DNA from: Adhaeribacter rhizoryzae
GTDB taxonomy: Bacteria; Bacteroidota; Bacteroidia; Cytophagales; Hymenobacteraceae
NCBI RefSeq assembly: GCF_008629685.1
Contig: NZ_VWSF01000001.1
Span: forward strand, 620,001 to 684,000
Length of the DNA stretch: 64,000 bases
Direction of reading: 5' to 3'
Positions 1 to 64,000 of the stretch are shown here, one piece after another. Positions within the stretch are counted from its first letter, which is position 1. The number at the start of each line of letters is the position of its first letter. A model generated the notes under the pieces. The model was given only the letters and a program-made list of their open reading frames with translations. It did not search any database and was not told the DNA's origin. A program made the position numbers and the translations under genes.

Positions 1-519
1 AGTGTAGATTACCCAAACCTGGAAAGTGCTTCCAACTCGCCGCTGGCCCAGGAATTATTTAATTTTGATTATGTATCGCGGGTATTTATTGCCAGCAACT
101 TTGTAACGGTTACCAAAAACACCGATATTCAGTGGGTGCAATTAATTCCGGAACTGCGTAATTTTATTAAATCTTACGTAGAAGCGGGCGGACCAATATT
201 TTTACAGGACCCAGCCGCCGAACAGGTGCAAGCCAATAACAATGCTACCGCCGAGTTAACCGGTGAAGATGCTGTTATTTCGCAAAAAGTAATTGATTTA
301 CTGGAAAATTATGTACGCCCGGCCGTAGAGCAAGATGGTGGTAATATTACTTTTAAATCGTATAACCAGGGAGTAGTTACTGTGAATCTGCAAGGTTCGT
401 GCAGCGGCTGTCCATCGGCTACTATTACCTTAAAATCAGGTATCGAAAATTTATTAAAGCGGATGGTACCCGAAGTAACCGAAGTTGTTGCCGAAGGCGT
501 AACCGATTTTGGTTATTAA
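1..519 (+). CDS. Nfu/NifU-type Fe-S cluster scaffold protein (5' truncated by window)
   Basis: The reading frame is open from base 1, so the start lies outside the window; the GTG at 136 is internal. About 172 residues are visible. The first part (about residues 1-60, with NFVTVTKN and WVQLIPELRNFI) resembles the Nfu N-terminal domain. The last 80 residues are a NifU C-terminal domain with the cluster-binding motif GSCSGCPSAT (CxxC) and EQDGGNI upstream of it. Family role: assembles and delivers Fe-S clusters to apoproteins in the cytoplasm. A linker rich in Ala and Asn joins the two domains. The gene ends just before a strong terminator, so it is the last gene of its transcript. Family assignment is secure; the exact partner system (SUF or ISC) cannot be told from here. 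Confidence 0.93.
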   Translation, partial: SVDYPNLESASNSPLAQELFNFDYVSRVFIASNFVTVTKNTDIQWVQLIPELRNFIKSYVEAGGPIFLQDPAAEQVQANNNATAELTGEDAVISQKVIDLLENYVRPAVEQDGGNITFKSYNQGVVTVNLQGSCSGCPSATITLKSGIENLLKRMVPEVTEVVAEGVTDFGY

Positions 520-556
520 TTTACCAAAAGAATTCTGTTAAGGAATATTTATAAAA

Positions 557-595
557 GCAAAAGCCCGGTTCAATTGAGCCGGGCTTTTGCTTTTT
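557..595 (+). terminator. Rho-independent terminator after nfu
   Basis: A 12-bp perfect stem (557-568 with 579-590, GCAAAAGCCCGG / CCGGGCTTTTGC) has a short loop and is followed by a T-run. It lies 37 bases after the nfu stop. Confidence 0.9.
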
Positions 596-746
596 ACAAG
601 CTTTTACCTACCGCTTTAAACACGCCTTAATTATTACGTTGCATTGTTGCCGGATAAATGCGCTCTCCATTATTAGCGAGAGATAAATGCCGCTAGATTT
701 TTTCTGAATATTTTAAGCGCCAATAAAGTCAATTCGGGTTATCTGT

Positions 747-754
747 TATCTTTG
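747..754 (+). promoter_or_regulatory. -7 promoter box TATCTTTG, 6 nt before an ATG
   Basis: This is a perfect match to the Bacteroidetes -7 consensus TAnnTTTG. The ATG at 761 follows after only six bases, so initiation about 5-7 nt downstream would give a leaderless or near-leaderless mRNA. No convincing -33 TTG is visible. Confidence 0.55.
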
Positions 755-760
755 CTACGC

Positions 761-1129
761 ATGCAAATTAAGCGTAAAATATCGGTTAGGACTCGGGTGA
801 CATTATCTGGCTTAGTCTTGTTTTATTTGCTCGCAACTGCTTTAAGGTTTTACACGCCATTCAAACCAATTAATTCCCCTGAGGTCAGTTCAAAATGGGT
901 TGCAGCGCGTGGGTTGCCGGCAAAACAGCCTTTGCTTTTGCAGGAAGCTGCTATCGCAAACACTATTATTTTCGGAATTAATTCGGTAAATGAAACTTGG
1001 GGGCTGCCGGCAATATTTTCTGCTAAAATATTGCCGTTTATTTCCAGGCCAATATTCTTGCATAAAGTTAATTTCTTTTTAGCCAGCCGGTTGCTATTTC
1101 GGGCGCGGGAATTACCTAATGGCCCCTAA
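761..1129 (+). CDS. Small orphan exported/membrane protein (tail ELPNGP)
   Basis: I do not recognise this 122-residue protein. The N-terminus is basic (MQIKRKISVRTR) and is followed by a hydrophobic segment (about residues 13-27), a signal anchor or signal peptide. The rest is hydrophobic and aromatic with Arg patches, and it ends ASRLLFRARELPNGP. The same plan recurs at 4722-5138 (tail SIQPNAP) and 11288-11653 (tail TIQVNAP): N-terminal membrane segment, variable middle, an F/R-rich stretch, and a final N[AG]P. ATG 761 is preferred to the in-frame TTG 752 because the TTG lies inside the -7 promoter box. The gene stands alone between a terminator and the permease gene. Function unknown; whether it is translated is likely but unproven. 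Confidence 0.55.
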   Translation: MQIKRKISVRTRVTLSGLVLFYLLATALRFYTPFKPINSPEVSSKWVAARGLPAKQPLLLQEAAIANTIIFGINSVNETWGLPAIFSAKILPFISRPIFLHKVNFFLASRLLFRARELPNGP

Positions 1130-1341
1130 TTTTTCCTGACAGATGTTACAGCCAGGTACGCTATCTGTTTTAATTTTAAGCTTTAACTAAGCAAAATTCA
1201 GGAAATAATTCTTTTTCTTTTAATTCAGATGCAATCCCGCTTTATTTGTTATTGGCTGCAATATTTTAGTCATAATTAATCTTAAAAAGCTCTTAATTTA
1301 ACTTGTTTCTACTATCAAATTAACATTTACAACACACACGA

Positions 1342-2916
1342 ATGGCTTCTAAACTATTTGCCAGAAAATCGATTACAAAACTAATACAGGAAGCCGAAGG
1401 GGGCATGACCGACGGCCACGGTGGGCATACCCTTAAACGCACCTTATCGGCAACTAACCTGGTTATGCTGGGAATTGGGGCCATTATTGGTACCGGCATT
1501 TTTGTGCTAACTGGCAGTGCCGCGGCCCAGTTTGCTGGTCCGGGCTTGGTGCTTTCCTTTATTATTGCGGGTATTGGTTGCGCCTTTGCCGGCTTATGCT
1601 ACGCCGAATTTGCTTCTATGATTCCGATTGCCGGTTCGGCTTATACTTACGGCTATGCTACGCTGGGCGAGCTGGTGGCCTGGATTATTGGCTGGGATTT
1701 AATTCTGGAATATATGTTTGGTGCCGCTACCGTGGCTGTAGGCTGGAGTGGTTACGTGGTAAGTTTTCTGCGCGATTTAGGTATTAATATTCCGCCCATG
1801 TGGTGGAATGCGCCCGGTATAGAATTAGTGCAGGACCCTAAATCGCAGGCCTGGTTGCAGGTTTCGGATCAGCTTGCCCAAACGTACAGCAGCCAGGGCC
1901 TGGATATTGCTACTTTGCCCCATGCTACCGGCGTTTTTAACCTGGTGGCCGCCGGCGCTATCCTGGTTATAACGGTTATTTTAATAATTGGAATTCAGGA
2001 ATCGGCTAAGTTTAACAACTTTATTGTTTTCATTAAATTATTTGTAGTGCTGGCCTTTATTTTGGCGGGTGGCTATTTTATTTTCCGGAACCCAGGTTTG
2101 GCTGCCGATAACTGGACACCATTTGTGCCGGAAAATACCGGCGAATTTGGCCATTACGGCTGGAGCGGTATCTTAAGGGCCGCCGGGGTTATTTTCTTTG
2201 CTTACATTGGTTTTGATGCGGTAAGTACAGCCGCCCAGGAAGCTAAAAATCCGCAGCGCGATATGCCCATTGGTATTTTGGGTTCGCTGGTACTTTGCAC
2301 CGTTTTGTATATTCTGGTGTCGGGCATTTTAACCGGTTTGGTAGATTACCGCAAACTAAACGTGGCGGAACCTATTGCCCTGGGCATTGAAGCAACCGGC
2401 TATAATATTTTAAGCGATTTAATTAAAATTGGCGCTATTGCGGGCTTAAGTTCGGTTATGCTGGTTATGTTATTAGGGCAGCCGCGTATTTTCTTCTCTA
2501 TGTCGCGCGACGGCTTAATTCCACCGTTTTTTGGTAAAGTGCATCCCCGTTTTAAAACGCCTTATATCAGTTCTATTTTAATTGGCGTTGTGTGTGCCAT
2601 TACGGCGGGCGCGTTGCCCATTGCCCAATTAGGCGAAATGACTTCTATTGGTACCTTGCTGGCTTTTGTAATTGTGTGCGGTGGTGTGTGGTACATGCGG
2701 GTACACGAACCAGACCGGCCCCGACCTTTCCGGACACCTTTGGTGCCTTTGGTGCCAATTTTAGGTATTGTGGTTTGTCTGGCTATGATGGCCGGTTTAA
2801 ATATTCATACCTGGTACCGGTTACTGGGCTGGTTGGCCATTGGTTTGGTAGTTTACTTCGTGTACAGCCGGCACCATAGTAAGTTAAACAAGAAAGAAGA
2901 TACCAAAGTCCTTTAG
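1342..2916 (+). CDS. APC-superfamily amino acid permease
   Basis: This 524-residue integral inner-membrane protein has about 12 hydrophobic segments and a hydrophilic N-terminal tail of about 35 residues. The first helix carries the APC unwound-helix motif GIGAIIGTG (residues 44-52), which in this superfamily contacts the substrate amino and carboxyl groups. Further conserved signatures are FFAYIGFDAVSTAAQEAKNP in the sixth helix region and PRIFFSMSRDGLIP. The length and C-terminal pattern (PFRTPLVPLVPILG) fit the cationic amino acid transporter/YfnA branch, a proton- or Na+-coupled amino acid importer; the substrate is not determinable from sequence. It has its own upstream region of about 210 bases and is followed after 95 bases by the aldehyde dehydrogenase gene, possibly co-transcribed. 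Confidence 0.92.
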   Translation: MASKLFARKSITKLIQEAEGGMTDGHGGHTLKRTLSATNLVMLGIGAIIGTGIFVLTGSAAAQFAGPGLVLSFIIAGIGCAFAGLCYAEFASMIPIAGSAYTYGYATLGELVAWIIGWDLILEYMFGAATVAVGWSGYVVSFLRDLGINIPPMWWNAPGIELVQDPKSQAWLQVSDQLAQTYSSQGLDIATLPHATGVFNLVAAGAILVITVILIIGIQESAKFNNFIVFIKLFVVLAFILAGGYFIFRNPGLAADNWTPFVPENTGEFGHYGWSGILRAAGVIFFAYIGFDAVSTAAQEAKNPQRDMPIGILGSLVLCTVLYILVSGILTGLVDYRKLNVAEPIALGIEATGYNILSDLIKIGAIAGLSSVMLVMLLGQPRIFFSMSRDGLIPPFFGKVHPRFKTPYISSILIGVVCAITAGALPIAQLGEMTSIGTLLAFVIVCGGVWYMRVHEPDRPRPFRTPLVPLVPILGIVVCLAMMAGLNIHTWYRLLGWLAIGLVVYFVYSRHHSKLNKKEDTKVL

Positions 2917-3011
2917 GCATCCATCACAAAACAATTATCTGGGCGGGTTTAACTTAACTGTTAACCTGCTTCTGAATATTTTGCTTAAGCATTAAACTAA
3001 AATGAATTATA

Positions 3012-4547
3012 ATGGCGAAAGTTATTTTACCCGAAGCCGAATGGCAGGTTTTGCTGAACAAAGCTAAAAGTGTTACGCCCGAAATATTTGACAACGAAGG
3101 TCGGGTTTTAAATTTAATTGCCGGCGAATGGAAAAATCATGGCCGGGGAAAACCTTATTTTTCGAGTATTGATGGTACCGAGTTAGGTAAATTACCCATG
3201 CTTAGCCTGCACGAGGGCTACCAGGCCGTAAAAGCGGCTGCCGCCGAGTACGATGCCTGGCAAAAAGTAAGTTTAGATAACCGCAAAGATAAAGTAAAAG
3301 CCTGTCTGGATTTATTAAGGGAAAACAGCCAGTTACTGGCTTACCTGCTAACCTGGGAAATTGGCAAGCCCTTTCACCAATCTATGGTAAGCGTAGACCG
3401 CTGCATTACCGGGGTAGAGTGGTATTTAGAAAATATTGATGAAATGCTGAACGGCCGCAAACCTTTGGGCTTAATCAGCAATATTGCTTCCTGGAATTAC
3501 CCCATGAGCGTATTGATGCACGCCATGCTGGTACAAGCCTTAGCGGGTAATTCGGTTATTGCTAAAACACCAACCGATGGCGGATTGTTTTCTTTGTCGG
3601 TGGCGTGTGCTTTGGCCCGGCGCTCCGGTATTCCGGTTTCGTTAATCAGTGGTTCGGGTGGAGAACTCAGCGATGCCCTGATTCATTGCCAGGAAGTAGC
3701 GGCGCTTTCTTACGTAGGTGGTAAAAGCCACGGCCGCGGTATAGCTTTAAGTTTATTAGATACCCACAAACGGCACATGCTGGAAATGGAAGGCGTTAAC
3801 GCCTACGGTATCTGGGATTATGATAACTGGCAGGATTTAGCCGGACAAATTAAAAAAGGATTTGAGTACGGTAAGCAACGTTGTACCGCTTATGTGCGTT
3901 GGGTGGTGCAGCGCGAATTATTTCCGAAATTTCTGGATACGTACATCCCGGTTATGAAATCGTTGAAAGTAGGTAACCCCTTGCTGGTAGAAGAAGGCCA
4001 AACCGAGTTGCCGAAACTGGATATTGGCCCATTAATTAATACCGCTAAAGTAGAGGAACTCCGTGGTTATTACGGCGATGCCTTGAGTAAAGGCGCTATT
4101 GGGTTATACAAAGGTGAACTCGACGAAAACATGTTTACGCCCAACCAGGATATTTCGGCGTATTTTGCCCCAGCCACCTTGCTTAATGTTTCCAGGGGCA
4201 GCCACCTGTACTATAATGAACCTTTCGGACCTTTAGATACTATTCAGGTAGTAGACAGTGTAGACGAAATGATTGCCGAAATGAATGTTTCTAACGGTAA
4301 CCTGGTGTCTTCGATTGCTACCGATAACAAAGTAGTAGCCGATCGGATGGCTTCGGAGTTGCGCTCGTTTAAAGTAGGTATAAATAAAGTAAGAAGCCGG
4401 GGCGATAAAGAAGAAACTTTTGGCGGCTTAGGCCAAAGCTGGAAAGGCTGCTTTGTAGGAGGTAAATATTTGGTTTATGCCGTTACCCAAGGTCCTGCGC
4501 ATGAAAAATTACCAGGCAATTTCCCGGATTATACATTACTGCCTTAA
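3012..4547 (+). CDS. Aldehyde dehydrogenase family protein
   Basis: This 511-residue NAD(P)-dependent aldehyde dehydrogenase-superfamily protein oxidises an aldehyde to acid or acyl-CoA in the cytoplasm. The catalytic set is present: Asn162 in SWNYPMSV, the general-base Glu258 in LEMEGVN (the family consensus is ELGGKN, so this motif is diverged), and nucleophile Cys291 in GKQRCTAYVR. The 33-residue Glu-Cys spacing is normal. The C-terminal YNEPFGPL and SFKVGINKVRSRG segments replace the usual EIFGPV and G.v.iN motifs, which points to an unusual subfamily rather than a classical betaine or aldehyde dehydrogenase. Start ATG 3012 gives a full-length domain. A strong terminator follows. The substrate is unknown; the neighbouring permease suggests amino-acid-derived aldehydes, but that is inference. 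Confidence 0.88.
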   Translation: MAKVILPEAEWQVLLNKAKSVTPEIFDNEGRVLNLIAGEWKNHGRGKPYFSSIDGTELGKLPMLSLHEGYQAVKAAAAEYDAWQKVSLDNRKDKVKACLDLLRENSQLLAYLLTWEIGKPFHQSMVSVDRCITGVEWYLENIDEMLNGRKPLGLISNIASWNYPMSVLMHAMLVQALAGNSVIAKTPTDGGLFSLSVACALARRSGIPVSLISGSGGELSDALIHCQEVAALSYVGGKSHGRGIALSLLDTHKRHMLEMEGVNAYGIWDYDNWQDLAGQIKKGFEYGKQRCTAYVRWVVQRELFPKFLDTYIPVMKSLKVGNPLLVEEGQTELPKLDIGPLINTAKVEELRGYYGDALSKGAIGLYKGELDENMFTPNQDISAYFAPATLLNVSRGSHLYYNEPFGPLDTIQVVDSVDEMIAEMNVSNGNLVSSIATDNKVVADRMASELRSFKVGINKVRSRGDKEETFGGLGQSWKGCFVGGKYLVYAVTQGPAHEKLPGNFPDYTLLP

Positions 4548-4575
4548 TATTTATCAGGTAAAAATTTAAATAATT

Positions 4576-4614
4576 GGCAGGCAAGAAATTTAATTCTTGC
4601 CTGCCTTTTTTCTT
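4576..4614 (+). terminator. Rho-independent terminator after aldehyde dehydrogenase gene
   Basis: A 12-bp perfect stem (4576-4587 with 4594-4605, GGCAGGCAAGAA / TTCTTGCCTGCC) with a 6-nt loop is followed by a T-run at 4606-4614. Confidence 0.93.
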
Positions 4615-4698
4615 TAAAATAAAGGAAATTTACCGGCATAGCTGGCTAAAGTAACAGACCGAAGGGTTTATCCCTTTTTATTTTTTAGGTAAAAAAAT

Positions 4699-4706
4699 TA
4701 TCTTTG
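4699..4706 (+). promoter_or_regulatory. -7 promoter box TATCTTTG
   Basis: This is a perfect TAnnTTTG match, identical in sequence to the box at 747. The start codon at 4722 is 15 bases further on, so the leader would be about 8-10 nt. An out-of-frame ATG at 4715 lies nearer. Confidence 0.5.
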
Positions 4707-4721
4707 TTGTAATAATGCCTG

Positions 4722-5138
4722 ATGCCTAAAAAAACTACAATAACTATATTTGGACTCTCCCGACACCTTGCCTTAGTTGTAGTTATTCTTTGTACGCTTT
4801 TATTTTCTTTAAACAAGGCGTGGGCCTTTTCGGCACAAACTCCTGGTTGCGCCACTGCTGCTAACTGCTTTAAAAAGCCGGCTGTTCCTGGTAAAGCAAA
4901 AGGTGTAAAAGGTAAAACTACGTTTGCAAAAGTTCTTCAAAAACGAATAGCCTTAGAAGGTATCATTCCTTCTATTCACATAACTTTTCAGCACCAAATA
5001 ACTGCCTGGCAGGAATTTAATTTACTCTACTTTTTTGTTCCGCAAAAGCAGCTGATTTCGGGTTATTTAGCCCGGTCGCCCGGTTTAAGTTTTATTTTCC
5101 GTATTTTTCCAGTCAGCATTCAGCCGAACGCTCCTTAG
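4722..5138 (+). CDS. Small orphan exported protein (tail SIQPNAP)
   Basis: This 138-residue protein is of no family I recognise. A clear signal peptide is visible: basic start (MPKKTT), hydrophobic core at about residues 16-29, and a signal peptidase I site after AWA (about residue 35). The mature part has two Cys (GCATAANCF), a Lys-rich stretch, then a hydrophobic and aromatic C-terminus with SFIFRIFPVSIQPNAP. That tail resembles TTIQVNAP of the protein at 11288-11653 and ELPNGP of the one at 761-1129; its SFIFRI also resembles SFLFRL at the end of the protein at 14894-15310. It lies alone between the aldehyde dehydrogenase terminator and the antiporter gene, with its own -7 box. The likely location is periplasm or outer face. 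Confidence 0.6.
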   Translation: MPKKTTITIFGLSRHLALVVVILCTLLFSLNKAWAFSAQTPGCATAANCFKKPAVPGKAKGVKGKTTFAKVLQKRIALEGIIPSIHITFQHQITAWQEFNLLYFFVPQKQLISGYLARSPGLSFIFRIFPVSIQPNAP

Positions 5139-5283
5139 TATGCGCGCCTTCTATTTATTTAAATATTCTGCCTAACCTTATCTGTCAGTATTAGTACTTT
5201 TGGCAGGTAGCTGTTTAGGGATTATCAGGGGTAAATTTTATAAAAATATTACTCCGGTAATCACCAATAATTAATTTTTATTT

Positions 5284-7515
5284 ATGACACATGTTCCTCA
5301 ACTTATAATTGATCTGGCCTTTATACTGGGAGCGGCGGGGGTTACTACCTTGCTGTTTAAATGGTTAAAGCAACCTTTGGTTTTAGGTTATATTATTGCG
5401 GGCTTACTCGTTGGGCCAAACTTTCCTTTTATTCCTTCTATTGCCGAAGTAGAATCTATCCAGATTTGGGCCGAGATTGGTGTTATTTTCCTGCTTTTTA
5501 GTCTGGGTCTGGAATTTAGTTTTAAAAAATTAGCCAAAGTAGGTGGTACCGCCTCCATTACCGCTATTACCGAAGTGGTGGGTATGTTATTGCTGGGCTA
5601 TGTAACGGGGCAAATATTAGGCTGGTCCTTTATGGATAGTATTTTTCTGGGCGGTATTCTGTCTATTTCGTCTACTACCATTATTATCCGGGCCTTTGAT
5701 GAGTTAGGGGTTAAAAGCCAGAAGTTTGCCGGTATTGTATTTGGTATTCTGGTAGTAGAAGATTTGGTAGCCATTTTGTTGTTGGTATTATTAACTACCG
5801 TTGCGGTTAGCCAGCAATTTGGCGGTGCTGCCATGTTAACTTCGGTTGTTAAACTGGCGTTTTTTCTTTCGGTCTGGTTTTTAGGCGGTATTTACCTGAT
5901 TCCTACATTTCTGCGGAAATCTAAAAAATTAATGAATGAAGAAACGTTGCTGGTGGTATCAGTAGCCCTTTGTTTGCTAATGGTAGTGCTGGCAACCAAT
6001 GCCGGTTTTTCACCGGCTTTAGGAGCTTTTATTATGGGTTCTATTTTGGCCGAAACTGTTTATGCCGAAAAAATTGAGCATTTAACCAAATCGGTGAAAG
6101 AGCTTTTTGGCGCGGTATTTTTTGTGTCGGTTGGTATGCTAATCGATCCGAAAATGTTAGTAGAATATGCCGGCCCCGTATTTTTAATTACGTTTATTAC
6201 TATTTTTGGCAAAGCTGTTACCAGTAGCGTAGGTGCGTTGGTTTCGGGGCAACCTTTAAAGCAATCTATTCAAACGGGGCTTAGCCTGGCCCAAATCGGC
6301 GAATTTTCTTTTATTATAGCTACGTTGGGGGTAACCCTAAAAGTAACCAGCGACTTTTTATATCCTATTGCCGTAGCGGTTTCGGCTCTTACTACTTTTA
6401 CCACGCCTTTCCTGATTCGTTTTTCTGAACCTTTTTATTATTGGCTGGAAAAACGTCTGCCCGAAAGCTGGCGAAAATTCTTAACCAATTATTCTTCCGG
6501 GGCCCAAACCATTAGCAACGTTAGTGATTGGCAGGTAGTTTTGCGCTCTTTTGCGCAGCCTATTATTACCAACTCGGTGGTGTTAATCAGTATTTTGCTT
6601 GTTAGTACTCGGTTCTTATACCCTTTTATAGCCGAAACCATTGAGGCGGAACGTTGGGCACGGGTGTTAACTGCTTTTATTTCTTTAACCTTCATGGCGC
6701 CGTTTATTTATGCTTTAGCCATAAAAAGAGTTAAGAACCGGGCTTACTCCCGGCTATGGCAAAATAAAAAATATACCCGCGGGCCTTTATTGGCCTTAGA
6801 AATCGGACGTATTTTACTGGCTTTATTTTCTGTGCTTTTCCTGCTGGATTATCTGTTCTCGTACCAGATAGCCCTTGTTTTTGCGGTTGTTGTAATTGGC
6901 GTTATATTCCCGTTATTCCGGAAACGCATCCGGAATGCCTATGAACGAATTGAACACAGGTTTATGACCAACCTTAATGCCCGCGAAGCCGACAGTCCGG
7001 CTAAAAAACTTTTGCCCTGGGATGCGCATTTAGCCCATTTTCAGGTTAGTCCGGAGTCTGAGTATATTGGTAAAACTTTAGCCGAATTAGGTATCCGGGA
7101 AAAATTTGGGGTGAGTATTGCCCAAATAGAAAGAGGCCGCCTGACCATACCGGTTCCGCGGGGCGAGGAAAGATTATATCCGACAGATAAAATTACCGTA
7201 ATTGGCACCGATGAACAGCTCAGTAGCTTTAAGCCTTTTATTGAAGTAGCTAATCCGGAAGCAATTATTGCCGCTGCGCAGTCCGAAGTAGGGTTGCGGC
7301 AAGTTGTAGTGGATGCTAAATTTCCTTATTTGGGCAACACCATTCGGGCATCTGGTATCCGGGAAAAAACCAATGGATTAATTGTGGGTATTGAGCGGAA
7401 CGGCGAAAGAATTTTAAACCCAGATCCGGCAACTATCTTCGAAATTGGGGATATTGTGTGGCTGGCCGGTGAAAAACGGTTAATTCGCCAGGTAGAGCAG
7501 CCAACAGTAGTTTAA
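5284..7515 (+). CDS. CPA2 (Kef-type) cation:proton antiporter with tandem TrkA_C domains
   Basis: This 743-residue inner-membrane antiporter exchanges K+ or Na+ for H+ and serves pH and ion homeostasis. Residues about 5-385 form the Na+/H+ exchanger domain (about 12 helices, with KQPLVLGYIIAGLLVGP, SLGLEFSFKKL and FSPALGAFIMGS). A second membrane region (about 420-560) follows. The cytoplasmic C-terminus holds two TrkA_C (RCK_C) modules, at about 585-660 (GKTLAELGIREKFGVSIAQI and PTDKITVIGTDEQL) and 675-738 (GNTIRASGIREKTNGLIVGI and IGDIVWLAGEKRLI). No TrkA_N nucleotide-binding domain is present, unlike E. coli KefB/KefC, so ligand gating through NAD(H) or glutathione is not expected. It is monocistronic by context, with a gene-free repeat region after it. 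Confidence 0.9.
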   Translation: MTHVPQLIIDLAFILGAAGVTTLLFKWLKQPLVLGYIIAGLLVGPNFPFIPSIAEVESIQIWAEIGVIFLLFSLGLEFSFKKLAKVGGTASITAITEVVGMLLLGYVTGQILGWSFMDSIFLGGILSISSTTIIIRAFDELGVKSQKFAGIVFGILVVEDLVAILLLVLLTTVAVSQQFGGAAMLTSVVKLAFFLSVWFLGGIYLIPTFLRKSKKLMNEETLLVVSVALCLLMVVLATNAGFSPALGAFIMGSILAETVYAEKIEHLTKSVKELFGAVFFVSVGMLIDPKMLVEYAGPVFLITFITIFGKAVTSSVGALVSGQPLKQSIQTGLSLAQIGEFSFIIATLGVTLKVTSDFLYPIAVAVSALTTFTTPFLIRFSEPFYYWLEKRLPESWRKFLTNYSSGAQTISNVSDWQVVLRSFAQPIITNSVVLISILLVSTRFLYPFIAETIEAERWARVLTAFISLTFMAPFIYALAIKRVKNRAYSRLWQNKKYTRGPLLALEIGRILLALFSVLFLLDYLFSYQIALVFAVVVIGVIFPLFRKRIRNAYERIEHRFMTNLNAREADSPAKKLLPWDAHLAHFQVSPESEYIGKTLAELGIREKFGVSIAQIERGRLTIPVPRGEERLYPTDKITVIGTDEQLSSFKPFIEVANPEAIIAAAQSEVGLRQVVVDAKFPYLGNTIRASGIREKTNGLIVGIERNGERILNPDPATIFEIGDIVWLAGEKRLIRQVEQPTVV

Positions 7516-7633
7516 AAGCTTAGCAGCTGCTTATGCTAAAAGCAAGAACAGGTATTAAATTCTCGCAAGTTAATACCCCATAATAAATATTGTGTTCCAT
7601 AGCAGCCTAGCAAATAATATTTCCAACCCGTCT

Positions 7634-7755
7634 TTCTATAGAATTCGAAGAATTCCTAAAGAATCTTCTGCATAAGTTAAATAAACAGGTAATAAACCTC
7701 GTCTGAAATTTACCTGTTTATCCAGTTCATGCAGAAGATTCCTGTGGAATGACAG
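7634..7755. repeat. Nested palindromic intergenic element
   Basis: Two perfect nested inverted repeats are visible: 13 bp (7661-7673 GAATCTTCTGCAT with 7729-7741) enclosing 12 bp (7681-7692 ATAAACAGGTAA with 7710-7721). The RNA would fold into one long hairpin with an internal loop. The right flank continues as CCTGTGGAATGACAGG, which resembles the GAATGACA end of the palindromes at 24514-24595 and 63916-63997. Confidence 0.75.
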
Positions 7756-7819
7756 GAATAGGCTAGAATGATTTAAGTTCTCTCTATGGGTGCCCTTTTA
7801 TACTATTTAATTACCATCT

Positions 7820-7957
7820 TCCATAATCATAATATAAAAGTCTCCTGATTGCCATGCTGAAAGCATCTATTGTTTAGAAAGTAAGAGAGGTAATTTCCGC
7901 ATTACTGTCTTTTACCTGTAAGAACTTTTATGCAATAGATCTTTTCAAGATGACAAC
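7820..7957 (+). repeat. Dispersed intergenic repeat type 1, copy a
   Basis: About 137 bases match 53181-53314 at roughly four of five positions by eye, in the same orientation. The conserved core includes CATGCTGAAAGCATCTATTG near the left and CAATAGATCTTT plus AAGATGACAA near the right, which are imperfect inverted repeats of each other. No ORF is present. The rest of the 7516-8134 gap holds only the nested palindrome at 7634-7755 and a terminator. Confidence 0.85.
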
Positions 7958-8070
7958 TAGAAAGAATTATTATGGTAGATAAACAATACTATTCGATATG
8001 ATACAATTTGTATAACTCTTAAACCCAAACTCGGAACGTAATAATATATCAACTCTCTTGAACAAAAAAA

Positions 8071-8100
8071 GCCACCGAAACTAAGTTTCGGCGGCTTTTT
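8071..8100 (-). terminator. Terminator for secDF (bidirectional form)
   Basis: The stem GCCACCGAAACT / AGTTTCGGCGGC (8071-8082 with 8084-8095, one mismatch) is flanked by an A-run on the left (8063-8070) and a T-run on the right. On the minus strand it sits about 35 bases after the secDF stop. Confidence 0.85.
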
Positions 8101-8134
8101 ATTTAGCCTTTAATTAATAAAGTTTAACTAAGGT

Positions 8135-11100
8135 TTATGAACGTACGCTCTCGGTTGAGGCCAATTTAGGCGTTACCGAGGTAGGCGCTAATGGTTTATT
8201 GGCTTCATCGTTGGTAGTATCTAATAAAATAGGAGTGGCAATATACAGGGTAGAATAAATACCCGAAATTACCCCCACCAACATGGCAAAAGAGAAACCA
8301 CGCAACGTTTCGCCACCGAAGATGAACAATATAACAACCACAAATAATACCGTTAAAGAGGTAATAATGGTACGGCTTAAGGTATCGTTCAAAGCCGGAT
8401 TAATTACATCTTTCATTTTCATGCGTGGGTTGTTGCCTAAATATTCCCGAATACGGTCGTAAATAACTACGGTATCGTTAATAGAGAAACCAATAATGGT
8501 TAAGATAGAAGCAATAAATACCTGGTCCATCTCGTAGCTTAAACCAAATATGCGGGCAATAGCAAAGAAAGCAATAACCATTAAGGCATCGTGAATCAAG
8601 GCAATTACACCACCTAAGCTGTACTGCCATTTCCGGAAACGCAGCATAACGTACAGGAATATACCGGCAAACGATAATAGAATAGCAATTATAGCGGTAT
8701 TCTGAATATCATCGGCTACAGTTGCCCCAACTTTAGAAGAGCTTAATATTTTCGGGTTAAGCAAAGCGTATTCTTTTAATCCGGCTTCCAAAGCACTTTG
8801 TACGGTTACATCAGCTTCAGTGGCTTCATCTTCGGCCAGATAACTGGTGGTTACTTTCAAACGGTTTGTAGCACCGTAAGTTTTTACTTCGGTACCAGCA
8901 TCTTTAAATTCATCGTTTAAGGCTGCTCTTACATCTGAAGCCGGAATTGCTTTATCGAACTGCACTACATAAGAACGGCCACCTTTAAAGTCAACGCCCA
9001 GGTTAGGACCACCTTGCATAGCCATGGCTACAAAACCCAGCGTAATAACAACAGCAGAGCCAATGTAAGCTATTTTACGGTACTTAATAAAATCGAAATT
9101 AAAGTTTTTGAATAAGCCCTTAGAGATGCCAGTAGTAAAGCTCATGTTTTCGCCGCTTTTGTTGCTGGAAATCCACCATTCAATAATTAAACGGGAAATA
9201 TATACGGCAGTAAAGAACGAAGTAGCAATACCAATCATCAGGGTTATGGCAAAACCTTTAACCGGACCAGAACCAAAGAAGTACAGAATAATACCGGCCA
9301 GTAAGGTAGTAACGTTGGAGTCGAAGATAGAGCTGAATGCCCGCTCATAACCTTTATTAATGGCATCTCTTACCGATAAGCCACGGGCCATCTCTTCCCG
9401 GATACGTTCAAATATAAGTACGTTCGCATCTACCGACATACCAATGGTTAACACAATACCCGCAATACCCGGTAAGGTTAGCGCCGCACTAAACTGGGCC
9501 AGAATACCCAGAATAAAGAAAATGTTGAATAATAAAGCTAAGTTGGCAACTACGCCGCCTTTGCTGTAATAACCCACCATAAATATTACTACCAGCACTA
9601 AACCGGCCAGTGTAGAAAGCAAGCCTTGGCTAATTGCTTCTTTACCCAGCGAAGGACCAACAATGGCTTCTTCCACAATACGCGTTGGAGCCGGCATTTT
9701 ACCAGCTTTCAGAATATTAGCTAAATCCTGGGCTTCTTCTACGGTAAAATTGCCCGAGATAGAAGAGTTACCACCGGCAATTTCTGATTGTACTACTGGG
9801 GCAGAATATACATAATCGTCGAGTACGATGGCTACCTGGCGGCCAATATTGGCGCCGGTTAAACGCTGCCAGCTTCGGGCACCAGTTGTGTTCATAGCCA
9901 TAGTTACCTCGGGCTTACCGGTTTGGTCAAAATCCTGGCGGGCATCGCTAATGTACTCACCAGTTACCGGTGCTTTGCCGTCGCGGCCTTTTTTAACCGC
10001 ATAAAGCTCTAAATATTCTTTACCATCCGGGCTTTGAATTGGCTTAACTGCCCATAAAAACTTCAGGTTTGGCGGGAAAATAGCTTTTACATCGGCCCGG
10101 TTAAATAAAGCATTAACCCGGGCGGTATCGCGCAGGTTAGCACCTAAACCACCGGGTAGCGGTACAAACAAACGCGCCAGCAGGCTGCTTTGGTTAGCGC
10201 CCAGCGAATCGGCTTGGGTAGAGTCGGCGGGGGTAGCAGTAGCGGCAGTGGCACCAGAATCGGCTACGGGTTTGCCGGTAAGCGGATCGATAGTTGGGGT
10301 TTTGGTAGCAGCAGTTCCGGTTAAAGCACTGGCAGATTTTTTGGCCGGCGCATTTAATTTATCTGCAGCTTCCTGCTTGGCCAGGTACGTGTTTAACTGT
10401 CCAAAATACGGCGAAAACTCTTCGGGACTCCATACTTCCCAGAATTCCAGCTTGGCCATTCCTTGTAATAATTTCCGAACGCGGGTAGCATCGGTTACAC
10501 CGGGTAATTCTATCTGAATACGGCCGGTACCTTTTAAACGCTGAATATTAGGTTGGTTAACGCCAAATTTATCAATACGGGTACGTAAGATGTTGAAAGA
10601 ACGGTCGATAGCGCTTTCTACCTCATCGTTAATTACCGAAATAACCTGGTCGTTGGTAGAGGCGTAAGAAATACGGCCTTTGTTAGAGGCATTGGCAAAA
10701 ATGGCGCTTAACTTACCATTGGGGTTAATTTCGCGGTAAGCCTGGGCAAATAAATTGGTAAAGCTTTGCTGGCTGTTGCGCTGTAATTGCTGTGCGCGCT
10801 CTAAAGCTTTTATAAAGCTCGGGTCTTTAGAATTACCCGCCATCGATTTAATAATTTCTACCGGCGAAACTTCCAGGGTTACGTGCATCCCGCCTTTCAG
10901 GTCGAGGCCTAAACCCAGTTCACTTTCCTGAACTTCTTCGTAGGTGTATTGTACGCCTAATATGTTCAGAACGGGCTCTTTCCGGATAGAATCGAGGTAA
11001 GCATTTTTTTTGTTGATATCGACGTTGCCATTGGCGGCGGTAGCAAAAGCTTCGGCTTTTTGCTGCACATTACGCGACACCAAACTAAATGACAAATAAT

Positions 11101-11158
11101 AAAGGCAGAGCGCTGCCACTATTACCGTCAGGACAAGAATTACGGTTTTGTTACGCAT
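8135..11158 (-). CDS. secDF: Protein translocase subunit SecDF (fused)
   Basis: This 1007-residue single polypeptide joins SecD and SecF, the proton-driven motor that pulls pre-proteins across the inner membrane with SecYEG. The SecD half has an N-terminal helix (about 5-25), the motif LGLGLDLKGGMHVTLEV, a periplasmic P1 domain, and SVDANVLIFERIREE in the fourth helix. The SecF half begins near residue 680 with its own LGVDFKGGRSYVVQF and has FSINDTVVIYDRIRE in the equivalent helix. A low-complexity Ala/Thr/Pro/Asp insertion (about residues 270-320) sits inside P1. The fused form is usual in Bacteroidota. It is transcribed alone or downstream of the small ORF at 11288, with a terminator beyond its stop. 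Confidence 0.97.
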   Translation of the reverse strand: MRNKTVILVLTVIVAALCLYYLSFSLVSRNVQQKAEAFATAANGNVDINKKNAYLDSIRKEPVLNILGVQYTYEEVQESELGLGLDLKGGMHVTLEVSPVEIIKSMAGNSKDPSFIKALERAQQLQRNSQQSFTNLFAQAYREINPNGKLSAIFANASNKGRISYASTNDQVISVINDEVESAIDRSFNILRTRIDKFGVNQPNIQRLKGTGRIQIELPGVTDATRVRKLLQGMAKLEFWEVWSPEEFSPYFGQLNTYLAKQEAADKLNAPAKKSASALTGTAATKTPTIDPLTGKPVADSGATAATATPADSTQADSLGANQSSLLARLFVPLPGGLGANLRDTARVNALFNRADVKAIFPPNLKFLWAVKPIQSPDGKEYLELYAVKKGRDGKAPVTGEYISDARQDFDQTGKPEVTMAMNTTGARSWQRLTGANIGRQVAIVLDDYVYSAPVVQSEIAGGNSSISGNFTVEEAQDLANILKAGKMPAPTRIVEEAIVGPSLGKEAISQGLLSTLAGLVLVVIFMVGYYSKGGVVANLALLFNIFFILGILAQFSAALTLPGIAGIVLTIGMSVDANVLIFERIREEMARGLSVRDAINKGYERAFSSIFDSNVTTLLAGIILYFFGSGPVKGFAITLMIGIATSFFTAVYISRLIIEWWISSNKSGENMSFTTGISKGLFKNFNFDFIKYRKIAYIGSAVVITLGFVAMAMQGGPNLGVDFKGGRSYVVQFDKAIPASDVRAALNDEFKDAGTEVKTYGATNRLKVTTSYLAEDEATEADVTVQSALEAGLKEYALLNPKILSSSKVGATVADDIQNTAIIAILLSFAGIFLYVMLRFRKWQYSLGGVIALIHDALMVIAFFAIARIFGLSYEMDQVFIASILTIIGFSINDTVVIYDRIREYLGNNPRMKMKDVINPALNDTLSRTIITSLTVLFVVVILFIFGGETLRGFSFAMLVGVISGIYSTLYIATPILLDTTNDEANKPLAPTSVTPKLASTESVRS

Positions 11159-11287
11159 TATTTCGTACTAAAATATAATATAAATGAATTGATGATTTCT
11201 GATTAGAACTCTGTTAAGCAGAGCTACCGGCCGCCAAAAACACGAAACAATATTTCGGGCGGTGTAATTCCTTAAAGTGCAAAAAAA

Positions 11288-11653
11288 TCAGGGGGCGTTT
11301 ACCTGAATAGTGGTAGAAAGGAGCGTTTTGAAATAATTAAGTACAATACCGGCGGGGTATTGCGGCGTTAAATACCGATAAACCGGGGCAGTAAAGTTAA
11401 AATTTGATAATTTGGGAACGGCGGCCGCCAGTTGTAAAACCACGTAAGAGGAAGTGGCTTCGAAAGAAACCTTCTGCTTAACTGTGCCATTGCGGTCGGC
11501 AGCGTCCGATTTATTTACCTTGTGTCCGGTTTTAGTGGCCGGGGCCGCAGCATAAGTCGTTACCTCACGGTTATTTAACCCTACCATTAAAAGAAGGGTA
11601 ATGGCCGTAAGTACCACGCGCAACTGTTTCGCTATATTAACCGGAAAAAGCAT
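11288..11653 (-). CDS. Small orphan exported protein (tail TIQVNAP)
   Basis: This 121-residue protein (from ATG 11653; an in-frame TTG lies one codon upstream) is of no family I recognise. It has a signal-peptide-like N-terminus (hydrophobic core about residues 12-25, possible cleavage near TTYAAA), a polar Thr/Lys-rich middle, and a C-terminus reading YFKTLLSTTIQVNAP. The last residues parallel SIQPNAP of the protein at 4722-5138 and LPNGP of the protein at 761-1129. On its own strand, TACCTTTA (11668-11661, one mismatch to TAnnTTTG) lies seven bases before the ATG, repeating the close box-to-start spacing of the gene at 761. It lies between udk and secDF on the same strand. Function unknown. 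Confidence 0.55.
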   Translation of the reverse strand: MLFPVNIAKQLRVVLTAITLLLMVGLNNREVTTYAAAPATKTGHKVNKSDAADRNGTVKQKVSFEATSSYVVLQLAAAVPKLSNFNFTAPVYRYLTPQYPAGIVLNYFKTLLSTTIQVNAP

Positions 11654-11705
11654 CAAGCTGTAAAGGTATGTATTTTAATAAATCTGTAAAAGAAAAATCC
11701 TGTTC

Positions 11706-12344
11706 TTAAACTGTTTGTTTCCGATAACGCTGAACTTTCCCTTCCAAAAACGAAACCAACACTTCTAAACCCCGCTCAAACTGCTGGTTATTCGGAATAA
11801 TTAAATCGGCATCGTCTTTATAGGGCTTAATATATTTTTCGTAAGTAGGTGCCACGTGGTTCAGGTAACGGTATAATACATCATCTAAATCGTAGCCCCG
11901 TTCTACTTTGTCGCGCATAATGCGGCGGTGCAATTTTACGTGTTCTTTGGCATCAATATATACTTTCAAATCCAGTTGCCGGGCTACCTCTTCAAAATAA
12001 AATACAAAAATGCCTTCTACAATAACCACCGGTGCCGGGTTAAAAACTAACTCTTGCGGAACAATATTGGGGTTGTTAAAGGTATATTCCTGGCGGGTAA
12101 AGCCCTGGCCCTGGCTAATTTTAAAAACATCCTGTGCGTAACTATGGGCATCTATACAAGAAGGTAAATCAAAATTAATAACGCCTTGCTCGTCTTGTAG
12201 CTGATTTTCCCGTGGAAGGTAATAATTGTCCTGCGAAATAAGGCAAATATCTTCGGGCGCAAAAGAACTAATGAGTTTGCGTAAAAACGTGGTTTTGCCG
12301 GAGGCGCTGCCACCCGTAATGCCTACCAGATAGGGCTTCTGCAT
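11706..12344 (-). CDS. udk: Uridine kinase
   Basis: This 212-residue protein phosphorylates uridine (and cytidine) to UMP/CMP with ATP or GTP in pyrimidine salvage. The P-loop GGSASGKT is at residues 11-18. Other family signatures are ISQDNYYLP, INFDLPSCIDA (consensus NFDHP, here FDLP), VVIVEGIFVF and RRIMRDKVERGYD. The length equals that of bacterial Udk. It is the last of four minus-strand genes (phosphoribosyltransferase, hydrolase, rdgB, udk), but it also has its own candidate -7 box (12374-12367), so it may be separately transcribed. Confidence 0.93.
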   Translation of the reverse strand: MQKPYLVGITGGSASGKTTFLRKLISSFAPEDICLISQDNYYLPRENQLQDEQGVINFDLPSCIDAHSYAQDVFKISQGQGFTRQEYTFNNPNIVPQELVFNPAPVVIVEGIFVFYFEEVARQLDLKVYIDAKEHVKLHRRIMRDKVERGYDLDDVLYRYLNHVAPTYEKYIKPYKDDADLIIPNNQQFERGLEVLVSFLEGKVQRYRKQTV

Positions 12345-12366
12345 GTATTAGTTAATAATTAAAATA

Positions 12367-12374
12367 CAAAAGTA
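12367..12374 (-). promoter_or_regulatory. Candidate -7 box TACTTTTG for udk
   Basis: A perfect TAnnTTTG match on the minus strand lies 22 bases upstream of the udk ATG in the 90-base gap after rdgB. Confidence 0.4.
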
Positions 12375-12434
12375 ATGGTTTGTACCCGGGCAACATGATT
12401 TTGGGTGAAATAATTTGATGAGTGCTGCCTTTTT

Positions 12435-13019
12435 TTACTGAGTGTTATAATTTTTCAGGAAAGCGGCTAATGCTTGCAGGGCCCGGCCCCGGTGGCTAAT
12501 GCTATTTTTCTGTTCCGAGCCCATTTGGGCGAAAGTTTGGTTAAAGCCATCTGGTATAAATATAGGGTCGTAGCCAAAGCCTTTTTCGCCGGAGGGCGCC
12601 TGGGCAATGGTGCCGGTAACTATACCGTTAAACTGGTTTACCTGACCATCCAGAATTAAGGTAATAGAGGTTCGGAACTGGGCCCGCCGATCAGGATTAC
12701 CTTCTAGTTTTTGTAGAAGCAGCTGCATGTTATCGTGGTTACTGCGCTGGGCGCCGGCATAACGGGCCGAGTAAACACCAGGTTCGCCGTTTAAGGCCAT
12801 AACTTCCAGGCCGGTATCATCGGCAAAGCAACTAATATTATAATGTTGCCAAACATGGTTTGCTTTTTGGTGCGAGTTGCCTTCCAGGGTTTCCTGTTCT
12901 TCGGGTAGTTCTTCGTGGCAGCCAATATCCTGTAAACTCAATATTTCGTATTGGGCAGCTAAAATCTGGCGTACTTCGGTTAATTTATGTTCGTTGTTGC
13001 TGGCAAAACAGAGCTTCAT
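12435..13019 (-). CDS. rdgB: RdgB/HAM1 non-canonical purine NTP pyrophosphatase
   Basis: This 194-residue protein hydrolyses dITP, ITP and XTP to the monophosphates, cleansing the nucleotide pool. Family motifs are FASNNEHKLTEV at the N-terminus (substrate loop), CFADDTGLEV (metal-binding acidic pair), GEPGVYSARYAG, GFGYDPIFIPDGFNQTFAQM and the C-terminal ISHRGRALQAL. All are well conserved and the length is standard. It starts 46 bases after the stop of the alpha/beta hydrolase gene, so it is probably in one operon with it. Confidence 0.96.
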   Translation of the reverse strand: MKLCFASNNEHKLTEVRQILAAQYEILSLQDIGCHEELPEEQETLEGNSHQKANHVWQHYNISCFADDTGLEVMALNGEPGVYSARYAGAQRSNHDNMQLLLQKLEGNPDRRAQFRTSITLILDGQVNQFNGIVTGTIAQAPSGEKGFGYDPIFIPDGFNQTFAQMGSEQKNSISHRGRALQALAAFLKNYNTQ

Positions 13020-13065
13020 GGTAAAAATGGTTTAATAAAAAATAGCATTGAAAAAGCACTTACGT

Positions 13066-13734
13066 TTAAGCAGCGCTCTCGGTAAGTTTTAGCAGTTCCT
13101 GGTTAATTATCTGGCTTACTTGTTCGCCCAGGCTAAGCACCATTAAGTGTTCGCCGCCATTGATGGCCCTAAAATTATGAATATACCTGATAGGGAATAA
13201 TTTATCGTGGCTGCCGTGCACATGCAACAGGTTAGGAATATTTGTTAAGTTGGGCCAGTTACTAATCTGGTACAGCGCCCACCTTACGTACGGAATATCG
13301 AGTTCCTGAATAATTTGGTGCAGTAAAGTTGCTTCTTCTTTGGTTTTGGCCCCGAAAATATACGCCTGCAATTTTGGTATTTTTTTACCTGCCCGCAACG
13401 GTACCAGGTAGGGCAGCCGCAACTTGCCAGCCAGTCGGTAATACCAGGGTAATTCGTGCCGGGTTTTTACGCTGGAAATAATTATGGTTTTAATTGGATT
13501 TAAAATTTTAGCCAGTTCAACAGCAATAATACCGCCGAACGAAATGCCAATTAAAATTAAATTCTTTTGCTGCGGTATCTGCTTGGTTAACCTACTGGCA
13601 TAATGCGTCAGGTTTTCGTTTGGTGCTGGCTGTATCCAGCGGATAATGGTGCGGGTAAACCGGTTATCGACGGCCAAATTCTGGAATATTCTTTCGTCCA
13701 CGCCCAAACCCGGAATCATTACAACGTGGAACAT
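13066..13734 (-). CDS. Alpha/beta hydrolase
   Basis: This 222-residue protein has the alpha/beta-hydrolase core. The N-terminal VVMIPGLGVDERIF gives the oxyanion-hole strand and loop, the nucleophile elbow is GISFGG (Ser65), a late HVHGSHDKLFP supplies the acid, and GGEHLMVL supplies the catalytic His. It has no signal peptide, so it is cytoplasmic. The substrate cannot be inferred. The cap region is short and basic (about residues 95-150). It lies in a minus-strand cluster between the phosphoribosyltransferase gene (72 bases upstream) and rdgB. Confidence 0.85.
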   Translation of the reverse strand: MFHVVMIPGLGVDERIFQNLAVDNRFTRTIIRWIQPAPNENLTHYASRLTKQIPQQKNLILIGISFGGIIAVELAKILNPIKTIIISSVKTRHELPWYYRLAGKLRLPYLVPLRAGKKIPKLQAYIFGAKTKEEATLLHQIIQELDIPYVRWALYQISNWPNLTNIPNLLHVHGSHDKLFPIRYIHNFRAINGGEHLMVLSLGEQVSQIINQELLKLTESAA

Positions 13735-13806
13735 GCCGCAATAAGCTTAAAGTTAAGTTAAAAATAGCCGCAGTTAACGGCGCAAAGCCAGGAACAAAAG
13801 AATATT

Positions 13807-14328
13807 TTAAATTAAATAAGCGCCAAACCGTTCGCCTTCGGTTAAAACTACCCTAATGTGCTCTTGCAAGGTAGTAGATAAAGATAAGCCGGTGTAAGTA
13901 GCATTAATGGGGTAGAGGGTGTGGTGCCGGTTAATAAGCGTTACGGTTTCTACTTTCTTTACTTCGGTTTTTAAGAAAGCCTGCATGGCATAAGCCAGGG
14001 TTTTGCCGGTATTTAGTACATCGTCTACTAAAATGACCACGCGTTGTTCCAGGTTAATATTTGCCGGTTCAACCAAAATAGGATGCTCCAGCGGGTATAT
14101 TTTATTTAGCGTAATACTAGCCAGTTCTATCTTTACGCCGGCAATATTTTGCAATTCGGTGGCTAAGAGCTGGGCCAGCAAATAACCGTTTTCCTGGATG
14201 CCGGCCAGCAAAAAATCTTTTTCTTCGAAATTGTTCTCGTACAGCTCGTAAGCCATGCGTTTAATTTTTTGCATTATCTGGTTGCGGTCCAGAATCCGGT
14301 TCTTCTCGTCGAAAGTAATATCTTCCAT
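13807..14328 (-). CDS. Phosphoribosyltransferase (PyrR-like)
   Basis: This type I phosphoribosyltransferase has the PRPP-binding loop VILVDDVLNTGKT with Asp102-Asp103 and Thr107-Lys109, plus FLLAGIQENGYLLAQLLA near residue 40. The fold and length (173 residues) match PyrR/Hpt-type enzymes; in Bacteroidota such proteins are often labelled PyrR, but regulation or uracil phosphoribosyltransferase activity is not shown here. I chose ATG 14328 over the upstream TTG 14358, because a near-consensus -7 box (CATATTTG, 14362-14355) overlaps the TTG. It is the first gene of the minus-strand nucleotide cluster. The 535-base gap on its 5' side (14359-14893) shows AT-rich DNA and promoters only. Confidence 0.85.
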   Translation of the reverse strand: MEDITFDEKNRILDRNQIMQKIKRMAYELYENNFEEKDFLLAGIQENGYLLAQLLATELQNIAGVKIELASITLNKIYPLEHPILVEPANINLEQRVVILVDDVLNTGKTLAYAMQAFLKTEVKKVETVTLINRHHTLYPINATYTGLSLSTTLQEHIRVVLTEGERFGAYLI

Positions 14329-14824
14329 GTTTAAATAGGGGGCAGGTAAATTGTCCAAATATGCGGTACTATTATTAAAAAAAAAATACGAACAGCACTT
14401 ATCTTTTTACCTGGTCCGGACAAACCTGGTAAGTGGCCCGGTATTTACCAGCTAAATTACTATAACTACCCTTAAAAGTATTGGGCTGCTACCAGGCTTT
14501 ATCTTGCTTGGCAACAATAGCTAATCACTAAAAAGCTGACCTGTAAATTAAGTAAAAATCTTAAGTTAGTAAGCTGGTTATAAAAGCGTGTGCGCTATCA
14601 AAAGTAAGAGAACTGGCCAAAAATTTTAAATATTTTATAAAGCTTAAACAAACTTCAGAATTATTCCAGAATTAGACTTTAGATTTGTTAAAAATTTTCG
14701 AAACCTGTTTTTGTGGGATTTTGTAAAATTATTTGTGGCTAGAAATAGCCTGATGTTTGAATTTTGGTAATCAAAATTTAATACGTGTTTTTCTAATAGC
14801 GTGGATATAACAAACAGATTTTGC

Positions 14825-14832
14825 TATATTTG
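14825..14832 (+). promoter_or_regulatory. -7 promoter box TATATTTG
   Basis: A perfect TAnnTTTG, followed by C, lies 61 bases before the ATG at 14894. It probably drives the small gene there and perhaps the RND operon after it. No clear -33 TTG is seen. Confidence 0.5.
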
Positions 14833-14893
14833 CAGCTTCAAAATTTAAAAGCGCCTAAATAAAGGAAAGTTAGTATAGAAAGTATTACAAAAC

Positions 14894-15310
14894 ATGAATC
14901 GAAGGTGGAGTTTCTTTTTTGTATTTTGCTTTTTAGTGCACATGCTCGTCTTTTCCTTTTTTCCGCGCAAGCATGTCTTCGATCGGCTGCAAGATGCCAT
15001 AATTAATGAAGTGCTAAAAGATAATGCCGAAGCAACTGCTGCTACCCAGGCGGAAGAAGAACTGATTGAAGTTCTTTTGTGGGAAGTAATGGAGCTTTCC
15101 GAAAACTTTAGCGGCATTGAACAACCTAATTTTCATTTGCGGCCGCACCGCGTTATGCGGTATTCGTTCTCGGTGCTTGCTAAAGTAATTAAGCTGGTAT
15201 ATTTTAACCAGTGGGTTGAACCCGAACAAAAGCCATCCGGCGAATATTCCAATTTCATTCCCTTACTACCCGAATACTACAGTTTTCTTTTCCGGCTTAC
15301 GCCCTTCTAA
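14894..15310 (+). CDS. Small membrane-anchored orphan protein preceding the RND operon (tail FRLTPF)
   Basis: This 138-residue protein is of no family I recognise. N-terminal residues 5-22 are strongly hydrophobic and aromatic (FFFVFCFLVHMLVFSFF), then a basic RKH. An acidic helical stretch with many Glu and Ala follows (about 35-75), then a C-terminal half rich in aromatic residues ending YYSFLFRLTPF. The acidic part could form a coiled coil. SFLFRL matches SFIFRI near the end of the small protein at 4722-5138, so it may belong to the same loose class. It stands 155 bases ahead of the RND adaptor gene on the same strand with no terminator visible between them, so co-expression is plausible. 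The overlapping minus-strand ORF lacks any such support. Confidence 0.6.
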   Translation: MNRRWSFFFVFCFLVHMLVFSFFPRKHVFDRLQDAIINEVLKDNAEATAATQAEEELIEVLLWEVMELSENFSGIEQPNFHLRPHRVMRYSFSVLAKVIKLVYFNQWVEPEQKPSGEYSNFIPLLPEYYSFLFRLTPF

Positions 15311-15465
15311 TTTTATTCCATTTTCAGGCTTAAGGCTGCTTTAGCCTTTTATTAAATTTCTGCTAAACAGGCGTTTTAGCGGCCGGATTTACTTTTCCCG
15401 GCTCTGGAACTGCTATGTGCCGCAACGAAAATGGTTTAGTTTAAAAATTAGAATTTAGAAGAGAA

Positions 15466-16605
15466 ATGAATATTTTTAAAAATATTAGCTGGTTATATGT
15501 ATTAAGTGCGGGTGTTTTTATGGGTGCCTGCACAGTTAAAGGCGAGGTAAACGAAAAACAGAATGCCTTACCCATTGTGCCGGTAACGCGGCTAATTACC
15601 CACGATACCATTCTGCACAACGAGTACGTGGCCCAGATTCAGGCGGTGCGGCATATTGATGTGCGGGCCCGGGTAAACGGGTATTTAGATGCCATTTTAG
15701 TAGACGAAGGCCAGCCGGTAAAAAAAGGCCAGCCGCTTTTCCGGATAAGCTCCCAGGAATACCAGGCCGAATTGGCGCGGGCCAAAGCCAACCTGAAAAC
15801 CGCTATTGCTGAAGCCAAAGCCGCCGAACTTAAATTATCGCAGGTGCAGCTTCTAGTTGATAAAAAGGTGATTTCCAAATCGGAGCTGGAAGTGGCTAAG
15901 GTAACTTTAAGTGCGGCTAATGCCCGCATCGATCAGGCCCGTTCGGACCAGGATAACGCCCAAACCAAGCTTTCTTACACCAATATAAAAGCGCCTTTCT
16001 CTGGGGTTATCGATCGTATTCCTTTTAAAAGCGGTAGCTTAATCAGCGAAGGTACGTTGCTTACTACTTTATCGGACTTAAAAGACGTTTATGCTTATTT
16101 TAACGTATCGGAAAAAGAATATTTAAATTATTTAAAATCGGTACAACAAGGCACCAATACCCGCAGCAGTGTGGTAGATTTGGTACTGGCCGATGGCAAA
16201 AACTATCCGTTGCAAGGTAAAATAGAAACCGTAGAAAGTGTATTTGAAGCCAACACCGGCTCTATTGCTTTCCGGGCCAAATTTGCTAACCCCAACCAAT
16301 TATTAAAGCATAACTCTTCTGGTACCATCCGGTTAGCCAGCGATGCAAATAATGTGGTAATGGTGCCCCATAAAGCTACTTTTGAGGTACAGGACCAGAA
16401 TTTTGTGTACGTAGTTGGTAAAGATAATAAAGTAAAAACCAGAAATTTCAAACCTAAATCCCGCTTCTCGCACTACTACATTGTGGATTCGGGCCTGAAA
16501 CCCGGCGAAAACATTGTGTACGAAGGTGTACAGGAAATCCGCGATGGGGCGGTTATTAAACCTTCCTTTATTCCCATGGATAGCATTCTGGCCACTAACC
16601 CTTAA
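15466..16605 (+). CDS. RND efflux periplasmic adaptor (membrane fusion lipoprotein)
   Basis: This 379-residue AcrA/MexA-type adaptor has a lipoprotein signal with the lipid-attachment Cys at residue 22 (FMGAC). The order is barrel/lipoyl half-motif (VRARVNGYLDAILVDEGQPVKKGQPL), an alpha-hairpin of about 75 residues (YQAELARAKANL to DQARSDQDNAQ), the second lipoyl half (IKAPFSGVIDRIPFKSGSLI), beta-barrel, and membrane-proximal domain ending near VIKPSF. It bridges the inner-membrane pump at 16688 and the outer-membrane channel at 19864. The gene is followed by the pump gene after 82 bases. The class (HAE1) suggests drugs, detergents or other amphiphiles as substrates, not metals. Confidence 0.95.
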   Translation: MNIFKNISWLYVLSAGVFMGACTVKGEVNEKQNALPIVPVTRLITHDTILHNEYVAQIQAVRHIDVRARVNGYLDAILVDEGQPVKKGQPLFRISSQEYQAELARAKANLKTAIAEAKAAELKLSQVQLLVDKKVISKSELEVAKVTLSAANARIDQARSDQDNAQTKLSYTNIKAPFSGVIDRIPFKSGSLISEGTLLTTLSDLKDVYAYFNVSEKEYLNYLKSVQQGTNTRSSVVDLVLADGKNYPLQGKIETVESVFEANTGSIAFRAKFANPNQLLKHNSSGTIRLASDANNVVMVPHKATFEVQDQNFVYVVGKDNKVKTRNFKPKSRFSHYYIVDSGLKPGENIVYEGVQEIRDGAVIKPSFIPMDSILATNP

Positions 16606-16687
16606 GAAGTTTTAGTCTCCCGGAATAATTTAATTGTCGCCTTAAAAAAGGCGACCTGGAAGAAGTTTGGTTTTAATTTAAGAAATA

Positions 16688-19600
16688 ATGGTTAAAATGT
16701 TTATTCAGCGGCCGGTGTTGTCGCTGGTAATATCGCTTATAATTACTTTGTTAGGAGCTTTGTCGCTCTTTAACTTGCCGGTTACGCAGTTCCCGGACAT
16801 TGTGCCGCCCTCGGTAACCGTAACGGCTAAATATACCGGCGCCAACGCCGAAGTATGTACCAAGGCCGTAGCCACCCCGCTCGAAAGAGCTATTAACGGG
16901 GTGCCCGGCATGACCTATATGTCGTCGGTATCCAGCAACAACGGTATCACGCTCATTCAGGTATTTTTTGAAGTAGGTACCGACCCCGATTTAGCGGCGG
17001 TAAACGTACAGAACCGCGTTACCACTATTATAGATGAGTTACCCGAAGAAGTAATCAAGGCTGGGGTAACTACCGAGAAAGAGGTGAACAGTATGTTGCT
17101 TTACCTCAACCTGATGAGTGAAGATCCCGCTGCCGGTGAGCAGTTTGTATATAACTTTGCCGATATTAACGTATTGCAGGAACTGAAACGTATTGACGGG
17201 GTAGGTTTCTGCGAAATTATGGGCTCGCGCGAATATTCGATGCGGGTGTGGCTAAAGCCCGACCGCTTAGCAGCTTATCAAGTTTCAACGGATGAGGTAA
17301 TTAACGCCATTCGGGCACAAAACGTAGAAGCCGCGCCGGGTAAAGCCGGCGAAAGCTCCGGGCAGTCGCCGCAAATGTTGCAATATGTACTCCGCTACAC
17401 CGGTAAGTTTTTTGAACCCAGCCAGTACGAAAATATTGTGTTGCGGGCCGAACAGGATGGTTCGGGCTCGGTGCTGCGCCTGAAAGATGTAGCCGACGTG
17501 GAGTTTGGCTCAATGAGTTACGGCATGGTTTCTAAAACCGACGGCCGCCCATCGGCTTCTATTATGATTAAGCAGCGCCCCGGTTCTAACGCCAAAGAGG
17601 TAATCGAAAACGTAAAAACCCGCATGGCCGAACTGAAAGATTCTTCTTTCCCGCCGGGCATGACCTACAACGTTTCTTATGACGTATCGCGGTTCCTCGA
17701 TGCTTCGATGAGCGAAGTAATCCGGACCTTGATTGAAGCCTTTATTCTGGTATTTATTATTGTATTTATTTTCTTGCAGGATTTCCGCTCAACGCTAATT
17801 CCGGCGCTGGCCGTACCGGTGGCTCTGGTGGGTACTTTCTTCTTTATGCAGTTATTTGGGTTCTCGATTAATCTGCTTACCCTGTTTGCGCTAGTGCTGG
17901 CTATTGGTATTGTGGTAGATAATGCCATTGTGGTGGTAGAAGCCGTGCACGCCAAAATGACCGAAAAACACATGCCGGCTAAAGAAGCAACTTTGGAAGC
18001 CATGAGTGAAATCAGCGGGGCGATTGTGGCCATTACGCTAGTAATGTCGGCGGTATTTATTCCGGTTTCGTTTATGTCGGGCCCGGTAGGTATATTTTAC
18101 CGGCAGTTCTCGCTTACCCTAGCTATCTCCATTGTAATTTCGGGTATTAACGCCCTCACGCTTACTCCGGCGCTCTGCGCTATTATGCTGAAGCACAGCC
18201 CGGCCAGTAAGAAGCAGAATTTATTGCAGCGGTTCTTCAATAAATTTAACCGGGGTTATAGTTCGGTAGAAAATTCTTACAAAGGCTATGTGCAACGTTT
18301 GGCCGGAAGACGCACCGTTACCCTGGGGTTGTTGCTGCTATTCTGCGTGGGTACCTGGGGCATGACCAAAATATTGCCGACCGGCTTTATTCCGACCGAA
18401 GACCAGGGAATGATTTACGTGAACGTTACTACCCCAGCTGGTGCCACCGTAGAACGTACCGAAAAAGTGCTGGATAGAATTCAGGAAGCTACAAAAGATT
18501 TGGACGCCGTAGAATCGGTATCTACGCTGGCTGGGTTTAGTTTGCTTACCGATGCGGCTGGTGCTTCTTACGGCATGGGCATGATTAACCTGAAAGCCTG
18601 GGAGAACCGCGAGCAATCGGTTGACGATATTATTGCGATTCTGGAAGAAAAAACCGCTAACCTGAAAGATGCGACGATCGAATTTTTTCCGCCGCCCACC
18701 GTACCGGGTTTTGGTAATTCTAGCGGTTTCGAGTTACGTTTACTGGACCGGGGTAAAAACGATGACCTGCAGGCAACCGCCGAGGTAACAAACAAGTTTA
18801 TCCAGGCCATGCAGGAAACGCCCGAAATCAACACGGCCTTCACCAGCTTCGACCCCAACTTTCCGCAGTACATGATTCATGTAGACCAGGACATGGCCGC
18901 CAAAAAAGGCGTTACCATTGATAACGCCATGAACACGCTGCAAACTTTACTGGGTAGCTACTATGCTTCTAACTTTATTCGGTTCGGGCAAATGTACAAG
19001 GTAATGGTGCAGGCTTCGCCCACTTTCCGGACCCAGCCCGAAGATGTTTTAAAACTGCACGTGAAGAACGACCAAGGCGAAATGGTGCCTTTCTCAACGT
19101 TTGTAACCCTGGAGCGCGTGTATGGCCCGGAGCAACTTACCCGCTACAACATGTACACCTCGGCTATGGTAAACGGCAGTCCGGCGCCCGGTTTTAGTAG
19201 TGGCGATGCCATTCAGGCCATTGAACGCGTGGCCGAAGAAACCTTGCCCCGCGGCTTTACTTACGAGTGGTCGGGCATGACCCGCGAGGAAATATTATCC
19301 GGCAACCAGGCGGTTTACATCTTCCTGATTAGTTTGCTGTTTGTGTATTTGCTGCTGGCCGCTCAGTACGAAAGCTTCCTGTTGCCGCTGCCGGTAATAT
19401 TATCGTTACCAACGGGTATTTTTGGGGCATTTTTCTTTTTGCAGTTGCTGGGCCTGCAAAACAATATTTACGCGCAGGTATCGCTGGTAATGCTCATTGG
19501 TTTGCTGGGTAAAAACGCCATCCTCATTATTGAGTTTGCCATTCAGCGCCAGAAAGAAGGTTTAACGGTATTGCAGGCCGCCGTAGAAGGAGCCGCTTCC

Positions 19601-19825
19601 CGTTTGCGCCCAATCCTGATGACTTCTTTTGCCTTTATCGCGGGCCTGATTCCGTTGTGTATTGCCAGTGGTGCCGGGGCTATGGGTAACCGATCTATTG
19701 GTACGGCATCGGCCGGCGGTATGCTCATTGGTACTTTGTTTGGCATTATTTTAATTCCGGGCTTGTACGTGTTGTTTGCCAAAATGGGGCAGCCCAAGAA
19801 AAAGAAAGAGCTGCAAACCGCTTAG
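16688..19825 (+). CDS. RND efflux pump, HAE1 family (AcrB-like)
   Basis: This 1045-residue proton-driven tripartite efflux pump of the inner membrane begins MVKMFIQRPVLS, as usual for HAE1 proteins. It has 12 transmembrane helices in two repeats, each with a large periplasmic loop (porter and docking domains). The helix 4 proton-relay motif is present (LAIGIVVDNAIVVVEAV, two Asp around residues 406-412), and the helix 10 Lys is in GLLGKNAILIIEFA. The length is typical. It works with the adaptor (upstream) and the OprM-like channel (downstream, 38 bases). No local regulator gene is visible, so how the operon is controlled is not shown. Confidence 0.97.
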   Translation: MVKMFIQRPVLSLVISLIITLLGALSLFNLPVTQFPDIVPPSVTVTAKYTGANAEVCTKAVATPLERAINGVPGMTYMSSVSSNNGITLIQVFFEVGTDPDLAAVNVQNRVTTIIDELPEEVIKAGVTTEKEVNSMLLYLNLMSEDPAAGEQFVYNFADINVLQELKRIDGVGFCEIMGSREYSMRVWLKPDRLAAYQVSTDEVINAIRAQNVEAAPGKAGESSGQSPQMLQYVLRYTGKFFEPSQYENIVLRAEQDGSGSVLRLKDVADVEFGSMSYGMVSKTDGRPSASIMIKQRPGSNAKEVIENVKTRMAELKDSSFPPGMTYNVSYDVSRFLDASMSEVIRTLIEAFILVFIIVFIFLQDFRSTLIPALAVPVALVGTFFFMQLFGFSINLLTLFALVLAIGIVVDNAIVVVEAVHAKMTEKHMPAKEATLEAMSEISGAIVAITLVMSAVFIPVSFMSGPVGIFYRQFSLTLAISIVISGINALTLTPALCAIMLKHSPASKKQNLLQRFFNKFNRGYSSVENSYKGYVQRLAGRRTVTLGLLLLFCVGTWGMTKILPTGFIPTEDQGMIYVNVTTPAGATVERTEKVLDRIQEATKDLDAVESVSTLAGFSLLTDAAGASYGMGMINLKAWENREQSVDDIIAILEEKTANLKDATIEFFPPPTVPGFGNSSGFELRLLDRGKNDDLQATAEVTNKFIQAMQETPEINTAFTSFDPNFPQYMIHVDQDMAAKKGVTIDNAMNTLQTLLGSYYASNFIRFGQMYKVMVQASPTFRTQPEDVLKLHVKNDQGEMVPFSTFVTLERVYGPEQLTRYNMYTSAMVNGSPAPGFSSGDAIQAIERVAEETLPRGFTYEWSGMTREEILSGNQAVYIFLISLLFVYLLLAAQYESFLLPLPVILSLPTGIFGAFFFLQLLGLQNNIYAQVSLVMLIGLLGKNAILIIEFAIQRQKEGLTVLQAAVEGAASRLRPILMTSFAFIAGLIPLCIASGAGAMGNRSIGTASAGGMLIGTLFGIILIPGLYVLFAKMGQPKKKKELQTA

Positions 19826-19863
19826 TTCCTGGCCTGATTTTTTAATTCTAAAAAAGCTTTCAA

Positions 19864-21309
19864 ATGTATTTACATAAATATTATTATAAATTTTTCTTAA
19901 TAGCCGGCTTACAGGTACTCTTCTGGTCCTGTAAAGTAGCCGGCCCGGTTAATTTGCCTAAGAGCCGGGAATTGCCCGCTACTTTTGGCACTGCCGCTGA
20001 TACTACCAGCGTCGGAAATATTGCCTGGTCTGGTTTTTTTACCGACCCAAACCTGGTTAGTTTGATTGATACGGCCCTGCGCCAGAACCCGGATTTGCAA
20101 GTAGCGGTGCAACGCGTAGAAATGGCGCGGGCCGGTGTATTGCAGAGTAAAGGAACTATGTTGCCGGCGGTGCAAGCCGAGGCTACGGCCCGGTTCGATA
20201 AGTACGGCGATTACACGCTCAACGGCGTTGGTAATTACGATACCAATTTATCGCCAAACATCAACGAAAACCAAAAAATACCCGACCGTTTGGTGCCCGA
20301 ATATTTTTTAGGGGTACGTAGTTCCTGGGAGCTGGATATCTGGGGAAAATTACGGAACTACCGCAAAGCCGCTTACAACCGGTACCTGGCTTCGGAAAAT
20401 GGCCGGCAATTGGTGCAAACCGCTTTAGTAGCCGAAGTGGCCAATTTATACTACCAGTTAGTAGCCTTGGATAGCGAACTCGAAATAATTGACCGAAACC
20501 TGAGTTTGCAGCAACTGGCTTTGGACCTGATAAAAATAAAGAAAGCCGGTGGCCGCGAAACGGAACTGGCGGTGCAGCAATCTACCGCGCAGCTGTTAAA
20601 TACCCAAAGCCTGCAGGCCGAGAAGAAGCGCCAGATAACCGCCACCGAAAATCTGCTGAATCAGTTACTGGGGCGTTTTCCGCAACCAATTACCCGCGGA
20701 AAATCTATCCGGGAACAGCAATTACCGGAAAATATGCAGGCGGGCATACCCACAGATTTGCTGCGCCGCCGGCCCGATATTCAGCAAGCCGAGTGGGAAT
20801 TGGCCGCCGCTAAAGCCGATGTTGCCGCGGCCCGTGCCGCTTTTCTGCCGTCGTTCACGATTTCGCCGTACGCCGGGTTAAATGCTTTCAAGGCTTCTTT
20901 GCTCATGACCACACCGGCCTCGCTGGCTTATGGTTTACTAGGCGGTTTATCGGTACCCCTATTTAGTCAGCATCAATTAAAAGCGCGTCACAGATACGCT
21001 TCTGCCGCTACTAAGGAGGCTTTCTTTAATTACCAGAAAAGTATTTTTAACGGGGTGCAGGAAGTAGCTACCGGCTTAAATGCTATTCAGCGATATAAAG
21101 AAATTCAGGAATTAAAAGCGCAGGAAGTAACCACCTTACAAGATGCCATTACTACTTCCAACGACTTATTCCGGGCTGGTTACGCCACTTACCTCGAAAT
21201 TATTACGGCGCAGAAAGGTGCGCTGGCCGCCGAACTGGAACTGATAAATATTCATAAAGCGCGGTTGCTTTCAACGGTAGATTTGTACCGGGCTTTAGGG
21301 GGCGGCTGA
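19864..21309 (+). CDS. RND outer-membrane channel lipoprotein (NodT/OprM family)
   Basis: This 481-residue TolC-superfamily outer-membrane factor carries a lipoprotein signal with Cys at residue 23 (FWSCK). It contains the two OEP repeats: PDLQVAVQRVEMARAGVLQSKG and SWELDIWGKLRNYRKAA in the first, and IPTDLLRRRPDIQQAEWELA in the second, the latter a hallmark of the NodT/OprM branch. It forms the exit duct of the efflux system with the two upstream genes and closes the operon. No strong terminator is seen immediately after it. Confidence 0.95.
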   Translation: MYLHKYYYKFFLIAGLQVLFWSCKVAGPVNLPKSRELPATFGTAADTTSVGNIAWSGFFTDPNLVSLIDTALRQNPDLQVAVQRVEMARAGVLQSKGTMLPAVQAEATARFDKYGDYTLNGVGNYDTNLSPNINENQKIPDRLVPEYFLGVRSSWELDIWGKLRNYRKAAYNRYLASENGRQLVQTALVAEVANLYYQLVALDSELEIIDRNLSLQQLALDLIKIKKAGGRETELAVQQSTAQLLNTQSLQAEKKRQITATENLLNQLLGRFPQPITRGKSIREQQLPENMQAGIPTDLLRRRPDIQQAEWELAAAKADVAAARAAFLPSFTISPYAGLNAFKASLLMTTPASLAYGLLGGLSVPLFSQHQLKARHRYASAATKEAFFNYQKSIFNGVQEVATGLNAIQRYKEIQELKAQEVTTLQDAITTSNDLFRAGYATYLEIITAQKGALAAELELINIHKARLLSTVDLYRALGGG

Positions 21310-21448
21310 CGTTAATAAAGAAAGAGAATATTGAAACTAGGGTAATAAATAAAAAATTAACTGGTGTTAAGCTAAAGTGCTTACGGTAAGATGCGTTATA
21401 GGTAAATAAATTATTTCTAAAGCATTAGGTAAAAAATAAAAAACTCCT

Positions 21449-21456
21449 TATTTTTG
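21449..21456 (+). promoter_or_regulatory. -7 promoter box TATTTTTG for rpmE2
   Basis: A perfect TAnnTTTG match followed by CA lies 42 bases upstream of the rpmE2 ATG, giving a leader of about 35 nt. Confidence 0.5.
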
Positions 21457-21497
21457 CAGTCCGATTTGAATTTAGCAGTTTTAACATATAAGTACCC

Positions 21498-21743
21498 ATG
21501 AAAAAAGATATTCATCCGCAATACCGCGAAGTAGTATTTCAGGATACATCCAGTGATTTTAAATTTATTACCCGTTCTACCATGACTTCTAACGAAACCA
21601 TTACCATGGAAGACGGCAAAACTTACCCGGTTATTAAAGTTGAAGTTTCTTCTGCTTCTCACCCGTTCTATACAGGTAAGAACATCTTCGTGGATACTGC
21701 CGGCCGGGTGGAGAAATTCCAGAAACGCTACGCCAAGAAATAA
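21498..21743 (+). CDS. rpmE2: 50S ribosomal protein bL31 type B
   Basis: An 81-residue bL31. It begins [20 protein letters not shown], has [21 protein letters not shown] and ends in a basic tail (KRYAKK). The zinc-binding Cys residues (CxxC) of type A bL31 are absent, so this is the zinc-independent type B (RpmE2). It bridges the ribosomal subunits. It has its own promoter and a strong terminator, and is therefore a single-gene unit. Confidence 0.97.
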
Positions 21744-21772
21744 TTTCCTGCGCGATTACAGCCATTTTATTT

Positions 21773-21806
21773 AAAGTCTTCCCGTTTATCGGGAAGACTT
21801 TTTTAT
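21773..21806 (+). terminator. Terminator of rpmE2 whose T-tract overlaps the next promoter
   Basis: The stem AAAGTCTTCCCG / CGGGAAGACTTT (21773-21784 with 21790-21801) has a 5-nt loop and is followed by TTT. The T-tract runs straight into the -7 box at 21804. Confidence 0.9.
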
Positions 21807-21811
21807 TTTTG
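21804..21811 (+). promoter_or_regulatory. -7 box TATTTTTG, 4 nt before the glmU-like ATG
   Basis: A perfect TAnnTTTG is embedded in the rpmE2 terminator tail. The ATG at 21816 follows after four bases, so transcripts would start at or about the start codon (leaderless). Confidence 0.5.
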
Positions 21812-21815
21812 TACC

Positions 21816-23042
21816 ATGAATATTATCCTTTTCGACGATAAAACAATTCGACCGAACCTGCTGCCGCTAACCTTTACGCGGCCAGTTGCCGAAATCAGAA
21901 CCGGTATTTTAACAATTACGGAAAAATGGGGACATTTTTTTAAAAACCAGGTTTCGTACCTGACCCAAGATTATCTGCAAAAAAAGTTTCCGGCCCATAC
22001 CAGTACTGAAGGTAATGTTTATGTAAACGGCGCTATTTGCCCCGATGTAGCTTTAGTTGTAAAAATCAGAAATTTACAGCCTGGTAAAGTAATATTTAAG
22101 CAAGGCACTTTGGTGGCCTATCATGCCGGCAACAACAGCTTTAGCAGCTTGGCAGACTTATACAATTATAATTTCGAGAAAGCCGGCGAGTATAACGAAG
22201 ATATCCATTTTATAAGAGAAGTTTGGCATATTTTCAAGAACAACGGTGCACAGATTCGAAGCGATTTTGAGCTAATAACTACCGGCCGTAAAAGCCAGCC
22301 CATCACCGATTCGTACACGATGGTGTATAACCCCGAGAATATTTTCCTGGAAGAAGGCGTAGAACTGCGGGCAGCTATTTTAAATGCCTCGGGTGGCCCT
22401 ATTTATTTAGGTAAAAACGCGCAGGTACAGGAAGGCGCTATTATTCGCGGGCCGTTTTCGTTGGGCGAAGGCAGCGTGATTAACATGGGCGGCAAAATGC
22501 GCGGCGATAACACTATTGGGCCATTTTGTAAAGTAGGCGGCGAAATAAGCAACTCTATTTTGTTTGGCTATTCTAACAAAGGGCACGAAGGTTTTCTGGG
22601 CAATTCTGTATTGGGCGAGTGGTGTAATTTAGGGGCCGATACCAATACTTCTAACATGAAAAATAATTATGCCGAGGTAAAACTGTGGAATTATGCCAAA
22701 GGTGGTTTTAAAGGTACTGATTTGCAATTTTGCGGTTTAATCATGGGCGACCATTCTAAGGCCGGCATTAATACCATGTTTAATACCGGCACCGTTACGG
22801 GCATTGGGGCCAATATTTTTGGCGCCGGTTACCCGCGTAATTTTATTCCGTCGTTTTCGTGGGGCGGGGCTAGTGGCTTCGAGACCTACCAGTTACGTAA
22901 AGCGTTCGAAGCAATTGGCAAAGCTATGGAGCGCCGCAACAAAGTACTCGACGAAACAGAACGCAATATTCTGAGCAATATTTATCACCAGGAACGCGAA
23001 CACCGTACGTGGGAGCGCAGTGGTAGTTTTGAGGTTCGTTAA
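21816..23042 (+). CDS. GlmU-family sugar nucleotidyltransferase/acetyltransferase (Bacteroidetes type)
   Basis: This 408-residue protein matches the Bacteroidota GlmU-like family. The N-terminal half (MNIILFDDKTIRPNLLPLTF and FTRPVAEIRTGILTITEKW) is a variant nucleotidyltransferase. The C-terminal half is a left-handed beta-helix of hexapeptide repeats (about residues 180-350: PIYLGKNAQVQEGAIIRGPF, GDNTIGPFCKVGGEI, GTVTGIGANIFGAG). The presumed role is formation of UDP-GlcNAc from GlcN-1-P for peptidoglycan and LPS. The nucleotide half lacks the classical GlmU LAAGKGTRM loop, so the chemistry rests on family knowledge. The start is supported by the family N-terminus although no Shine-Dalgarno space exists. 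Confidence 0.88.
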   Translation: MNIILFDDKTIRPNLLPLTFTRPVAEIRTGILTITEKWGHFFKNQVSYLTQDYLQKKFPAHTSTEGNVYVNGAICPDVALVVKIRNLQPGKVIFKQGTLVAYHAGNNSFSSLADLYNYNFEKAGEYNEDIHFIREVWHIFKNNGAQIRSDFELITTGRKSQPITDSYTMVYNPENIFLEEGVELRAAILNASGGPIYLGKNAQVQEGAIIRGPFSLGEGSVINMGGKMRGDNTIGPFCKVGGEISNSILFGYSNKGHEGFLGNSVLGEWCNLGADTNTSNMKNNYAEVKLWNYAKGGFKGTDLQFCGLIMGDHSKAGINTMFNTGTVTGIGANIFGAGYPRNFIPSFSWGGASGFETYQLRKAFEAIGKAMERRNKVLDETERNILSNIYHQEREHRTWERSGSFEVR

Positions 23043-23185
23043 TCGTTCTCCGTTTTTCGGGTAATAATTAATCTGAAACTCTACTTAAATAAAGGAGCGT
23101 TTGTGACTAAGCAAAATATAACTGTTTCTTGTGGCTGATAGTCTATATAATTATTGAATATTAATAAATAAAGTACTCGTTTTCG

Positions 23186-23222
23186 AATCGAACAACGATT
23201 AACGAACAACGAATAACGATTA
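23186..23222. repeat. Short AT-rich tandem tract upstream of holB
   Basis: Degenerate repeats of AACGATTAACGAAC / AACGAATAACGATT end seven bases before the holB ATG. The style is that of the tracts at 24351 and 58385. The rest of the 187-base gap shows nothing else. Confidence 0.55.
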
Positions 23223-23228
23223 AAAAAT

Positions 23229-24353
23229 ATGTTTTTCTCCCAGATACCTGGCCACCAGGAAATTAAAAAGCTGTTAGTAAAATCGGTGCAGAACCAGCAC
23301 GTGGCGCACGCCCAGCTTTTTATGGGAGCAGATGGCAGCGCTAACCTGGCTTTGGCTTTGGCTTATGCTACTTACCTCAACTGCGAAAACAAAGGCGAAG
23401 CAGAACCTTGCGGTACGTGTGCCAGTTGTACCAAAATGAATAAACTGGTGCATCCGGATATGAACTTTGTAATGCCGGTTACTACTACCAAATCGGTAAC
23501 CAAAGATGCGCTGAGCCAGAATTTCTTAGCCGATTGGCGCGAGTTCCTGCTGGAGAATCCGTACCAAACCCTGAACGACTGGATGCAGTTTATCGGGGCC
23601 GAAAACAAGCAAGGTAATATTTCTAAGGACGAAAGCCGGCAACTGGTGCGGTTTGCCTCGCTGAAAGCTTTTGAGGCGGAATTTAAAATAATATTAATCT
23701 GGTTACCCGAACTCATGCACTCAGCAGCGGCTAATGCGTTGCTCAAACTGCTCGAAGAGCCGCCGGCTAAAACCATATTCTTATTGGTTTCTAATGCCTC
23801 CAATAAATTATTAGCTACCATTTTATCGCGCACCCAGAAAGTGCCGGTGCGGGCTTTTACGGATGAAGAAGTAATAAATTATTTGCAGCAAGAATTGCAG
23901 GTAACCGAAACCGCTGCGCACCAGATAGCCAACCTGGCCGAAGGTAATTTGCAGGCCGCCCGTAAACTAAGTCAGGAGTTAACCAGCAATTATTTCGATA
24001 CTTTTGTAAAATGGATGCGGAGTTGCTACGCGAACAAATTTGGCGATGTAGTAGAAATGAGCGATGAATTTCAGAAGCTGGGCCGCGAAAACCAGAAAGC
24101 TTTTTTACACTACGCTTTAAATAATTTGCGCCGGGTAATGCTGTACGGCATTGATGCCCAACTAGTACCTTTTATTCCGCCGGCTGAAGTTGATTTTGTA
24201 AGTAAATTTTCAAAACTCATTCGGCCAAATAATGCGGCTTTGCTAACCGAAGAACTGGGAAATGCGCACTATCACATTGAGCGGAACGCCAACCCCAAAA
24301 TTGTTTTTGTAGATTCCTCTATCCAGATTGCCAAATATTTGAAAATGGTTTAA
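23229..24353 (+). CDS. holB: DNA polymerase III delta' subunit
   Basis: This 374-residue clamp-loader AAA+ subunit begins MFFSQIPGHQEIKKLLVKSV. Its P-loop position reads GADGSANL (residues 33-40) and lacks the Walker Lys, so ATP binding is probably lost, as is usual in delta'. The zinc module is C52...C61xxC64xxC67 (CGTCASC). Sensor segment: NALLKLLEEPP, then FLLVSNASNKLLATILSRTQ with the conserved SRTQ. It works with DnaX and HolA to load the sliding clamp. An insertion after the zinc module (about residues 75-130) is longer than in E. coli and is common in Bacteroidota. The stop codon runs directly into a repeat tract. Confidence 0.94.
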   Translation: MFFSQIPGHQEIKKLLVKSVQNQHVAHAQLFMGADGSANLALALAYATYLNCENKGEAEPCGTCASCTKMNKLVHPDMNFVMPVTTTKSVTKDALSQNFLADWREFLLENPYQTLNDWMQFIGAENKQGNISKDESRQLVRFASLKAFEAEFKIILIWLPELMHSAAANALLKLLEEPPAKTIFLLVSNASNKLLATILSRTQKVPVRAFTDEEVINYLQQELQVTETAAHQIANLAEGNLQAARKLSQELTSNYFDTFVKWMRSCYANKFGDVVEMSDEFQKLGRENQKAFLHYALNNLRRVMLYGIDAQLVPFIPPAEVDFVSKFSKLIRPNNAALLTEELGNAHYHIERNANPKIVFVDSSIQIAKYLKMV

Positions 24354-24432
24354 TGTGATAATGAGTTAATGTGCTAATGTGATAATGTACTGATGTGATA
24401 ATGTGCTAATTTGTTTATGTGCTAATTGGTTG
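24351..24432 (+). repeat. Degenerate TAATGTG satellite directly after holB
   Basis: Repeats of TAATGTGATAATG / TTAATGTGCTAATG begin at the holB stop codon itself and decay after about 80 bases. The same words occur in reverse complement at 24764-24862, before hemC. Confidence 0.8.
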
Positions 24433-24513
24433 AATATTTTAAAATTGAGGCCGAATAAGTTCTCTTAAATAACCGATGTTATACCGATATTTAAATATTT
24501 AGAAAAAGCGGTT

Positions 24514-24595
24514 TAAGCAATCCACATTTGTTATTCAGGAAGAAACTATTTGGTTATCTGCTACATAGTTTCCTCCTGAATGACACGGGTGGGCT
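24514..24595 (+). repeat. Dispersed palindromic repeat type 2, copy a
   Basis: Eighty-two bases align without gaps to 63916-63997 (71 of 82 identical by hand count). The two arms (TTATTCAGGAAGAAACTA and TAGTTTCCTCCTGAATGACA) form an imperfect stem. It lies in the middle of the gene-free interval 24354-24878. Confidence 0.88.
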
Positions 24596-24763
24596 GCTTA
24601 GGCTATTAAACTAATAACAAGGAAATATTGCCAACCATCAGTTACTTACAGGATTTTCGCAATAGCCGCCCTGGCCGTGTGTTTTCACCGGCCAGTTCTT
24701 TGGGTCTAATAGTTATAGCGGCAGTTTTTTTGCGAAAGTCTTAACTTAATTCGTCGATTTAAA

Positions 24764-24862
24764 AATTAACACATTATTTAAATGAGCACCTTATCAAATT
24801 AACACATCAAATAATTACCGAATTAGCACATTATCAAATCAGCACATTAAACAATTAGTACC
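24764..24862 (-). repeat. Degenerate satellite before hemC, inverted relative to 24351-24432
   Basis: Words such as TTAACACATTAT, TTAGCACATTATC and TCAGCACATTAAAC are reverse complements of the TAATGTGCTAA units at 24351-24432. The tract ends about 16 bases before the hemC ATG. Confidence 0.8.
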
Positions 24863-24878
24863 TTATAAATTAAAATAA

Positions 24879-25817
24879 ATGTCTGAAAATAATAAACCTA
24901 TCCGGATTGGAACCCGGGGCAGCCGGCTGGCTTTGTGGCAAACACATTTTGTAGCCGATAAACTACGGGCTGCCGGCCTTGAAGTAGAAATTGAAATTAT
25001 CAATACCAAAGGCGATATGGTGCTCGACCGTTCGCTGGATAAAATTGGGGCTAAGGGTGTTTTTACCGAAGAACTGGAAGAAGGATTGCGGGCTAACACG
25101 ATAGATATTGCCGTACACAGCGCCAAAGATTTACAATCACAAATACCCGAAGATTTAGAGATTCTGGCTTTTATGGAGCGTGAGCAGGTAAACGATGTGG
25201 TTATTTCGTTCGATTCGCAATTTTCGCTGGAGAAAGAGCAGATTGTGGTAGGAACTTCGTCTACGCGCCGCCGAGCCTTGTTAAGCCGGTATTATCCCAA
25301 CGTAATTGCGGCGGAGTGCCGGGGTAACTTACAAACTCGCTTGCAAAAGCTAAAAGATGGCCAATACGATGCTATTTTGCTGGCTTATGCCGGCGTGCAC
25401 CGGATGCAGTACAACCATTTAATTACCGAATATTTGCCAACCGATAAATTTGTACCGGCGGCCGGCCAGGGCAGTATTGCCATTGAGTGTGCCAAAAGCT
25501 TGCCCTTGCCCCGGAAAGAAGCCTTAAAAAAATGCCTCGATCACGAAGAAACGCATTTATGCTTATTGGCCGAACGTTCGTTTTTACGTACCATGGAAGG
25601 TGGCTGCAGCATTCCTTCGTTTGCATTGGCTACCATAGTTGGTAACGAAGTAAGTATTACGGGCGGCGTGGTCAGTCTGGATGGTCAGGAAATGATAACC
25701 GATACGTTAACTGCTCCCGCCAGCGAGGTAATAGCCTTGGGCGAACGCTTGGGAACAAATATCTTGCAAATGGGTGGCGATAAAATATTAGAAGCTATCC
25801 GGGCTACCCGCGCCTAA
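24879..25817 (+). CDS. hemC: Hydroxymethylbilane synthase (porphobilinogen deaminase)
   Basis: This 312-residue cytoplasmic enzyme condenses four porphobilinogens to hydroxymethylbilane in haem biosynthesis. The N-terminus IRIGTRGSRLALWQTHFVA is diagnostic. Other motifs are DKIGAKGVFTEELEEGL, DIAVHSAKDL, VGTSSTRRRALL and AAGQGSIAIE. The dipyrromethane cofactor Cys is residue 243 in MEGGCSIPSFA. The length is standard. No other haem gene adjoins it here. Start ATG 24879 lies in an AT-rich stretch with no obvious ribosome-binding site, as is common in this phylum. Confidence 0.97.
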   Translation: MSENNKPIRIGTRGSRLALWQTHFVADKLRAAGLEVEIEIINTKGDMVLDRSLDKIGAKGVFTEELEEGLRANTIDIAVHSAKDLQSQIPEDLEILAFMEREQVNDVVISFDSQFSLEKEQIVVGTSSTRRRALLSRYYPNVIAAECRGNLQTRLQKLKDGQYDAILLAYAGVHRMQYNHLITEYLPTDKFVPAAGQGSIAIECAKSLPLPRKEALKKCLDHEETHLCLLAERSFLRTMEGGCSIPSFALATIVGNEVSITGGVVSLDGQEMITDTLTAPASEVIALGERLGTNILQMGGDKILEAIRATRA

Positions 25818-25857
25818 GCCATTACTTAAAATAGAATGTTAGATTTAATTATAGATC

Positions 25858-26490
25858 ATGCCTAAATATTTAGTCCGACTTTTGCTGCTGGTAAGTTTCT
25901 TAACCCTGAGCAATATTTCTTTTGCCCAGAAAAAGCCTTCTAAAAAAGATATGCTGGTTACTATTTCTACCAACTTCGGCGATATGAAAATATTGCTGTT
26001 CGACCAAACCCCCAAGCACAAGGAAAATTTTCTGAAACTGGCCAAGCAAGGCTTTTACGATAATACCACTTTCCACCGGATTATTGATGGTTTTATGATT
26101 CAGGGAGGCGATGCCAACACCAAGGATGAAGACCCGAATAATGATGGTGCCGGCGATATTGGGTACCGCGTACCGGCCGAAATATTCCCGAACCTGAAAC
26201 ACGTACGCGGTGCCGTAGCCGCTGCCCGGAATAATAATCCGCAGAAAGAATCCAGCGGTTCGCAGTTTTATATAGTGGAAAACCACAACGGTACGCCTTT
26301 TTTAGATAATAATTATACCGTGTTTGGGCAGGTAATTGCGGGCCTGGATATAATTGATAAAATAGCCGAACAGCCCAAAGGCCCGATGGATCGGCCTACT
26401 ACGCCCATCCGGATGAAGGTGAAGGTAGATAAAGTAAAAAAGAAAAAAATTACCAAAGAATACGGCTACGAATATTCTCCGGCTGCATGA
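25858..26490 (+). CDS. Exported cyclophilin-type peptidyl-prolyl isomerase
   Basis: This 210-residue protein has a signal peptide (hydrophobic residues 5-20, cleavage likely after SFAQ near residue 24), so it acts in the periplasm or outer envelope. The cyclophilin domain spans residues 35-200 and includes FHRIIDGFMIQGGDAN (catalytic Arg), SSGSQFYIVE and FLDNNYTVFGQVIAGLDIID. The C-terminus carries a Lys-rich stretch (KVKVDKVKKKKITKEYG). It catalyses cis-trans isomerisation of prolyl bonds during folding. Its end overlaps the start of the next gene by four bases (ATGA), which indicates translational coupling. Confidence 0.95.
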   Translation: MPKYLVRLLLLVSFLTLSNISFAQKKPSKKDMLVTISTNFGDMKILLFDQTPKHKENFLKLAKQGFYDNTTFHRIIDGFMIQGGDANTKDEDPNNDGAGDIGYRVPAEIFPNLKHVRGAVAAARNNNPQKESSGSQFYIVENHNGTPFLDNNYTVFGQVIAGLDIIDKIAEQPKGPMDRPTTPIRMKVKVDKVKKKKITKEYGYEYSPAA

Positions 26491-27389
26491 GGAAAAAAAT
26501 ATTAATAACCGGTTCTAATGGCTTGTTAGGCCAGAAGCTGGCGCAGTTGCTCGTGCACAACGCCGAAATAGATTTAATAGCTACTTCGCGCGGGCACAAC
26601 AAGCTGTCCGAATTATTACCGGAGCTGCATTTTATTTCGCTGGACGTAACCGACGCGCAGCAGGTAGAAAAAGTAATAGCAGTGGAGCGGCCCACGCACA
26701 TTATTCATACGGCTGCTATGACCAACGTAGACGGGTGCGAACTAAACCAGGAAGCCTGCTGGCAGCTAAATGTAGCGGCCGTGCAATATTTGGTAAATGC
26801 CTGCGAAAAGTACAAAGTCCACCTGATTCATTTGTCCACTGATTTTGTTTTTGACGGCGAAGCCGGCCCTTACAACGAAGAAGCCCAACCCAACCCCATT
26901 AGCTACTACGGCCAGAGTAAATTAGCCGCCGAAAAAATTGTACAAGCCAGTACTGTAAAATGGGCTATTATCCGGACGGTATTGGTTTACGGCGTGGTGC
27001 ACGATTATGGCCGCACCAATATTGTGTTGTGGGTAAAAAACAGCCTCGAAGCCCAAAAAAATATTCAAGTCGTAAACGATCAGTTCCGGACGCCCACTTT
27101 GGCCGAAGATTTAGCGATGGGTTGCTGGCTGGCGGTGCAGCACGATGCCGAAGGAATATTCCATATTTCGAGTAAAGAAACGCTAACGCCTTACGAGATG
27201 GCCTTGCAGGTAGCCGAATATTTTAACCTGGATAAAGCTTACATTAAAAAGGCCGATGCCTCTAACTTTTCGCAGCCTGCCAAACGCCCGCCCCGCACTG
27301 GTTTTAATATTACCAAAGCCGAAAAAATATTAGGCTTTAAACCGCATAATTTTAGCGAGGGTATTGCGGTAGTAGCCAGCCAGATTTAA
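26487..27389 (+). CDS. RmlD-like sugar-nucleotide reductase (extended SDR)
   Basis: This 300-residue NAD(P)-binding extended short-chain reductase resembles dTDP-4-dehydrorhamnose reductase. It has the Rossmann glycine motif GSNGLLGQKLA (residues 9-19), the substrate loop HLSTDFVFDGEAGPYNE, and the catalytic Tyr-Lys pair in YYGQSKLAAEK. No other dTDP-rhamnose genes are nearby, so the actual sugar substrate is uncertain; in Bacteroidota many orphan RmlD-like reductases exist. It starts inside the stop of the cyclophilin gene (ATGA overlap). Confidence 0.85.
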   Translation: MRKKILITGSNGLLGQKLAQLLVHNAEIDLIATSRGHNKLSELLPELHFISLDVTDAQQVEKVIAVERPTHIIHTAAMTNVDGCELNQEACWQLNVAAVQYLVNACEKYKVHLIHLSTDFVFDGEAGPYNEEAQPNPISYYGQSKLAAEKIVQASTVKWAIIRTVLVYGVVHDYGRTNIVLWVKNSLEAQKNIQVVNDQFRTPTLAEDLAMGCWLAVQHDAEGIFHISSKETLTPYEMALQVAEYFNLDKAYIKKADASNFSQPAKRPPRTGFNITKAEKILGFKPHNFSEGIAVVASQI

Positions 27390-27598
27390 TAAAATTTATT
27401 CGGCCATAATATTTCCTTAACCGGGGTTTTAACGCTTTTGCACTTATGCTAACGAAAGGTCTATTGGTAGAAATAGCATTGGTTAATATTAAATATTTAA
27501 TAGAATCTCAAATAATACGGTCATAAATTTTTACAGAATATATTTATATATTTTTTAATTAATATATTACCGTTTAATACAACTGCTAAATTTTCTGT

Positions 27599-29251
27599 AT
27601 GAGTGCAAACAAAGAATCTTGGGGTTCGCGGGTAGGTCTTATTTTAGCAATGGCTGGCAATGCCGTGGGTTTTGGTAACTTCCTGCGTTTCCCGGTTCAG
27701 GCGGTACAGAATGGGGGAGGGGCTTTCATTATTCCATACCTGGTCTGTTTTTTACTAATGGGTATTCCGCTGCTCTGGATTGAGTGGTCGGTGGGTAGGT
27801 TTGGCGGTAAATTCGGTTATCATTCCGCGCCATTTATTTTAAACTCGCTCGATAAGCGTCCTTTCTGGAAATATTTAGGCGTTTTTGGTATCTGGTCTAA
27901 TGTTGCCGTAGCGGCTTACTATTGTTACCTGGAATCCTGGACTTTATCTTATGTTTACCATTCCGTAGTCGGGTCTTTCAGCAATTTGTCGCAAACGCAG
28001 ATTGCTGATTTTTTTTCGGACTATGTTAATTTAAACGTTTCTACTTCGGGTATTCCGTTCGAACCAATTGTATTTTTTGTGTTGTGCTTAGCCCTGAATA
28101 CCTGGGTTTTATCGCGGGGTTTAAGTGGCGGGGTAGAGAAGGTAGCTAAAATAGGCATGCCTCTGTTAATATTATTTGGTATGTTTCTGGCTTTTAAAGG
28201 CTTTACCATTACCGCCGGCGAAAACGGCGCCATTAACGATAGCGCGGTAGGGCTTAATTTTCTCTGGACGCCAAATTTTGAATCGCTCTGGAGCCCAAAA
28301 GTATGGCTGGCCGCAGCGGGGCAAATATTCTTTACCTTATCAGTGGGCATGGGTTCCATTCAGTGTTATGCCTCTTACATGCGTTCTAAAGACGATATTG
28401 CGCTTAGTGCCATGTCGGCGGGCTGGATGAATGAGTTTGTGGAAGTGGTGTTGGGCAGCTCTATAATTATTCCTATTGCAGTCGGGTATTTAGGCATCGA
28501 CAACGTAATTGAAATGACCAAATCTGGTGGCCTGGGGCTTGGTTTCCGGACGCTGCCTTACCTTTTTTACCAATGGGGCGATGTGTTGGGAGCCGTTTCG
28601 GGCGTAATGTGGTTTGGTCTTTTATTTTTTGCCGGTATTACTTCTTCGCTGGCCATGGGCACGCCCTGGATGAGTTTTCTGATGGATGAGTTTAAGTGGA
28701 AACGTGAATCAGCTGCTTTGTCGTTTGGCGTTATTGTGTTTGTGCTGGGCATGCCCACTGTTTTGTTTTTCAACTACGGCGTTTTTGATGAGTATGATTA
28801 TTGGTCCGGCACGGTGTCGTTGGTGGTATTTGCCATGGTAGAAGCCATTTTATTTGCCTGGGTGTTCGGCATGGACAAAGGTATGCACGAAATTAATTCG
28901 GGCTCCGATATTAAAGTGCCCAATATTTACCGGTTTATTATTAAATATATTACGCCCACGTTTATTTTACTGGTGTTTCTGAGTTCGTTGGTAACGCCTA
29001 AAGATGGCAACTGGGATGCTGCTTTGCGGGGCAACTGGGTACTGGACGATAGCTCTATTATCCGGAAAATAACCAATGCCGGCTTAAAAGAACAAATTGC
29101 CGCTGCTACGGATGCGGCCACCAAAGCAAATCTCGAAGATACCTTACTGTTTGTGAATGGTTCCAGATTATTGTTGGTGCTGGTGTTTTTGGCTATAACC
29201 TACCTCGTTTACGTAGCTTATCAAAGAAGATTAAAAGAGGGGAAAATTTAA
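27599..29251 (+). CDS. Neurotransmitter:sodium symporter family transporter (MetP-like large subunit)
   Basis: This 550-residue inner-membrane Na+-coupled transporter of the NSS (SNF) family has about 12 helices. Helix 1 carries GSRVGLILAMAGNAVGFGNF, the Na+/substrate-binding signature. Long loops include SGGVEKVAKIGMPLL and SVGMGSIQCYASYM. Known relatives import amino acids; the pairing with a MetS-like small subunit three bases downstream suggests a MetPS-type methionine or amino acid importer, which is inference from architecture. The 209-base upstream gap is AT-rich with no perfect -7 box. Confidence 0.93.
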   Translation: MSANKESWGSRVGLILAMAGNAVGFGNFLRFPVQAVQNGGGAFIIPYLVCFLLMGIPLLWIEWSVGRFGGKFGYHSAPFILNSLDKRPFWKYLGVFGIWSNVAVAAYYCYLESWTLSYVYHSVVGSFSNLSQTQIADFFSDYVNLNVSTSGIPFEPIVFFVLCLALNTWVLSRGLSGGVEKVAKIGMPLLILFGMFLAFKGFTITAGENGAINDSAVGLNFLWTPNFESLWSPKVWLAAAGQIFFTLSVGMGSIQCYASYMRSKDDIALSAMSAGWMNEFVEVVLGSSIIIPIAVGYLGIDNVIEMTKSGGLGLGFRTLPYLFYQWGDVLGAVSGVMWFGLLFFAGITSSLAMGTPWMSFLMDEFKWKRESAALSFGVIVFVLGMPTVLFFNYGVFDEYDYWSGTVSLVVFAMVEAILFAWVFGMDKGMHEINSGSDIKVPNIYRFIIKYITPTFILLVFLSSLVTPKDGNWDAALRGNWVLDDSSIIRKITNAGLKEQIAAATDAATKANLEDTLLFVNGSRLLLVLVFLAITYLVYVAYQRRLKEGKI

Positions 29252-29254
29252 AAT

Positions 29255-29401
29255 ATGAATACTTTAGCGCTGAGTGTGATGCTTTTCACGATGATAAGCG
29301 TAACTGTGGTTACCATTTATTTTTTTATTAAAGTATTAAATACGCCACCCAGACCCGAACCCGATTCTTTTTCGGAAAACGATGATGTGCCCCGGGAATA
29401 A
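29255..29401 (+). CDS. MetS-family small subunit of NSS transporter
   Basis: This 48-residue ORF begins three bases after the transporter stop. It has a single hydrophobic helix (about residues 4-28: LALSVMLFTMISVTVVTIYF, then FIKVL) followed by a short acidic and proline-containing tail (TPPRPEPDSF). Tiny one-helix partners of this kind are known beside NSS transporters (MetS of Corynebacterium MetPS, annotated as MetS family small subunit in Bacteroidota). The adjacency, length and topology match. The protein is easily missed because it is below most ORF cut-offs. Confidence 0.8.
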   Translation: MNTLALSVMLFTMISVTVVTIYFFIKVLNTPPRPEPDSFSENDDVPRE

Positions 29402-29422
29402 TTAAATGGCTGGCTGGTGCCT

Positions 29423-30382
29423 ATGAAGCGCGTAAAATTATGGCTGCGGAGTTATTTCGGCTTTTCGCAACGCGAAACCAATGGCTTTTTATTTTTGCTG
29501 TTAATAGTGGTGGCGGCGGCAGCGGCTCCGTTTCTTTTTAACCGGCTAAACCAGTCAGCGGCTTATAACCCGCTCCAAGATCAGTTGGCTTTAGATAGCC
29601 TGGCTGCCCTATTAGACCGCACCACGCCCGCCGAAAATTATGCGGCAAGAAAAACACCGGAAACATCAAAGGCGGCGCCAGTTCGGTTGCACCGCTTTAA
29701 CCCCAATACAGCTACAGCAGCAGAACTCATGGCCGTGGGCATTAGCCGGTACGCGGCCGGCAATATTATTAAGTACCGGGCCAAAGCCGGCGACTTCCGG
29801 TACAAAGAACAATTGCAGCGCATTTACGGTTTGCCCGAAGCCTTGTATCAGCAGCTTTACCCTTACATTGATTTACCAGCCCGTGAAGCCAGTCGCGGGA
29901 ATTTTAAGCAGTCCGAATTAGCTGATAACCGAACTTATTCCAACCGTCCCGATTACAAACCCGAGCGTAAAGCTAACCGGCTGCAACCATTCGATATTAA
30001 TACGGCCGATACTACGGAACTGAAAAAAATCAGAGGCATTGGCACCAAGCTATCGGCCCGGATAATAAACTTCCGGAACAAACTAGGCGGTTTTGCCCAG
30101 CCGGCCCAATTAGCCGAAGTATATGGTTTATCGCCCGAAATAGTAGATAGCTTACATAAATATACCTACATTCAGGCCGGTTTTGCGCCGCGGACCTTAG
30201 CTTTAAATGCATCTACTTTCGATGAATTGCGTGCGCACCCTTACGTGGGCTTTAATCTGGCCCGGCTAATTATTGCCTACCGCACCCAACACGGCGCTTT
30301 TACTTCAACCGAAGAAATTAAAAATATTAAAATTGTAAATGAAGCCACTTACCAACGGCTTAAACCTTATCTGAGCCTTTAA
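29423..30382 (+). CDS. Membrane-anchored triple helix-hairpin-helix protein (ComEA-like)
   Basis: A 319-residue protein from ATG 29423 (a GTG lies two codons upstream). The N-terminus is cytoplasmic and basic, then one transmembrane helix (about residues 22-38, FLFLLLIVVAAAAAPFLF). The exterior part holds three helix-hairpin-helix modules beginning FNPNTATAAELMAVGI, FDINTADTTELKKIRGIG and LNASTFDELRAHPYVG, each about 60 residues. The second has the strongest DNA-binding hairpin (RGIGTKLSARI). The family includes ComEA DNA receptors for uptake; a DNA-binding role outside the cytoplasm is likely but not proven. It follows metS by 21 bases and may be in the same transcript. Confidence 0.82.
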   Translation: MKRVKLWLRSYFGFSQRETNGFLFLLLIVVAAAAAPFLFNRLNQSAAYNPLQDQLALDSLAALLDRTTPAENYAARKTPETSKAAPVRLHRFNPNTATAAELMAVGISRYAAGNIIKYRAKAGDFRYKEQLQRIYGLPEALYQQLYPYIDLPAREASRGNFKQSELADNRTYSNRPDYKPERKANRLQPFDINTADTTELKKIRGIGTKLSARIINFRNKLGGFAQPAQLAEVYGLSPEIVDSLHKYTYIQAGFAPRTLALNASTFDELRAHPYVGFNLARLIIAYRTQHGAFTSTEEIKNIKIVNEATYQRLKPYLSL

Positions 30383-30463
30383 ACGCTGCAAGCATTAAAC
30401 AGGCGTTATTACTTAAGCTGATTTCCTGCGTATAAAAGGCCAATATTTAGTTACCGGTTGCCT

Positions 30464-31318
30464 ATGCTCTTTAAGCTATTTACGGTTTATGTTTTTATCG
30501 AAAGTCTTTTTTGCGGTTGTGGGCCCGATGTAAAGCAAGCTGGTTTTGTGGTACGGCCCAAAGAATATAAAATTAAACAGGTAGGCCGAATGGCTAAAGC
30601 GGAAGTACCGGAAAGTTCGGGCCTGGCTTTAAGCAACGATAATAATTTCTGGACCCATGCCGATAGCGGTAACCCGCCCGAGTTGTATAAAATAAACCAA
30701 ACCGGCAAGCTGTTAAGTACCCTAAAAATTCAGGGTGCGCAAAATATTGATTGGGAGGAATTAGCGAAGGATCAGGCCGGTAATATTTATATTGGGGATA
30801 TTGGCAATAACCAGAATATGCGGCAGAACCTGCGTATTTTCCGGGTTCAGGAGAACACCGTGAATCGGGTAGATACTATCCGGTTCCGTTACGCCGATCA
30901 GCAGGCGTTTCCGCCCGATAAGAATAACCTGAATTTTGATTGCGAAGCTTTTTTCTATTACCGGAATAATCTGTATTTGTTTTCGAAAAACCGGGGGCGC
31001 AGTAAACAGGTTAAGCTATACAAAGTGCCGGCGCAACCCGGTGCCCACATAGCCCAGCTTACCGATAGCATTCAGATAAACAACATGGTAACTGCTGCCG
31101 ATATTAGTCCGGATGGTAAAAGAATAGCTTTGCTGGGCTACGGCAATATTTACGTGCTGGAAACCGGCGAGCACGATAAATTTTTTGCCGGTGAAAAATA
31201 TTGTTTGCCGTTTGGCAGGTCGGGCCAGGCCGAAGCGTTGGTATTTATTAATAATACCGATTTTATTATTAGCAACGAGGGCGGTAAAATATTTAAAGCC
31301 GTAAAGAAAGTTAAATAA
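30464..31318 (+). CDS. Putative lipoprotein with beta-propeller-like repeats
   Basis: A 284-residue protein from ATG 30464 (the in-frame TTG two codons earlier is less likely). The short signal ends in FCGCGPD, giving a possible lipidated Cys near residue 17-19. The body contains repeated strands with Trp/Asp motifs (SSGLALSNDNNFWTHADSG, NIDWEELAKDQAGNIYIGDI, GNNQN) typical of a propeller-like family common in Bacteroidota, related to SdiA-regulated/phytase-like proteins. The catalytic role is unknown. It is likely exported to the periplasm or outer membrane and stands alone between the HhH gene and the NmrA-type gene. Confidence 0.65.
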   Translation: MLFKLFTVYVFIESLFCGCGPDVKQAGFVVRPKEYKIKQVGRMAKAEVPESSGLALSNDNNFWTHADSGNPPELYKINQTGKLLSTLKIQGAQNIDWEELAKDQAGNIYIGDIGNNQNMRQNLRIFRVQENTVNRVDTIRFRYADQQAFPPDKNNLNFDCEAFFYYRNNLYLFSKNRGRSKQVKLYKVPAQPGAHIAQLTDSIQINNMVTAADISPDGKRIALLGYGNIYVLETGEHDKFFAGEKYCLPFGRSGQAEALVFINNTDFIISNEGGKIFKAVKKVK

Positions 31319-31434
31319 TTATGCTTTAACCGGGTAACAGATTCATTTACTGCTAAAACGCATACAAGTAAATCAGAGTATTAAAAGAAGGCTGCGCTTA
31401 AATATTGCGTACGCTTTTCCGAAAACTAACAAAT

Positions 31435-32307
31435 ATGAAAGAAACTATTTTAATTACGGCTGCCAATGGTACGGTGGGCAGCGAAACCGTTAAGATGCTG
31501 GCTGGTACGGATTTCCGGGTGCGGGCAGGCGTACATTCATTAATTAAAGGCGATCGGTTCCGGGGCTTGCCCAATGTAGAAATGGTACACCTGGATTTTC
31601 ACGACCTGGAATTATTACGTGTGGCACTTACCGGTGTAACTCATGTTTTGCTGATTACGCCATTTACCCAGGACCAAGTTGAATGTGCGAAAAAAATTAT
31701 TGACGCGGCTAAAGAAGCAGGGGTACATCATATTGTTCGCCTGTCGGCTAGCGGTGCCGATGCAGAACCGGGCATACAGCTAGGCCGTGAACACCGGGAA
31801 GTGGAGCAATATTTAGCAGCATCCGGCATACCCTATACTATTTTGCGCCCGTCTGGGTTTATGCAGAATTTTTTACAAAGTGCCGAGAGTATTTGCCACA
31901 AAAACAGCATTTATATGCCCTTGGGCCAAAGTAAAGTAAATTACGTAGATGCCCGCGATATTGCCGCCGTTGCCGCTACCGTTTTAACCCAACCCGGCCA
32001 CGAAAGCAAAATATATGAAATTACCGGACCGGAAGCTATTTCTGTTAACGATGTAGCCCATGCGCTAACCGTAGCTACTAACCGCCTGATTGTTTACGTA
32101 GATGTACCCGAAAGTGCAGCCGCTACAACCATGCAGCAACACCACATGCCCGATTGGATGATAAACGCACTCATGGAATTATACGGAGTTCAAAAAGCCG
32201 GGTACTCCGAACATATTGCCAATACGGTTGAACAAATAACCGGCCGCCAGCCACGCTCTATTATAGATTTTGCGCAGGATTACAGCCAACGTTTTCAACC
32301 GGAATAA
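31435..32307 (+). CDS. NmrA-like NAD(P)-dependent reductase
   Basis: A 290-residue atypical short-chain reductase (NmrA/QorB-like). The Rossmann motif ITAANGTVGSETV occurs right after the start, followed by FRVRAGVHSLIKGD, VTHVLLITPF and YTILRPSGFMQNF. No YxxxK catalytic motif is obvious, as in NmrA-type redox sensors and NAD(P)H:quinone reductases. ATG 31435 is chosen because it places the glycine motif at residue 9; the TTG at 31405 would add a ten-residue unsupported extension. The substrate is not inferable. A terminator shared with the convergent gene at 32382 follows. Confidence 0.85.
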   Translation: MKETILITAANGTVGSETVKMLAGTDFRVRAGVHSLIKGDRFRGLPNVEMVHLDFHDLELLRVALTGVTHVLLITPFTQDQVECAKKIIDAAKEAGVHHIVRLSASGADAEPGIQLGREHREVEQYLAASGIPYTILRPSGFMQNFLQSAESICHKNSIYMPLGQSKVNYVDARDIAAVAATVLTQPGHESKIYEITGPEAISVNDVAHALTVATNRLIVYVDVPESAAATTMQQHHMPDWMINALMELYGVQKAGYSEHIANTVEQITGRQPRSIIDFAQDYSQRFQPE

Positions 32308-32330
32308 AGGTTAAAAATAAAACTAAATAC

Positions 32331-32361
32331 AAAAAGGCTTCCTGAAACAGGAAGCCTTTTT
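32331..32361. terminator. Bidirectional terminator between convergent genes
   Basis: A perfect 14-bp stem AAAAAGGCTTCCTG / CAGGAAGCCTTTTT (32331-32344 with 32348-32361) with a 3-nt loop has A-run and T-run arms that suit both strands. Confidence 0.92.
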
Positions 32362-32381
32362 GTATTTAGTTGCGCTACGGA

Positions 32382-34109
32382 TTAATCATCGTACTCATTA
32401 CTACCGCGGTACTGATTATTTCGGTCATTCCAGCGGTTATTATTATCGTCATCATCGTCATGGCGGCGCCCTGATCGGTAATTGCTTTCATAACCTTCCT
32501 GTTGGCTTCTGCCCCGGGTATAATTGTGCGTGTCGTTAAACTGGTTGCCTTGCCACCGCGATTGGTAATCATCGTGGCTGGAGTTATCGTAGCTGCCGCG
32601 GTAATTGGTTTGGCCGCCCTCCCGAGATTGCTGGTAGCCTTGGTCGTGGCCGTAATTAGAGCCGTAGTTGCTGCCGCCCTGGTTGCCATAACTGCCCTGA
32701 CTACCCCGTCTATCGTTCCCGGAACGATATTCATCGTTGTAAGAGCCGCCCCGCGAGCCAAAGCCACCTTGCTGGCTATAGCCGCCTTGCCGGTCTTGTT
32801 GGTTGCCGTAGCCGCGCTGGTTACCATAATCATCGTTAAAACCGTTCATGCCACTGCCGCGGTAAGATTCGTGATGCTGCCGATCCTGATCCATGCGGCC
32901 GTAGCCACCCCGGTTGCCGCCTTGCGTGTTATCGCGGTTCCAGTCCTGATTTTGGTGCCAATCCGACTGCCGGCTTTGGGTACTTCCCTGGTAATTCTGA
33001 CGATTCCAGTCTTGATTTTGCTGGCGGTTACCCCGGTCTGCGTTGTAGTCGTTCCGGTTGCCATAATCCTGGCGATTATCGGAATTGTTGCCGTAGCCGC
33101 CGCGGTAGCCGGAGCCTTCGTTAAAGTTACTCTGGCCGTAGCCGCCGCCACTTTGGTGACCGGTATGGCCAAAACCACCCCGTCCGGCCGATTGGTACCC
33201 GCTACCTTCATTATCGTAAGGTTCGTAGCCATAACTACCCCGCTGGCCACCTCTGTTTTGGTTATAATCTTCGTTGCCTTGGCTATAACTGCTTTGTCCA
33301 TAGCTACCCTGATAGTCTTGGTTACCTTGACCATAGTTACTCCGCGAATCCTGTCTTCCCTGGCCGTAATTGCCCTGATAACCTTGGTTACCATAACCGC
33401 CACCACCGTAGCCACCAGATTGGTGCCCATAGCTGCCGCCCTGGTTACCCCAGCCGCCACGTTGGTCGGTGCTGAAGTTATCATAATCGTTGTAGTCGCG
33501 GTTGCCTTGGCTGCCTGATTGCCTATGTTGGTTTTGGTCGTTATCCTGGTTACTGCCTTGGTTTCGGTTAGCTGTGTTTTCCGAGTTTATTCCCATGTTG
33601 GTATTATTCTGGGCAAACTCGGTAGCTGTTCCTGGGTTTTTATTTCCAGTATCGGTAGTATTATTTTTACTAGCGTTCTCTGTTTTATTTGGAGTACTTG
33701 CTTTTGCGTCCTTATCGGTTTTGGCAGAAGCATTATTTTTGGATGTACTGCTACCAGAAACCGCACCGGTTTTAGCGCTACTTGTAGTTGTTTTAGCCGC
33801 CCCGGTACTGGTTTTGGCCGTGCTGATGCCAGTTTCTTTTTTTAGGTTAGTGCTGCTGGGATCAGTAGTAGACGAAGTCAGGCTTTTTTTAGTAGCATCT
33901 TTCGATTGGTTCTGATTTTTGTTTTCGTTGGGATTAGCACCCCAAGGATTCGTTTCCGCGCTGCTTTGTGGCGAGGTTGCTTTGTTCTGTTCATTGCTTC
34001 CTTTATTAGCTGCATTAGCCGATTCGCCGGTGTTGCCTGTTAACATATCGGTAATGGTTGAAATAACACCTTTATTTTCGCCTGTGTCATTTTTTTTGTT
34101 CTCTTCCAT
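32382..34109 (-). CDS. Large intrinsically disordered Gly/Tyr/Gln/Asn/Arg-rich protein
   Basis: A 575-residue protein with almost no hydrophobic residues after its N-terminus. Residues 1-25 include a short amphipathic segment (GVISTITDMLTG). About 26-200 are Ser/Thr/Asn/Lys-rich. From about 205 to the end it is a low-complexity prion-like domain with dozens of GY/YG units (GGYGGGGYGNQGYQ, NYGQGNQDYQGSYGQ), several RGG motifs (QRGGWG, GRGGFG, NRGGYGR, SRGGSY) and an acidic run of five Asp near the C-terminus. It has no signal peptide. The composition resembles FUS/EWS low-complexity regions, so RNA binding or condensate formation is possible, but that is inference; no homologue is known to me. 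It is divergent from the cold-shock gene at 34409. Confidence 0.75.
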   Translation of the reverse strand: MEENKKNDTGENKGVISTITDMLTGNTGESANAANKGSNEQNKATSPQSSAETNPWGANPNENKNQNQSKDATKKSLTSSTTDPSSTNLKKETGISTAKTSTGAAKTTTSSAKTGAVSGSSTSKNNASAKTDKDAKASTPNKTENASKNNTTDTGNKNPGTATEFAQNNTNMGINSENTANRNQGSNQDNDQNQHRQSGSQGNRDYNDYDNFSTDQRGGWGNQGGSYGHQSGGYGGGGYGNQGYQGNYGQGRQDSRSNYGQGNQDYQGSYGQSSYSQGNEDYNQNRGGQRGSYGYEPYDNEGSGYQSAGRGGFGHTGHQSGGGYGQSNFNEGSGYRGGYGNNSDNRQDYGNRNDYNADRGNRQQNQDWNRQNYQGSTQSRQSDWHQNQDWNRDNTQGGNRGGYGRMDQDRQHHESYRGSGMNGFNDDYGNQRGYGNQQDRQGGYSQQGGFGSRGGSYNDEYRSGNDRRGSQGSYGNQGGSNYGSNYGHDQGYQQSREGGQTNYRGSYDNSSHDDYQSRWQGNQFNDTHNYTRGRSQQEGYESNYRSGRRHDDDDDNNNRWNDRNNQYRGSNEYDD

Positions 34110-34376
34110 AGATTTATTTTTTAGGTGAATAATTTGTTAAACCAATAAGCACCTGTTCTTTCAGAAGCTTACCGGATATTAGCACAAAAAATATTTTGGT
34201 ACTTAGAATATACGAGGGCTAAAGGCTTATGTTTTTGGAGGTTTAGGGCAGAATAAAGAAAATGAACGCGGGTTAGTAAAAATATTTTTATATTTTTTTT
34301 AAAATAAAGCTTATTTGGGATAACCTTATTCCGAAAGAAATGTATATTGCATCGTTAGGTTTTGAAATATTATGCC

Positions 34377-34384
34377 TATATTTG
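34377..34384 (+). promoter_or_regulatory. -7 promoter box TATATTTG for cspA-like gene
   Basis: A perfect TAnnTTTG lies 24 bases before the ATG at 34409, giving a leader of about 18 nt. There is no long cold-shock leader as in E. coli cspA. The 34110-34408 gap otherwise holds AT-rich DNA. Confidence 0.55.
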
Positions 34385-34408
34385 TCCCATTATTTATTAT
34401 TAATTTTT

Positions 34409-34600
34409 ATGAAAACAGGTAAAGTAAAATTTTTTAACGAATCTAAAGGATTCGGATTCATTGTTTCTGATGATAACAACCAAGACATCTTCGTTCACCA
34501 GTCTGGTTTAGTTCATGAGATTCGTGAGAATGACAGAGTATCTTTTGAAGTTACAGAAGGAAAAAAAGGATTGAACGCGGTTAACGTAGAAAGAATCTAA
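34409..34600 (+). CDS. Cold-shock domain protein (CspA family)
   Basis: A 63-residue single OB-fold protein with RNP1 KGFGFIV (residues 13-19) and RNP2 DIFVH (26-30). It binds single-stranded RNA/DNA and acts as an RNA chaperone. ATG 34409 is the real start; the upstream in-frame ATG 34340 precedes the promoter box and would add 23 residues foreign to the family. It is monocistronic with its own terminator and is divergent from the disordered protein gene at 32382-34109. Confidence 0.96.
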   Translation: MKTGKVKFFNESKGFGFIVSDDNNQDIFVHQSGLVHEIRENDRVSFEVTEGKKGLNAVNVERI

Positions 34601-34645
34601 TTTCTAAATATACGCTGATAGCCCGAGGCTATTGTTGTTATTTTG

Positions 34646-34682
34646 ATCCCGTTTAGGTAATCCTAAACGGGATTTTTATTTT
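34646..34682 (+). terminator. Terminator after cold-shock gene
   Basis: A perfect 12-bp stem ATCCCGTTTAGG / CCTAAACGGGAT (34646-34657 with 34662-34673) with a 4-nt loop is followed by a T-rich tail. Confidence 0.92.
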
Positions 34683-34746
34683 ATACCTCTTTCATTAATT
34701 AACGCCTGTTTTCTTGAACGTTAGTGGTATCTCTTAAAAATAAAAG

Positions 34747-35280
34747 ATGGAGAAGCTAGAAATATACCATCCAGACAAGTTTTACCCAAATCGTACATTT
34801 ATCATATATTCGGCAGTGGTACTTTTACTTTTTCTAAGTTTTATTCTTCAAGAGTTAGGATTTGATCACAACACAGTCATTTTTGACACGGTAGTTTATC
34901 TGGCTTTATTTTGTTTTATAAGTGGAAATATCTTAAAGTTAATTTCTATTGGTAAGTGCAAGCCTCTTTATGGTAAGTTGAATGGCGAAATAATTTTTGA
35001 AAAAGGCAGTATTAAAATTCAAGGAGAAATAATTCCAATTGATGAGGTTCAAAAAATTGAATTTGAAGGAACAGATTGGCTAGGCCTTTATGAACAAAAT
35101 AGGTTTTCTTTTGAAAATGGCCTTTCTAATGGAACAAAAAACTGGCTTATAGTTTATTTAAATGATTCTTCACAAAGAAGAATTAGATTTCAAAAATATG
35201 AAGCTTGTCAACTAATAAGGTTTAAAGAGGTCTTATTAGATTATTACGCCAATGGAAAAATTATACCAATATTAAACTAA
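34747..35280 (+). CDS. AT-rich two-helix membrane protein, 3' end altered by IS insertion
   Basis: A 177-residue protein I do not recognise. Two hydrophobic segments (about residues 19-36, IIYSAVVLLLFLSFILQE, and 46-68) form a membrane hairpin. A C-terminal cytoplasmic domain of about 105 residues with beta-type pattern (GEIIFEKGSIKIQGEIIPID) follows, reminiscent of PH-like domains. Codon use is visibly more AT-rich than in neighbouring genes, suggesting transfer. Its last five codons and stop lie inside the left inverted repeat of the IS630 element. Removing the element at a TA gives an open frame that continues about eleven codons to a TAG at 36382-36384 (ILVICRWLTTYA). Thus the present C-terminus is probably not native. 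Confidence 0.6.
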   Translation: MEKLEIYHPDKFYPNRTFIIYSAVVLLLFLSFILQELGFDHNTVIFDTVVYLALFCFISGNILKLISIGKCKPLYGKLNGEIIFEKGSIKIQGEIIPIDEVQKIEFEGTDWLGLYEQNRFSFENGLSNGTKNWLIVYLNDSSQRRIRFQKYEACQLIRFKEVLLDYYANGKIIPILN

Positions 35281-35294
35281 TACTGCGCTTAAGT
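35281..35294. repeat. IS630 inner terminal repeat, left
   Basis: TACTGCGCTTAAGT is perfectly repeated in reverse complement at 36318-36331. The match resumes further outwards (35263-35275 with 36337-36349, one mismatch), so the full terminal repeat is about 32 bp with a 5-bp unmatched gap. Confidence 0.85.
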
Positions 35295-35306
35295 GGTAAA
35301 AGGGTA

Positions 35307-35798
35307 ATGCGGAGGATAAATTATGAAGAAGCGATAAAAGAATCAGTAGGGGAATTATTGATTCTAGAGAAGGAGCAGAAACAGGCTCGGCTACGGGACT
35401 GGGTGCGTTTTGTGCGTTACTTGAAAGCAGGGCAAGCGAAGACACAGCTGCAGGCCGGGGAGATGATTGGCCTGCAGCGGCGGCAGAGCCAGCAGTTATG
35501 GCAACAGTATGCTCACCATGGGCTGCCCGGTCTTCTTGTTCTTGGCTACAAAGGCGGCTGGGCAAAATTGAGTTCCACTCAGCAAGCTCGTTTGTTGCAG
35601 CGCTTAGACCAGGATGATATTGCCACCCAAGGGCAGTTACGGGACTGGCTGGAGCAGGAAATGCAGGTTACTTACTCACAACCCGGTATTTCGGTGCTGC
35701 TCGCGCGGCTGAAAGTAAAGCTTAAAACCGGCCGTCCCGTAAACGTGCGCAAAGACGTGGTAGGGGAAGCAGCTTTTAAAAAAACTTCGGCCAAATAA
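35307..35798 (+). CDS. IS630 transposase, first frame (helix-turn-helix part)
   Basis: A 163-residue first frame that starts 13 bases inside the left inner terminal repeat. It contains a helix-turn-helix region (about residues 40-75: AKTQLQAGEMIGLQRRQSQQ and LWQQYAHHGLPGLL) and a second winged-helix segment (LRDWLEQEMQVTYSQPGIS and VLLARLKVKLKTGRP). Its zero-frame end after the A7 run (AFKKTSAK) is not expected in the family; the -1 frame instead gives NFGQIKAPYQESQLYFTDE, which continues into the catalytic domain. Full transposase is therefore expected only through -1 frameshifting. The GC-rich coding contrasts with the AT-rich target gene. Confidence 0.85.
   Translation: MRRINYEEAIKESVGELLILEKEQKQARLRDWVRFVRYLKAGQAKTQLQAGEMIGLQRRQSQQLWQQYAHHGLPGLLVLGYKGGWAKLSSTQQARLLQRLDQDDIATQGQLRDWLEQEMQVTYSQPGISVLLARLKVKLKTGRPVNVRKDVVGEAAFKKTSAK
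35778..35784 (+). promoter_or_regulatory. A7 slippery site for programmed -1 frameshift
   Basis: A run of seven A follows TTTT. Zero frame reads TTT AAA AAA ACT; slipping back one base gives AAA AAA then AAC TTC GGC, joining the two transposase frames. The -1 frame has a TAA at 35777-35779, so entry must occur at or after the A-run. Confidence 0.75.
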
Positions 35799-36340
35799 AA
35801 GCGCCGTACCAGGAGTCGCAGCTTTATTTCACCGATGAGATGCGCTACGGCACCCGTACCCACTCGCGCCGCCGCTGGACCAGGCAAGGGCATCGGCCAG
35901 CATGCCCGGTGAAGCTAGGTTATGAATGGGGCTACTTGTATGTGGCTATCTGTCCTTTTACCGGCGATATGTATGCCATGTTCCTTTCGCACTTGGATAA
36001 ACAATGCTTTACTTACTTTCTGCAACAACTGCAGCTATACTTGCAGCAAAAAGGCATCGACCAAGCGCTCCTGATGGGCGATGGGGCAACGGCGCATACT
36101 GCCCAGCACTGGCCGCAACAACAGCTACTCCAATGGCAGAAGCTGCCGACGGCTTGTCCGGAACTCAACCCCGTGGAGCGTTTCTTTGAAGAACTACGAG
36201 CCAGCACCAGCAACAAAGTATTTGCCGATAAACAACATGTGGAAGATTATTTAGCTGACCTTATCCGCCTCCACCAGCAGCAGCCTCAACTTATCTCTAG
36301 CCTTACTCTGTTTCCCTACTTAAGCGCAGTACCTACTTAA
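35780..36340 (+). CDS. IS630 transposase, second frame (DDE catalytic part)
   Basis: The -1 frame from the A7 run to the TAA at 36338-36340. Catalytic acids appear in LYFTDEMRYG (first Asp, 35834-35836), LLMGDGATAH (second) and CPELNPVERFFEELR (Glu). The first Asp lies upstream of the ATG at 35840, so an independent start there would make an inactive protein; this supports frameshifting. The C-terminal end passes through the inner right repeat and stops between the inner and outer repeat parts. No internal stop is seen, so the element may be active. Confidence 0.85.
   Translation, partial: KNFGQIKAPYQESQLYFTDEMRYGTRTHSRRRWTRQGHRPACPVKLGYEWGYLYVAICPFTGDMYAMFLSHLDKQCFTYFLQQLQLYLQQKGIDQALLMGDGATAHTAQHWPQQQLLQWQKLPTACPELNPVERFFEELRASTSNKVFADKQHVEDYLADLIRLHQQQPQLISSLTLFPYLSAVPT
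36318..36331. repeat. IS630 inner terminal repeat, right
   Basis: ACTTAAGCGCAGTA is the perfect reverse complement of 35281-35294. Confidence 0.85.
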
Positions 36341-36435
36341 TAATGGTATTAGTTATTTGCAGATGGTTGACAACTTATGCTTAGAAACTCCTGAGGAATG
36401 GAATAATTTAAAAAGTATGAAAAAAGGAACCACTA

Positions 36436-36499
36436 CTAACAACACCTAAACGGCAGCATCGGCTAACGCCCTCTCCGTTGTTTAGCAGAGACGTTAGAG
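36436..36499 (+). other. attC-like folded sequence downstream of the AT-rich gene
   Basis: CTAAC at 36436-36440 can pair with GTTAG at 36493-36497, and CTAAACGG at 36446-36453 with CCG..GTTTAG at 36475-36485, giving the two-stem layout of integron attC sites. An alternative stem pairs CTAACG (36463-36468) and CTCT with AGAG and CGTTAG. The ends do not match the RYYYAAC/GTTRRRY consensus exactly. There is no integrase gene in the window. Confidence 0.35.
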
Positions 36500-36514
36500 C
36501 ATAATCATTCTGGG

Positions 36515-36540
36515 AGCAAGCAGTTGCTTGAGCTTTTTTG
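36515..36540 (+). terminator. Weak terminator candidate
   Basis: The short palindrome CAAGCAGTTGCTTG (36518-36531) is followed by AGC and six T. It could end transcription of the AT-rich gene or the transposase. Confidence 0.35.
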
Positions 36541-36561
36541 CTTGTTCACAGTAAATATATT

Positions 36562-36600
36562 AAATGAAAAAGCTTAGGAATTACCTAAGCTTTTTCATTT
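36562..36600 (-). terminator. Terminator overlapping the 3' end of the EEP gene
   Basis: A perfect 17-bp stem AAATGAAAAAGCTTAGG / CCTAAGCTTTTTCATTT (36562-36578 with 36584-36600) with a 5-nt loop. The stop codon and last residues (LNEKA) of the minus-strand gene are inside the right arm. Confidence 0.8.
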
Positions 36601-37652
36601 AACGGTTCATCTTTAACATTATCAATTAATTCCTGGGCTTCGGCTTGCTCTTCTTGGTCAGCTTCCGGAGCATCATGTTCATCCGCATCCTGCGGCTCGT
36701 AACTCAGCCTAATTAAGATAGGAAAGTGATCTGAGCCAAAACCTCTTAACCGTTTCAGCCGAATTAACCGGAAGGCCGAATCGTAAAAAATATGGTCCAG
36801 AGAGTAACGGAAAAAAGGAATTAATGCATTATAGGTATTATAAAAGCCGCGCCCAATCCGGGGATCAAGCAACCCGCTGATTTTTCGGAATAAATTAGTG
36901 GTATGAGACCAAGCCACATCGTTCAAATCGCCGGCCACAATAGAAGCATAGCGCGAGGCTTTTGCCATACGGGCAACCTGCAGCAATTCACCTTCACGGG
37001 TATCGGTATTTTTATCGATGTGAGGTGGTTGGGGATGCACCGTAAAAAAATCGAACCGTTTACCGGTCGGCATCTCTACAATCGCATAAAACGAGGGAAT
37101 ACCTTCTTCTACTAAAAACCTTTTTTCCTCATTTATTAATTTAAATTTGCTGAAAAACATCATGCCGTAGGTGTTCTCCAGCGGACATTTAATACAGTAA
37201 GGATAAACCTTATCCAGTTCAGCAATTTCCTGCGCCCATTTATGATTGGGTTCGTTAATCAGCAAAATATCCGGATCATTTTCCCGCACTACCTTCAGAA
37301 ACTTGCCATAACGGGTATTCGACATCCTAACGTTGGATATCATAATACTAAAGGTATTTTTAGGCGCTTCAAGATTGCTTTGTAGAGCCTCTACCGGGCA
37401 TAAAATGGTAAACTTATAAAAGTGCAGTACCTCGTTTATAACAGCAAGCCCTAACAACAAAAGAAAAAACTTGTCTGGCAGCGTAGGAGCACCATACAAA
37501 AATGCGTACGTTCCTGAAATTACAACCAGAAAAAAAGCAATCTGGGGGCGGGGAAAATCCAGTATTCTAATCCACCAATAAGTTGATTTAATAAGTGGCA
37601 AAAATGAAAAAATGATCATAATTGATCCGAAAACTTCTAAAGCGAGCTTCAT
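36585..37652 (-). CDS. Membrane-anchored endonuclease/exonuclease/phosphatase family protein
   Basis: A 355-residue protein with three N-terminal hydrophobic segments (about residues 5-22, 38-55, 60-82), then an EEP domain (about 95-320) on the outer side of the membrane. The motifs are metal and catalytic: LLINEPNH (Glu), TVHPQPP, VAGDLNDVAW (Asp-Asn), SLDHIF and GFGSDHFPI (Asp-His). Relatives hydrolyse phosphodiesters (DNase I-like, inositol phosphatase, sphingomyelinase), so the substrate is open. The C-terminal 35 residues are strongly acidic and probably disordered (DADEHDAPEADQEEQAEAQE). It is encoded 65 bases downstream of gldH on the same strand. Confidence 0.88.
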   Translation of the reverse strand: MKLALEVFGSIMIIFSFLPLIKSTYWWIRILDFPRPQIAFFLVVISGTYAFLYGAPTLPDKFFLLLLGLAVINEVLHFYKFTILCPVEALQSNLEAPKNTFSIMISNVRMSNTRYGKFLKVVRENDPDILLINEPNHKWAQEIAELDKVYPYCIKCPLENTYGMMFFSKFKLINEEKRFLVEEGIPSFYAIVEMPTGKRFDFFTVHPQPPHIDKNTDTREGELLQVARMAKASRYASIVAGDLNDVAWSHTTNLFRKISGLLDPRIGRGFYNTYNALIPFFRYSLDHIFYDSAFRLIRLKRLRGFGSDHFPILIRLSYEPQDADEHDAPEADQEEQAEAQELIDNVKDEPLNEKA

Positions 37653-37717
37653 AGTATTTTGCCAGTCTTCATAAATGAGAATGCAATATATTTAATAAGT
37701 TAAATATAATAAAAATA

Positions 37718-38197
37718 TTATTCTGCTACAACCACTTTAATGCCCACTGCCATTATTCCGGGCAGCGGATTTTTACGCATATATTGGGTGAGCTTTAAGG
37801 TATAAGTACCCGGCTTTTTAAAGTGTAGGTTTTTTATAGCCAAAGCCGAATGATCAAATAAATCGCCGGCACCTTTACCTAACGGTTCTCCGGTTTTTTT
37901 ATCCATCAGGTACATTTCGTGCAGTTTGTTGTGCAGTTTTTGGCCGTCCGGATCAAGCAAAGTAGCGTTTACGTACAAATTATAATATTCGTAAAAAAGA
38001 GCATTCCGGATATTAAAATAAACCTGATACGATTTAGTGGTATCGGTTATCTGGAACCGGAATTCTTTTGCATCGTTAATTCGCCAATTATTACTTTCAA
38101 TGTCTATATTCTGTTCGTATATGCGGTTACTGGTATCGCAAGCCGATAATGAAATGAAACCTAAGAGCGTAATAAAGTATAATAACTGCTTAATCAT
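37718..38197 (-). CDS. gldH: Gliding motility lipoprotein GldH
   Basis: A 159-residue lipoprotein (lipobox LSAC, Cys20) matching GldH: NWRINDAKEFRFQITDTTKS, VYFNIRNALFYEYYNLYV and GTYTLKLTQYMRKNPLPGI are characteristic. GldH is required for gliding and is associated with the type IX secretion/gliding apparatus in Flavobacterium; it is also found in non-gliding Bacteroidota. Its ATG overlaps the stop of ricT by four bases (translational coupling), an arrangement common in the phylum. Confidence 0.94.
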   Translation of the reverse strand: MIKQLLYFITLLGFISLSACDTSNRIYEQNIDIESNNWRINDAKEFRFQITDTTKSYQVYFNIRNALFYEYYNLYVNATLLDPDGQKLHNKLHEMYLMDKKTGEPLGKGAGDLFDHSALAIKNLHFKKPGTYTLKLTQYMRKNPLPGIMAVGIKVVVAE

Positions 38198-39537
38198 GAA
38201 CTAACAGGTTTATCAGGACGGTTGTCGGAGCGGGGCGGACGGTTATCTCGATTATCCCTATTATCGCGGAAAGGCCGCTTGTGCTGCTTTTTCTTTTGCC
38301 CTTGTCCGCTGCCGCCATTACCCTGCGGTTTATTTTCGTTCCGGGCACCGTTCTGTTTGGGCTCATTGCTTTTTACTTCGGGTACAGCGGTTGCCACACC
38401 GGCTAAAGCAGGAGCCTGATTATTCTTATTTTTCTTCTTTTTCTTTTTCTTCGATTTAAACTTCTCGTCCAGGCGCTCCAGGTTGCCTTCTAGTTGCGCT
38501 ACCAATTCTACTTTTTTCTGTTGCTCAACTTTTTCTTCTACCGTCAGCGATTCAACTACGATGCCTTTGCTATTAAGTTCCAATATTTCTTTAACGCGTT
38601 CAACCGGAGCCGGATACCAGTTATTATCGTTTTTAAAGCCAAACCACATTACCCGCTTAAATATATCGGTTTTTTGTAATATAGCATCTCCCTTTTGTAA
38701 CTGTAAAGGTTTGGTAATTGTAGGAATATCTTTTAAGGCATCCAGGTAGGTTTCGAGTTCGTAGTTCAGGCAGCATTTTAAACGGCCGCACTGCCCCGAT
38801 AATTTGCTGGGGTTCAGCGATAAGTTCTGGTAACGCGCTGCCGTGGTAGAAACACTTTTAAAATCGCTTAGCCAGGTAGAACAACATAACTCGCGGCCAC
38901 AGGAGCCTATACCACCCAAACGGCCCGCCTCGTGACGCAAACTGATTTGGCGCATTTCTACCCGCACTTTAAATTCATCGGCGAGTTTGCGAATTAAATC
39001 CCGGAAATCTACGCGATCATCAGCGGAATAATAAAAAGTAGCTTTAGAACGATCGGCCTGGTATTCTACGTCAGATAATTTCATCTTCAGTTCCAGTTCC
39101 TGAATAATGCCGCGGGCCCGGTACATGGTGCTGCTCTCCAGGTCTTGCACCAACGCAAATTTATCCAGGTCTTTTTCGTTGGCAATCCGGTAAATATTCC
39201 GGATTTCTTCGTTGTTGTCAACCTTTTTCTTCAGCATTTGCAGGCGTACCAGTTCCCCTTTCAACGAAACATACCCCACGTGGTACCCATTGGGTACTTC
39301 TACCACCACCGGATCGCCGGTGGTTAAAACCAAATTATTGCTATTCCGGAAAAAATCTTTCCGGCCACCTTTAAAACGTACTTCTACAATATCAAATTCC
39401 TCAAACGACGTAGGTAAATCCATATCGCTGAGCCAATCGAATACATTTAACCGGTTGCAGCCTCCTGTGCTACAACCGCCGTTGCTTTTGCAACCCTTGG
39501 GGCTGCAACCGCCACTAGAACATGAATTACATCCCAC
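38194..39537 (-). CDS. ricT: RicT/PSP1 family protein
   Basis: A 447-residue PSP1-domain protein. The core (about residues 45-330) contains VEVPNGYHVGYVSLKGE, the conserved VDFRDLIRKLADEFKVRVEM, and a Cys cluster (GSCGRELCCSTWL and SGQCGRLKCCLNYELETY), which in RicT joins RicA/RicF in a complex with Fe-S clusters that governs RNase Y. The N-terminus adds a distinctive Cys/Gly-rich stretch (seven Cys in the first 27 residues). The C-terminus adds a Lys run (SKKKKKKKNKNN) and a long Asn/Arg/Pro-rich tail. Transcribed with gldH. Partner proteins are not encoded here. Confidence 0.9.
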   Translation of the reverse strand: MGCNSCSSGGCSPKGCKSNGGCSTGGCNRLNVFDWLSDMDLPTSFEEFDIVEVRFKGGRKDFFRNSNNLVLTTGDPVVVEVPNGYHVGYVSLKGELVRLQMLKKKVDNNEEIRNIYRIANEKDLDKFALVQDLESSTMYRARGIIQELELKMKLSDVEYQADRSKATFYYSADDRVDFRDLIRKLADEFKVRVEMRQISLRHEAGRLGGIGSCGRELCCSTWLSDFKSVSTTAARYQNLSLNPSKLSGQCGRLKCCLNYELETYLDALKDIPTITKPLQLQKGDAILQKTDIFKRVMWFGFKNDNNWYPAPVERVKEILELNSKGIVVESLTVEEKVEQQKKVELVAQLEGNLERLDEKFKSKKKKKKKNKNNQAPALAGVATAVPEVKSNEPKQNGARNENKPQGNGGSGQGQKKKQHKRPFRDNRDNRDNRPPRSDNRPDKPVSS

Positions 39538-39589
39538 AACTAATACTTCTTTATATGTTAATTCTTGTTTTCTAACTAAAAATAAGAGA

Positions 39590-39597
39590 CAAATATA
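39590..39597 (-). promoter_or_regulatory. -7 promoter box TATATTTG for ricT-gldH
   Basis: A perfect TAnnTTTG on the minus strand lies 52 bases upstream of the ricT ATG. Confidence 0.5.
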
Positions 39598-39746
39598 CTA
39601 AAATCTCCTGCATTGGATAATATTCATTTATATTGAGATTACCCTAGCCCTAATACTACTACATTTAACGGACATTCTGCTGTTGTTAAGACAAATTTCT
39701 GTAGGAAAAAATTCGGGTGGCTTTCCTAACCCGTAACCGCTACAAA

Positions 39747-39788
39747 CCAAAAAGAGCTGGTTCTTTGTCTGAACCAGCTCCTTTTTGG
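39747..39788 (-). terminator. Terminator of the zinc alcohol dehydrogenase gene
   Basis: The stem CCAAAAAGAGCTGGTTC / GAACCAGCTCCTTTTTGG (39747-39763 with 39771-39788, one bulge) gives a T-run on the minus strand and lies 27 bases past the stop. Confidence 0.88.
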
Positions 39789-39814
39789 TGAGTAATAAAA
39801 TAGTTATCAGTTGC

Positions 39815-40972
39815 TTAAGGTTTTAATACCACCTTTACGCAATTATCTTCTTTTTTCTTAAATATTTCGTAGCCTTGGGCCGCCTGGTCGAGTGGGAGCG
39901 TATGCGTAATAATATCATCCAGACGAACTTTCCCTTCCTGTACCAGTTTCATCAGGTGGTCGATATAAATTTGTACCGGCGCCTGGGTGCCCATGAGGGT
40001 AACACCTTTATCAAACCACTTATAAATCGGGAAATTATCGAAAGCCGAGCCGTAAACGCCAACCACGCTTACTACACCGCCGCGGCGCACAGCACTCAAA
40101 CAAGTTTCCAAAACTTTGGCAGTTCCTTTTTCTACGTTAAATACCGCTTTGGCTTTGTCCAGAATACTGCGGTCAGCTTCCATGCCTACGGCGTCGATGC
40201 ACACATCTGCGCCCCGGCCTTCGGTTCGGCTACGGATTTCTTCTACTACCTGCTCCTGGTTTTCCCATAATATTGTTTCGGAGTTGGCGGCTTGCCGGGC
40301 CATTTCGAGGCGGTATGGCTGCAAATCAATATTTATTACCCGGCCGGCTCCCATTAGCCACGCCGATTTAGCGGCCATAATGCCCACCGGACCAGCCCCA
40401 AATATAGCTACGGTTTCGCCACCTTTTATCCGGCCCCAATCAGCGGCGGCCCAACCCGTCGGGAAAATATCAGTTAAAAATAATACCTGCTCATCGGTAA
40501 GGCCATCGGGTACAATTCTTGGACCAAAATCGGCGTAAGGAACCCGCACGTATTCGGCCTGACCGCCATTGTAACCGCCGTATAAATCGGTGTAGCCAAA
40601 CAAAGCCGCTCCTTTTTGGTCCATAAAGCCGCCTTCGGGGCCATAATTGGGGTTAGAGTTTTCGCATTGGGTGGGCCATTGGTGCGTACAAAAATAACAG
40701 GTACCGCAGGCAATCGGGAAAGGAACTACTACCCGGTCGCCTTTCTTTAAGTTGGTTATGCCCGAGCCCACTTCTTCTACAATGCCCATAAATTCGTGGC
40801 CCAGCACCATGTTGCGCATTTGCGGCACAAAGCCATCTAAAATATGTAAATCGGAGCCACAAATGGCCGTAGAAGTTACCCGGATAATGGCGTCGCGGCT
40901 TTCTTCTATTTTAGGGTCTTCTACATTTTCGACCCGTACATCGTTAATTTTGTGAAATACCAATGCTTTCAT
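39815..40972 (-). CDS. Zinc-dependent medium-chain alcohol dehydrogenase (formaldehyde dehydrogenase-like)
   Basis: A 385-residue MDR-family dehydrogenase. Catalytic zinc ligands are Cys38 (TAICGSDLH) and His in VLGHEFMG. The structural zinc Cys set is CGTCYFCTHQWPTQCEN. The NAD(P) fold has GAGPVGIMAAKSAWLMGA. The insert NYGPEGGFMDQKGAALFGYT and the length resemble glutathione-independent formaldehyde dehydrogenase and threonine dehydrogenase relatives. It acts in the cytoplasm; the substrate is not certain. It is a single-gene unit on the minus strand, with a terminator and about 170 bases to the next gene upstream. Confidence 0.9.
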   Translation of the reverse strand: MKALVFHKINDVRVENVEDPKIEESRDAIIRVTSTAICGSDLHILDGFVPQMRNMVLGHEFMGIVEEVGSGITNLKKGDRVVVPFPIACGTCYFCTHQWPTQCENSNPNYGPEGGFMDQKGAALFGYTDLYGGYNGGQAEYVRVPYADFGPRIVPDGLTDEQVLFLTDIFPTGWAAADWGRIKGGETVAIFGAGPVGIMAAKSAWLMGAGRVINIDLQPYRLEMARQAANSETILWENQEQVVEEIRSRTEGRGADVCIDAVGMEADRSILDKAKAVFNVEKGTAKVLETCLSAVRRGGVVSVVGVYGSAFDNFPIYKWFDKGVTLMGTQAPVQIYIDHLMKLVQEGKVRLDDIITHTLPLDQAAQGYEIFKKKEDNCVKVVLKP

Positions 40973-41145
40973 AGTTTTCCTTAAGTTTAATTATCAGATA
41001 ATTATTTAAGCTGTGGCTTTTAGAAGAGGGGGCTAAACAGCGACAGGTAGATGCTTTAACGGGGAAAACAAGGTAAATGGTTGTTATGCTGTTGTTAAAG
41101 AAAGCAACTCAGAAAATAATTAGCAGAGGTAAAAGGGGGTGGGGC

Positions 41146-41997
41146 TTAATGCAGGGAATAAATATCGAAGCCGGAGGAAGTAAAAAAATAATAGAATTTT
41201 TCACCCACCAGCGCTTTAGAATAGTTTTTACCGGCAGGTAAGTTTATGGTACGGTTTTGCTGATTATATAAATTCAGAAATATTAACTGGTTTTCTTTTA
41301 CATAATAAAGTTCTTCGTCTTTAAACCCAATATAATTTACCCCAGCTAAAGGCAATCTCTTTTTGTAATTGCCCATGTTGTCGAAAATATATATGCCGGA
41401 ATTACGGTCTAGCATATACAAATTGTTTTGATATTCGCGCATAAACCTGATGTCGCCGGCCGATTCCGTCAGAATTTGGTTTAGTTCGGTTTTGAGCACC
41501 GCATCAGGGTATCGGATATCTACTTTACTTAGGGTAACATCGCTTTCGTTCAGCAGCCAGATACGATCATCGGCGGCCAGCGTAGCAGTTCGGATAATAC
41601 CATTGGTAAAGTCGGAGAGGCGGGCCGAGGTAATAGGGGTAAGGAACCGATCGAGTAAAGTTATTTGCTGCCGGTCGTCGTAGAATAATAACGTTTTTAC
41701 CATGTTCCAGGCTTCTACGTTGGCCACATGGCCGGTAGCGGGCGGCGAAAAGGTTTGTATTGCTTTACCGGTAGGGTCGAATTTATAAAGAATATTTTTG
41801 GCATCGGTTACGTAAATATTAGATAACCGATCGAGCGAAATGGCTTCTGGTTTACTAACCGGCACAGAACGGATATACGTTAACGATTGCGCTGTTGCTT
41901 TGGATGCAAATAATACAGCCGCTATCAGCAGTACCCGAAGAAGATAATTAGGCTTCAAAATATTTAAGCTTAAGCAATTGGCCATCATATTCGGCAT
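41146..41997 (-). CDS. Exported six-bladed propeller-like protein of unknown role
   Basis: A 283-residue protein. Hydrophobic residues 19-33 (YLLRVLLIAAVLFAS) and an Ala-x-Ala-like site (KATAQ) form a signal peptide. The mature part has repeated strands (EAISLDRLSNIYVTDAKNIL, YKFDPTG, YMLDRNSGIYIFDNMGN) of NHL/propeller type. The start is uncertain: ATG 41997 overlaps lpxH by 50 bases; ATG 41988, ATG 41985 or a TTG at 41958 (overlap 11 bases) are alternatives, the last giving a signal peptide of more normal length. It follows lpxH directly, so it may have an envelope role. No specific family is recognised. Confidence 0.7.
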   Translation of the reverse strand: MPNMMANCLSLNILKPNYLLRVLLIAAVLFASKATAQSLTYIRSVPVSKPEAISLDRLSNIYVTDAKNILYKFDPTGKAIQTFSPPATGHVANVEAWNMVKTLLFYDDRQQITLLDRFLTPITSARLSDFTNGIIRTATLAADDRIWLLNESDVTLSKVDIRYPDAVLKTELNQILTESAGDIRFMREYQNNLYMLDRNSGIYIFDNMGNYKKRLPLAGVNYIGFKDEELYYVKENQLIFLNLYNQQNRTINLPAGKNYSKALVGEKFYYFFTSSGFDIYSLH

Positions 41998-42721
41998 AAG
42001 AGCAATAATTGACCCACTCTCCTAAATTAACGTACTGGCTGTTTTTATTTATTTCTAAGTCTAAGGGCAAATGCCGGTGCCCGAAAATATAGTAATCATG
42101 GTGATTATGTTTTTCCATTTCGGAGCAGTAGGTAACCAACCATTCTTCGCCAGGTTTAAACACTTCGTCTACCTGGGTATTTCGGATGCGGCTTTTCCGC
42201 GACCAATAATTAGCTACCCCAATACCCAGGTTGGGGTGAATGCGCGCAAAAAGCCACTGCGAAAGTTTACTCGCAAATATCTTTTTTAAAACTTTATAGG
42301 TGTAATCTTTCGGGCCTAGGCCATCGCCGTGACCGATGTAAAACTTTTTTTCGTTAATCTGGATGGATACGGGTTGCCGCACCACCGGAATATTTAGTTC
42401 CTTGGTAAAATAATCGAACATCCACATATCGTGGTTGCCGGTGAAAAAATAAATGGGTAAGCCGCTGTCGCTTAATTCTGCTAACTTACCTTGCAACCGG
42501 ATAAACCCTTTGGGTATGGCGTGCCGGTATTCGAACCAGAAATCAAAAATATCGCCTACCAAAAACAGCATCTGGGCATCGTGCCGGATGGTATCGAGCC
42601 AGCGCACAATCTTTTTTTCCCGGGCTAAACTCGATGCGGCATCGGGCACCCCCAGGTGAAAATCAGACGCAAAATATACTTTTTTACCGGGTTCTAACTG
42701 ACTAATGGAGGGTATCATCAA
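41948..42721 (-). CDS. lpxH: UDP-2,3-diacylglucosamine diphosphatase
   Basis: A 257-residue metallophosphatase. It cleaves UDP-2,3-diacylglucosamine to lipid X in lipid A synthesis, at the inner face of the inner membrane. The metal motifs are in order: FASDFHLG, LVGDIFDFW, FTGNHD, IGHGDGLGPKD and FGHRHLP. Its start overlaps the end of the LUD gene by 20 bases and its end overlaps the propeller gene, so the three genes are translationally linked. The Bacteroidota enzyme is of this LpxH type. Confidence 0.95.
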   Translation of the reverse strand: MMIPSISQLEPGKKVYFASDFHLGVPDAASSLAREKKIVRWLDTIRHDAQMLFLVGDIFDFWFEYRHAIPKGFIRLQGKLAELSDSGLPIYFFTGNHDMWMFDYFTKELNIPVVRQPVSIQINEKKFYIGHGDGLGPKDYTYKVLKKIFASKLSQWLFARIHPNLGIGVANYWSRKSRIRNTQVDEVFKPGEEWLVTYCSEMEKHNHHDYYIFGHRHLPLDLEINKNSQYVNLGEWVNYCSYAEYDGQLLKLKYFEA

Positions 42722-43349
42722 TCAGAAATAAGACTAACTCTTTGGGACCGTGGGCGCCCATTACCAGGGTTTTCTCAATGTCGGCGGTACGGCTGGGACC
42801 GCTTACCAAAGAAAGCATCGATGGAAATTTTTTATATTTCTGCCGTACGTAAGCCAAGCCATCTTTAATATCGGGCAACAACTGCGATGCAAAAGCCAAA
42901 ACTAAGTGCTTTTCGGGGTAAATGCTTAAACGGCGGCCGCTTTCGTTAGCACCACTTACCAGAATGCTGCCGGTACGGGCAATCAGGGCTTCGCAGGTAG
43001 TAAGGCTGGCTTCGGCATTTTTAATAAAGGAAGCTTCATCATCGTTAAAATCAATGCCGCCGGCTTGCAAATGGGCTTTCAATTCCGGTTCCCAGACGTA
43101 CAAGTGCTCTATTTTCTTTTCCTTTTTAAATACGTAGAGGTGATCGAAAAAATTTTCGTCAGAATCGCAGTAAACAAAAGTGCCGCTGTTTCTTAAGAAA
43201 ACAGTAGCAAAAGTAATAGATAAATCCTCATCGGGCAGGGGATGCACCGAGGTAGCAAAGTCGGGGGTAGAAGGCATAAAAGGCGCTGGTTTAGCCAGCG
43301 CCTCTCTTATTTTGCCTAAAATTATATCTTTAGACCTTGGTTCGTACAT
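42702..43349 (-). CDS. LUD-domain protein (LutC/YkgG family)
   Basis: A 215-residue protein with the LUD domain, ending in the diagnostic GPSRTADIEKTLVMGAHGPK. Related LutC proteins are subunits of lactate utilisation oxidoreductases together with LutA and LutB. Those partners are absent here; the gene sits between ftsH (22 bases) and lpxH (overlapping), a placement common in Bacteroidota, so its role may differ from lactate oxidation. It has no Fe-S Cys motif and no signal peptide, so it is cytoplasmic. Confidence 0.88.
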   Translation of the reverse strand: MYEPRSKDIILGKIREALAKPAPFMPSTPDFATSVHPLPDEDLSITFATVFLRNSGTFVYCDSDENFFDHLYVFKKEKKIEHLYVWEPELKAHLQAGGIDFNDDEASFIKNAEASLTTCEALIARTGSILVSGANESGRRLSIYPEKHLVLAFASQLLPDIKDGLAYVRQKYKKFPSMLSLVSGPSRTADIEKTLVMGAHGPKELVLFLIDDTLH

Positions 43350-43371
43350 AAAAACTTAGTGGAAATCAGGG

Positions 43372-45495
43372 TTAAACATCGAACGAATAAGTAGAACCGG
43401 GCGTAGCGCCTTCGCTTTCTTTTTCAGATTCTTCTTGTTTTTCCTGTCCGTTCTGGCCTTTCTGCTTGCCGTTATCGTGCGCAACCGGAATCGGATGGGT
43501 TTCCTGTTCTACTTCACTTAGGGTTTTGCTACGGTCGGTACCGGCGGTGTGGGCCTGGTACGTAGTTAAAGCGGCAAACGGCCGCGGGCCTACCAAACGC
43601 TCTAAATCAGTCTGGAACAATATTTCTTTCTGTAGTAATTCCCGGGCTACAATTTCCAGTTTATCTAATTTATCTGTTAGCAACTGTTTTGTCCGCTCGT
43701 ATGCATCCGAAATAATTTTCCGTACTTCGTTGTCAATAGTTTGGGCAGTGGCTTCGGAATAAGGCTTGGTAGTTGAATATTCGTTAGCGCCTTTAGAATC
43801 GTAATAAGAAATATTGCCAATCTTGTCGTTCATACCATACATGGTTACAATGCTGTAAGCCATTTTGGTAATCCGCTCCAGGTCACTTAAAGCACCGGTT
43901 GAGATTTTCCCGAATATAATTTCTTCGGCTGCGCGGCCACCTAAAGCCATACACATTTCATCAATTAATTGCTCGGTGGTGTACAGGAATTGTTCTTTTG
44001 GTAAATATTGGGCGTAACCCAGGGCGGCAATACCGCGCGGTACAATACTTACTTTAACCAATGGGTCGCAGTGCTCCAGGAACCAGCCCGCAATAGCGTG
44101 GCCCGCCTCGTGGTAAGCCACAATGCGTTTTTCTTCCGGCGAAATAATTTTGTTCTTCTTTTCTAAACCACCAATTACCCGGTCGATGGCATCGTTGAAG
44201 TCTTGCATTTCTACCTTTTTCTTGTCGCGGCGGGCGGCAATCAGGGCGGCTTCGTTACACACGTTAGCTATTTCGGCACCGGCAAATCCAGGGGTTTGCG
44301 CTGCTAATTTCTTAGCATCCACATCTTCGGATAAAGCCAATGGGCCCAAGTGTACTTTAAATATTTCGGTACGGCCTACAATGTCTGGTTTATCAATACT
44401 AATCTGGCGGTCGAAACGTCCTGGTCTTAAAAGGGCTGCATCCAGTGTGTCGGGGCGGTTAGTGGCCGCCAGAATAATTACCCCAGAGTCGGTGGCAAAC
44501 CCGTCCATTTCTACCAGCAAAGAGTTCAGGGTATTTTCACGCTCGTCGTTACCGCCCGGCACCTGGCCCCGGCTCCGCGAACGGCCAATAGCATCAATCT
44601 CATCAATAAAAATAATACAAGGCGCTTTGGCTTTTGCTTGCTTAAACAAGTCGCGTACCCGCGCGGCACCAACCCCCACAAACATTTCCACGAAATCGGA
44701 ACCCGAAAGCGAGAAGAACGGTACATCGGCTTCGCCGGCTACGGCTTTGGCTAGTAAAGTTTTACCGGTACCCGGAGGACCTACCAGCAAAGCACCTTTC
44801 GGAATTTTACCTCCCAGAATGGTAAACTTGCTTGGGTTTTTCAAAAACTCTACAATTTCCTGAATTTCTTCTTTGGCTTCTTCCAGGCCGGCTACGTCTT
44901 TAAAGGTAATTTTTACCTTGTTTTCGGCATCGAATAAAGCAGCCCGCGATTTACCAATATTAAATATTTGGCCGCCGGCACCACCGGTAGTAACCCGGCG
45001 CATTAAGAACCAGAAGCCAAATAGCATTAATAAAATAAAGCCCCAGTTCACGAAAAATTCGGAGAAGCCGGTTCTTTCTTCAATGCTGTAGCCAATGCGT
45101 TGGTCTTGCGGTACTTTCTCTTGTAGTTTGGCTAAATCTTCTTTAAAGCTTTCGCCGGAAAAGATAGGCAAGTAAAATTGCGGGCCTTGCTCCAGGGCCC
45201 AGGCGCCACGGTTAGGTACTATTTTACGGTACTTTTCATTTTCGAGGGCCGCCGGATTAAGCGTAACTTCTACAATCCGTTTGTTTACCACTACTACCAG
45301 GCGTTCTACGTCACGGCTCAGCACCATGTCTTCGAACTGCTGTTGGTTAATTTGTACGGTTGCGTTGCTGCGGTTAAAATAGGCAATCCCAAATATTAAA
45401 AACACCAATGCTGCCAGTACCCACATTTGCATAGTAGGGCGCGGCGGCGTATTAGGCATATTTATTTTCTTTTTTTTAGGCGTTTTATCTGTCAT
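43372..45495 (-). CDS. ftsH: ATP-dependent zinc metalloprotease FtsH
   Basis: A 707-residue membrane AAA+ protease that degrades misfolded membrane proteins and selected regulators. It has two transmembrane helices (about residues 25-42 and 150-166) enclosing a periplasmic domain. The AAA module has Walker A GPPGTGKT, Walker B IIFIDEID and the SRH region ([20 protein letters not shown]). The M41 protease has the zinc motif HEAGH and a downstream acidic ligand. The C-terminal 60 residues are polar and acidic ([15 protein letters not shown]), longer than in E. coli. It is encoded 69 bases after rsfS and continues into the LUD-lpxH genes. Confidence 0.98.
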
Positions 45496-45564
45496 CTATT
45501 CTAAATATTCAATTAATGTAAGAACATCAGGCATGCCAAAATGTTCATTTAGATAATAGTTTTG

Positions 45565-45936
45565 TTATTCTTCAATGTATCGGATTGGCGCATCGCCCCA
45601 AAGTTCTTCCAAAGCATAGAATTCTCGTTTATCTTTCAGAAATATATGCACAACTACGTCCACATAATCCAGTAAGATCCATTCTTTATTTGTACGGCCT
45701 TCGCTCTGCCAAGGATTTTGATTCGTAATTTTAAAAACCTCTTCTTCCACGGCCCGCGCAATGGCATCTAATTGGGTATCGGAGTTGGCCGAACTTATGA
45801 CAAAATAATCAGAAACTGCATTGTTTAAGGACTTAAGGTCAATTACGCATATATCGGAGGCCTTTTTGTCCTGCATTCCTTTTACGACCAGCTCTGCCAA
45901 TATGTCCGAATTTTCCTTAATCTTCGTTTTTTTCAT
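45565..45936 (-). CDS. rsfS: Ribosome silencing factor RsfS
   Basis: A 123-residue RsfS/Iojap protein. The motifs are DICVIDLKSLNNAVSDYFVI, ANSDTQLDAIARAVEEEV, ESR-like WQSEGRTNKEWILLDYVDVV and VHIFLKDKREFYALEELWGD. It binds ribosomal protein uL14 and blocks subunit joining during starvation. It is the first gene of the minus-strand operon with ftsH. It is divergent from birA. Confidence 0.96.
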   Translation of the reverse strand: MKKTKIKENSDILAELVVKGMQDKKASDICVIDLKSLNNAVSDYFVISSANSDTQLDAIARAVEEEVFKITNQNPWQSEGRTNKEWILLDYVDVVVHIFLKDKREFYALEELWGDAPIRYIEE

Positions 45937-45946
45937 TTGATATAAC

Positions 45947-45954
45947 TAAATTTG
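45947..45954 (+). promoter_or_regulatory. -7 promoter box TAAATTTG for birA
   Basis: A perfect TAnnTTTG in the 40-base divergent gap between rsfS and birA; the start at 45977 is 22 bases on. Confidence 0.4.
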
Positions 45955-45976
45955 AATTACAATATTATAAAATTCT

Positions 45977-46735
45977 TTGCAGAAAATAGCCCCAAATACC
46001 TTATTTACAGGTAAGCAGGTAATATATTTACCACAGTGCGACTCAACTAACCGTTTTGCACAGAATCTTATTAACAAAAATGAAGCCACAGAAGGCACTG
46101 TTGTAATTACCGAATGCCAAACTCATGGGCAAGGGCAACGGGGAAATACCTGGGAAGCCGAACCCGGCAAAAATATTACCCTATCGTTAATTCTGAAGCC
46201 TGGTTTTTTGGCTATTCAGCAGCAATTTAACCTTAATATTTGTATTGCCTTAGCCGTATTAGACGTAGCCCGGCTTTACTTGCCGCCAAACCTAAAACTT
46301 AAATGGCCCAACGACTTGTATTACGAAAATAAAAAAGTTGGCGGTATTTTAATTCAAAATTCTCTCTCTGGCCAAATTATACAACATGCCGTCATCGGAA
46401 TTGGTTTAAATATTAACCAGCTTTTGTTCTTGGTGCCTACGGCTATTTCTTTTGCTCAAGTTACAGGCAAGTCATTTAATTTAAACGAGCTAACCGAAAA
46501 ATTACTGGAGTTTATAGAGGTGCGCTATTTGCAACTGAAAGAAGGCAGAACTGCTAAACTTCGGTTCGAATATTTACAAAACCTGTACCGCTACCAGGAG
46601 TTGCACACCTACCAGATTAACGGCAGTTTAGTTGAAGGAACCATTATTGGCATAGACGAAACCGGTCAGCTTTGTTTACAAATCGGACAGAAAATAGAAT
46701 ATTTTAGTTTTAAGGAGATTGCTTTTGTTATTTAG
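45977..46735 (+). CDS. birA: Biotin--[acetyl-CoA-carboxylase] ligase
   Basis: A 252-residue monofunctional biotin protein ligase that attaches biotin to the carrier domain of biotin-dependent carboxylases. The motifs are LPQCDSTNRFAQNLI, HGQGQRGNTWEAEPGKNIT (biotinyl-AMP loop), LKWPNDLYYENKKVGGILIQ (active-site Lys) and GIGLNIN. It has no N-terminal helix-turn-helix, so it is not a repressor. A TTG start at 45977 is used: no in-frame ATG exists before the conserved core and a stop lies at 45968. The 465-base gap after it (46736-47200) shows no ORF, only AT-rich DNA and the promoter at 47126-47156. Confidence 0.9.
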   Translation: MQKIAPNTLFTGKQVIYLPQCDSTNRFAQNLINKNEATEGTVVITECQTHGQGQRGNTWEAEPGKNITLSLILKPGFLAIQQQFNLNICIALAVLDVARLYLPPNLKLKWPNDLYYENKKVGGILIQNSLSGQIIQHAVIGIGLNINQLLFLVPTAISFAQVTGKSFNLNELTEKLLEFIEVRYLQLKEGRTAKLRFEYLQNLYRYQELHTYQINGSLVEGTIIGIDETGQLCLQIGQKIEYFSFKEIAFVI

Positions 46736-47125
46736 TGGCCCCATGCCGCACAAAATTTTAGGAAATTTTCTGATTGAATTTTGCCAATACTATTAACCTG
46801 CTTCTTAAATACACTGCCAAATAATATTTTACAATATACGGTTGAAAGACAGTAAGCTACTTAAAATATTGCCGGCTATAAACCGGGCGCTTTAGCAGGT
46901 GTTTGATCTTGTTTTCTGAATGGCAGATTATTCAAAAAAAGTTTCCTGGTATTTAAAATTATTTATTCTATTATTTCTGGCAGAATTTTTGCCACTTACT
47001 TTCTCTGAAAACGAGCCTTATTAACTGGTTAAGTTTTTAGCAATACAGCGTTGCTATAAATTGTATAATGTTGATAAATAACAATTTGTAGAAATTAAAA
47101 TATATTATAGCTTTAATTTATTTTA

Positions 47126-47156
47126 TTGTGTTGTTAAAAATATAGCAGTATATTTG
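47126..47156 (+). promoter_or_regulatory. Promoter with -33 TTG and -7 TATATTTG
   Basis: TTG (47126-47128) and TATATTTG (47149-47156) are separated by 20 bases, matching the Bacteroidetes housekeeping promoter. The ATG at 47201 is about 45 bases downstream. Confidence 0.65.
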
Positions 47157-47200
47157 GTCACGTTAAACTGTGTTTAATCTTACCTAAGATAAAATATGAT

Positions 47201-47785
47201 ATGAAAATTTTTACTAAAATATTCATGGCGGTTAGTCTGCTGGTAGTTTATATAACGGGTTACGGAGCTAGCCTGGCCTTCGAGCTAAAAGGCGGTGGGG
47301 TGTACTTACCTACCAGTGTTGCGGTAAATCAGAGCGATGCCGGCAACCACTTAGCCAGTTCTAGTTTTGTATCTACTTTCGATTTCGCTTCGCTTAACCG
47401 GGGCTTGGCTAAAACCCTTAAAATGCCGGAACGCTACTCTTATAGTTTTACAGCCAATGCCGCTAAAGAGCCTATGTTGGGCATGCGCATGTTAAACGCA
47501 ACGGCTTCAGTAGATGGCGGGCTAACCAAACCAACGTTAAGTGTTTATCCTAATCCTACCCGGGGCATTATCGAAATTCAGTTAGACCAAGCTAAAAACG
47601 AGTCTTATAAAATAACCCTTTCGAATACCATAGGGCAGGTGGTAAAAACCATAAAGGTGCCGGAGCAGGCGCTAAGTTCCAAAATCAAGCTCGATCTTTC
47701 TACTTATCCGGCGGGCATATATTTTTACAGCCTGTTGGTAAACGACAAAATGGTAGAAACGAAACGTTTAATTCTGCAACAATAA
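47201..47785 (+). CDS. Small T9SS cargo protein with type A sorting domain
   Basis: A 194-residue protein. The signal peptide has hydrophobic residues 9-24 and an Ala-rich end (GASLAFE). A short body without a recognisable fold follows (about residues 27-108). The last 80 residues are a type A T9SS sorting domain: LSVYPNPTRGIIEIQL, SNTIGQVVKTI, LDLSTYPAGIYFYSLL and the final ETKRLILQQ. It is exported across the outer membrane by T9SS and usually anchored. The body is unusually small for such cargo. It has its own promoter and terminator. Confidence 0.88.
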   Translation: MKIFTKIFMAVSLLVVYITGYGASLAFELKGGGVYLPTSVAVNQSDAGNHLASSSFVSTFDFASLNRGLAKTLKMPERYSYSFTANAAKEPMLGMRMLNATASVDGGLTKPTLSVYPNPTRGIIEIQLDQAKNESYKITLSNTIGQVVKTIKVPEQALSSKIKLDLSTYPAGIYFYSLLVNDKMVETKRLILQQ

Positions 47786-47809
47786 ATACCCGTATTTTTA
47801 CGATATAAG

Positions 47810-47843
47810 ATAGCCGGCCCAAATAAGCCGGCTATTTTTTTAA
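47810..47843 (+). terminator. Terminator after the T9SS cargo gene
   Basis: A perfect 9-bp stem ATAGCCGGC / GCCGGCTAT (47810-47818 with 47827-47835) is followed by a T-run. Confidence 0.88.
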
Positions 47844-47912
47844 TTAATTTTTGGGCGCTTCTTGTATAAGAGGTAATTTTCTTAATTTCGGGGATTATTT
47901 CTAAAGTAGTTT

Positions 47913-50876
47913 ATGAGTAGTTATAGCAGGATTAACAATATTTTAGGTTGGCTTGTCTTTCTTATTGCGGCCATTGTTTACGGACTTACCCTCGAACCTA
48001 CCGCCAGTTTCTGGGATGCCGGTGAATTTATAGCCTGTTCTTATAAATTATTAGTGCCGCACCCGCCCGGAGCACCTTTTTATTTACTGGTAGCCCGCAT
48101 CTTTTCTATGTTTGCCGGCGACAATGTGCTGTTAGTGGCACCGCTAATTAACTTTTTGTCGGGTTTGGTAAGTGCTTTTACGGTGCTTTTCCTGTTTTGG
48201 TCTATTACCATCATGGCCCGTAAAATGCTGGTGGGTAGAACCGCCGAACCAACTTTTGGCCAGACTTTATTAATTATGGGCAGCGGTGCGGTAGGTGCCC
48301 TGGCCTTTACTTTCAGCGATTCTTTCTGGTTTTCGGCGGTAGAGGCAGAGGTATACGGCATGTCGGCTTTCTTCTCGGCTTTCGTGTTCTGGGCCATGCT
48401 GAAGTGGGAAGGCAAAGCCCACGAGGTTTCTTCGGATAAATGGCTGATTATGATTGCCTATATGGTGGGCCTTTCTATTGGCGTACACTTGTTAAACTTA
48501 CTGGCCATTCCGGCGCTGGCTTTTATTTATTATTACCGCAAAACCACCAAACCTACCCGCAAGGGCACAATTTATACTTTCCTGATTAGCTCCTTAATTA
48601 TTGTGGTAATATTATGGGGTATTATTCCGGGTTTACCTTCGCTGGCCGGTTCTTTCGAGGTTTTTTTTATTAATAATATTGGCCTGCCGTTTAGCAGCGG
48701 TATTTTTATTTTCCTGGCTTTATTTGTTGGGTTAATTGTTTATGGTTTCCGGTATTCTATCCGGCATAATAACCGCTTTTTAAACACCGCTTTACTCAGC
48801 TTTGTGTTTATTTTAATTGGTTATTCGTCGTACATGATTATTCCTATCCGGTCGGCTTATGACCCAACCATCGACGAGAACGACCCCGAAAATATTGTAA
48901 GCTTTGTTTCTTACCTGAAGCGTGAACAATACGGCGACCGGCCTTTGCTGTACGGTCCGCAGTTTACCGCTGAAATTATTGACCAGGAACAAGGCGACCC
49001 GCGTTATGTAAAAGGCAAAGACAAATACGAAATTGTAGATTACAAACTAGAGGCGGTTTACGATCCCAAAGACATGAGTTTGCTGCCGCGTATTTACAGC
49101 AACCAGCCCATGCACATTCAGGAATACCAGAAATGGGTTCCTATTCAGCAAGGCCAAAAACCTACCATGGGCGAGAATTTGTCGTTTATGATGAAATACC
49201 AATTGGGCCACATGTACTGGCGGTATTTCCTGTGGAACTTTGTGGGCCGCGACAGCGATGTGCAAAATGCCGGCGTACTTTGGCCCACTGAATCGAGCCA
49301 GGGTTTACCCGAGCGGGTAGCCGATAGCAAAGCGCGCAATAATTTTTACATGCTGCCTTTCCTATTGGGTATTCTGGGCTTAATTTACCAAATCCGGAAA
49401 GACCAGCGCGATGCTTTTATTGTGGGATTGTTGTTTTTCTTTACCGGTTTAGCCATTGCTTTATACCTGAATCAGCCGCCGGTAGAGCCCCGCGAGCGGG
49501 ATTATACGTTTGCCGGTTCGTTCTTTGCTTTCTCTATCTGGATTGGTTTAGGCGTGTTGGGTTTAGCCGATTTGCTAAGTAAATTTATAAAGAGCGATGT
49601 AGCGCGGGCAGCCGTGGTAACTTTGCTGTGCTTAAGCGTACCAATTATTATGGCTGCGCAAGGTTGGGACGACCATGACCGTTCAGACCGCTATCATTCC
49701 GTAGATTCGGCTAAAAACCTGTTAAGCTCGCTGGCACCAAATGCTATAATATTCACCAACGGCGATAACGATACGTTCCCGCTGTGGTACGCGCAAGAAG
49801 TTGAAGGTTTCCGGACCGACGTGCGGGTAGCCGTTTTAAGTTACCTGAATACCGATTGGTACATTGATCAAATGAAGCGCCGCTCTTATAAATCGGCACC
49901 GTTACCAATATCAATGGAAATCGAAAATTACCGTCAGGGCACCAACGATTATTTGCCTTTTGTGGAACGGCCCGAAGTAAAAGGCGGCATGGACCTGAAA
50001 CGTTATCTGGCGCTGGTAAAAGATAACCACGAAGTACTGCAGGTAGCAGCCCAGAATGCTAAACCGTTTTTATCGTTACCAACCAAAGCTTTTACCTTAG
50101 ATGTAGATAAAGCAGCAGTAATCCGGCATAACGCGGTGCCAAAAGATCGACAGGGCCAAATTCTGGACCAGCTAAGCTGGAATATTGGCAAATCAGCTAT
50201 CGAGAAAAAGCACCTGGTAATTTTGGATATTCTGGCTACAAACAACTGGGAGCGGCCGGTATATTTTTCTACTACTACCAGTTCTTCGGATTATTTAAAC
50301 CTGCAGCCGTATTTCCAGCTCGAAGGTTTGGCGTACCGCATTGTGCCGGTAAAAAATCCAGACCAGGAAGAAGAAGGTTACGTGGAAAAAGACATTATGT
50401 ATAATAACATGATGAACAAGTTTAGCTGGCGTAACCTCGATAACCCCAATATTTTTTACGACGACAGCTACGTGAGTCAATTACCGCCGAATACCCGCGA
50501 TAAATTCTATCGTCTGGCTACGGCTTACCTTCAAGCCGGCGACAAAGCTAAAGCCAAAGAAGTAATGGAGCGTTGCTTTACCGTAATGCCCGATAAATCG
50601 ATTCCGTATGATTATTATACGCCGCAATTTATTGAGCCGCTGAATGCTGTAGGCGAACGGAAAAAAGCACTGGAAATAATGGATGTAATGTCTAAGCGGG
50701 CTAACAAAGCGCTGGCCTATTATGCCAACGACCCCAATAGCGCTTTATTCGACCGCGAAGTGCAAACCAACTTCATGATTTTGCAGCAACTGGTTATGTC
50801 GGCTAGGGCCTTAGGTTTAGAACAAAAAGCGGCCGAGTTAGAACAAACATTTATGAAATATTACGGTAACCGTTAA
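47913..50876 (+). CDS. DUF2723 integral membrane protein (GT117-type glycosyltransferase)
   Basis: A 987-residue protein. Residues 1-330 and 490-600 contain about a dozen membrane helices. The N-terminal signature LTLEPTASFWDAGEFIACSY is diagnostic of DUF2723 and includes the Asp-Glu pair expected of a PMT/GT-C-type catalytic site. PPVEPRERDYTFAGSFFAFS lies mid-protein. The C-terminal 380 residues are soluble and periplasmic, ending in TPR-like helices (FYRLATAYLQAGDKAKAKEV). GT-C relatives transfer sugars from lipid carriers to proteins or lipids; the acceptor is unknown. It is followed by a terminator. Confidence 0.9.
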   Translation: MSSYSRINNILGWLVFLIAAIVYGLTLEPTASFWDAGEFIACSYKLLVPHPPGAPFYLLVARIFSMFAGDNVLLVAPLINFLSGLVSAFTVLFLFWSITIMARKMLVGRTAEPTFGQTLLIMGSGAVGALAFTFSDSFWFSAVEAEVYGMSAFFSAFVFWAMLKWEGKAHEVSSDKWLIMIAYMVGLSIGVHLLNLLAIPALAFIYYYRKTTKPTRKGTIYTFLISSLIIVVILWGIIPGLPSLAGSFEVFFINNIGLPFSSGIFIFLALFVGLIVYGFRYSIRHNNRFLNTALLSFVFILIGYSSYMIIPIRSAYDPTIDENDPENIVSFVSYLKREQYGDRPLLYGPQFTAEIIDQEQGDPRYVKGKDKYEIVDYKLEAVYDPKDMSLLPRIYSNQPMHIQEYQKWVPIQQGQKPTMGENLSFMMKYQLGHMYWRYFLWNFVGRDSDVQNAGVLWPTESSQGLPERVADSKARNNFYMLPFLLGILGLIYQIRKDQRDAFIVGLLFFFTGLAIALYLNQPPVEPRERDYTFAGSFFAFSIWIGLGVLGLADLLSKFIKSDVARAAVVTLLCLSVPIIMAAQGWDDHDRSDRYHSVDSAKNLLSSLAPNAIIFTNGDNDTFPLWYAQEVEGFRTDVRVAVLSYLNTDWYIDQMKRRSYKSAPLPISMEIENYRQGTNDYLPFVERPEVKGGMDLKRYLALVKDNHEVLQVAAQNAKPFLSLPTKAFTLDVDKAAVIRHNAVPKDRQGQILDQLSWNIGKSAIEKKHLVILDILATNNWERPVYFSTTTSSSDYLNLQPYFQLEGLAYRIVPVKNPDQEEEGYVEKDIMYNNMMNKFSWRNLDNPNIFYDDSYVSQLPPNTRDKFYRLATAYLQAGDKAKAKEVMERCFTVMPDKSIPYDYYTPQFIEPLNAVGERKKALEIMDVMSKRANKALAYYANDPNSALFDREVQTNFMILQQLVMSARALGLEQKAAELEQTFMKYYGNR

Positions 50877-50894
50877 TAGCTTCAAGTCAAATAA

Positions 50895-50927
50895 AAAACC
50901 GGTTCCGGCAGAACCGGTTTTTTTTAT
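50895..50927 (+). terminator. Terminator after the DUF2723 gene
   Basis: A perfect 11-bp stem AAAACCGGTTC / GAACCGGTTTT (50895-50905 with 50911-50921), a 5-nt loop and a T-run. Confidence 0.92.
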
Positions 50928-51033
50928 TTATTCTTATGGCTACTATCAGCAGAATATTAAATAAAAGGTATTTTAGCCATAGATGCAGCGCTGGTATTTA
51001 CGTTTATGGTATAAAGACCTTTTAGCCGAAAAA

Positions 51034-52257
51034 ATGAAAAGAATATTCACTTATTTTTTGATATTAGCCTTATTTTTCGGCGCATGCACACCGCGGCAGG
51101 CCTTATTCCGGCAAAACCTGGATTATGCTTATATACCCGCTACCACTATAGCTTACGATTACCTGGCCGATAAAGACAGTTTACAGGTTTTTCTGAAGTT
51201 TGCCGATGAAGGGTTATTTAAAGATTTACCCCAAAACCAGCTTAAACTATTGTATACCATTAGCCTGAGCTACGAACGGCCCGACATAATTCGGCGCGAC
51301 TCGGTGCGGCAATTTGGTAAGCGTCTGCGTTTTAAAAATAATTTCGCGTACGTCGATTTTAAGCTGCCCACGGCAGGCATTACGCTGCCTTCGGTGTTGC
51401 AGTTGCAGATACCGCAGCACGTGGCCGAAGATGAATATTTATGGCTGGATATTCCGTTGCGGCGCGATGTACTTGCTAAAAAGTTGCTCTTGACAGATGC
51501 GAATACCGGGTTGCCCTTGTTTCGCGCGTATGTAAATACTTCCGAGACTTTTAAAATTAAATCTTCTGCTCCCATCAATAGCGTGCAGCTAAAGCAATAC
51601 GAAACCGATTTTCCAGCAGCATTACCGCCTTTTTCGTTAAGCCAGAAAAAAGTTTCGCCTACTTTAAACCTGATCCGGACAAGTCAGATTCCGGTAGGAG
51701 AAAATATTAAATTAGACCAGGAAGGTTTGTTTGTGCTGGATGCCGGCGAGTCCAGTACCAGTATTATTTCGGTTGCCAACGAATACCCCGAACTAACAAC
51801 CGCCCGCGAATTAATTGAACCTTTAATTTACATGACCAGTTCGGAAGAACGGAAAAAGTTGTACGAGGCCACCGAACCGAAAAAGGCGCTGGATCGTTTC
51901 TGGCTCGATATTGCGAACCAAAACCAAGAACTAGCCAAACGGCTGATTAAAGAATATTACCAGCGGGTAAAAGAAGCCAATATTTTTTTTAGTTCGCACA
52001 AAGACGGCTGGCTAACCGACCGCGGCATGTTGTATATTATTCTGGGAAAACCTACCGTGGTTAACCGACGGCTGGATGCCGAAGAATGGACGTATATTAA
52101 CCGCAGACAAGGTGGCGCCACTTATAAATTTATTTTCATTAAAAAACCCAATACCTTTACACAAAATCACTACGAACTAATCCGGCGTCCGGAATACGAG
52201 TTTGTGTGGTACAGCACCGTAGAAAAATGGAGAAAAGGAACTATACTAGAGGAGTAA
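51034..52257 (+). CDS. GWxTD domain-containing lipoprotein
   Basis: From ATG 51034 this is 407 residues and starts with a proper lipoprotein signal (MKRIFTYFLILALFFGAC, Cys18). The upstream ATG 50983 would place 17 charged residues before it. The body has beta-strand-rich regions, and the diagnostic GWxTD motif is in HKDGWLTDRGMLYIILGKP about 60-80 residues from the C-terminus, followed by WTYINRRQGGATYKFIF. The function of GWxTD proteins is unknown; many are exported in Bacteroidota. The end overlaps rlmB by 31 bases. Confidence 0.85.
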   Translation: MKRIFTYFLILALFFGACTPRQALFRQNLDYAYIPATTIAYDYLADKDSLQVFLKFADEGLFKDLPQNQLKLLYTISLSYERPDIIRRDSVRQFGKRLRFKNNFAYVDFKLPTAGITLPSVLQLQIPQHVAEDEYLWLDIPLRRDVLAKKLLLTDANTGLPLFRAYVNTSETFKIKSSAPINSVQLKQYETDFPAALPPFSLSQKKVSPTLNLIRTSQIPVGENIKLDQEGLFVLDAGESSTSIISVANEYPELTTARELIEPLIYMTSSEERKKLYEATEPKKALDRFWLDIANQNQELAKRLIKEYYQRVKEANIFFSSHKDGWLTDRGMLYIILGKPTVVNRRLDAEEWTYINRRQGGATYKFIFIKKPNTFTQNHYELIRRPEYEFVWYSTVEKWRKGTILEE

Positions 52258-53036
52258 ACCCCCGTGGCCCGCGCCGCGAAAAAGCAGATAATATTCAGAT
52301 GATTTTTGGGCTGCGGCCCATAACCGAGGCTTTGCTGGCGGGCAAAGACTTGGAGCGCATATATTTGCAGAAAGGCCAGCGCAACAGCATGACCATTGAA
52401 ATAACCGAACTGGCGCATAGAGCCAATGTGCCGGTTTCTATGGTTCCGCCCGAAAAACTGGATACCTTAACCCGTAAAAATCACCAGGGTGCCGTAGCTT
52501 ATTTATCGGCGATTACTTATTTGCCTTTGGATAATATTGTGGCCGATATTTACGAGAAAGGTAAAACCCCGCTTATTTTAGTGCTCGACCGGATTACCGA
52601 TGTGCGTAATTTTGGTTCGATTGCCCGTAACGCCGAGTGTATGGGTGTAGATGCCATTGTAATTCCTAGCCGTGGGGCCGCCCAAATTAACGGCGATGCT
52701 CTGAAAACTTCGGCCGGGGCCTTAAATATTGTGCCGGTTTGCCGCGAAAACAACTTAAAAGATACCTTAAACTTTCTGCAGAATTCGGGCATTCAGGTAG
52801 TAGCGTGTACCGAAAAAGGCGACGTTGATATTAATGCCGGTACCGTAGATTTAACCGGGCCAACGGCTATTTTAATGGGCAGCGAAGAAGACGGAATTTC
52901 GCCGGAATATTTAAAGAAAGCCGATGCGAAAGTTAAAATTCCGTTAGTAGGTCAAATTGGCTCTTTAAACGTTTCGGTAGCCAGCGGTATTATTTTGTTT
53001 GAAGTATTGCGGCAGCGGTTGGCCGTGCCGGGCTAA
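52227..53036 (+). CDS. rlmB: 23S rRNA 2'-O-ribose methyltransferase (RlmB-type, SPOUT)
   Basis: A 269-residue protein from ATG 52227 (the GTG at 52206 is less likely). The N-terminal substrate-binding domain (MIFGLRPITEALLAGKDLER) leads into the knotted SPOUT domain with LDRITDVRNFGSIARNAECM (motif 1), AILMGSEEDGISPEYLKKAD (motif 2) and IPLVGQIGSLNVSVASGIIL (motif 3). These suit the TrmH family; RlmB methylates G2251 of 23S rRNA. The close paralogue RlmB/TrmH distinction rests on family likeness. It overlaps the GWxTD gene end and is probably coupled to it. Confidence 0.92.
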   Translation: MEKRNYTRGVNPRGPRREKADNIQMIFGLRPITEALLAGKDLERIYLQKGQRNSMTIEITELAHRANVPVSMVPPEKLDTLTRKNHQGAVAYLSAITYLPLDNIVADIYEKGKTPLILVLDRITDVRNFGSIARNAECMGVDAIVIPSRGAAQINGDALKTSAGALNIVPVCRENNLKDTLNFLQNSGIQVVACTEKGDVDINAGTVDLTGPTAILMGSEEDGISPEYLKKADAKVKIPLVGQIGSLNVSVASGIILFEVLRQRLAVPG

Positions 53037-53081
53037 AATTAACTTTTATATAGGTAATCTATCAGCTAGTTCTAAACAGTA

Positions 53082-53128
53082 AACGAGCGGCCAGAATATT
53101 TTGAATATTCCGGCCGCTCGTTTGTTTT
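53082..53128 (+). terminator. Terminator after rlmB
   Basis: The stem AACGAGCGGCC / GGCCGCTCGTT (53082-53092 with 53112-53122), an inner AATATT pairing and a T-rich tail. Confidence 0.88.
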
Positions 53129-53180
53129 AATTACTTCGGGTTGGCTCTCTGCTAATTATACCAAGTAGTGTTTAAGCTTT

Positions 53181-53314
53181 CCATAAATATAATATAAAAC
53201 CTCTCAATTGTCATGCTGAAAGCATCTATTGGTTAGAAAGTAAAGGAGGTAATTTTCGCTTTACTGGATTTACCTGTAAAGCCTTCTGTCCAATAGATCT
53301 TTCCAAGATGACAA
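53181..53314 (+). repeat. Dispersed intergenic repeat type 1, copy b
   Basis: Matches 7820-7957 over its full length. Its outer arms, TTGTCATGCTGAAAGCATCT and AGATCTTTCCAAGATGACAA, form an imperfect inverted repeat that continues with ATTGG/CCAAT. It lies in the 310-base gap between rlmB and a convergent lipoprotein gene, which holds nothing else but a terminator. Confidence 0.85.
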
Positions 53315-53346
53315 AAAAGAATAGGACTGATATAAAAAAGTTTCTG

Positions 53347-53709
53347 CTAATCAGATTTACTCGTCCAGATTAATTCGGCAGCAGAAATATTGGGGCAAGG
53401 ATCGTCGTTGGTGCAAATTATTAATTCGCCGGTGCAGGTATAATATTGCGGTATGCCATCTACGGCCGGCCCGGTTACCCAAGTTACAATAAGCTGCTGG
53501 TTGCCCGAATTAACCTTGTAAATTCTCAGGTTGCAGGCGTTGTTTTCGCACATATTGCTCTTCTCAAACGTTTCGACTTTAGCTTTTAGCCAGGATAAGT
53601 TATTTACGGGGTCTTTTATATCACAGGCAATTTCGGTGTCGTCGTTGTGCTCACACGAGACCAAGTTTAGCGAAAACAAGATTAACAAAACAGAGAAGCA
53701 GTTTTTCAT
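53347..53709 (-). CDS. Small Cys-rich lipoprotein
   Basis: A 120-residue lipoprotein (lipobox NLVSC, Cys19). The mature part has seven further Cys residues (IACDIKD, NMCENNACNLRI, YTCTGELIICTNDDPCPN), so disulphides are likely in the periplasm or at the surface. The segment VNSGNQQLIVTWVTG looks like a beta-hairpin. No family is recognised. Its reading frame, signal and start look genuine. It is transcribed away from manC with about 150 bases between, including a terminator for neither strand alone (53812-53843 suits both). Confidence 0.72.
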   Translation of the reverse strand: MKNCFSVLLILFSLNLVSCEHNDDTEIACDIKDPVNNLSWLKAKVETFEKSNMCENNACNLRIYKVNSGNQQLIVTWVTGPAVDGIPQYYTCTGELIICTNDDPCPNISAAELIWTSKSD

Positions 53710-53811
53710 GGGGCAATATTATTCCTTTCTGTAGATAAGAGCCCGGCAACCACTTAATAGTTGCACCATCCATTTAAAATTATTTGAATATTCCAGATCC
53801 TAGGAAAAATA

Positions 53812-53843
53812 AAAAGAGGCATTAAAATCTTAATGCCTCTTTT
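53812..53843 (-). terminator. Terminator of manC
   Basis: A perfect 13-bp stem AAAAGAGGCATTA / TAATGCCTCTTTT (53812-53824 with 53831-53843), about 22 bases beyond the manC stop on the minus strand. Confidence 0.9.
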
Positions 53844-53865
53844 GGTGCTGCAATATTTTTAATAT

Positions 53866-54942
53866 TTAATTATAGCCGCTGCCTTTTTTAGATTTTACAT
53901 CGGCAACAAAGTCTTTTACCCGCTGCTCTTCATCTTTGGGGCAAATCATAAGTACATTGTCGTACTCGGCTACAATAAAGTTCTCCAGGCCATTTATTAC
54001 TACCAGCCGTTCTTGCGGGGTTTTAATAATGCAATTGCGGGTATCGTATAAAAGCACATCGCCGTCTATTACGTTGCCAGCTTCGTCTTTATTGCCAATG
54101 CTGTACAACGAATTCCAGGTACCTAAATCTGACCAGCCAAAATCGCTTAAAAGCACAAATACGTTATCCGCTTTTTCCATAATGCCGTAATCGATAGAAA
54201 TATTGCGGCAATGCGAGTAAGCCCGGTTAATAAATTCTTCTTCCTGGGGTTTGTTCAGGTACAACAAGCCTTCTTCAAATATTTCGGCTACTTCGCTTAA
54301 ATATTGCCGGAAGGCATGCAGAATAGATTTTACGTTCCAGATAAAAATACCCGAATTCCAGACAAAGTCACCGCTATCTAAAAACATCTGGGCCAGTTCT
54401 AAGTTTGGCTTTTCGGTAAAGGTTTTTACTTTTTTAAGGTGCTGTCCGCCTTCAATAAACTGGATGTAGCCGTAACCGGTATCGGGGCGGCTTGGGGTAA
54501 TGCCTAAAGTAAGTAATATTTCTTCTTTTCCGGCGGCGGTAATTGCCTCCTGAATAATCCGCACAAAAGCTTCTTCTTTCAGAATTACGTGATCGGCCGG
54601 GGCTACAACCAAAGTAGCGTTGGGGTTAATCTGGCTGATTTTAAAACTGGCATAGGCAATGGCCGGTGCGGTATTGCGCCCAATGGGTTCGCACAATATT
54701 TGGTTTTGCGTGAGGTGGGGCAGCTGCTCTTTTACCAAATCGCGGTAATCGGTGTTGGTTACAATGTAAATATTTTCGGGCGGACAAACATCCTGAAAAC
54801 GTTTTACCGTCATTTGCAGCATACTGGCGCCAACGCCTAACACATCGTGAAACTGCTTGGGATTATTGGTGCGGCTAAAAGGCCAAAAGCGGCTGCCAAT
54901 GCCACCAGCCATTATTACTACAAAAGTATCTTTGCTACTCAT
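53866..54942 (-). CDS. manC: Mannose-1-phosphate guanylyltransferase
   Basis: A 358-residue nucleotidyltransferase that makes GDP-mannose from mannose-1-phosphate and GTP for surface polysaccharides. The motifs are MAGGIGSRFWPFSRTNNPKQF near the start (binding loop), EPIGRNTAPAIAYASF, VVAPADHVI, FTEKPNLELAQMFLDSGDFV and SIDYGIMEKADNVFV. It lacks the phosphomannose isomerase domain of bifunctional ManC. Its ATG overlaps the stop of kdsD by one base, so the two genes are coupled. Confidence 0.95.
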   Translation of the reverse strand: MSSKDTFVVIMAGGIGSRFWPFSRTNNPKQFHDVLGVGASMLQMTVKRFQDVCPPENIYIVTNTDYRDLVKEQLPHLTQNQILCEPIGRNTAPAIAYASFKISQINPNATLVVAPADHVILKEEAFVRIIQEAITAAGKEEILLTLGITPSRPDTGYGYIQFIEGGQHLKKVKTFTEKPNLELAQMFLDSGDFVWNSGIFIWNVKSILHAFRQYLSEVAEIFEEGLLYLNKPQEEEFINRAYSHCRNISIDYGIMEKADNVFVLLSDFGWSDLGTWNSLYSIGNKDEAGNVIDGDVLLYDTRNCIIKTPQERLVVINGLENFIVAEYDNVLMICPKDEEQRVKDFVADVKSKKGSGYN

Positions 54943-55913
54943 TAAATTAAGCCTTCTTTAAGTAAATCATGTAAGTGTACAAAGCCAGCAAAGTTACCAG
55001 ATTTTGTTACAATTAGTTGGGTAATATTGCGTTTTTGCATTATTTCTAAAGCGGCGGTAGCATACTCATCGGCCTCAATGGTAAGCGGCGCCGCGGTCAT
55101 AATATCGCTGGCCTGAATGGCTTGCAGCGAATCGTATTTGTTCAGCATCCGGCGCAAGTCGCCGTCAGTGATAATCCCGGTCAAAATACCATTTTCCTCG
55201 GTTAATACCGCCGTAGCACCTAATCTTTTAGACGAAATTTCAATAATTATTTCTTTTAGCACAGCCGTTTCAACTACTGCCGGAGCGGCATTTTGGGTAT
55301 AAATATCGCTTACCCGCAAGTAAAGCTGTTTGCCCAAAGAGCCACCCGGATGCAAGTTGGCAAAATCGCGGCTGCTAAAATCCCGGGCTTCCAGCAAACA
55401 AACAGCCAGCGCATCGCCCAGCGCCAGGGCGGCCGTGGTACTGGAAGTAGGTGCCAGGTTGTGCGGGCAAGCTTCTTTTTCTACCGATGCATTTAAAATA
55501 TAATCGGCTTGCTGGGCCAGGTAAGAACTGGGGTTGCCAACCAAGGCGGCTAATTTAGAACCTTTACGTTTGAGTAGCGGCACCAGTACCTTTACTTCGG
55601 GGGTGTTGCCGCTTTTAGAAATGCAGATTACAAAATCATCGGGTTGAATCATGCCAATATCGCCGTGAATGGCATCGGCGGCGTGCATAAACAAAGCAGG
55701 CGTGCCGGTAGAGTTAAGCGTAGCAACCATTTTGGCGGCTATATGAGCACTTTTGCCAATGCCGGTTATTACCACCCGGCCAGGCGTCTGTAATATGGCC
55801 TGTACACAAGCTTCAAAATCATCATCAATGAAATTTACAAGTCGCTGAATGGCTGCTGCTTCTTCCTGCAAAACATTTTTCGCGATTAATTTAATATTTT
55901 TTATTATTTTCAA
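54942..55913 (-). CDS. kdsD: Arabinose-5-phosphate isomerase (KpsF/GutQ/KdsD family)
   Basis: A 323-residue protein with a SIS domain (about residues 35-185: VVITGIGKSAHIAAKMVATL, SGNTPEVKVLVPLLKRKG, HNLAPTSSTTAALALGDALA) and two C-terminal CBS domains (about 205-320). It isomerises ribulose-5-phosphate to arabinose-5-phosphate, the first step to Kdo in LPS. It overlaps manC by one base. It is divergent from recQ. Confidence 0.95.
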   Translation of the reverse strand: MKIIKNIKLIAKNVLQEEAAAIQRLVNFIDDDFEACVQAILQTPGRVVITGIGKSAHIAAKMVATLNSTGTPALFMHAADAIHGDIGMIQPDDFVICISKSGNTPEVKVLVPLLKRKGSKLAALVGNPSSYLAQQADYILNASVEKEACPHNLAPTSSTTAALALGDALAVCLLEARDFSSRDFANLHPGGSLGKQLYLRVSDIYTQNAAPAVVETAVLKEIIIEISSKRLGATAVLTEENGILTGIITDGDLRRMLNKYDSLQAIQASDIMTAAPLTIEADEYATAALEIMQKRNITQLIVTKSGNFAGFVHLHDLLKEGLI

Positions 55914-55995
55914 TTTAAATTTGTATTGGGCTAGAGAAATAGCTGAAATAAAATTAACGTAAATCTATTTTTATTAAAATACCCTTAAAGAACAA

Positions 55996-58176
55996 ATGTT
56001 AGCCACACAAGAGTTACAGATTAAAGACAAATTAAAAGAAGTTTTTGGGTATAACCAATTCAGGGGAAATCAGGAGGCTATAATTAACAATATTATAAAT
56101 GGTAACAATACGTTTGTTATCATGCCTACCGGGGCCGGAAAATCGTTGTGCTATCAGCTTCCCGCTCTTGTGCTACCAGGTACTGCCATTGTTATTTCGC
56201 CCCTGATTGCGCTCATGAAAAATCAGGTAGACCAGTTAAATGCCTTTGGCGTAAATGCGCAGTTCCTGAACTCAACGCTTACCAAAGCGGAAATGAATAA
56301 AGTTAAAAAGGAAACCATTAGCGGCGAGGTAAAACTGCTCTACGTAGCGCCCGAATCGCTGACGAAAGAAGAAACTTTAGATTTTCTGCAGAAAGCTAAA
56401 ATATCGTTTGTGGCTATAGATGAGGCGCACTGTATTTCGGAATGGGGCCACGATTTCCGGCCGGAGTACCGTAAAATTAGAGGTATTATTGATAGTATTG
56501 GCGATTTGCCAATTATAGCACTTACCGCAACGGCCACTCCTAAAGTGCAGCTAGATATTCAGAAAAACTTGCAGATGGACGATGCTTCGGTGTTTAAATC
56601 GTCGTTTAATCGCACCAACTTATATTACGAGGTTCGGCCCAAGCACAATACCAAGAAACAGCTTATTCAATATATAAAGAAGCACAAAGGCAAAAGCGGT
56701 ATTATTTATTGCCTGAGCCGCAAAAAAGTAGAAGAAATTGCCGAACTGTTGCGCGTGAACGATGTAAAAGCATTGCCTTATCACGCGGGCTTGGAACCGG
56801 GTATCCGGATGGCTAACCAGGATGCTTTCCTGAACGAAGACGCCGATGTAATTGTAGCCACCATTGCTTTCGGGATGGGCATTGATAAACCGGATGTACG
56901 CTTTGTAATTCACTACGATACTCCTAAATCTATTGAAGGCTATTACCAGGAAACCGGTCGGGGTGGCCGCGATGGTTTAGAAGGTAACTGCCTCATGTTT
57001 TACTCTTACGACGATATTGTAAAACTCGAAAAATTCAGCAAAGACAAACCGGTAACCGAACGCGATAATTCCAAATTATTATTGCAGGAAATGGCCGCTT
57101 ACGCCGATTCGGCAGTTTGCCGCCGGAAGCAACTGCTGCATTATTTTGGCGAAATTTTTGAAAAGGACTGCGGCTTTTGCGATAACTGCGTGCACCCGAA
57201 AGAGCGTTTTGAAGCCGGCGAGGAAGTATTATTAGCCCTGAAAGCCGCGGTACAAACCGAACAGCGCTTTGGTATGGACCACCTGGTGGCGGTACTTACC
57301 GGCATGAAAGACCAGTACGTTGAAAGCTACTCGCACGACCAACTGGAGGTTTATGGCAAAGGTAACGAACAAGATGCCCAGTTCTGGAATTCCGTTATCC
57401 GGCAAATTTTACTATCCGGGTTCCTGGAAAAAGATATTGAGAACATAGGCGTATTAAAAGTTACGCAAAAAGGCTACGACTTTATACAGGGCCCGCACCC
57501 GATTAAACTGGCCAAAGACCACAACTTCGAAGAAGAAGTACAGAAAGAAGAAGAAAAAGAAGAAATTCAGTCTTCGGCCGGCCACGATACGGTACTGTTT
57601 GATATGCTGAAGGCGCTTCGGAAAAAAATGGCTAACCAACTGAACTTGCCCCCTTACGTGCTTTTTCAGGACCCTTCTTTAAAAGAAATGGCCACTACTT
57701 ACCCCACCAAAAAAGAAGACTTGGCCCACATTAGCGGCGTGGGTATGGGTAAGGTGCAGAAGTTTGGCAAGCCTTTTATGGATTTGATTACTAAGTATGT
57801 AGAAGATAACGATATTGTTACGGCTGCCGATGTAGTGGTAAAATCAGCCGTTAATAAATCTAAAATCAAAATCTATATTATTCAGCAGATAGATAAAAAA
57901 ATGGATTTGGAAGAAATTGCGGCTTCCAAAGACATTACCATGGCCGAACTAATTGAAGAAATAGAACATATTTGTTATTCCGGTACCAAATTAAACCTGA
58001 ACTATTACATAGACGAGGTATTGGACGAAGAGCGGCAGGAAGAAATTTACGATTATTTTATGCAAGCCAGCACCGATAACATAGCCGTAGCCTTAAAAGA
58101 ACTGGGTACCGACGATTACACCGAAGAAGATTTACGCCTGATGCGCATTAAGTTCTTGTCGGAATACGCAAATTAA
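55996..58176 (+). CDS. recQ: ATP-dependent DNA helicase RecQ
   Basis: A 726-residue 3'-5' DNA helicase in recombination and fork repair. Walker A is MPTGAGKSLCYQLPA, the DEAH box is VAIDEAHCISEWGHDFRPEY, and motif VI is QETGRGGRDGLEGNC. The zinc module has Cys in AVCRRKQLLHYFGE and CGFCDNC. A winged-helix domain follows, then an HRDC domain (about residues 530-605: LRKKMANQLNLPPYVLFQDP) and a further C-terminal extension of about 110 residues rich in acidic helix (LEEIAASKDITMAELIEEIE), as in other Bacteroidota RecQ. Single gene with an upstream divergent gap of 82 bases. Confidence 0.97.
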   Translation: MLATQELQIKDKLKEVFGYNQFRGNQEAIINNIINGNNTFVIMPTGAGKSLCYQLPALVLPGTAIVISPLIALMKNQVDQLNAFGVNAQFLNSTLTKAEMNKVKKETISGEVKLLYVAPESLTKEETLDFLQKAKISFVAIDEAHCISEWGHDFRPEYRKIRGIIDSIGDLPIIALTATATPKVQLDIQKNLQMDDASVFKSSFNRTNLYYEVRPKHNTKKQLIQYIKKHKGKSGIIYCLSRKKVEEIAELLRVNDVKALPYHAGLEPGIRMANQDAFLNEDADVIVATIAFGMGIDKPDVRFVIHYDTPKSIEGYYQETGRGGRDGLEGNCLMFYSYDDIVKLEKFSKDKPVTERDNSKLLLQEMAAYADSAVCRRKQLLHYFGEIFEKDCGFCDNCVHPKERFEAGEEVLLALKAAVQTEQRFGMDHLVAVLTGMKDQYVESYSHDQLEVYGKGNEQDAQFWNSVIRQILLSGFLEKDIENIGVLKVTQKGYDFIQGPHPIKLAKDHNFEEEVQKEEEKEEIQSSAGHDTVLFDMLKALRKKMANQLNLPPYVLFQDPSLKEMATTYPTKKEDLAHISGVGMGKVQKFGKPFMDLITKYVEDNDIVTAADVVVKSAVNKSKIKIYIIQQIDKKMDLEEIAASKDITMAELIEEIEHICYSGTKLNLNYYIDEVLDEERQEEIYDYFMQASTDNIAVALKELGTDDYTEEDLRLMRIKFLSEYAN

Positions 58177-58189
58177 ACGGTTGTAAGGT

Positions 58190-58215
58190 TGAATTGCTAA
58201 ATGGTTAAATTATTG
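58190..58215 (+). repeat. Repeat tract after recQ, inverted partner of 58385-58410
   Basis: GTTGAATTGCTAAATGGTTAAATT here is matched in reverse complement by AGCAATTTAACCATTTAACAATTC before purD (one shift). It begins 14 bases after the recQ stop. Confidence 0.6.
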
Positions 58216-58247
58216 ATGATTTAGAACATTTAATATAGCCAAGACAT

Positions 58248-58279
58248 AAAGCTGACTCATTCTGGGTCAGCTTTTTTGT
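58248..58279 (+). terminator. Terminator after recQ
   Basis: The stem AAAGCTGAC / GTCAGCTTT (58248-58256 with 58266-58274) is followed by a T-run. Confidence 0.85.
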
Positions 58280-58384
58280 TTCCGGCGGTTTATTTTCCAT
58301 TAATTTTCCGGCACGAATAAGAGAACGCTTTTGGAAAATTGGTAACTTCGCCGCGCAAGCACCTATTATTTAAAAAAGCTGTTT

Positions 58385-58410
58385 AGCAATTTAACCATTT
58401 AACAATTCAG
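58385..58410 (-). repeat. Repeat tract before purD, inverted partner of 58190-58215
   Basis: TTTAGCAATTTAACCATTTAACAATTCAGCC ends just before the purD ATG and mirrors the tract after recQ. Confidence 0.6.
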
Positions 58411-58415
58411 CCATA

Positions 58416-59693
58416 ATGAATATTTTAATAATCGGATCGGGTGGAAGAGAACATGCCTTGGCCTGGAAATTACGCCAAAGCGAGTATGCTGAAAAAATTT
58501 TTGTGGCACCGGGCAATGCCGGTACGGCCCAGGTAGCTACCAATGTTGATATAGCCACCACCGATTTTGAAGTGCTTGCCAAATTTGCCGACGATTATGA
58601 TGTTATGATGGTGGTAGTGGGGCAGGAGGCAGCCTTGGTAGCCGGTATTCACGATTATTTCAAGAAACTGGAAAATTCGCGGCATATATTGGTAGTTGGG
58701 CCTTGTAAAGATGGCGCGCAACTGGAAGGAAGCAAAGACTTCTCGAAACAGTTTATGCAGCGGCACAATATTCCGACAGCCCGCTACGCCACCTTCACCG
58801 AAGCCAATTATGTAGATGCCATTAGTTATTTAGAGAATCATCGGTATCCGGTGGTGTTAAAAGCCGATGGTTTGGCTGCTGGCAAAGGCGTGGTAATTGC
58901 CCAGAATTTTGAAGAAGCCAGCCAGCAACTGGAAGGCATGCTGCATTTACGGCGGTTTGGTGAGGCTGGCAGCAAAGTAGTAATTGAAGAGTTTTTAGAA
59001 GGTATTGAGTTATCGGCTTTTATTTTAACCGATGGCAAAGAATATATTTTACTACCCGAAGCCAAAGATTACAAGAGAATTGGGGAAGGCGATACCGGCC
59101 TGAATACCGGTGGCATGGGCGCTATATCGCCGGTGCCGTTTGCCGATGCTACTTTTATGCAGAAAGTAGAAGAACGCATTATTAAACCTACTTTAGCCGG
59201 ATTACAAGCCGATAATATTTCTTATTCCGGATTTCTGTTTATTGGTTTAATGAAAGTTAACGACGAGCCGTACGTAATTGAGTACAACGTACGGTTAGGC
59301 GACCCCGAAACCGAAGCCATTTTGCCCCGCATTAAAACCGATTTATTTGAGTTGTTCCGGGCTTTACACGACGGCGAACTGAATAATTTTAAATTGGAAA
59401 TTGATCCGCGTACCGCCGCCACCATTATGCTGGTAGCTGGCGGATACCCCGAAGACTACAAAAAAGGCGATGTTATTTCGGGTTTGGAAGTGCCCGGCGA
59501 GGTATTAACATTTCATGCGGGCACTGCCCAAAACGACAAAGGCCAGATTACTACCAACGGCGGCCGGGTTATAGCTTTAACAGCTTTAGGTAATAATTTG
59601 CCCGATGCTTTAGCCAAAGCCACCACTGCCGCCGAAAAAATTACCTGGAACAACCGGTATTACCGCAAAGATATTGGCTTCGATTTACAGTAA
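58416..59693 (+). CDS. purD: Phosphoribosylamine--glycine ligase
   Basis: A 425-residue ATP-grasp enzyme that joins phosphoribosylamine and glycine in de novo purine synthesis. It begins MNILIIGSGGREHALAWKL; other motifs are VVLKADGLAAGKGVVIA (ATP-binding), GAISPVPFAD and EYNVRLGDPETEAILPRI (metal and phosphate). The length is standard. The start falls a few bases after a repeat tract, with no clear ribosome-binding site. It is a single-gene unit. Confidence 0.97.
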   Translation: MNILIIGSGGREHALAWKLRQSEYAEKIFVAPGNAGTAQVATNVDIATTDFEVLAKFADDYDVMMVVVGQEAALVAGIHDYFKKLENSRHILVVGPCKDGAQLEGSKDFSKQFMQRHNIPTARYATFTEANYVDAISYLENHRYPVVLKADGLAAGKGVVIAQNFEEASQQLEGMLHLRRFGEAGSKVVIEEFLEGIELSAFILTDGKEYILLPEAKDYKRIGEGDTGLNTGGMGAISPVPFADATFMQKVEERIIKPTLAGLQADNISYSGFLFIGLMKVNDEPYVIEYNVRLGDPETEAILPRIKTDLFELFRALHDGELNNFKLEIDPRTAATIMLVAGGYPEDYKKGDVISGLEVPGEVLTFHAGTAQNDKGQITTNGGRVIALTALGNNLPDALAKATTAAEKITWNNRYYRKDIGFDLQ

Positions 59694-59694
59694 C

Positions 59695-59742
59695 AGTTAG
59701 CAGTTAACAATAAGCAATAAACAGTTAACAGTAAATCGCAAA
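59695..59742. repeat. Degenerate tandem tract after purD
   Basis: CAGTTAGCAGTTAAC, AATAAGCAATAAAC and AGTTAACAGTAAATC are loose tandem units that begin two bases after the stop. Confidence 0.6.
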
Positions 59743-59822
59743 AGAGATAGGTAATATTTTAAATCAGTTTTCTATATAATAGGGCTGGTTGGTAGAAGAA
59801 GGAGTTTAGAGATAGAAAAATA

Positions 59823-59855
59823 AAAAAGGGCCGCTGTTAAAGCGGCCCTTTTTAT
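59823..59855. terminator. Bidirectional terminator between purD and the bacilliredoxin gene
   Basis: A perfect stem AAAAGGGCCGCT / AGCGGCCCTTTT (59824-59835 with 59841-59852) with a 5-nt loop has A-run and T-run arms and serves both converging genes. Confidence 0.9.
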
Positions 59856-59857
59856 TC

Positions 59858-59902
59858 TGAAATCAGTGTAATCTGAAAAATCAGTGTTAATCAGTAGTCT
59901 GG
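59858..59902 (-). repeat. Degenerate tandem tract ending at the bacilliredoxin stop
   Basis: On the minus strand, ACTGATTAACACTGATTTTT and CAGATTACACTGATTTCAG are loose repeats of a CACTGATT unit starting directly after the stop codon. Confidence 0.6.
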
Positions 59903-59903
59903 A

Positions 59904-60326
59904 CTAGCAATACTCTTCGAACGCGCCTTTCAGGTTATCTACAATTCTTACCAGGTCGTTGCCTTCAATGTGGTACCGCTCGATCATGTGCACCAGCTCG
60001 CCATTTTTAAATAAAGCAATAGACGGCGACGATGGTGGATAAGGCAGCATGTGCTCGCGGGCTTTAGCTACCGCTTCGGTTTCCATACCGGCAAAAACAG
60101 TTACCAATTTAGTCGGGCGCTTATCGGCGGCCGAAACAGCCATTTTTAAGGCCGGACGGGCTTTAGCTGCGGCACAACCACAAACCGAATTAACGGCTAC
60201 TAAAACAGTACCTTCGCTCTCCGAAAGAACCTTTTCTACTTCTTCGGAGGTCATTAATTGCTCAAAGCCAGCAGAAGTTAAATCTTCGCGAATTGGGGCT
60301 ACCATATATTCAGGATACATTCCCAT
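59904..60326 (-). CDS. BrxA/BrxB-family bacilliredoxin
   Basis: A 140-residue thioredoxin-fold protein of the BrxA/BrxB (YphP/YqiW) family. The redox motif is NSVCGCAAAKARPALK (CGC). The rest (VTVFAGMETEAVAKAREHML, PPSSPSIALFKNGELVHMIE) fits the family over its full length. In Firmicutes such proteins remove bacillithiol from oxidised proteins; Bacteroidota use similar low-molecular-weight thiols in some lineages, so the same role is likely but inferred. It has its own promoter at 60363-60392. Confidence 0.93.
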   Translation of the reverse strand: MGMYPEYMVAPIREDLTSAGFEQLMTSEEVEKVLSESEGTVLVAVNSVCGCAAAKARPALKMAVSAADKRPTKLVTVFAGMETEAVAKAREHMLPYPPSSPSIALFKNGELVHMIERYHIEGNDLVRIVDNLKGAFEEYC

Positions 60327-60362
60327 ATTATTCTCTATTTTAAATTAAAATTAAATACGTTA

Positions 60363-60392
60363 CAAAAATACATAAAACCTTATCTAACCCAA
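60363..60392 (-). promoter_or_regulatory. Promoter with -33 TTG and -7 TATTTTTG for the bacilliredoxin gene
   Basis: On the minus strand TTG (60392-60390) is followed after 19 bases by TATTTTTG (60370-60363). The ATG is at 60326, giving a leader of about 30 nt. Confidence 0.65.
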
Positions 60393-60573
60393 AAGGTTCA
60401 AGATTGGAATTTATATACAAACAACGTTAGAAGCAAATAAGATTCGTATTAGCATAATTTATATGCTTCAGGTTTTTACTTAGTTTTAGCGGAGCACTTT
60501 TTATGTCTAGCTTATTTACTATTGTATTGGAGTTATTGCCTAAGTTTTGCGCCTGTTGTTAAAGCGCTGTAAT

Positions 60574-61191
60574 TTACCGGCACTTTTGAGCCAGCATAAT
60601 TTTGGCTTTGCTATGTCCCATATTTTCTGCTTTTTGCCAACTCGTACAACTAGCCTGGCGGTTACCCATATTATATTGGGCCATACCCAATAAATAATAC
60701 GCCGATGCATCAGTGGGGTTAAGGGATATAACTTGCGTAAAATCCTGCACGGCATCTTTATTATTTTGGCGTAAACCTTGCGCCAGGCCGCGGTTGTAAT
60801 AAGCCGCCGTAAAAGATTTATTTAAAGTTATGGCCCGGGTATAATCCACAATGGCCGCTTGCTGCTGGTTTAATCCAGCTTTTGCTAAACCCCTGTTATA
60901 ATATGCTTCGGCATTCTTCGGGTCCAAAGCCAAGGCTATATTATAGTCCTCAACAGCCTGGCTAAACTTTTTTAAACCGGCCTTGCTTAAGCCCCGGTTG
61001 TTATAGGCTTGTACCAAATCTGGTTGCTGGGCAATGGCTTTAGAATATTCCGTAATGGCTGCTTCAAACTTTTGTGCTGCAAAATAGCTGTTACCCGCCT
61101 CCAGGTAATTTTTAGCTTTTTGGGCTTCGGTCTGCGTGGCAGCTATAATAATCAGAAAAAGAATAGAAACTAAAATGTAAAATTTCTGCAT
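60574..61191 (-). CDS. Exported tetratricopeptide-repeat protein
   Basis: A 205-residue protein with a signal peptide (hydrophobic residues 5-20, then TEAQ) and about five TPR units of 34 residues. Conserved repeats read AYNNRGLSKAGLKKFSQAVE, AYYNRGLAKAGLNQQQAAIV and AYYNRGLAQGLRQNNKDAVQ. TPR scaffolds mediate protein contacts; the partner is unknown. The three internal repeats are nearly alike, which suggests recent duplication. The gene lies alone between a 247-base gap and a 230-base gap, both AT-rich without other features. Confidence 0.88.
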   Translation of the reverse strand: MQKFYILVSILFLIIIAATQTEAQKAKNYLEAGNSYFAAQKFEAAITEYSKAIAQQPDLVQAYNNRGLSKAGLKKFSQAVEDYNIALALDPKNAEAYYNRGLAKAGLNQQQAAIVDYTRAITLNKSFTAAYYNRGLAQGLRQNNKDAVQDFTQVISLNPTDASAYYLLGMAQYNMGNRQASCTSWQKAENMGHSKAKIMLAQKCR

Positions 61192-61421
61192 CTACAATTT
61201 TTAATATTTATATCTGCTAAATTATATATTTTTCTGATTAATGCATGCTGCTACCTATTCATCCTGCAGTGTTTTTGCTTAGTTTTCTTGTGTGTAATTC
61301 CGAAAATTGGCTATGTAAATATTATATAAAGCCTGAGCAAAATTGATTAAATGTTGGAATGTGTGCTTTTCTTATTTAAGTTTAAGAGAAAGGTCTGTAC
61401 TGTTATAAATCGCTCATTCGG

Positions 61422-62489
61422 GTGTCCGCGCAAATATTAAATTCGGAAGAGTTACCTGGCCGAACCTTAACGGCCAACGGCCGGGAATATTTGTATTTCA
61501 GCGGCACTTCTTACCTGGGCATGTCCCGCAACCAAAAATTTCAGGCGTTACTACAAGCAGGGTTCAGACAATACGGGCTAAATTATTCCAGTTCGCGGTT
61601 GTCTAATGTGCAATTGGCGGTTTTCGAAGAAACCGAAAACTATTTGGCAACTTATACCGGGGCCGAAGCGGCACTAACCGTATCGTCGGGGTTTCTGGCG
61701 GGGCAATTGGTGGTGCAGGCGTTGGCAGGCAGCGGTACTTTTATTTACGGCCCACGCACCCACCCAGCCTTGTGGCAAACAACCTATACTGCCAATAACC
61801 TGAGTTTCGAAGAATGGGCTACCCAGTTACCCTCTAATATTTCTACCGCAGACGCCAACAATATTTTTATTTTATTTAATTCTCTCGATCCTTTACTGGC
61901 TAAAAAGCATGATTTGTCCTGGCTAAACAAGCTAGAAACAACAAAAAATATTACCTTAATTATTGATGATTCGCATGGTTTGGGTGTAACCGGCCAGAAT
62001 GGAGCGGGTATTTACAGCGAGTTGGTTTTGCCACCGGCCATAAAATTAATTGTAGTAAGTTCGTTGGGTAAGGCATTGGGTATTCCGGGTGGCGTTATTT
62101 TAGCCGATGCGGCTACTATTCAAAGGTTAAAGCAGCACCCTTTTTTTGGTGGAGCCTCGCCGGTGGTGCCGGCTTATTTGTACGCTTTTATGCAGGCCGC
62201 CAATATTTATGAAGAAGCCCGGGCGCAGCTCTTCCTGAATATTAATTATTTCTTATCTGGTCTAAAAGACAGAACGCTCTTCCAAAGTTTTCCAGATTAT
62301 CCGGTGTTTTATACTGCCCAAAAGCAATTGTACCAATATTTGCTGGCGCACGATATTCTAATTTCCAGTTTTGCCTATCCTACACCCCAGCATGAACCCG
62401 TAACCCGCATTATTCTAAATAGTTTACATACCAAAGCCGATATTGATAAACTGACCAGCCTGATAAATAAATATTCTGCTGAAATTTAA
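61422..62489 (+). CDS. Alpha-oxoamine synthase-like PLP enzyme (BioF/Kbl family)
   Basis: A 355-residue fold type I PLP-dependent enzyme. The motifs are FSGTSYLGMSRN near the start, IDDSHGLGVTG (Asp-His pair contacting the cofactor) and VVSSLGKALGIPGG, with the Schiff-base Lys at residue 217. Relatives condense an amino acid with an acyl-CoA (8-amino-7-oxononanoate synthase, 2-amino-3-ketobutyrate ligase, serine palmitoyltransferase). No biotin genes are near. It is about 30-40 residues shorter than BioF. The GTG start at 61422 is assigned because no ATG lies before the conserved N-terminal segment. Confidence 0.85.
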   Translation: MSAQILNSEELPGRTLTANGREYLYFSGTSYLGMSRNQKFQALLQAGFRQYGLNYSSSRLSNVQLAVFEETENYLATYTGAEAALTVSSGFLAGQLVVQALAGSGTFIYGPRTHPALWQTTYTANNLSFEEWATQLPSNISTADANNIFILFNSLDPLLAKKHDLSWLNKLETTKNITLIIDDSHGLGVTGQNGAGIYSELVLPPAIKLIVVSSLGKALGIPGGVILADAATIQRLKQHPFFGGASPVVPAYLYAFMQAANIYEEARAQLFLNINYFLSGLKDRTLFQSFPDYPVFYTAQKQLYQYLLAHDILISSFAYPTPQHEPVTRIILNSLHTKADIDKLTSLINKYSAEI

Positions 62490-62593
62490 AGCACAGAAGC
62501 AACAATAATTTAATAAACCACTGCGCAAGAGCAATTAAAAAGTTTCTGTCCGATTTAACTACCTTTCCGGAAGAAGCAGTATCTTGTCGGCTA

Positions 62594-62601
62594 TATTTTT
62601 G
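62594..62601 (+). promoter_or_regulatory. -7 promoter box TATTTTTG for spmAB-like gene
   Basis: A perfect TAnnTTTG lies 20 bases before the ATG at 62622. Confidence 0.45.
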
Positions 62602-62621
62602 ATGAAATTTCGGAAGCGTAC

Positions 62622-63854
62622 ATGGCTTTAAATTACCTCTGGATTGCCTTTTTCCTGATTGCTTTTGTTATTGCCCTTTTTAAGCTGATATTTTTTCAGG
62701 ATACCGCCATTTTCCAGGCTTTGGTAACCAGCACCTTCGATAATGCCAAAACCGGTTTCGAAATATCGCTGGGCTTAACCGGGGTAATGACTTTGTGGCT
62801 GGGCCTGATGAAAATAGGGGAGCGGGGTGGTATTGTGGCACTCTTGGCCAAAGCCGTGGGGCCTTTTTTTAACCGCATTTTCCCGGACTTACCCAAGAAC
62901 CACCCGGTTTTCGGTTCTATTCTCATGAATTTTTCGGCCAACATGCTGGGCCTGGATAATGCGGCTACCCCGCTGGGCCTCAAAGCCATGAAAGAAATGC
63001 AGGAGCTAAACCCTACGAAGGAAACAGCTTCTAACCCGCAAATAATGTTTCTGGTGCTTAACACGGCCGGTCTTACCATTATTCCGATTAGTGTAATTGT
63101 TTACCGCACCCAAATGGGCGCCGCCGACCCAACCGATATTTTTATTCCGGTTTTGCTTACCACGCTTATCACGGCTTTCTTTAGTTTAATTCTGGTAGCC
63201 ATTTACCAGCGCATCAATTTATTCGATTGGGTAATAATGGCTTACCTGGGCACGGCTTTTTTACTCATTGGACTAGTGATTTTTTACATGTCCGCCCAAA
63301 CCCAGGAACGCGTAGCTTTAATATCGCAGGTAGCCAGTAATATTATATTATTTAGCATTATTGTTTCTTTCATTGCCTTGGCCTGGCTGCGGAAAGTAAA
63401 CGTGTACGATGCTTTTATCGAAGGGGCCAAAGAAGGCTTTGGCGTTTCTATTAATATTATTCCGTATCTGGTAGCTATGCTGGTGGCCATTGGCGTTTTC
63501 CGGGCTTCGGGCGCTCTGGATATGATAGTAAACGGCATGGGCTGGGCTTTTGCCCAAATGGGCTTCGATACCGAATTTGTGCCGGCCTTACCCGTAGCAT
63601 TTATGAAACCCCTGAGCGGCAGCGGCGCCCGCGGACTGATGCTGGATGCGATGAAAACTTACGGCGCCGATTCGTTTGTCGGGCGGGTGGCCTCCTGTAT
63701 TCAGGGCGGTACCGAAACTACTTTTTATATTCTCGCGGTTTACTTCGGCTCAGTTGGTATTCGTAATACGCGCTACTCCGTTACCTGCGGTCTAATTGCT
63801 GATTTTGTGGGGGCTGTGATTGCTATTTTATTGGCTTACTTGTTCTTTAAGTAA
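62622..63854 (+). CDS. Fused SpmA-SpmB nucleoside-recognition membrane protein
   Basis: A 410-residue membrane protein with two Gate (nucleoside recognition) domains in tandem. The first half matches SpmA (GLTGVMTLWLGLMKIGERGG, FSANMLGLDNAATPLGLKAM) and the second SpmB (YLVAMLVAIGVFRASGALD, FMKPLSGSGARGLMLDAM, SCIQGGTETTFYILAVYFGS). About ten hydrophobic segments are present. In spore formers the two are separate spore-maturation proteins; in Bacteroidota the fusion is usual and its transport function is unknown. The last gene in the window; a palindromic repeat follows. Confidence 0.92.
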   Translation: MALNYLWIAFFLIAFVIALFKLIFFQDTAIFQALVTSTFDNAKTGFEISLGLTGVMTLWLGLMKIGERGGIVALLAKAVGPFFNRIFPDLPKNHPVFGSILMNFSANMLGLDNAATPLGLKAMKEMQELNPTKETASNPQIMFLVLNTAGLTIIPISVIVYRTQMGAADPTDIFIPVLLTTLITAFFSLILVAIYQRINLFDWVIMAYLGTAFLLIGLVIFYMSAQTQERVALISQVASNIILFSIIVSFIALAWLRKVNVYDAFIEGAKEGFGVSINIIPYLVAMLVAIGVFRASGALDMIVNGMGWAFAQMGFDTEFVPALPVAFMKPLSGSGARGLMLDAMKTYGADSFVGRVASCIQGGTETTFYILAVYFGSVGIRNTRYSVTCGLIADFVGAVIAILLAYLFFK

Positions 63855-63915
63855 TAAATATTGGGAAAAGTTAATGATTAAATTAATTGGTGTTTAATAA
63901 ATTTTGAAAAAGAGG

Positions 63916-63997
63916 TAAGTAATCCACTCGTGTCATTCAGGAGGAAACTATTTGGCTGCCTGCTAAATAGTTTCCTCCTGAATGACATGGGTGGGCT
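63916..63997 (+). repeat. Dispersed palindromic repeat type 2, copy b
   Basis: Contains a perfect 23-bp inverted repeat (63931-63953 with 63965-63987) around an 11-nt loop, and aligns without gaps to 24514-24595. Flanking words AATCCAC and GGGTGGGCT are shared, so the unit is larger than the hairpin. Confidence 0.9.
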
Positions 63998-64000
63998 CCA

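Follow-up and report, generated by a model that had tools for sequence, protein, structure and literature searches.

The window, a 64,000-nucleotide stretch of the Adhaeribacter rhizoryzae genome, carries a gene for a 575-residue, predicted disordered protein that is flanked by a convergent gene for an NmrA-like SDR and a divergent gene for a CspA-family cold-shock protein (csp) (Table 1). This frame matches exactly, on the minus strand, the low-complexity ORF named in the original prediction, and the overlapping frames on the gene, such as a 338-aa ORF on the plus strand, are by-products. Values of dN/dS were about 0.1 (0.07 to 0.15 in close pairs), similar to those of the neighboring NmrA-like gene; because this is purifying selection, the ORF is coding, and together with family-wide conservation it rules out a frame artefact or chance low complexity. 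The codon usage of the gene is unlike that of ribosomal genes (CAI of 0.63 versus 0.70), which gives no indication of constant high abundance and no support to a proposal of high constitutive expression through codon bias.

Table 1. Features at the disordered-protein locus, with positions in the window
Feature	Position	Strand	Basis
NmrA-like SDR, convergent neighbor, conserved in most genera	31438..32307	+	Pfam NmrA 1.6e-33
Strong near-symmetric terminator hairpin between the convergent disordered-protein and NmrA-like genes	32323..32369	.	Sequence
Tyr/Arg/Gly/Asn/Gln-rich intrinsically disordered protein, 575 aa	32382..34109	-	ORF, composition, orthologues, predicted disorder
Family core motif GGFGSRGGSYNDEYRS, residues 448-463	32721..32768	-	Cross-genus alignments
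-10 element CGTATA, ECF-type promoter, 105 nt upstream of ATG	34209..34214	-	Intergenic alignment
-35 element AAAC, same ECF-type promoter, spacer 16	34231..34234	-	Intergenic alignment
TAnnTTTG box of csp, unlike the disordered-protein promoter	34377..34384	+	Sequence
CspA-family cold-shock protein, 63 aa, conserved as the divergent gene at most loci	34409..34600	+	Pfam CSD 4e-19

The protein contains 16.7% Gly, 14.4% Asn, 11.3% Ser, 10.3% Gln, 7.8% Asp, 7.1% Tyr, and 6.6% Arg, has no Cys, and has a GRAVY of -1.91. It has a two-part layout, with an N-terminal part of about 157 aa that is rich in Lys, Ser, Thr, Ala, and Asn and a sticker-spacer-like C-terminal part of about 418 aa in which many Tyr residues lie in a background of Gly, Asn, Gln, Ser, and Asp. 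The last Lys is residue 157, and the 418 residues that follow it include 38 Arg; at the window's 6% Lys, a Lys-free tract of this length has a probability of about 7e-12. The whole protein has a Shannon entropy of 3.65 bits and its C-terminal part one of 3.26 bits, compared to 4.11 bits for the neighboring NmrA protein. There are 13 [GS]Y[GSN] units, and aromatic residues make up 14% of the C-terminal 65% of the chain.

We found no meaningful match of this protein to Pfam or NCBIfam (for Pfam, none even at E<=1) and no relative among the solved structures searched. AlphaFold2, given a 25-row alignment, returned a mean pLDDT of 40 and no secondary structure, in agreement with the earlier claim that a folded domain is lacking. 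A short N-terminal amphipathic stretch, which that claim had excepted (GVISTITDMLTGN), is shared by the window protein with its two nearest relatives only and is left unfolded by AlphaFold2; across the sequences compared, it is not a family feature. For family counts, we gathered 94 sequences, one of which (L010) is the window protein itself in cut form. Sequences rich in Gly, Gln, Asn, and Tyr occur in extracellular matrix proteins, which would speak for an exported matrix, adhesin, or amyloid protein, the outcome that the original prediction had named as its refutation. However, a signal-peptide-like, hydrophobic N-terminal, or transmembrane stretch was absent from the window protein and from all 94 members, no secretion domain was found with Pfam or NCBIfam, and the neighboring genes are of other kinds, so we regard export as extremely improbable.

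The original prediction had also likened the protein to FUS, EWS, and TAF15 (the FET family). Like regions of these proteins, it combines Tyr and Arg stickers with Gly/Ser/Gln/Asn spacers, and it has the low-complexity, Tyr-rich domain with GY and SYG units that is a FET feature. The FET features RRM and RanBP2-type zinc finger were absent at a Pfam threshold of E<=1 and from the AlphaFold2 model, which has no fold. We counted six RGG motifs, where the prediction had noted several, and all of them lie far apart, so that none forms an RGG box, in which fewer than 4 residues separate RGG motifs (PMC8847598). Unlike FUS, EWS, and TAF15, the protein is bacterial and stand-alone and has an ECF-type stress promoter; common ancestry is not indicated. 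Thus, the FUS-like interpretation holds for the sticker composition, while the domain content (no RRM, no zinc finger, dispersed RGGs) excludes the protein from the FET family.

The prediction had staked its reading on orthologues in sister species, and we found one copy per genome in 7/7 other Adhaeribacter genomes. Synteny with the NmrA-like gene led to orthologues in four further genera, including Pontibacter, and a profile built from more distant members identified the protein in 52/61 Hymenobacter genomes; orthologues occur in every sampled genus of Hymenobacteraceae. Conserved synteny, which had likewise been proposed as something to look for, was seen in genera g1 to g6, with NmrA and/or csp adjoining. 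Profile searches of the order, covering 390 and 291 genomes, gave no match beyond Hymenobacteraceae, an absence that is only as good as the profiles, since profile A1 (25 rows) missed Hymenobacter at E<=1e-10 and it was profiles A3 and A4 that found the Hymenobacter copies. The E values of low-complexity profiles can be inflated, and orthology was based on synteny, motif, and promoter jointly. We found no description of the protein in open PMC papers, and it is probably of a kind not previously described in bacteria. At two Hymenobacter loci (L029 and L047), two csp copies lie near the NmrA-like gene and the disordered protein is not there, the gene having moved or been lost.

Identity between genera falls to about 25 to 30%, and the sticker grammar is kept at this distance, a pattern of conserved composition and diverged sequence that the original prediction had said would support function. 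Across genera, the proteins keep 7 to 10% Tyr, Arg, and the exclusion of Cys (94/94 members) and of C-terminal Lys (zero Lys in 74/94 members and at most one in 83/94). Aromatic residues are at or above 10% in 82/94 members, with a family range of about 10 to 16%, and net charge is near zero in most. The spacers shift by genus, from Asn rich in Adhaeribacter (13 to 16%) to Ser/Gly rich in Pontibacter (27%/27%). Within genera, the best-retained residues are Tyr and Gly, plus Arg in one group, and the Ser/Asn/Gln spacers drift. In this the protein resembles FUS, in which Tyr is retained while spacers drift (PMC8847598).

The family is not featureless, since GSRGGSYNDEY and, in the Hymenobacter copies, RGEFGSxGxGNTQGGYGNQ and DSDYGSAPRRNRGRD are as conserved as the composition; the core xGGSY(N)DE is present in 92/94 proteins. 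These short linear motifs could make the protein a scaffold or hub for which the composition is a mere flexible chain. The best argument that they matter beyond composition comes from two strongly diverged Hymenobacter members (L136 and L137), which have 7 to 9% aromatics and a net negative charge and retain motifs and promoter with far fewer stickers; the members that diverged most, and lost their Tyr and RGG richness, still have the motifs. Because some Hymenobacter copies have lost most of their Tyr and RGG, FUS-like stickers are not strictly needed everywhere and, given L136 and L137, may not be the essential part. However, the motifs share the residues of the rest of the chain and might be nothing more than those sticker patches that are conserved best, and the protein has no known partner, so we consider a scaffold role quite unlikely. 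L136 and L137 are natural tests of stickers against motifs.

The disordered-protein gene is divergent from csp in about 80 loci, with 245 to 648 nt in between, and this pairing persists at loci where the NmrA neighbor is gone. When the intergenic regions were aligned, CGTATA was the single element common to all groups. It was present in 64/64 unique csp-linked intergenic regions (5.4 expected), and AAC-N16/17-CGTATA was present in 63/64, compared to 0.32 expected from Markov shuffles. The same pattern was found at loci without csp and, in total, upstream of 87/93 distinct genes with upstream sequence. The six genes without it are the cut copy L010; L125 and L126, which have CGTATA and no AAC at 16 to 17 nt; and three Hymenobacter copies, L153, L157, and L166. 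Some of these last three come from genomes with a second match and so may be duplicate copies that are controlled differently. A scan with the sigma-70 consensus gave no more sites than in shuffles. The csp gene has its own TAnnTTTG box, present in 49/64 intergenic regions, which we take to be the Bacteroidota housekeeping promoter type.

The element has an ECF-type layout, with a -35 AAC, a spacer of 16 to 17 nt, a -10 starting with CGT, and a fixed orientation upstream of the gene. The sigma-W promoter of Bacillus subtilis is TGAAAC-N16-CGTA. A -35 AAC is near-invariant in ECF promoters (PMC7083833). In alphaproteobacteria, the general-stress promoter reads GGAAC-N16-CGTT and csbD is among its direct targets (PMC7083833), so that the EcfG regulon resembles the one seen here both in its AAC-N16-CGT layout and in targets such as csbD; unlike that of EcfG, the -10 here is CGTATA. 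These features point to a putative ECF-type alternative sigma factor as the activator under stress.

We also looked at which other genes lie behind this promoter. AAAC-N16/17-CGTATA is rare, with 15 sites genome-wide in G000, compared to 37 for a reversed control pattern, and intergenic sites with a downstream ORF were far more frequent at a spacer of 16 to 17 nt (12/30) than at 21 to 22 nt (2/29; Fisher P of 0.005). The downstream genes form a coherent set: DUF892/YciF in G000 and Pontibacter; in both G000 and G001, a CsbD-like gene, the Pfam score of which is weak and under the curated cutoff, and an SDR gene, presumably GS39-like; and SPW and DUF4142 genes in G004. In an independent test with DUF892, the promoter was found before 23/27 genes of the family, 34 to 70 nt upstream of the start, compared to 0.035 expected, and we conclude that the promoter type is real and stress linked. 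The disordered-protein gene is among the most consistent members of the AAC-N16/17-CGTATA set in the genomes compared, and this element marks out a candidate general-stress regulon of the Hymenobacteraceae. We found no description of such a regulon in open PMC papers. Dry, cold, and irradiated places are frequent sources of Hymenobacteraceae isolates. To our knowledge, the disordered protein is not among the known targets of the general-stress regulons used for comparison, those of sigma-B (Bacillus) and EcfG. A GAAC variant of the -35 element matched mostly in coding sequence and did not clearly enlarge the regulon. Two further genes with the same promoter in two species, encoding a TPR lipoprotein (G000:C12:83086 and G001:C18:5871) and a 122-aa protein of unknown family (G000:C2:163334 and G001:C19:61462), are candidate members. 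In the outgroup, one of two readable DUF892 genes (G040) has the promoter, and the DUF892 upstream regions (L267 to L296) suggest a candidate Cytophagales general-stress promoter that extends more widely than the disordered protein.

Since the promoter is common to stress genes, the earlier guess of a stress role gains independent backing, and the protein is probably stress induced and protective or droplet forming. All 94/94 members have more than 6% Gly and a GRAVY below -1, the numeric cutoffs for hydrophilins; in composition the protein is a hydrophilin, a term that denotes a physicochemical class and not a homologous family. It shares with hydrophilins and LEA-like proteins (yeast Hsp12 and STF2 and bacterial LEA) a very hydrophilic, Gly-rich, disordered, and Cys-free chain and, from its promoter sequence, apparent stress control. 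It could thus be a soluble protectant of this kind, a dispersed, water-binding shield that forms no condensates and in which Tyr and Arg are incidental. All members fit the description of hydrophilins in words, Gly rich and highly hydrophilic (PMC4190154), and the promoter in common with other stress genes and the swing of the spacers between Asn rich and Ser/Gly rich from genus to genus also agree with such a role. However, the protein is far more aromatic and Arg rich than hydrophilins and LEA proteins, is long (mostly 500 to 700 aa), and has no sequence or Pfam relationship to them, the models of LEA and other hydrophilin families in Pfam and NCBIfam giving no match for 8 family members. 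Near-total exclusion of Lys from the C-terminal two-thirds with Arg kept, and preferential retention of Tyr, would be unexpected for a generic hydrophilin, and we find a merely soluble protectant somewhat unlikely. We favor a protective condensate or gel because Lys exclusion with Arg and Tyr retention fits sticker-spacer condensation, as described for FUS (PMC8847598).

The protein is therefore best explained as a disordered effector of the general-stress regulon that is hydrophilin-like with a FUS-like sticker-spacer composition. On this reading, an alternative (ECF-type) sigma factor would switch the gene on in stress and the accumulating chain would act as a hydrophilic network former, in which the Tyr and Arg residues of the C-terminal, Lys-free region would cross-link weakly within the Gly/Ser/Asn/Gln spacer matrix. 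The resulting condensate or gel could keep proteins and/or RNA soluble as water activity or temperature drops, and solubility or contacts with clients may come from the N-terminal, Lys-rich part and from the conserved short motifs. What we say of phase separation, RNA binding, and protection is inferred from sequence, and we hold with moderate confidence the whole account of a cytosolic, fully disordered stress protein that is specific to Hymenobacteraceae and forms a protective network or condensate.

The linkage to csp keeps an RNA role in play, and the cold-shock protein that this divergent gene encodes could plausibly be a client or partner. An RNA-granule protein acting with CspA, which would hold or remodel stress mRNA, would be a two-gene counterpart of plant proteins in which a CSD or RRM is fused to a glycine-rich region and which phase separate (PMC13261584, PMC8198583). 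Plant glycine-rich CSD proteins such as AtGRP2, and CIRBP, join a cold-shock-type or RRM domain to a Gly/Arg/Tyr-rich disordered part and have a stress role; unlike in these, the cold-shock protein and the disordered protein are encoded by separate, divergent genes that have different promoters. Retention of the csp pair where the NmrA neighbor was lost, the Arg/Gly-rich tracts, and the RGG motifs agree with a granule role. However, the difference in promoter type, the loci at which csp does not adjoin (g4, sampled g6, and some Hymenobacter), the dispersal of the RGGs, their number of 0 or 1 in two diverged members, and the lack of an RNA-binding domain in the disordered protein make it unlikely. 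Only tentatively do we extend the preferred condensate reading to a stand-alone FUS-like scaffold that evolved independently of animals, is induced by a general-stress sigma factor, and converts part of the cytoplasm to a Tyr-Arg protective condensate, possibly recruiting the cold-shock protein from next door and RNA. Bacteroides thetaiotaomicron Rho is a Bacteroidota protein that forms condensates (PMC13269538); unlike the disordered protein, it is an enzyme (a termination factor) and not a stand-alone stress protein. If our reading is true, bacteria would have a natural and genetically simple version of the FUS-type sticker-spacer proteins, with a defined stress promoter and in the form of dozens of orthologues whose spacers (Asn rich or Ser/Gly rich) and sticker density vary. 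This variety would make selection on condensate grammar in bacteria, and cell protection by condensates, directly testable.

A search of the flanks for Rfam elements gave only sub-threshold chance matches, mostly around the terminator hairpin. Beyond csp lie an EEP-type nuclease gene, a gene for a GldH-like lipoprotein, and a PSP1-like gene, names that we assume from reading the sequences. Between csp and the EEP nuclease gene, two adjacent ORFs at 35307 to 36340 of the window resemble a split IS630-type transposase; this pair is absent in relatives, which suggests that it was inserted recently into a cluster that is conserved in other respects.
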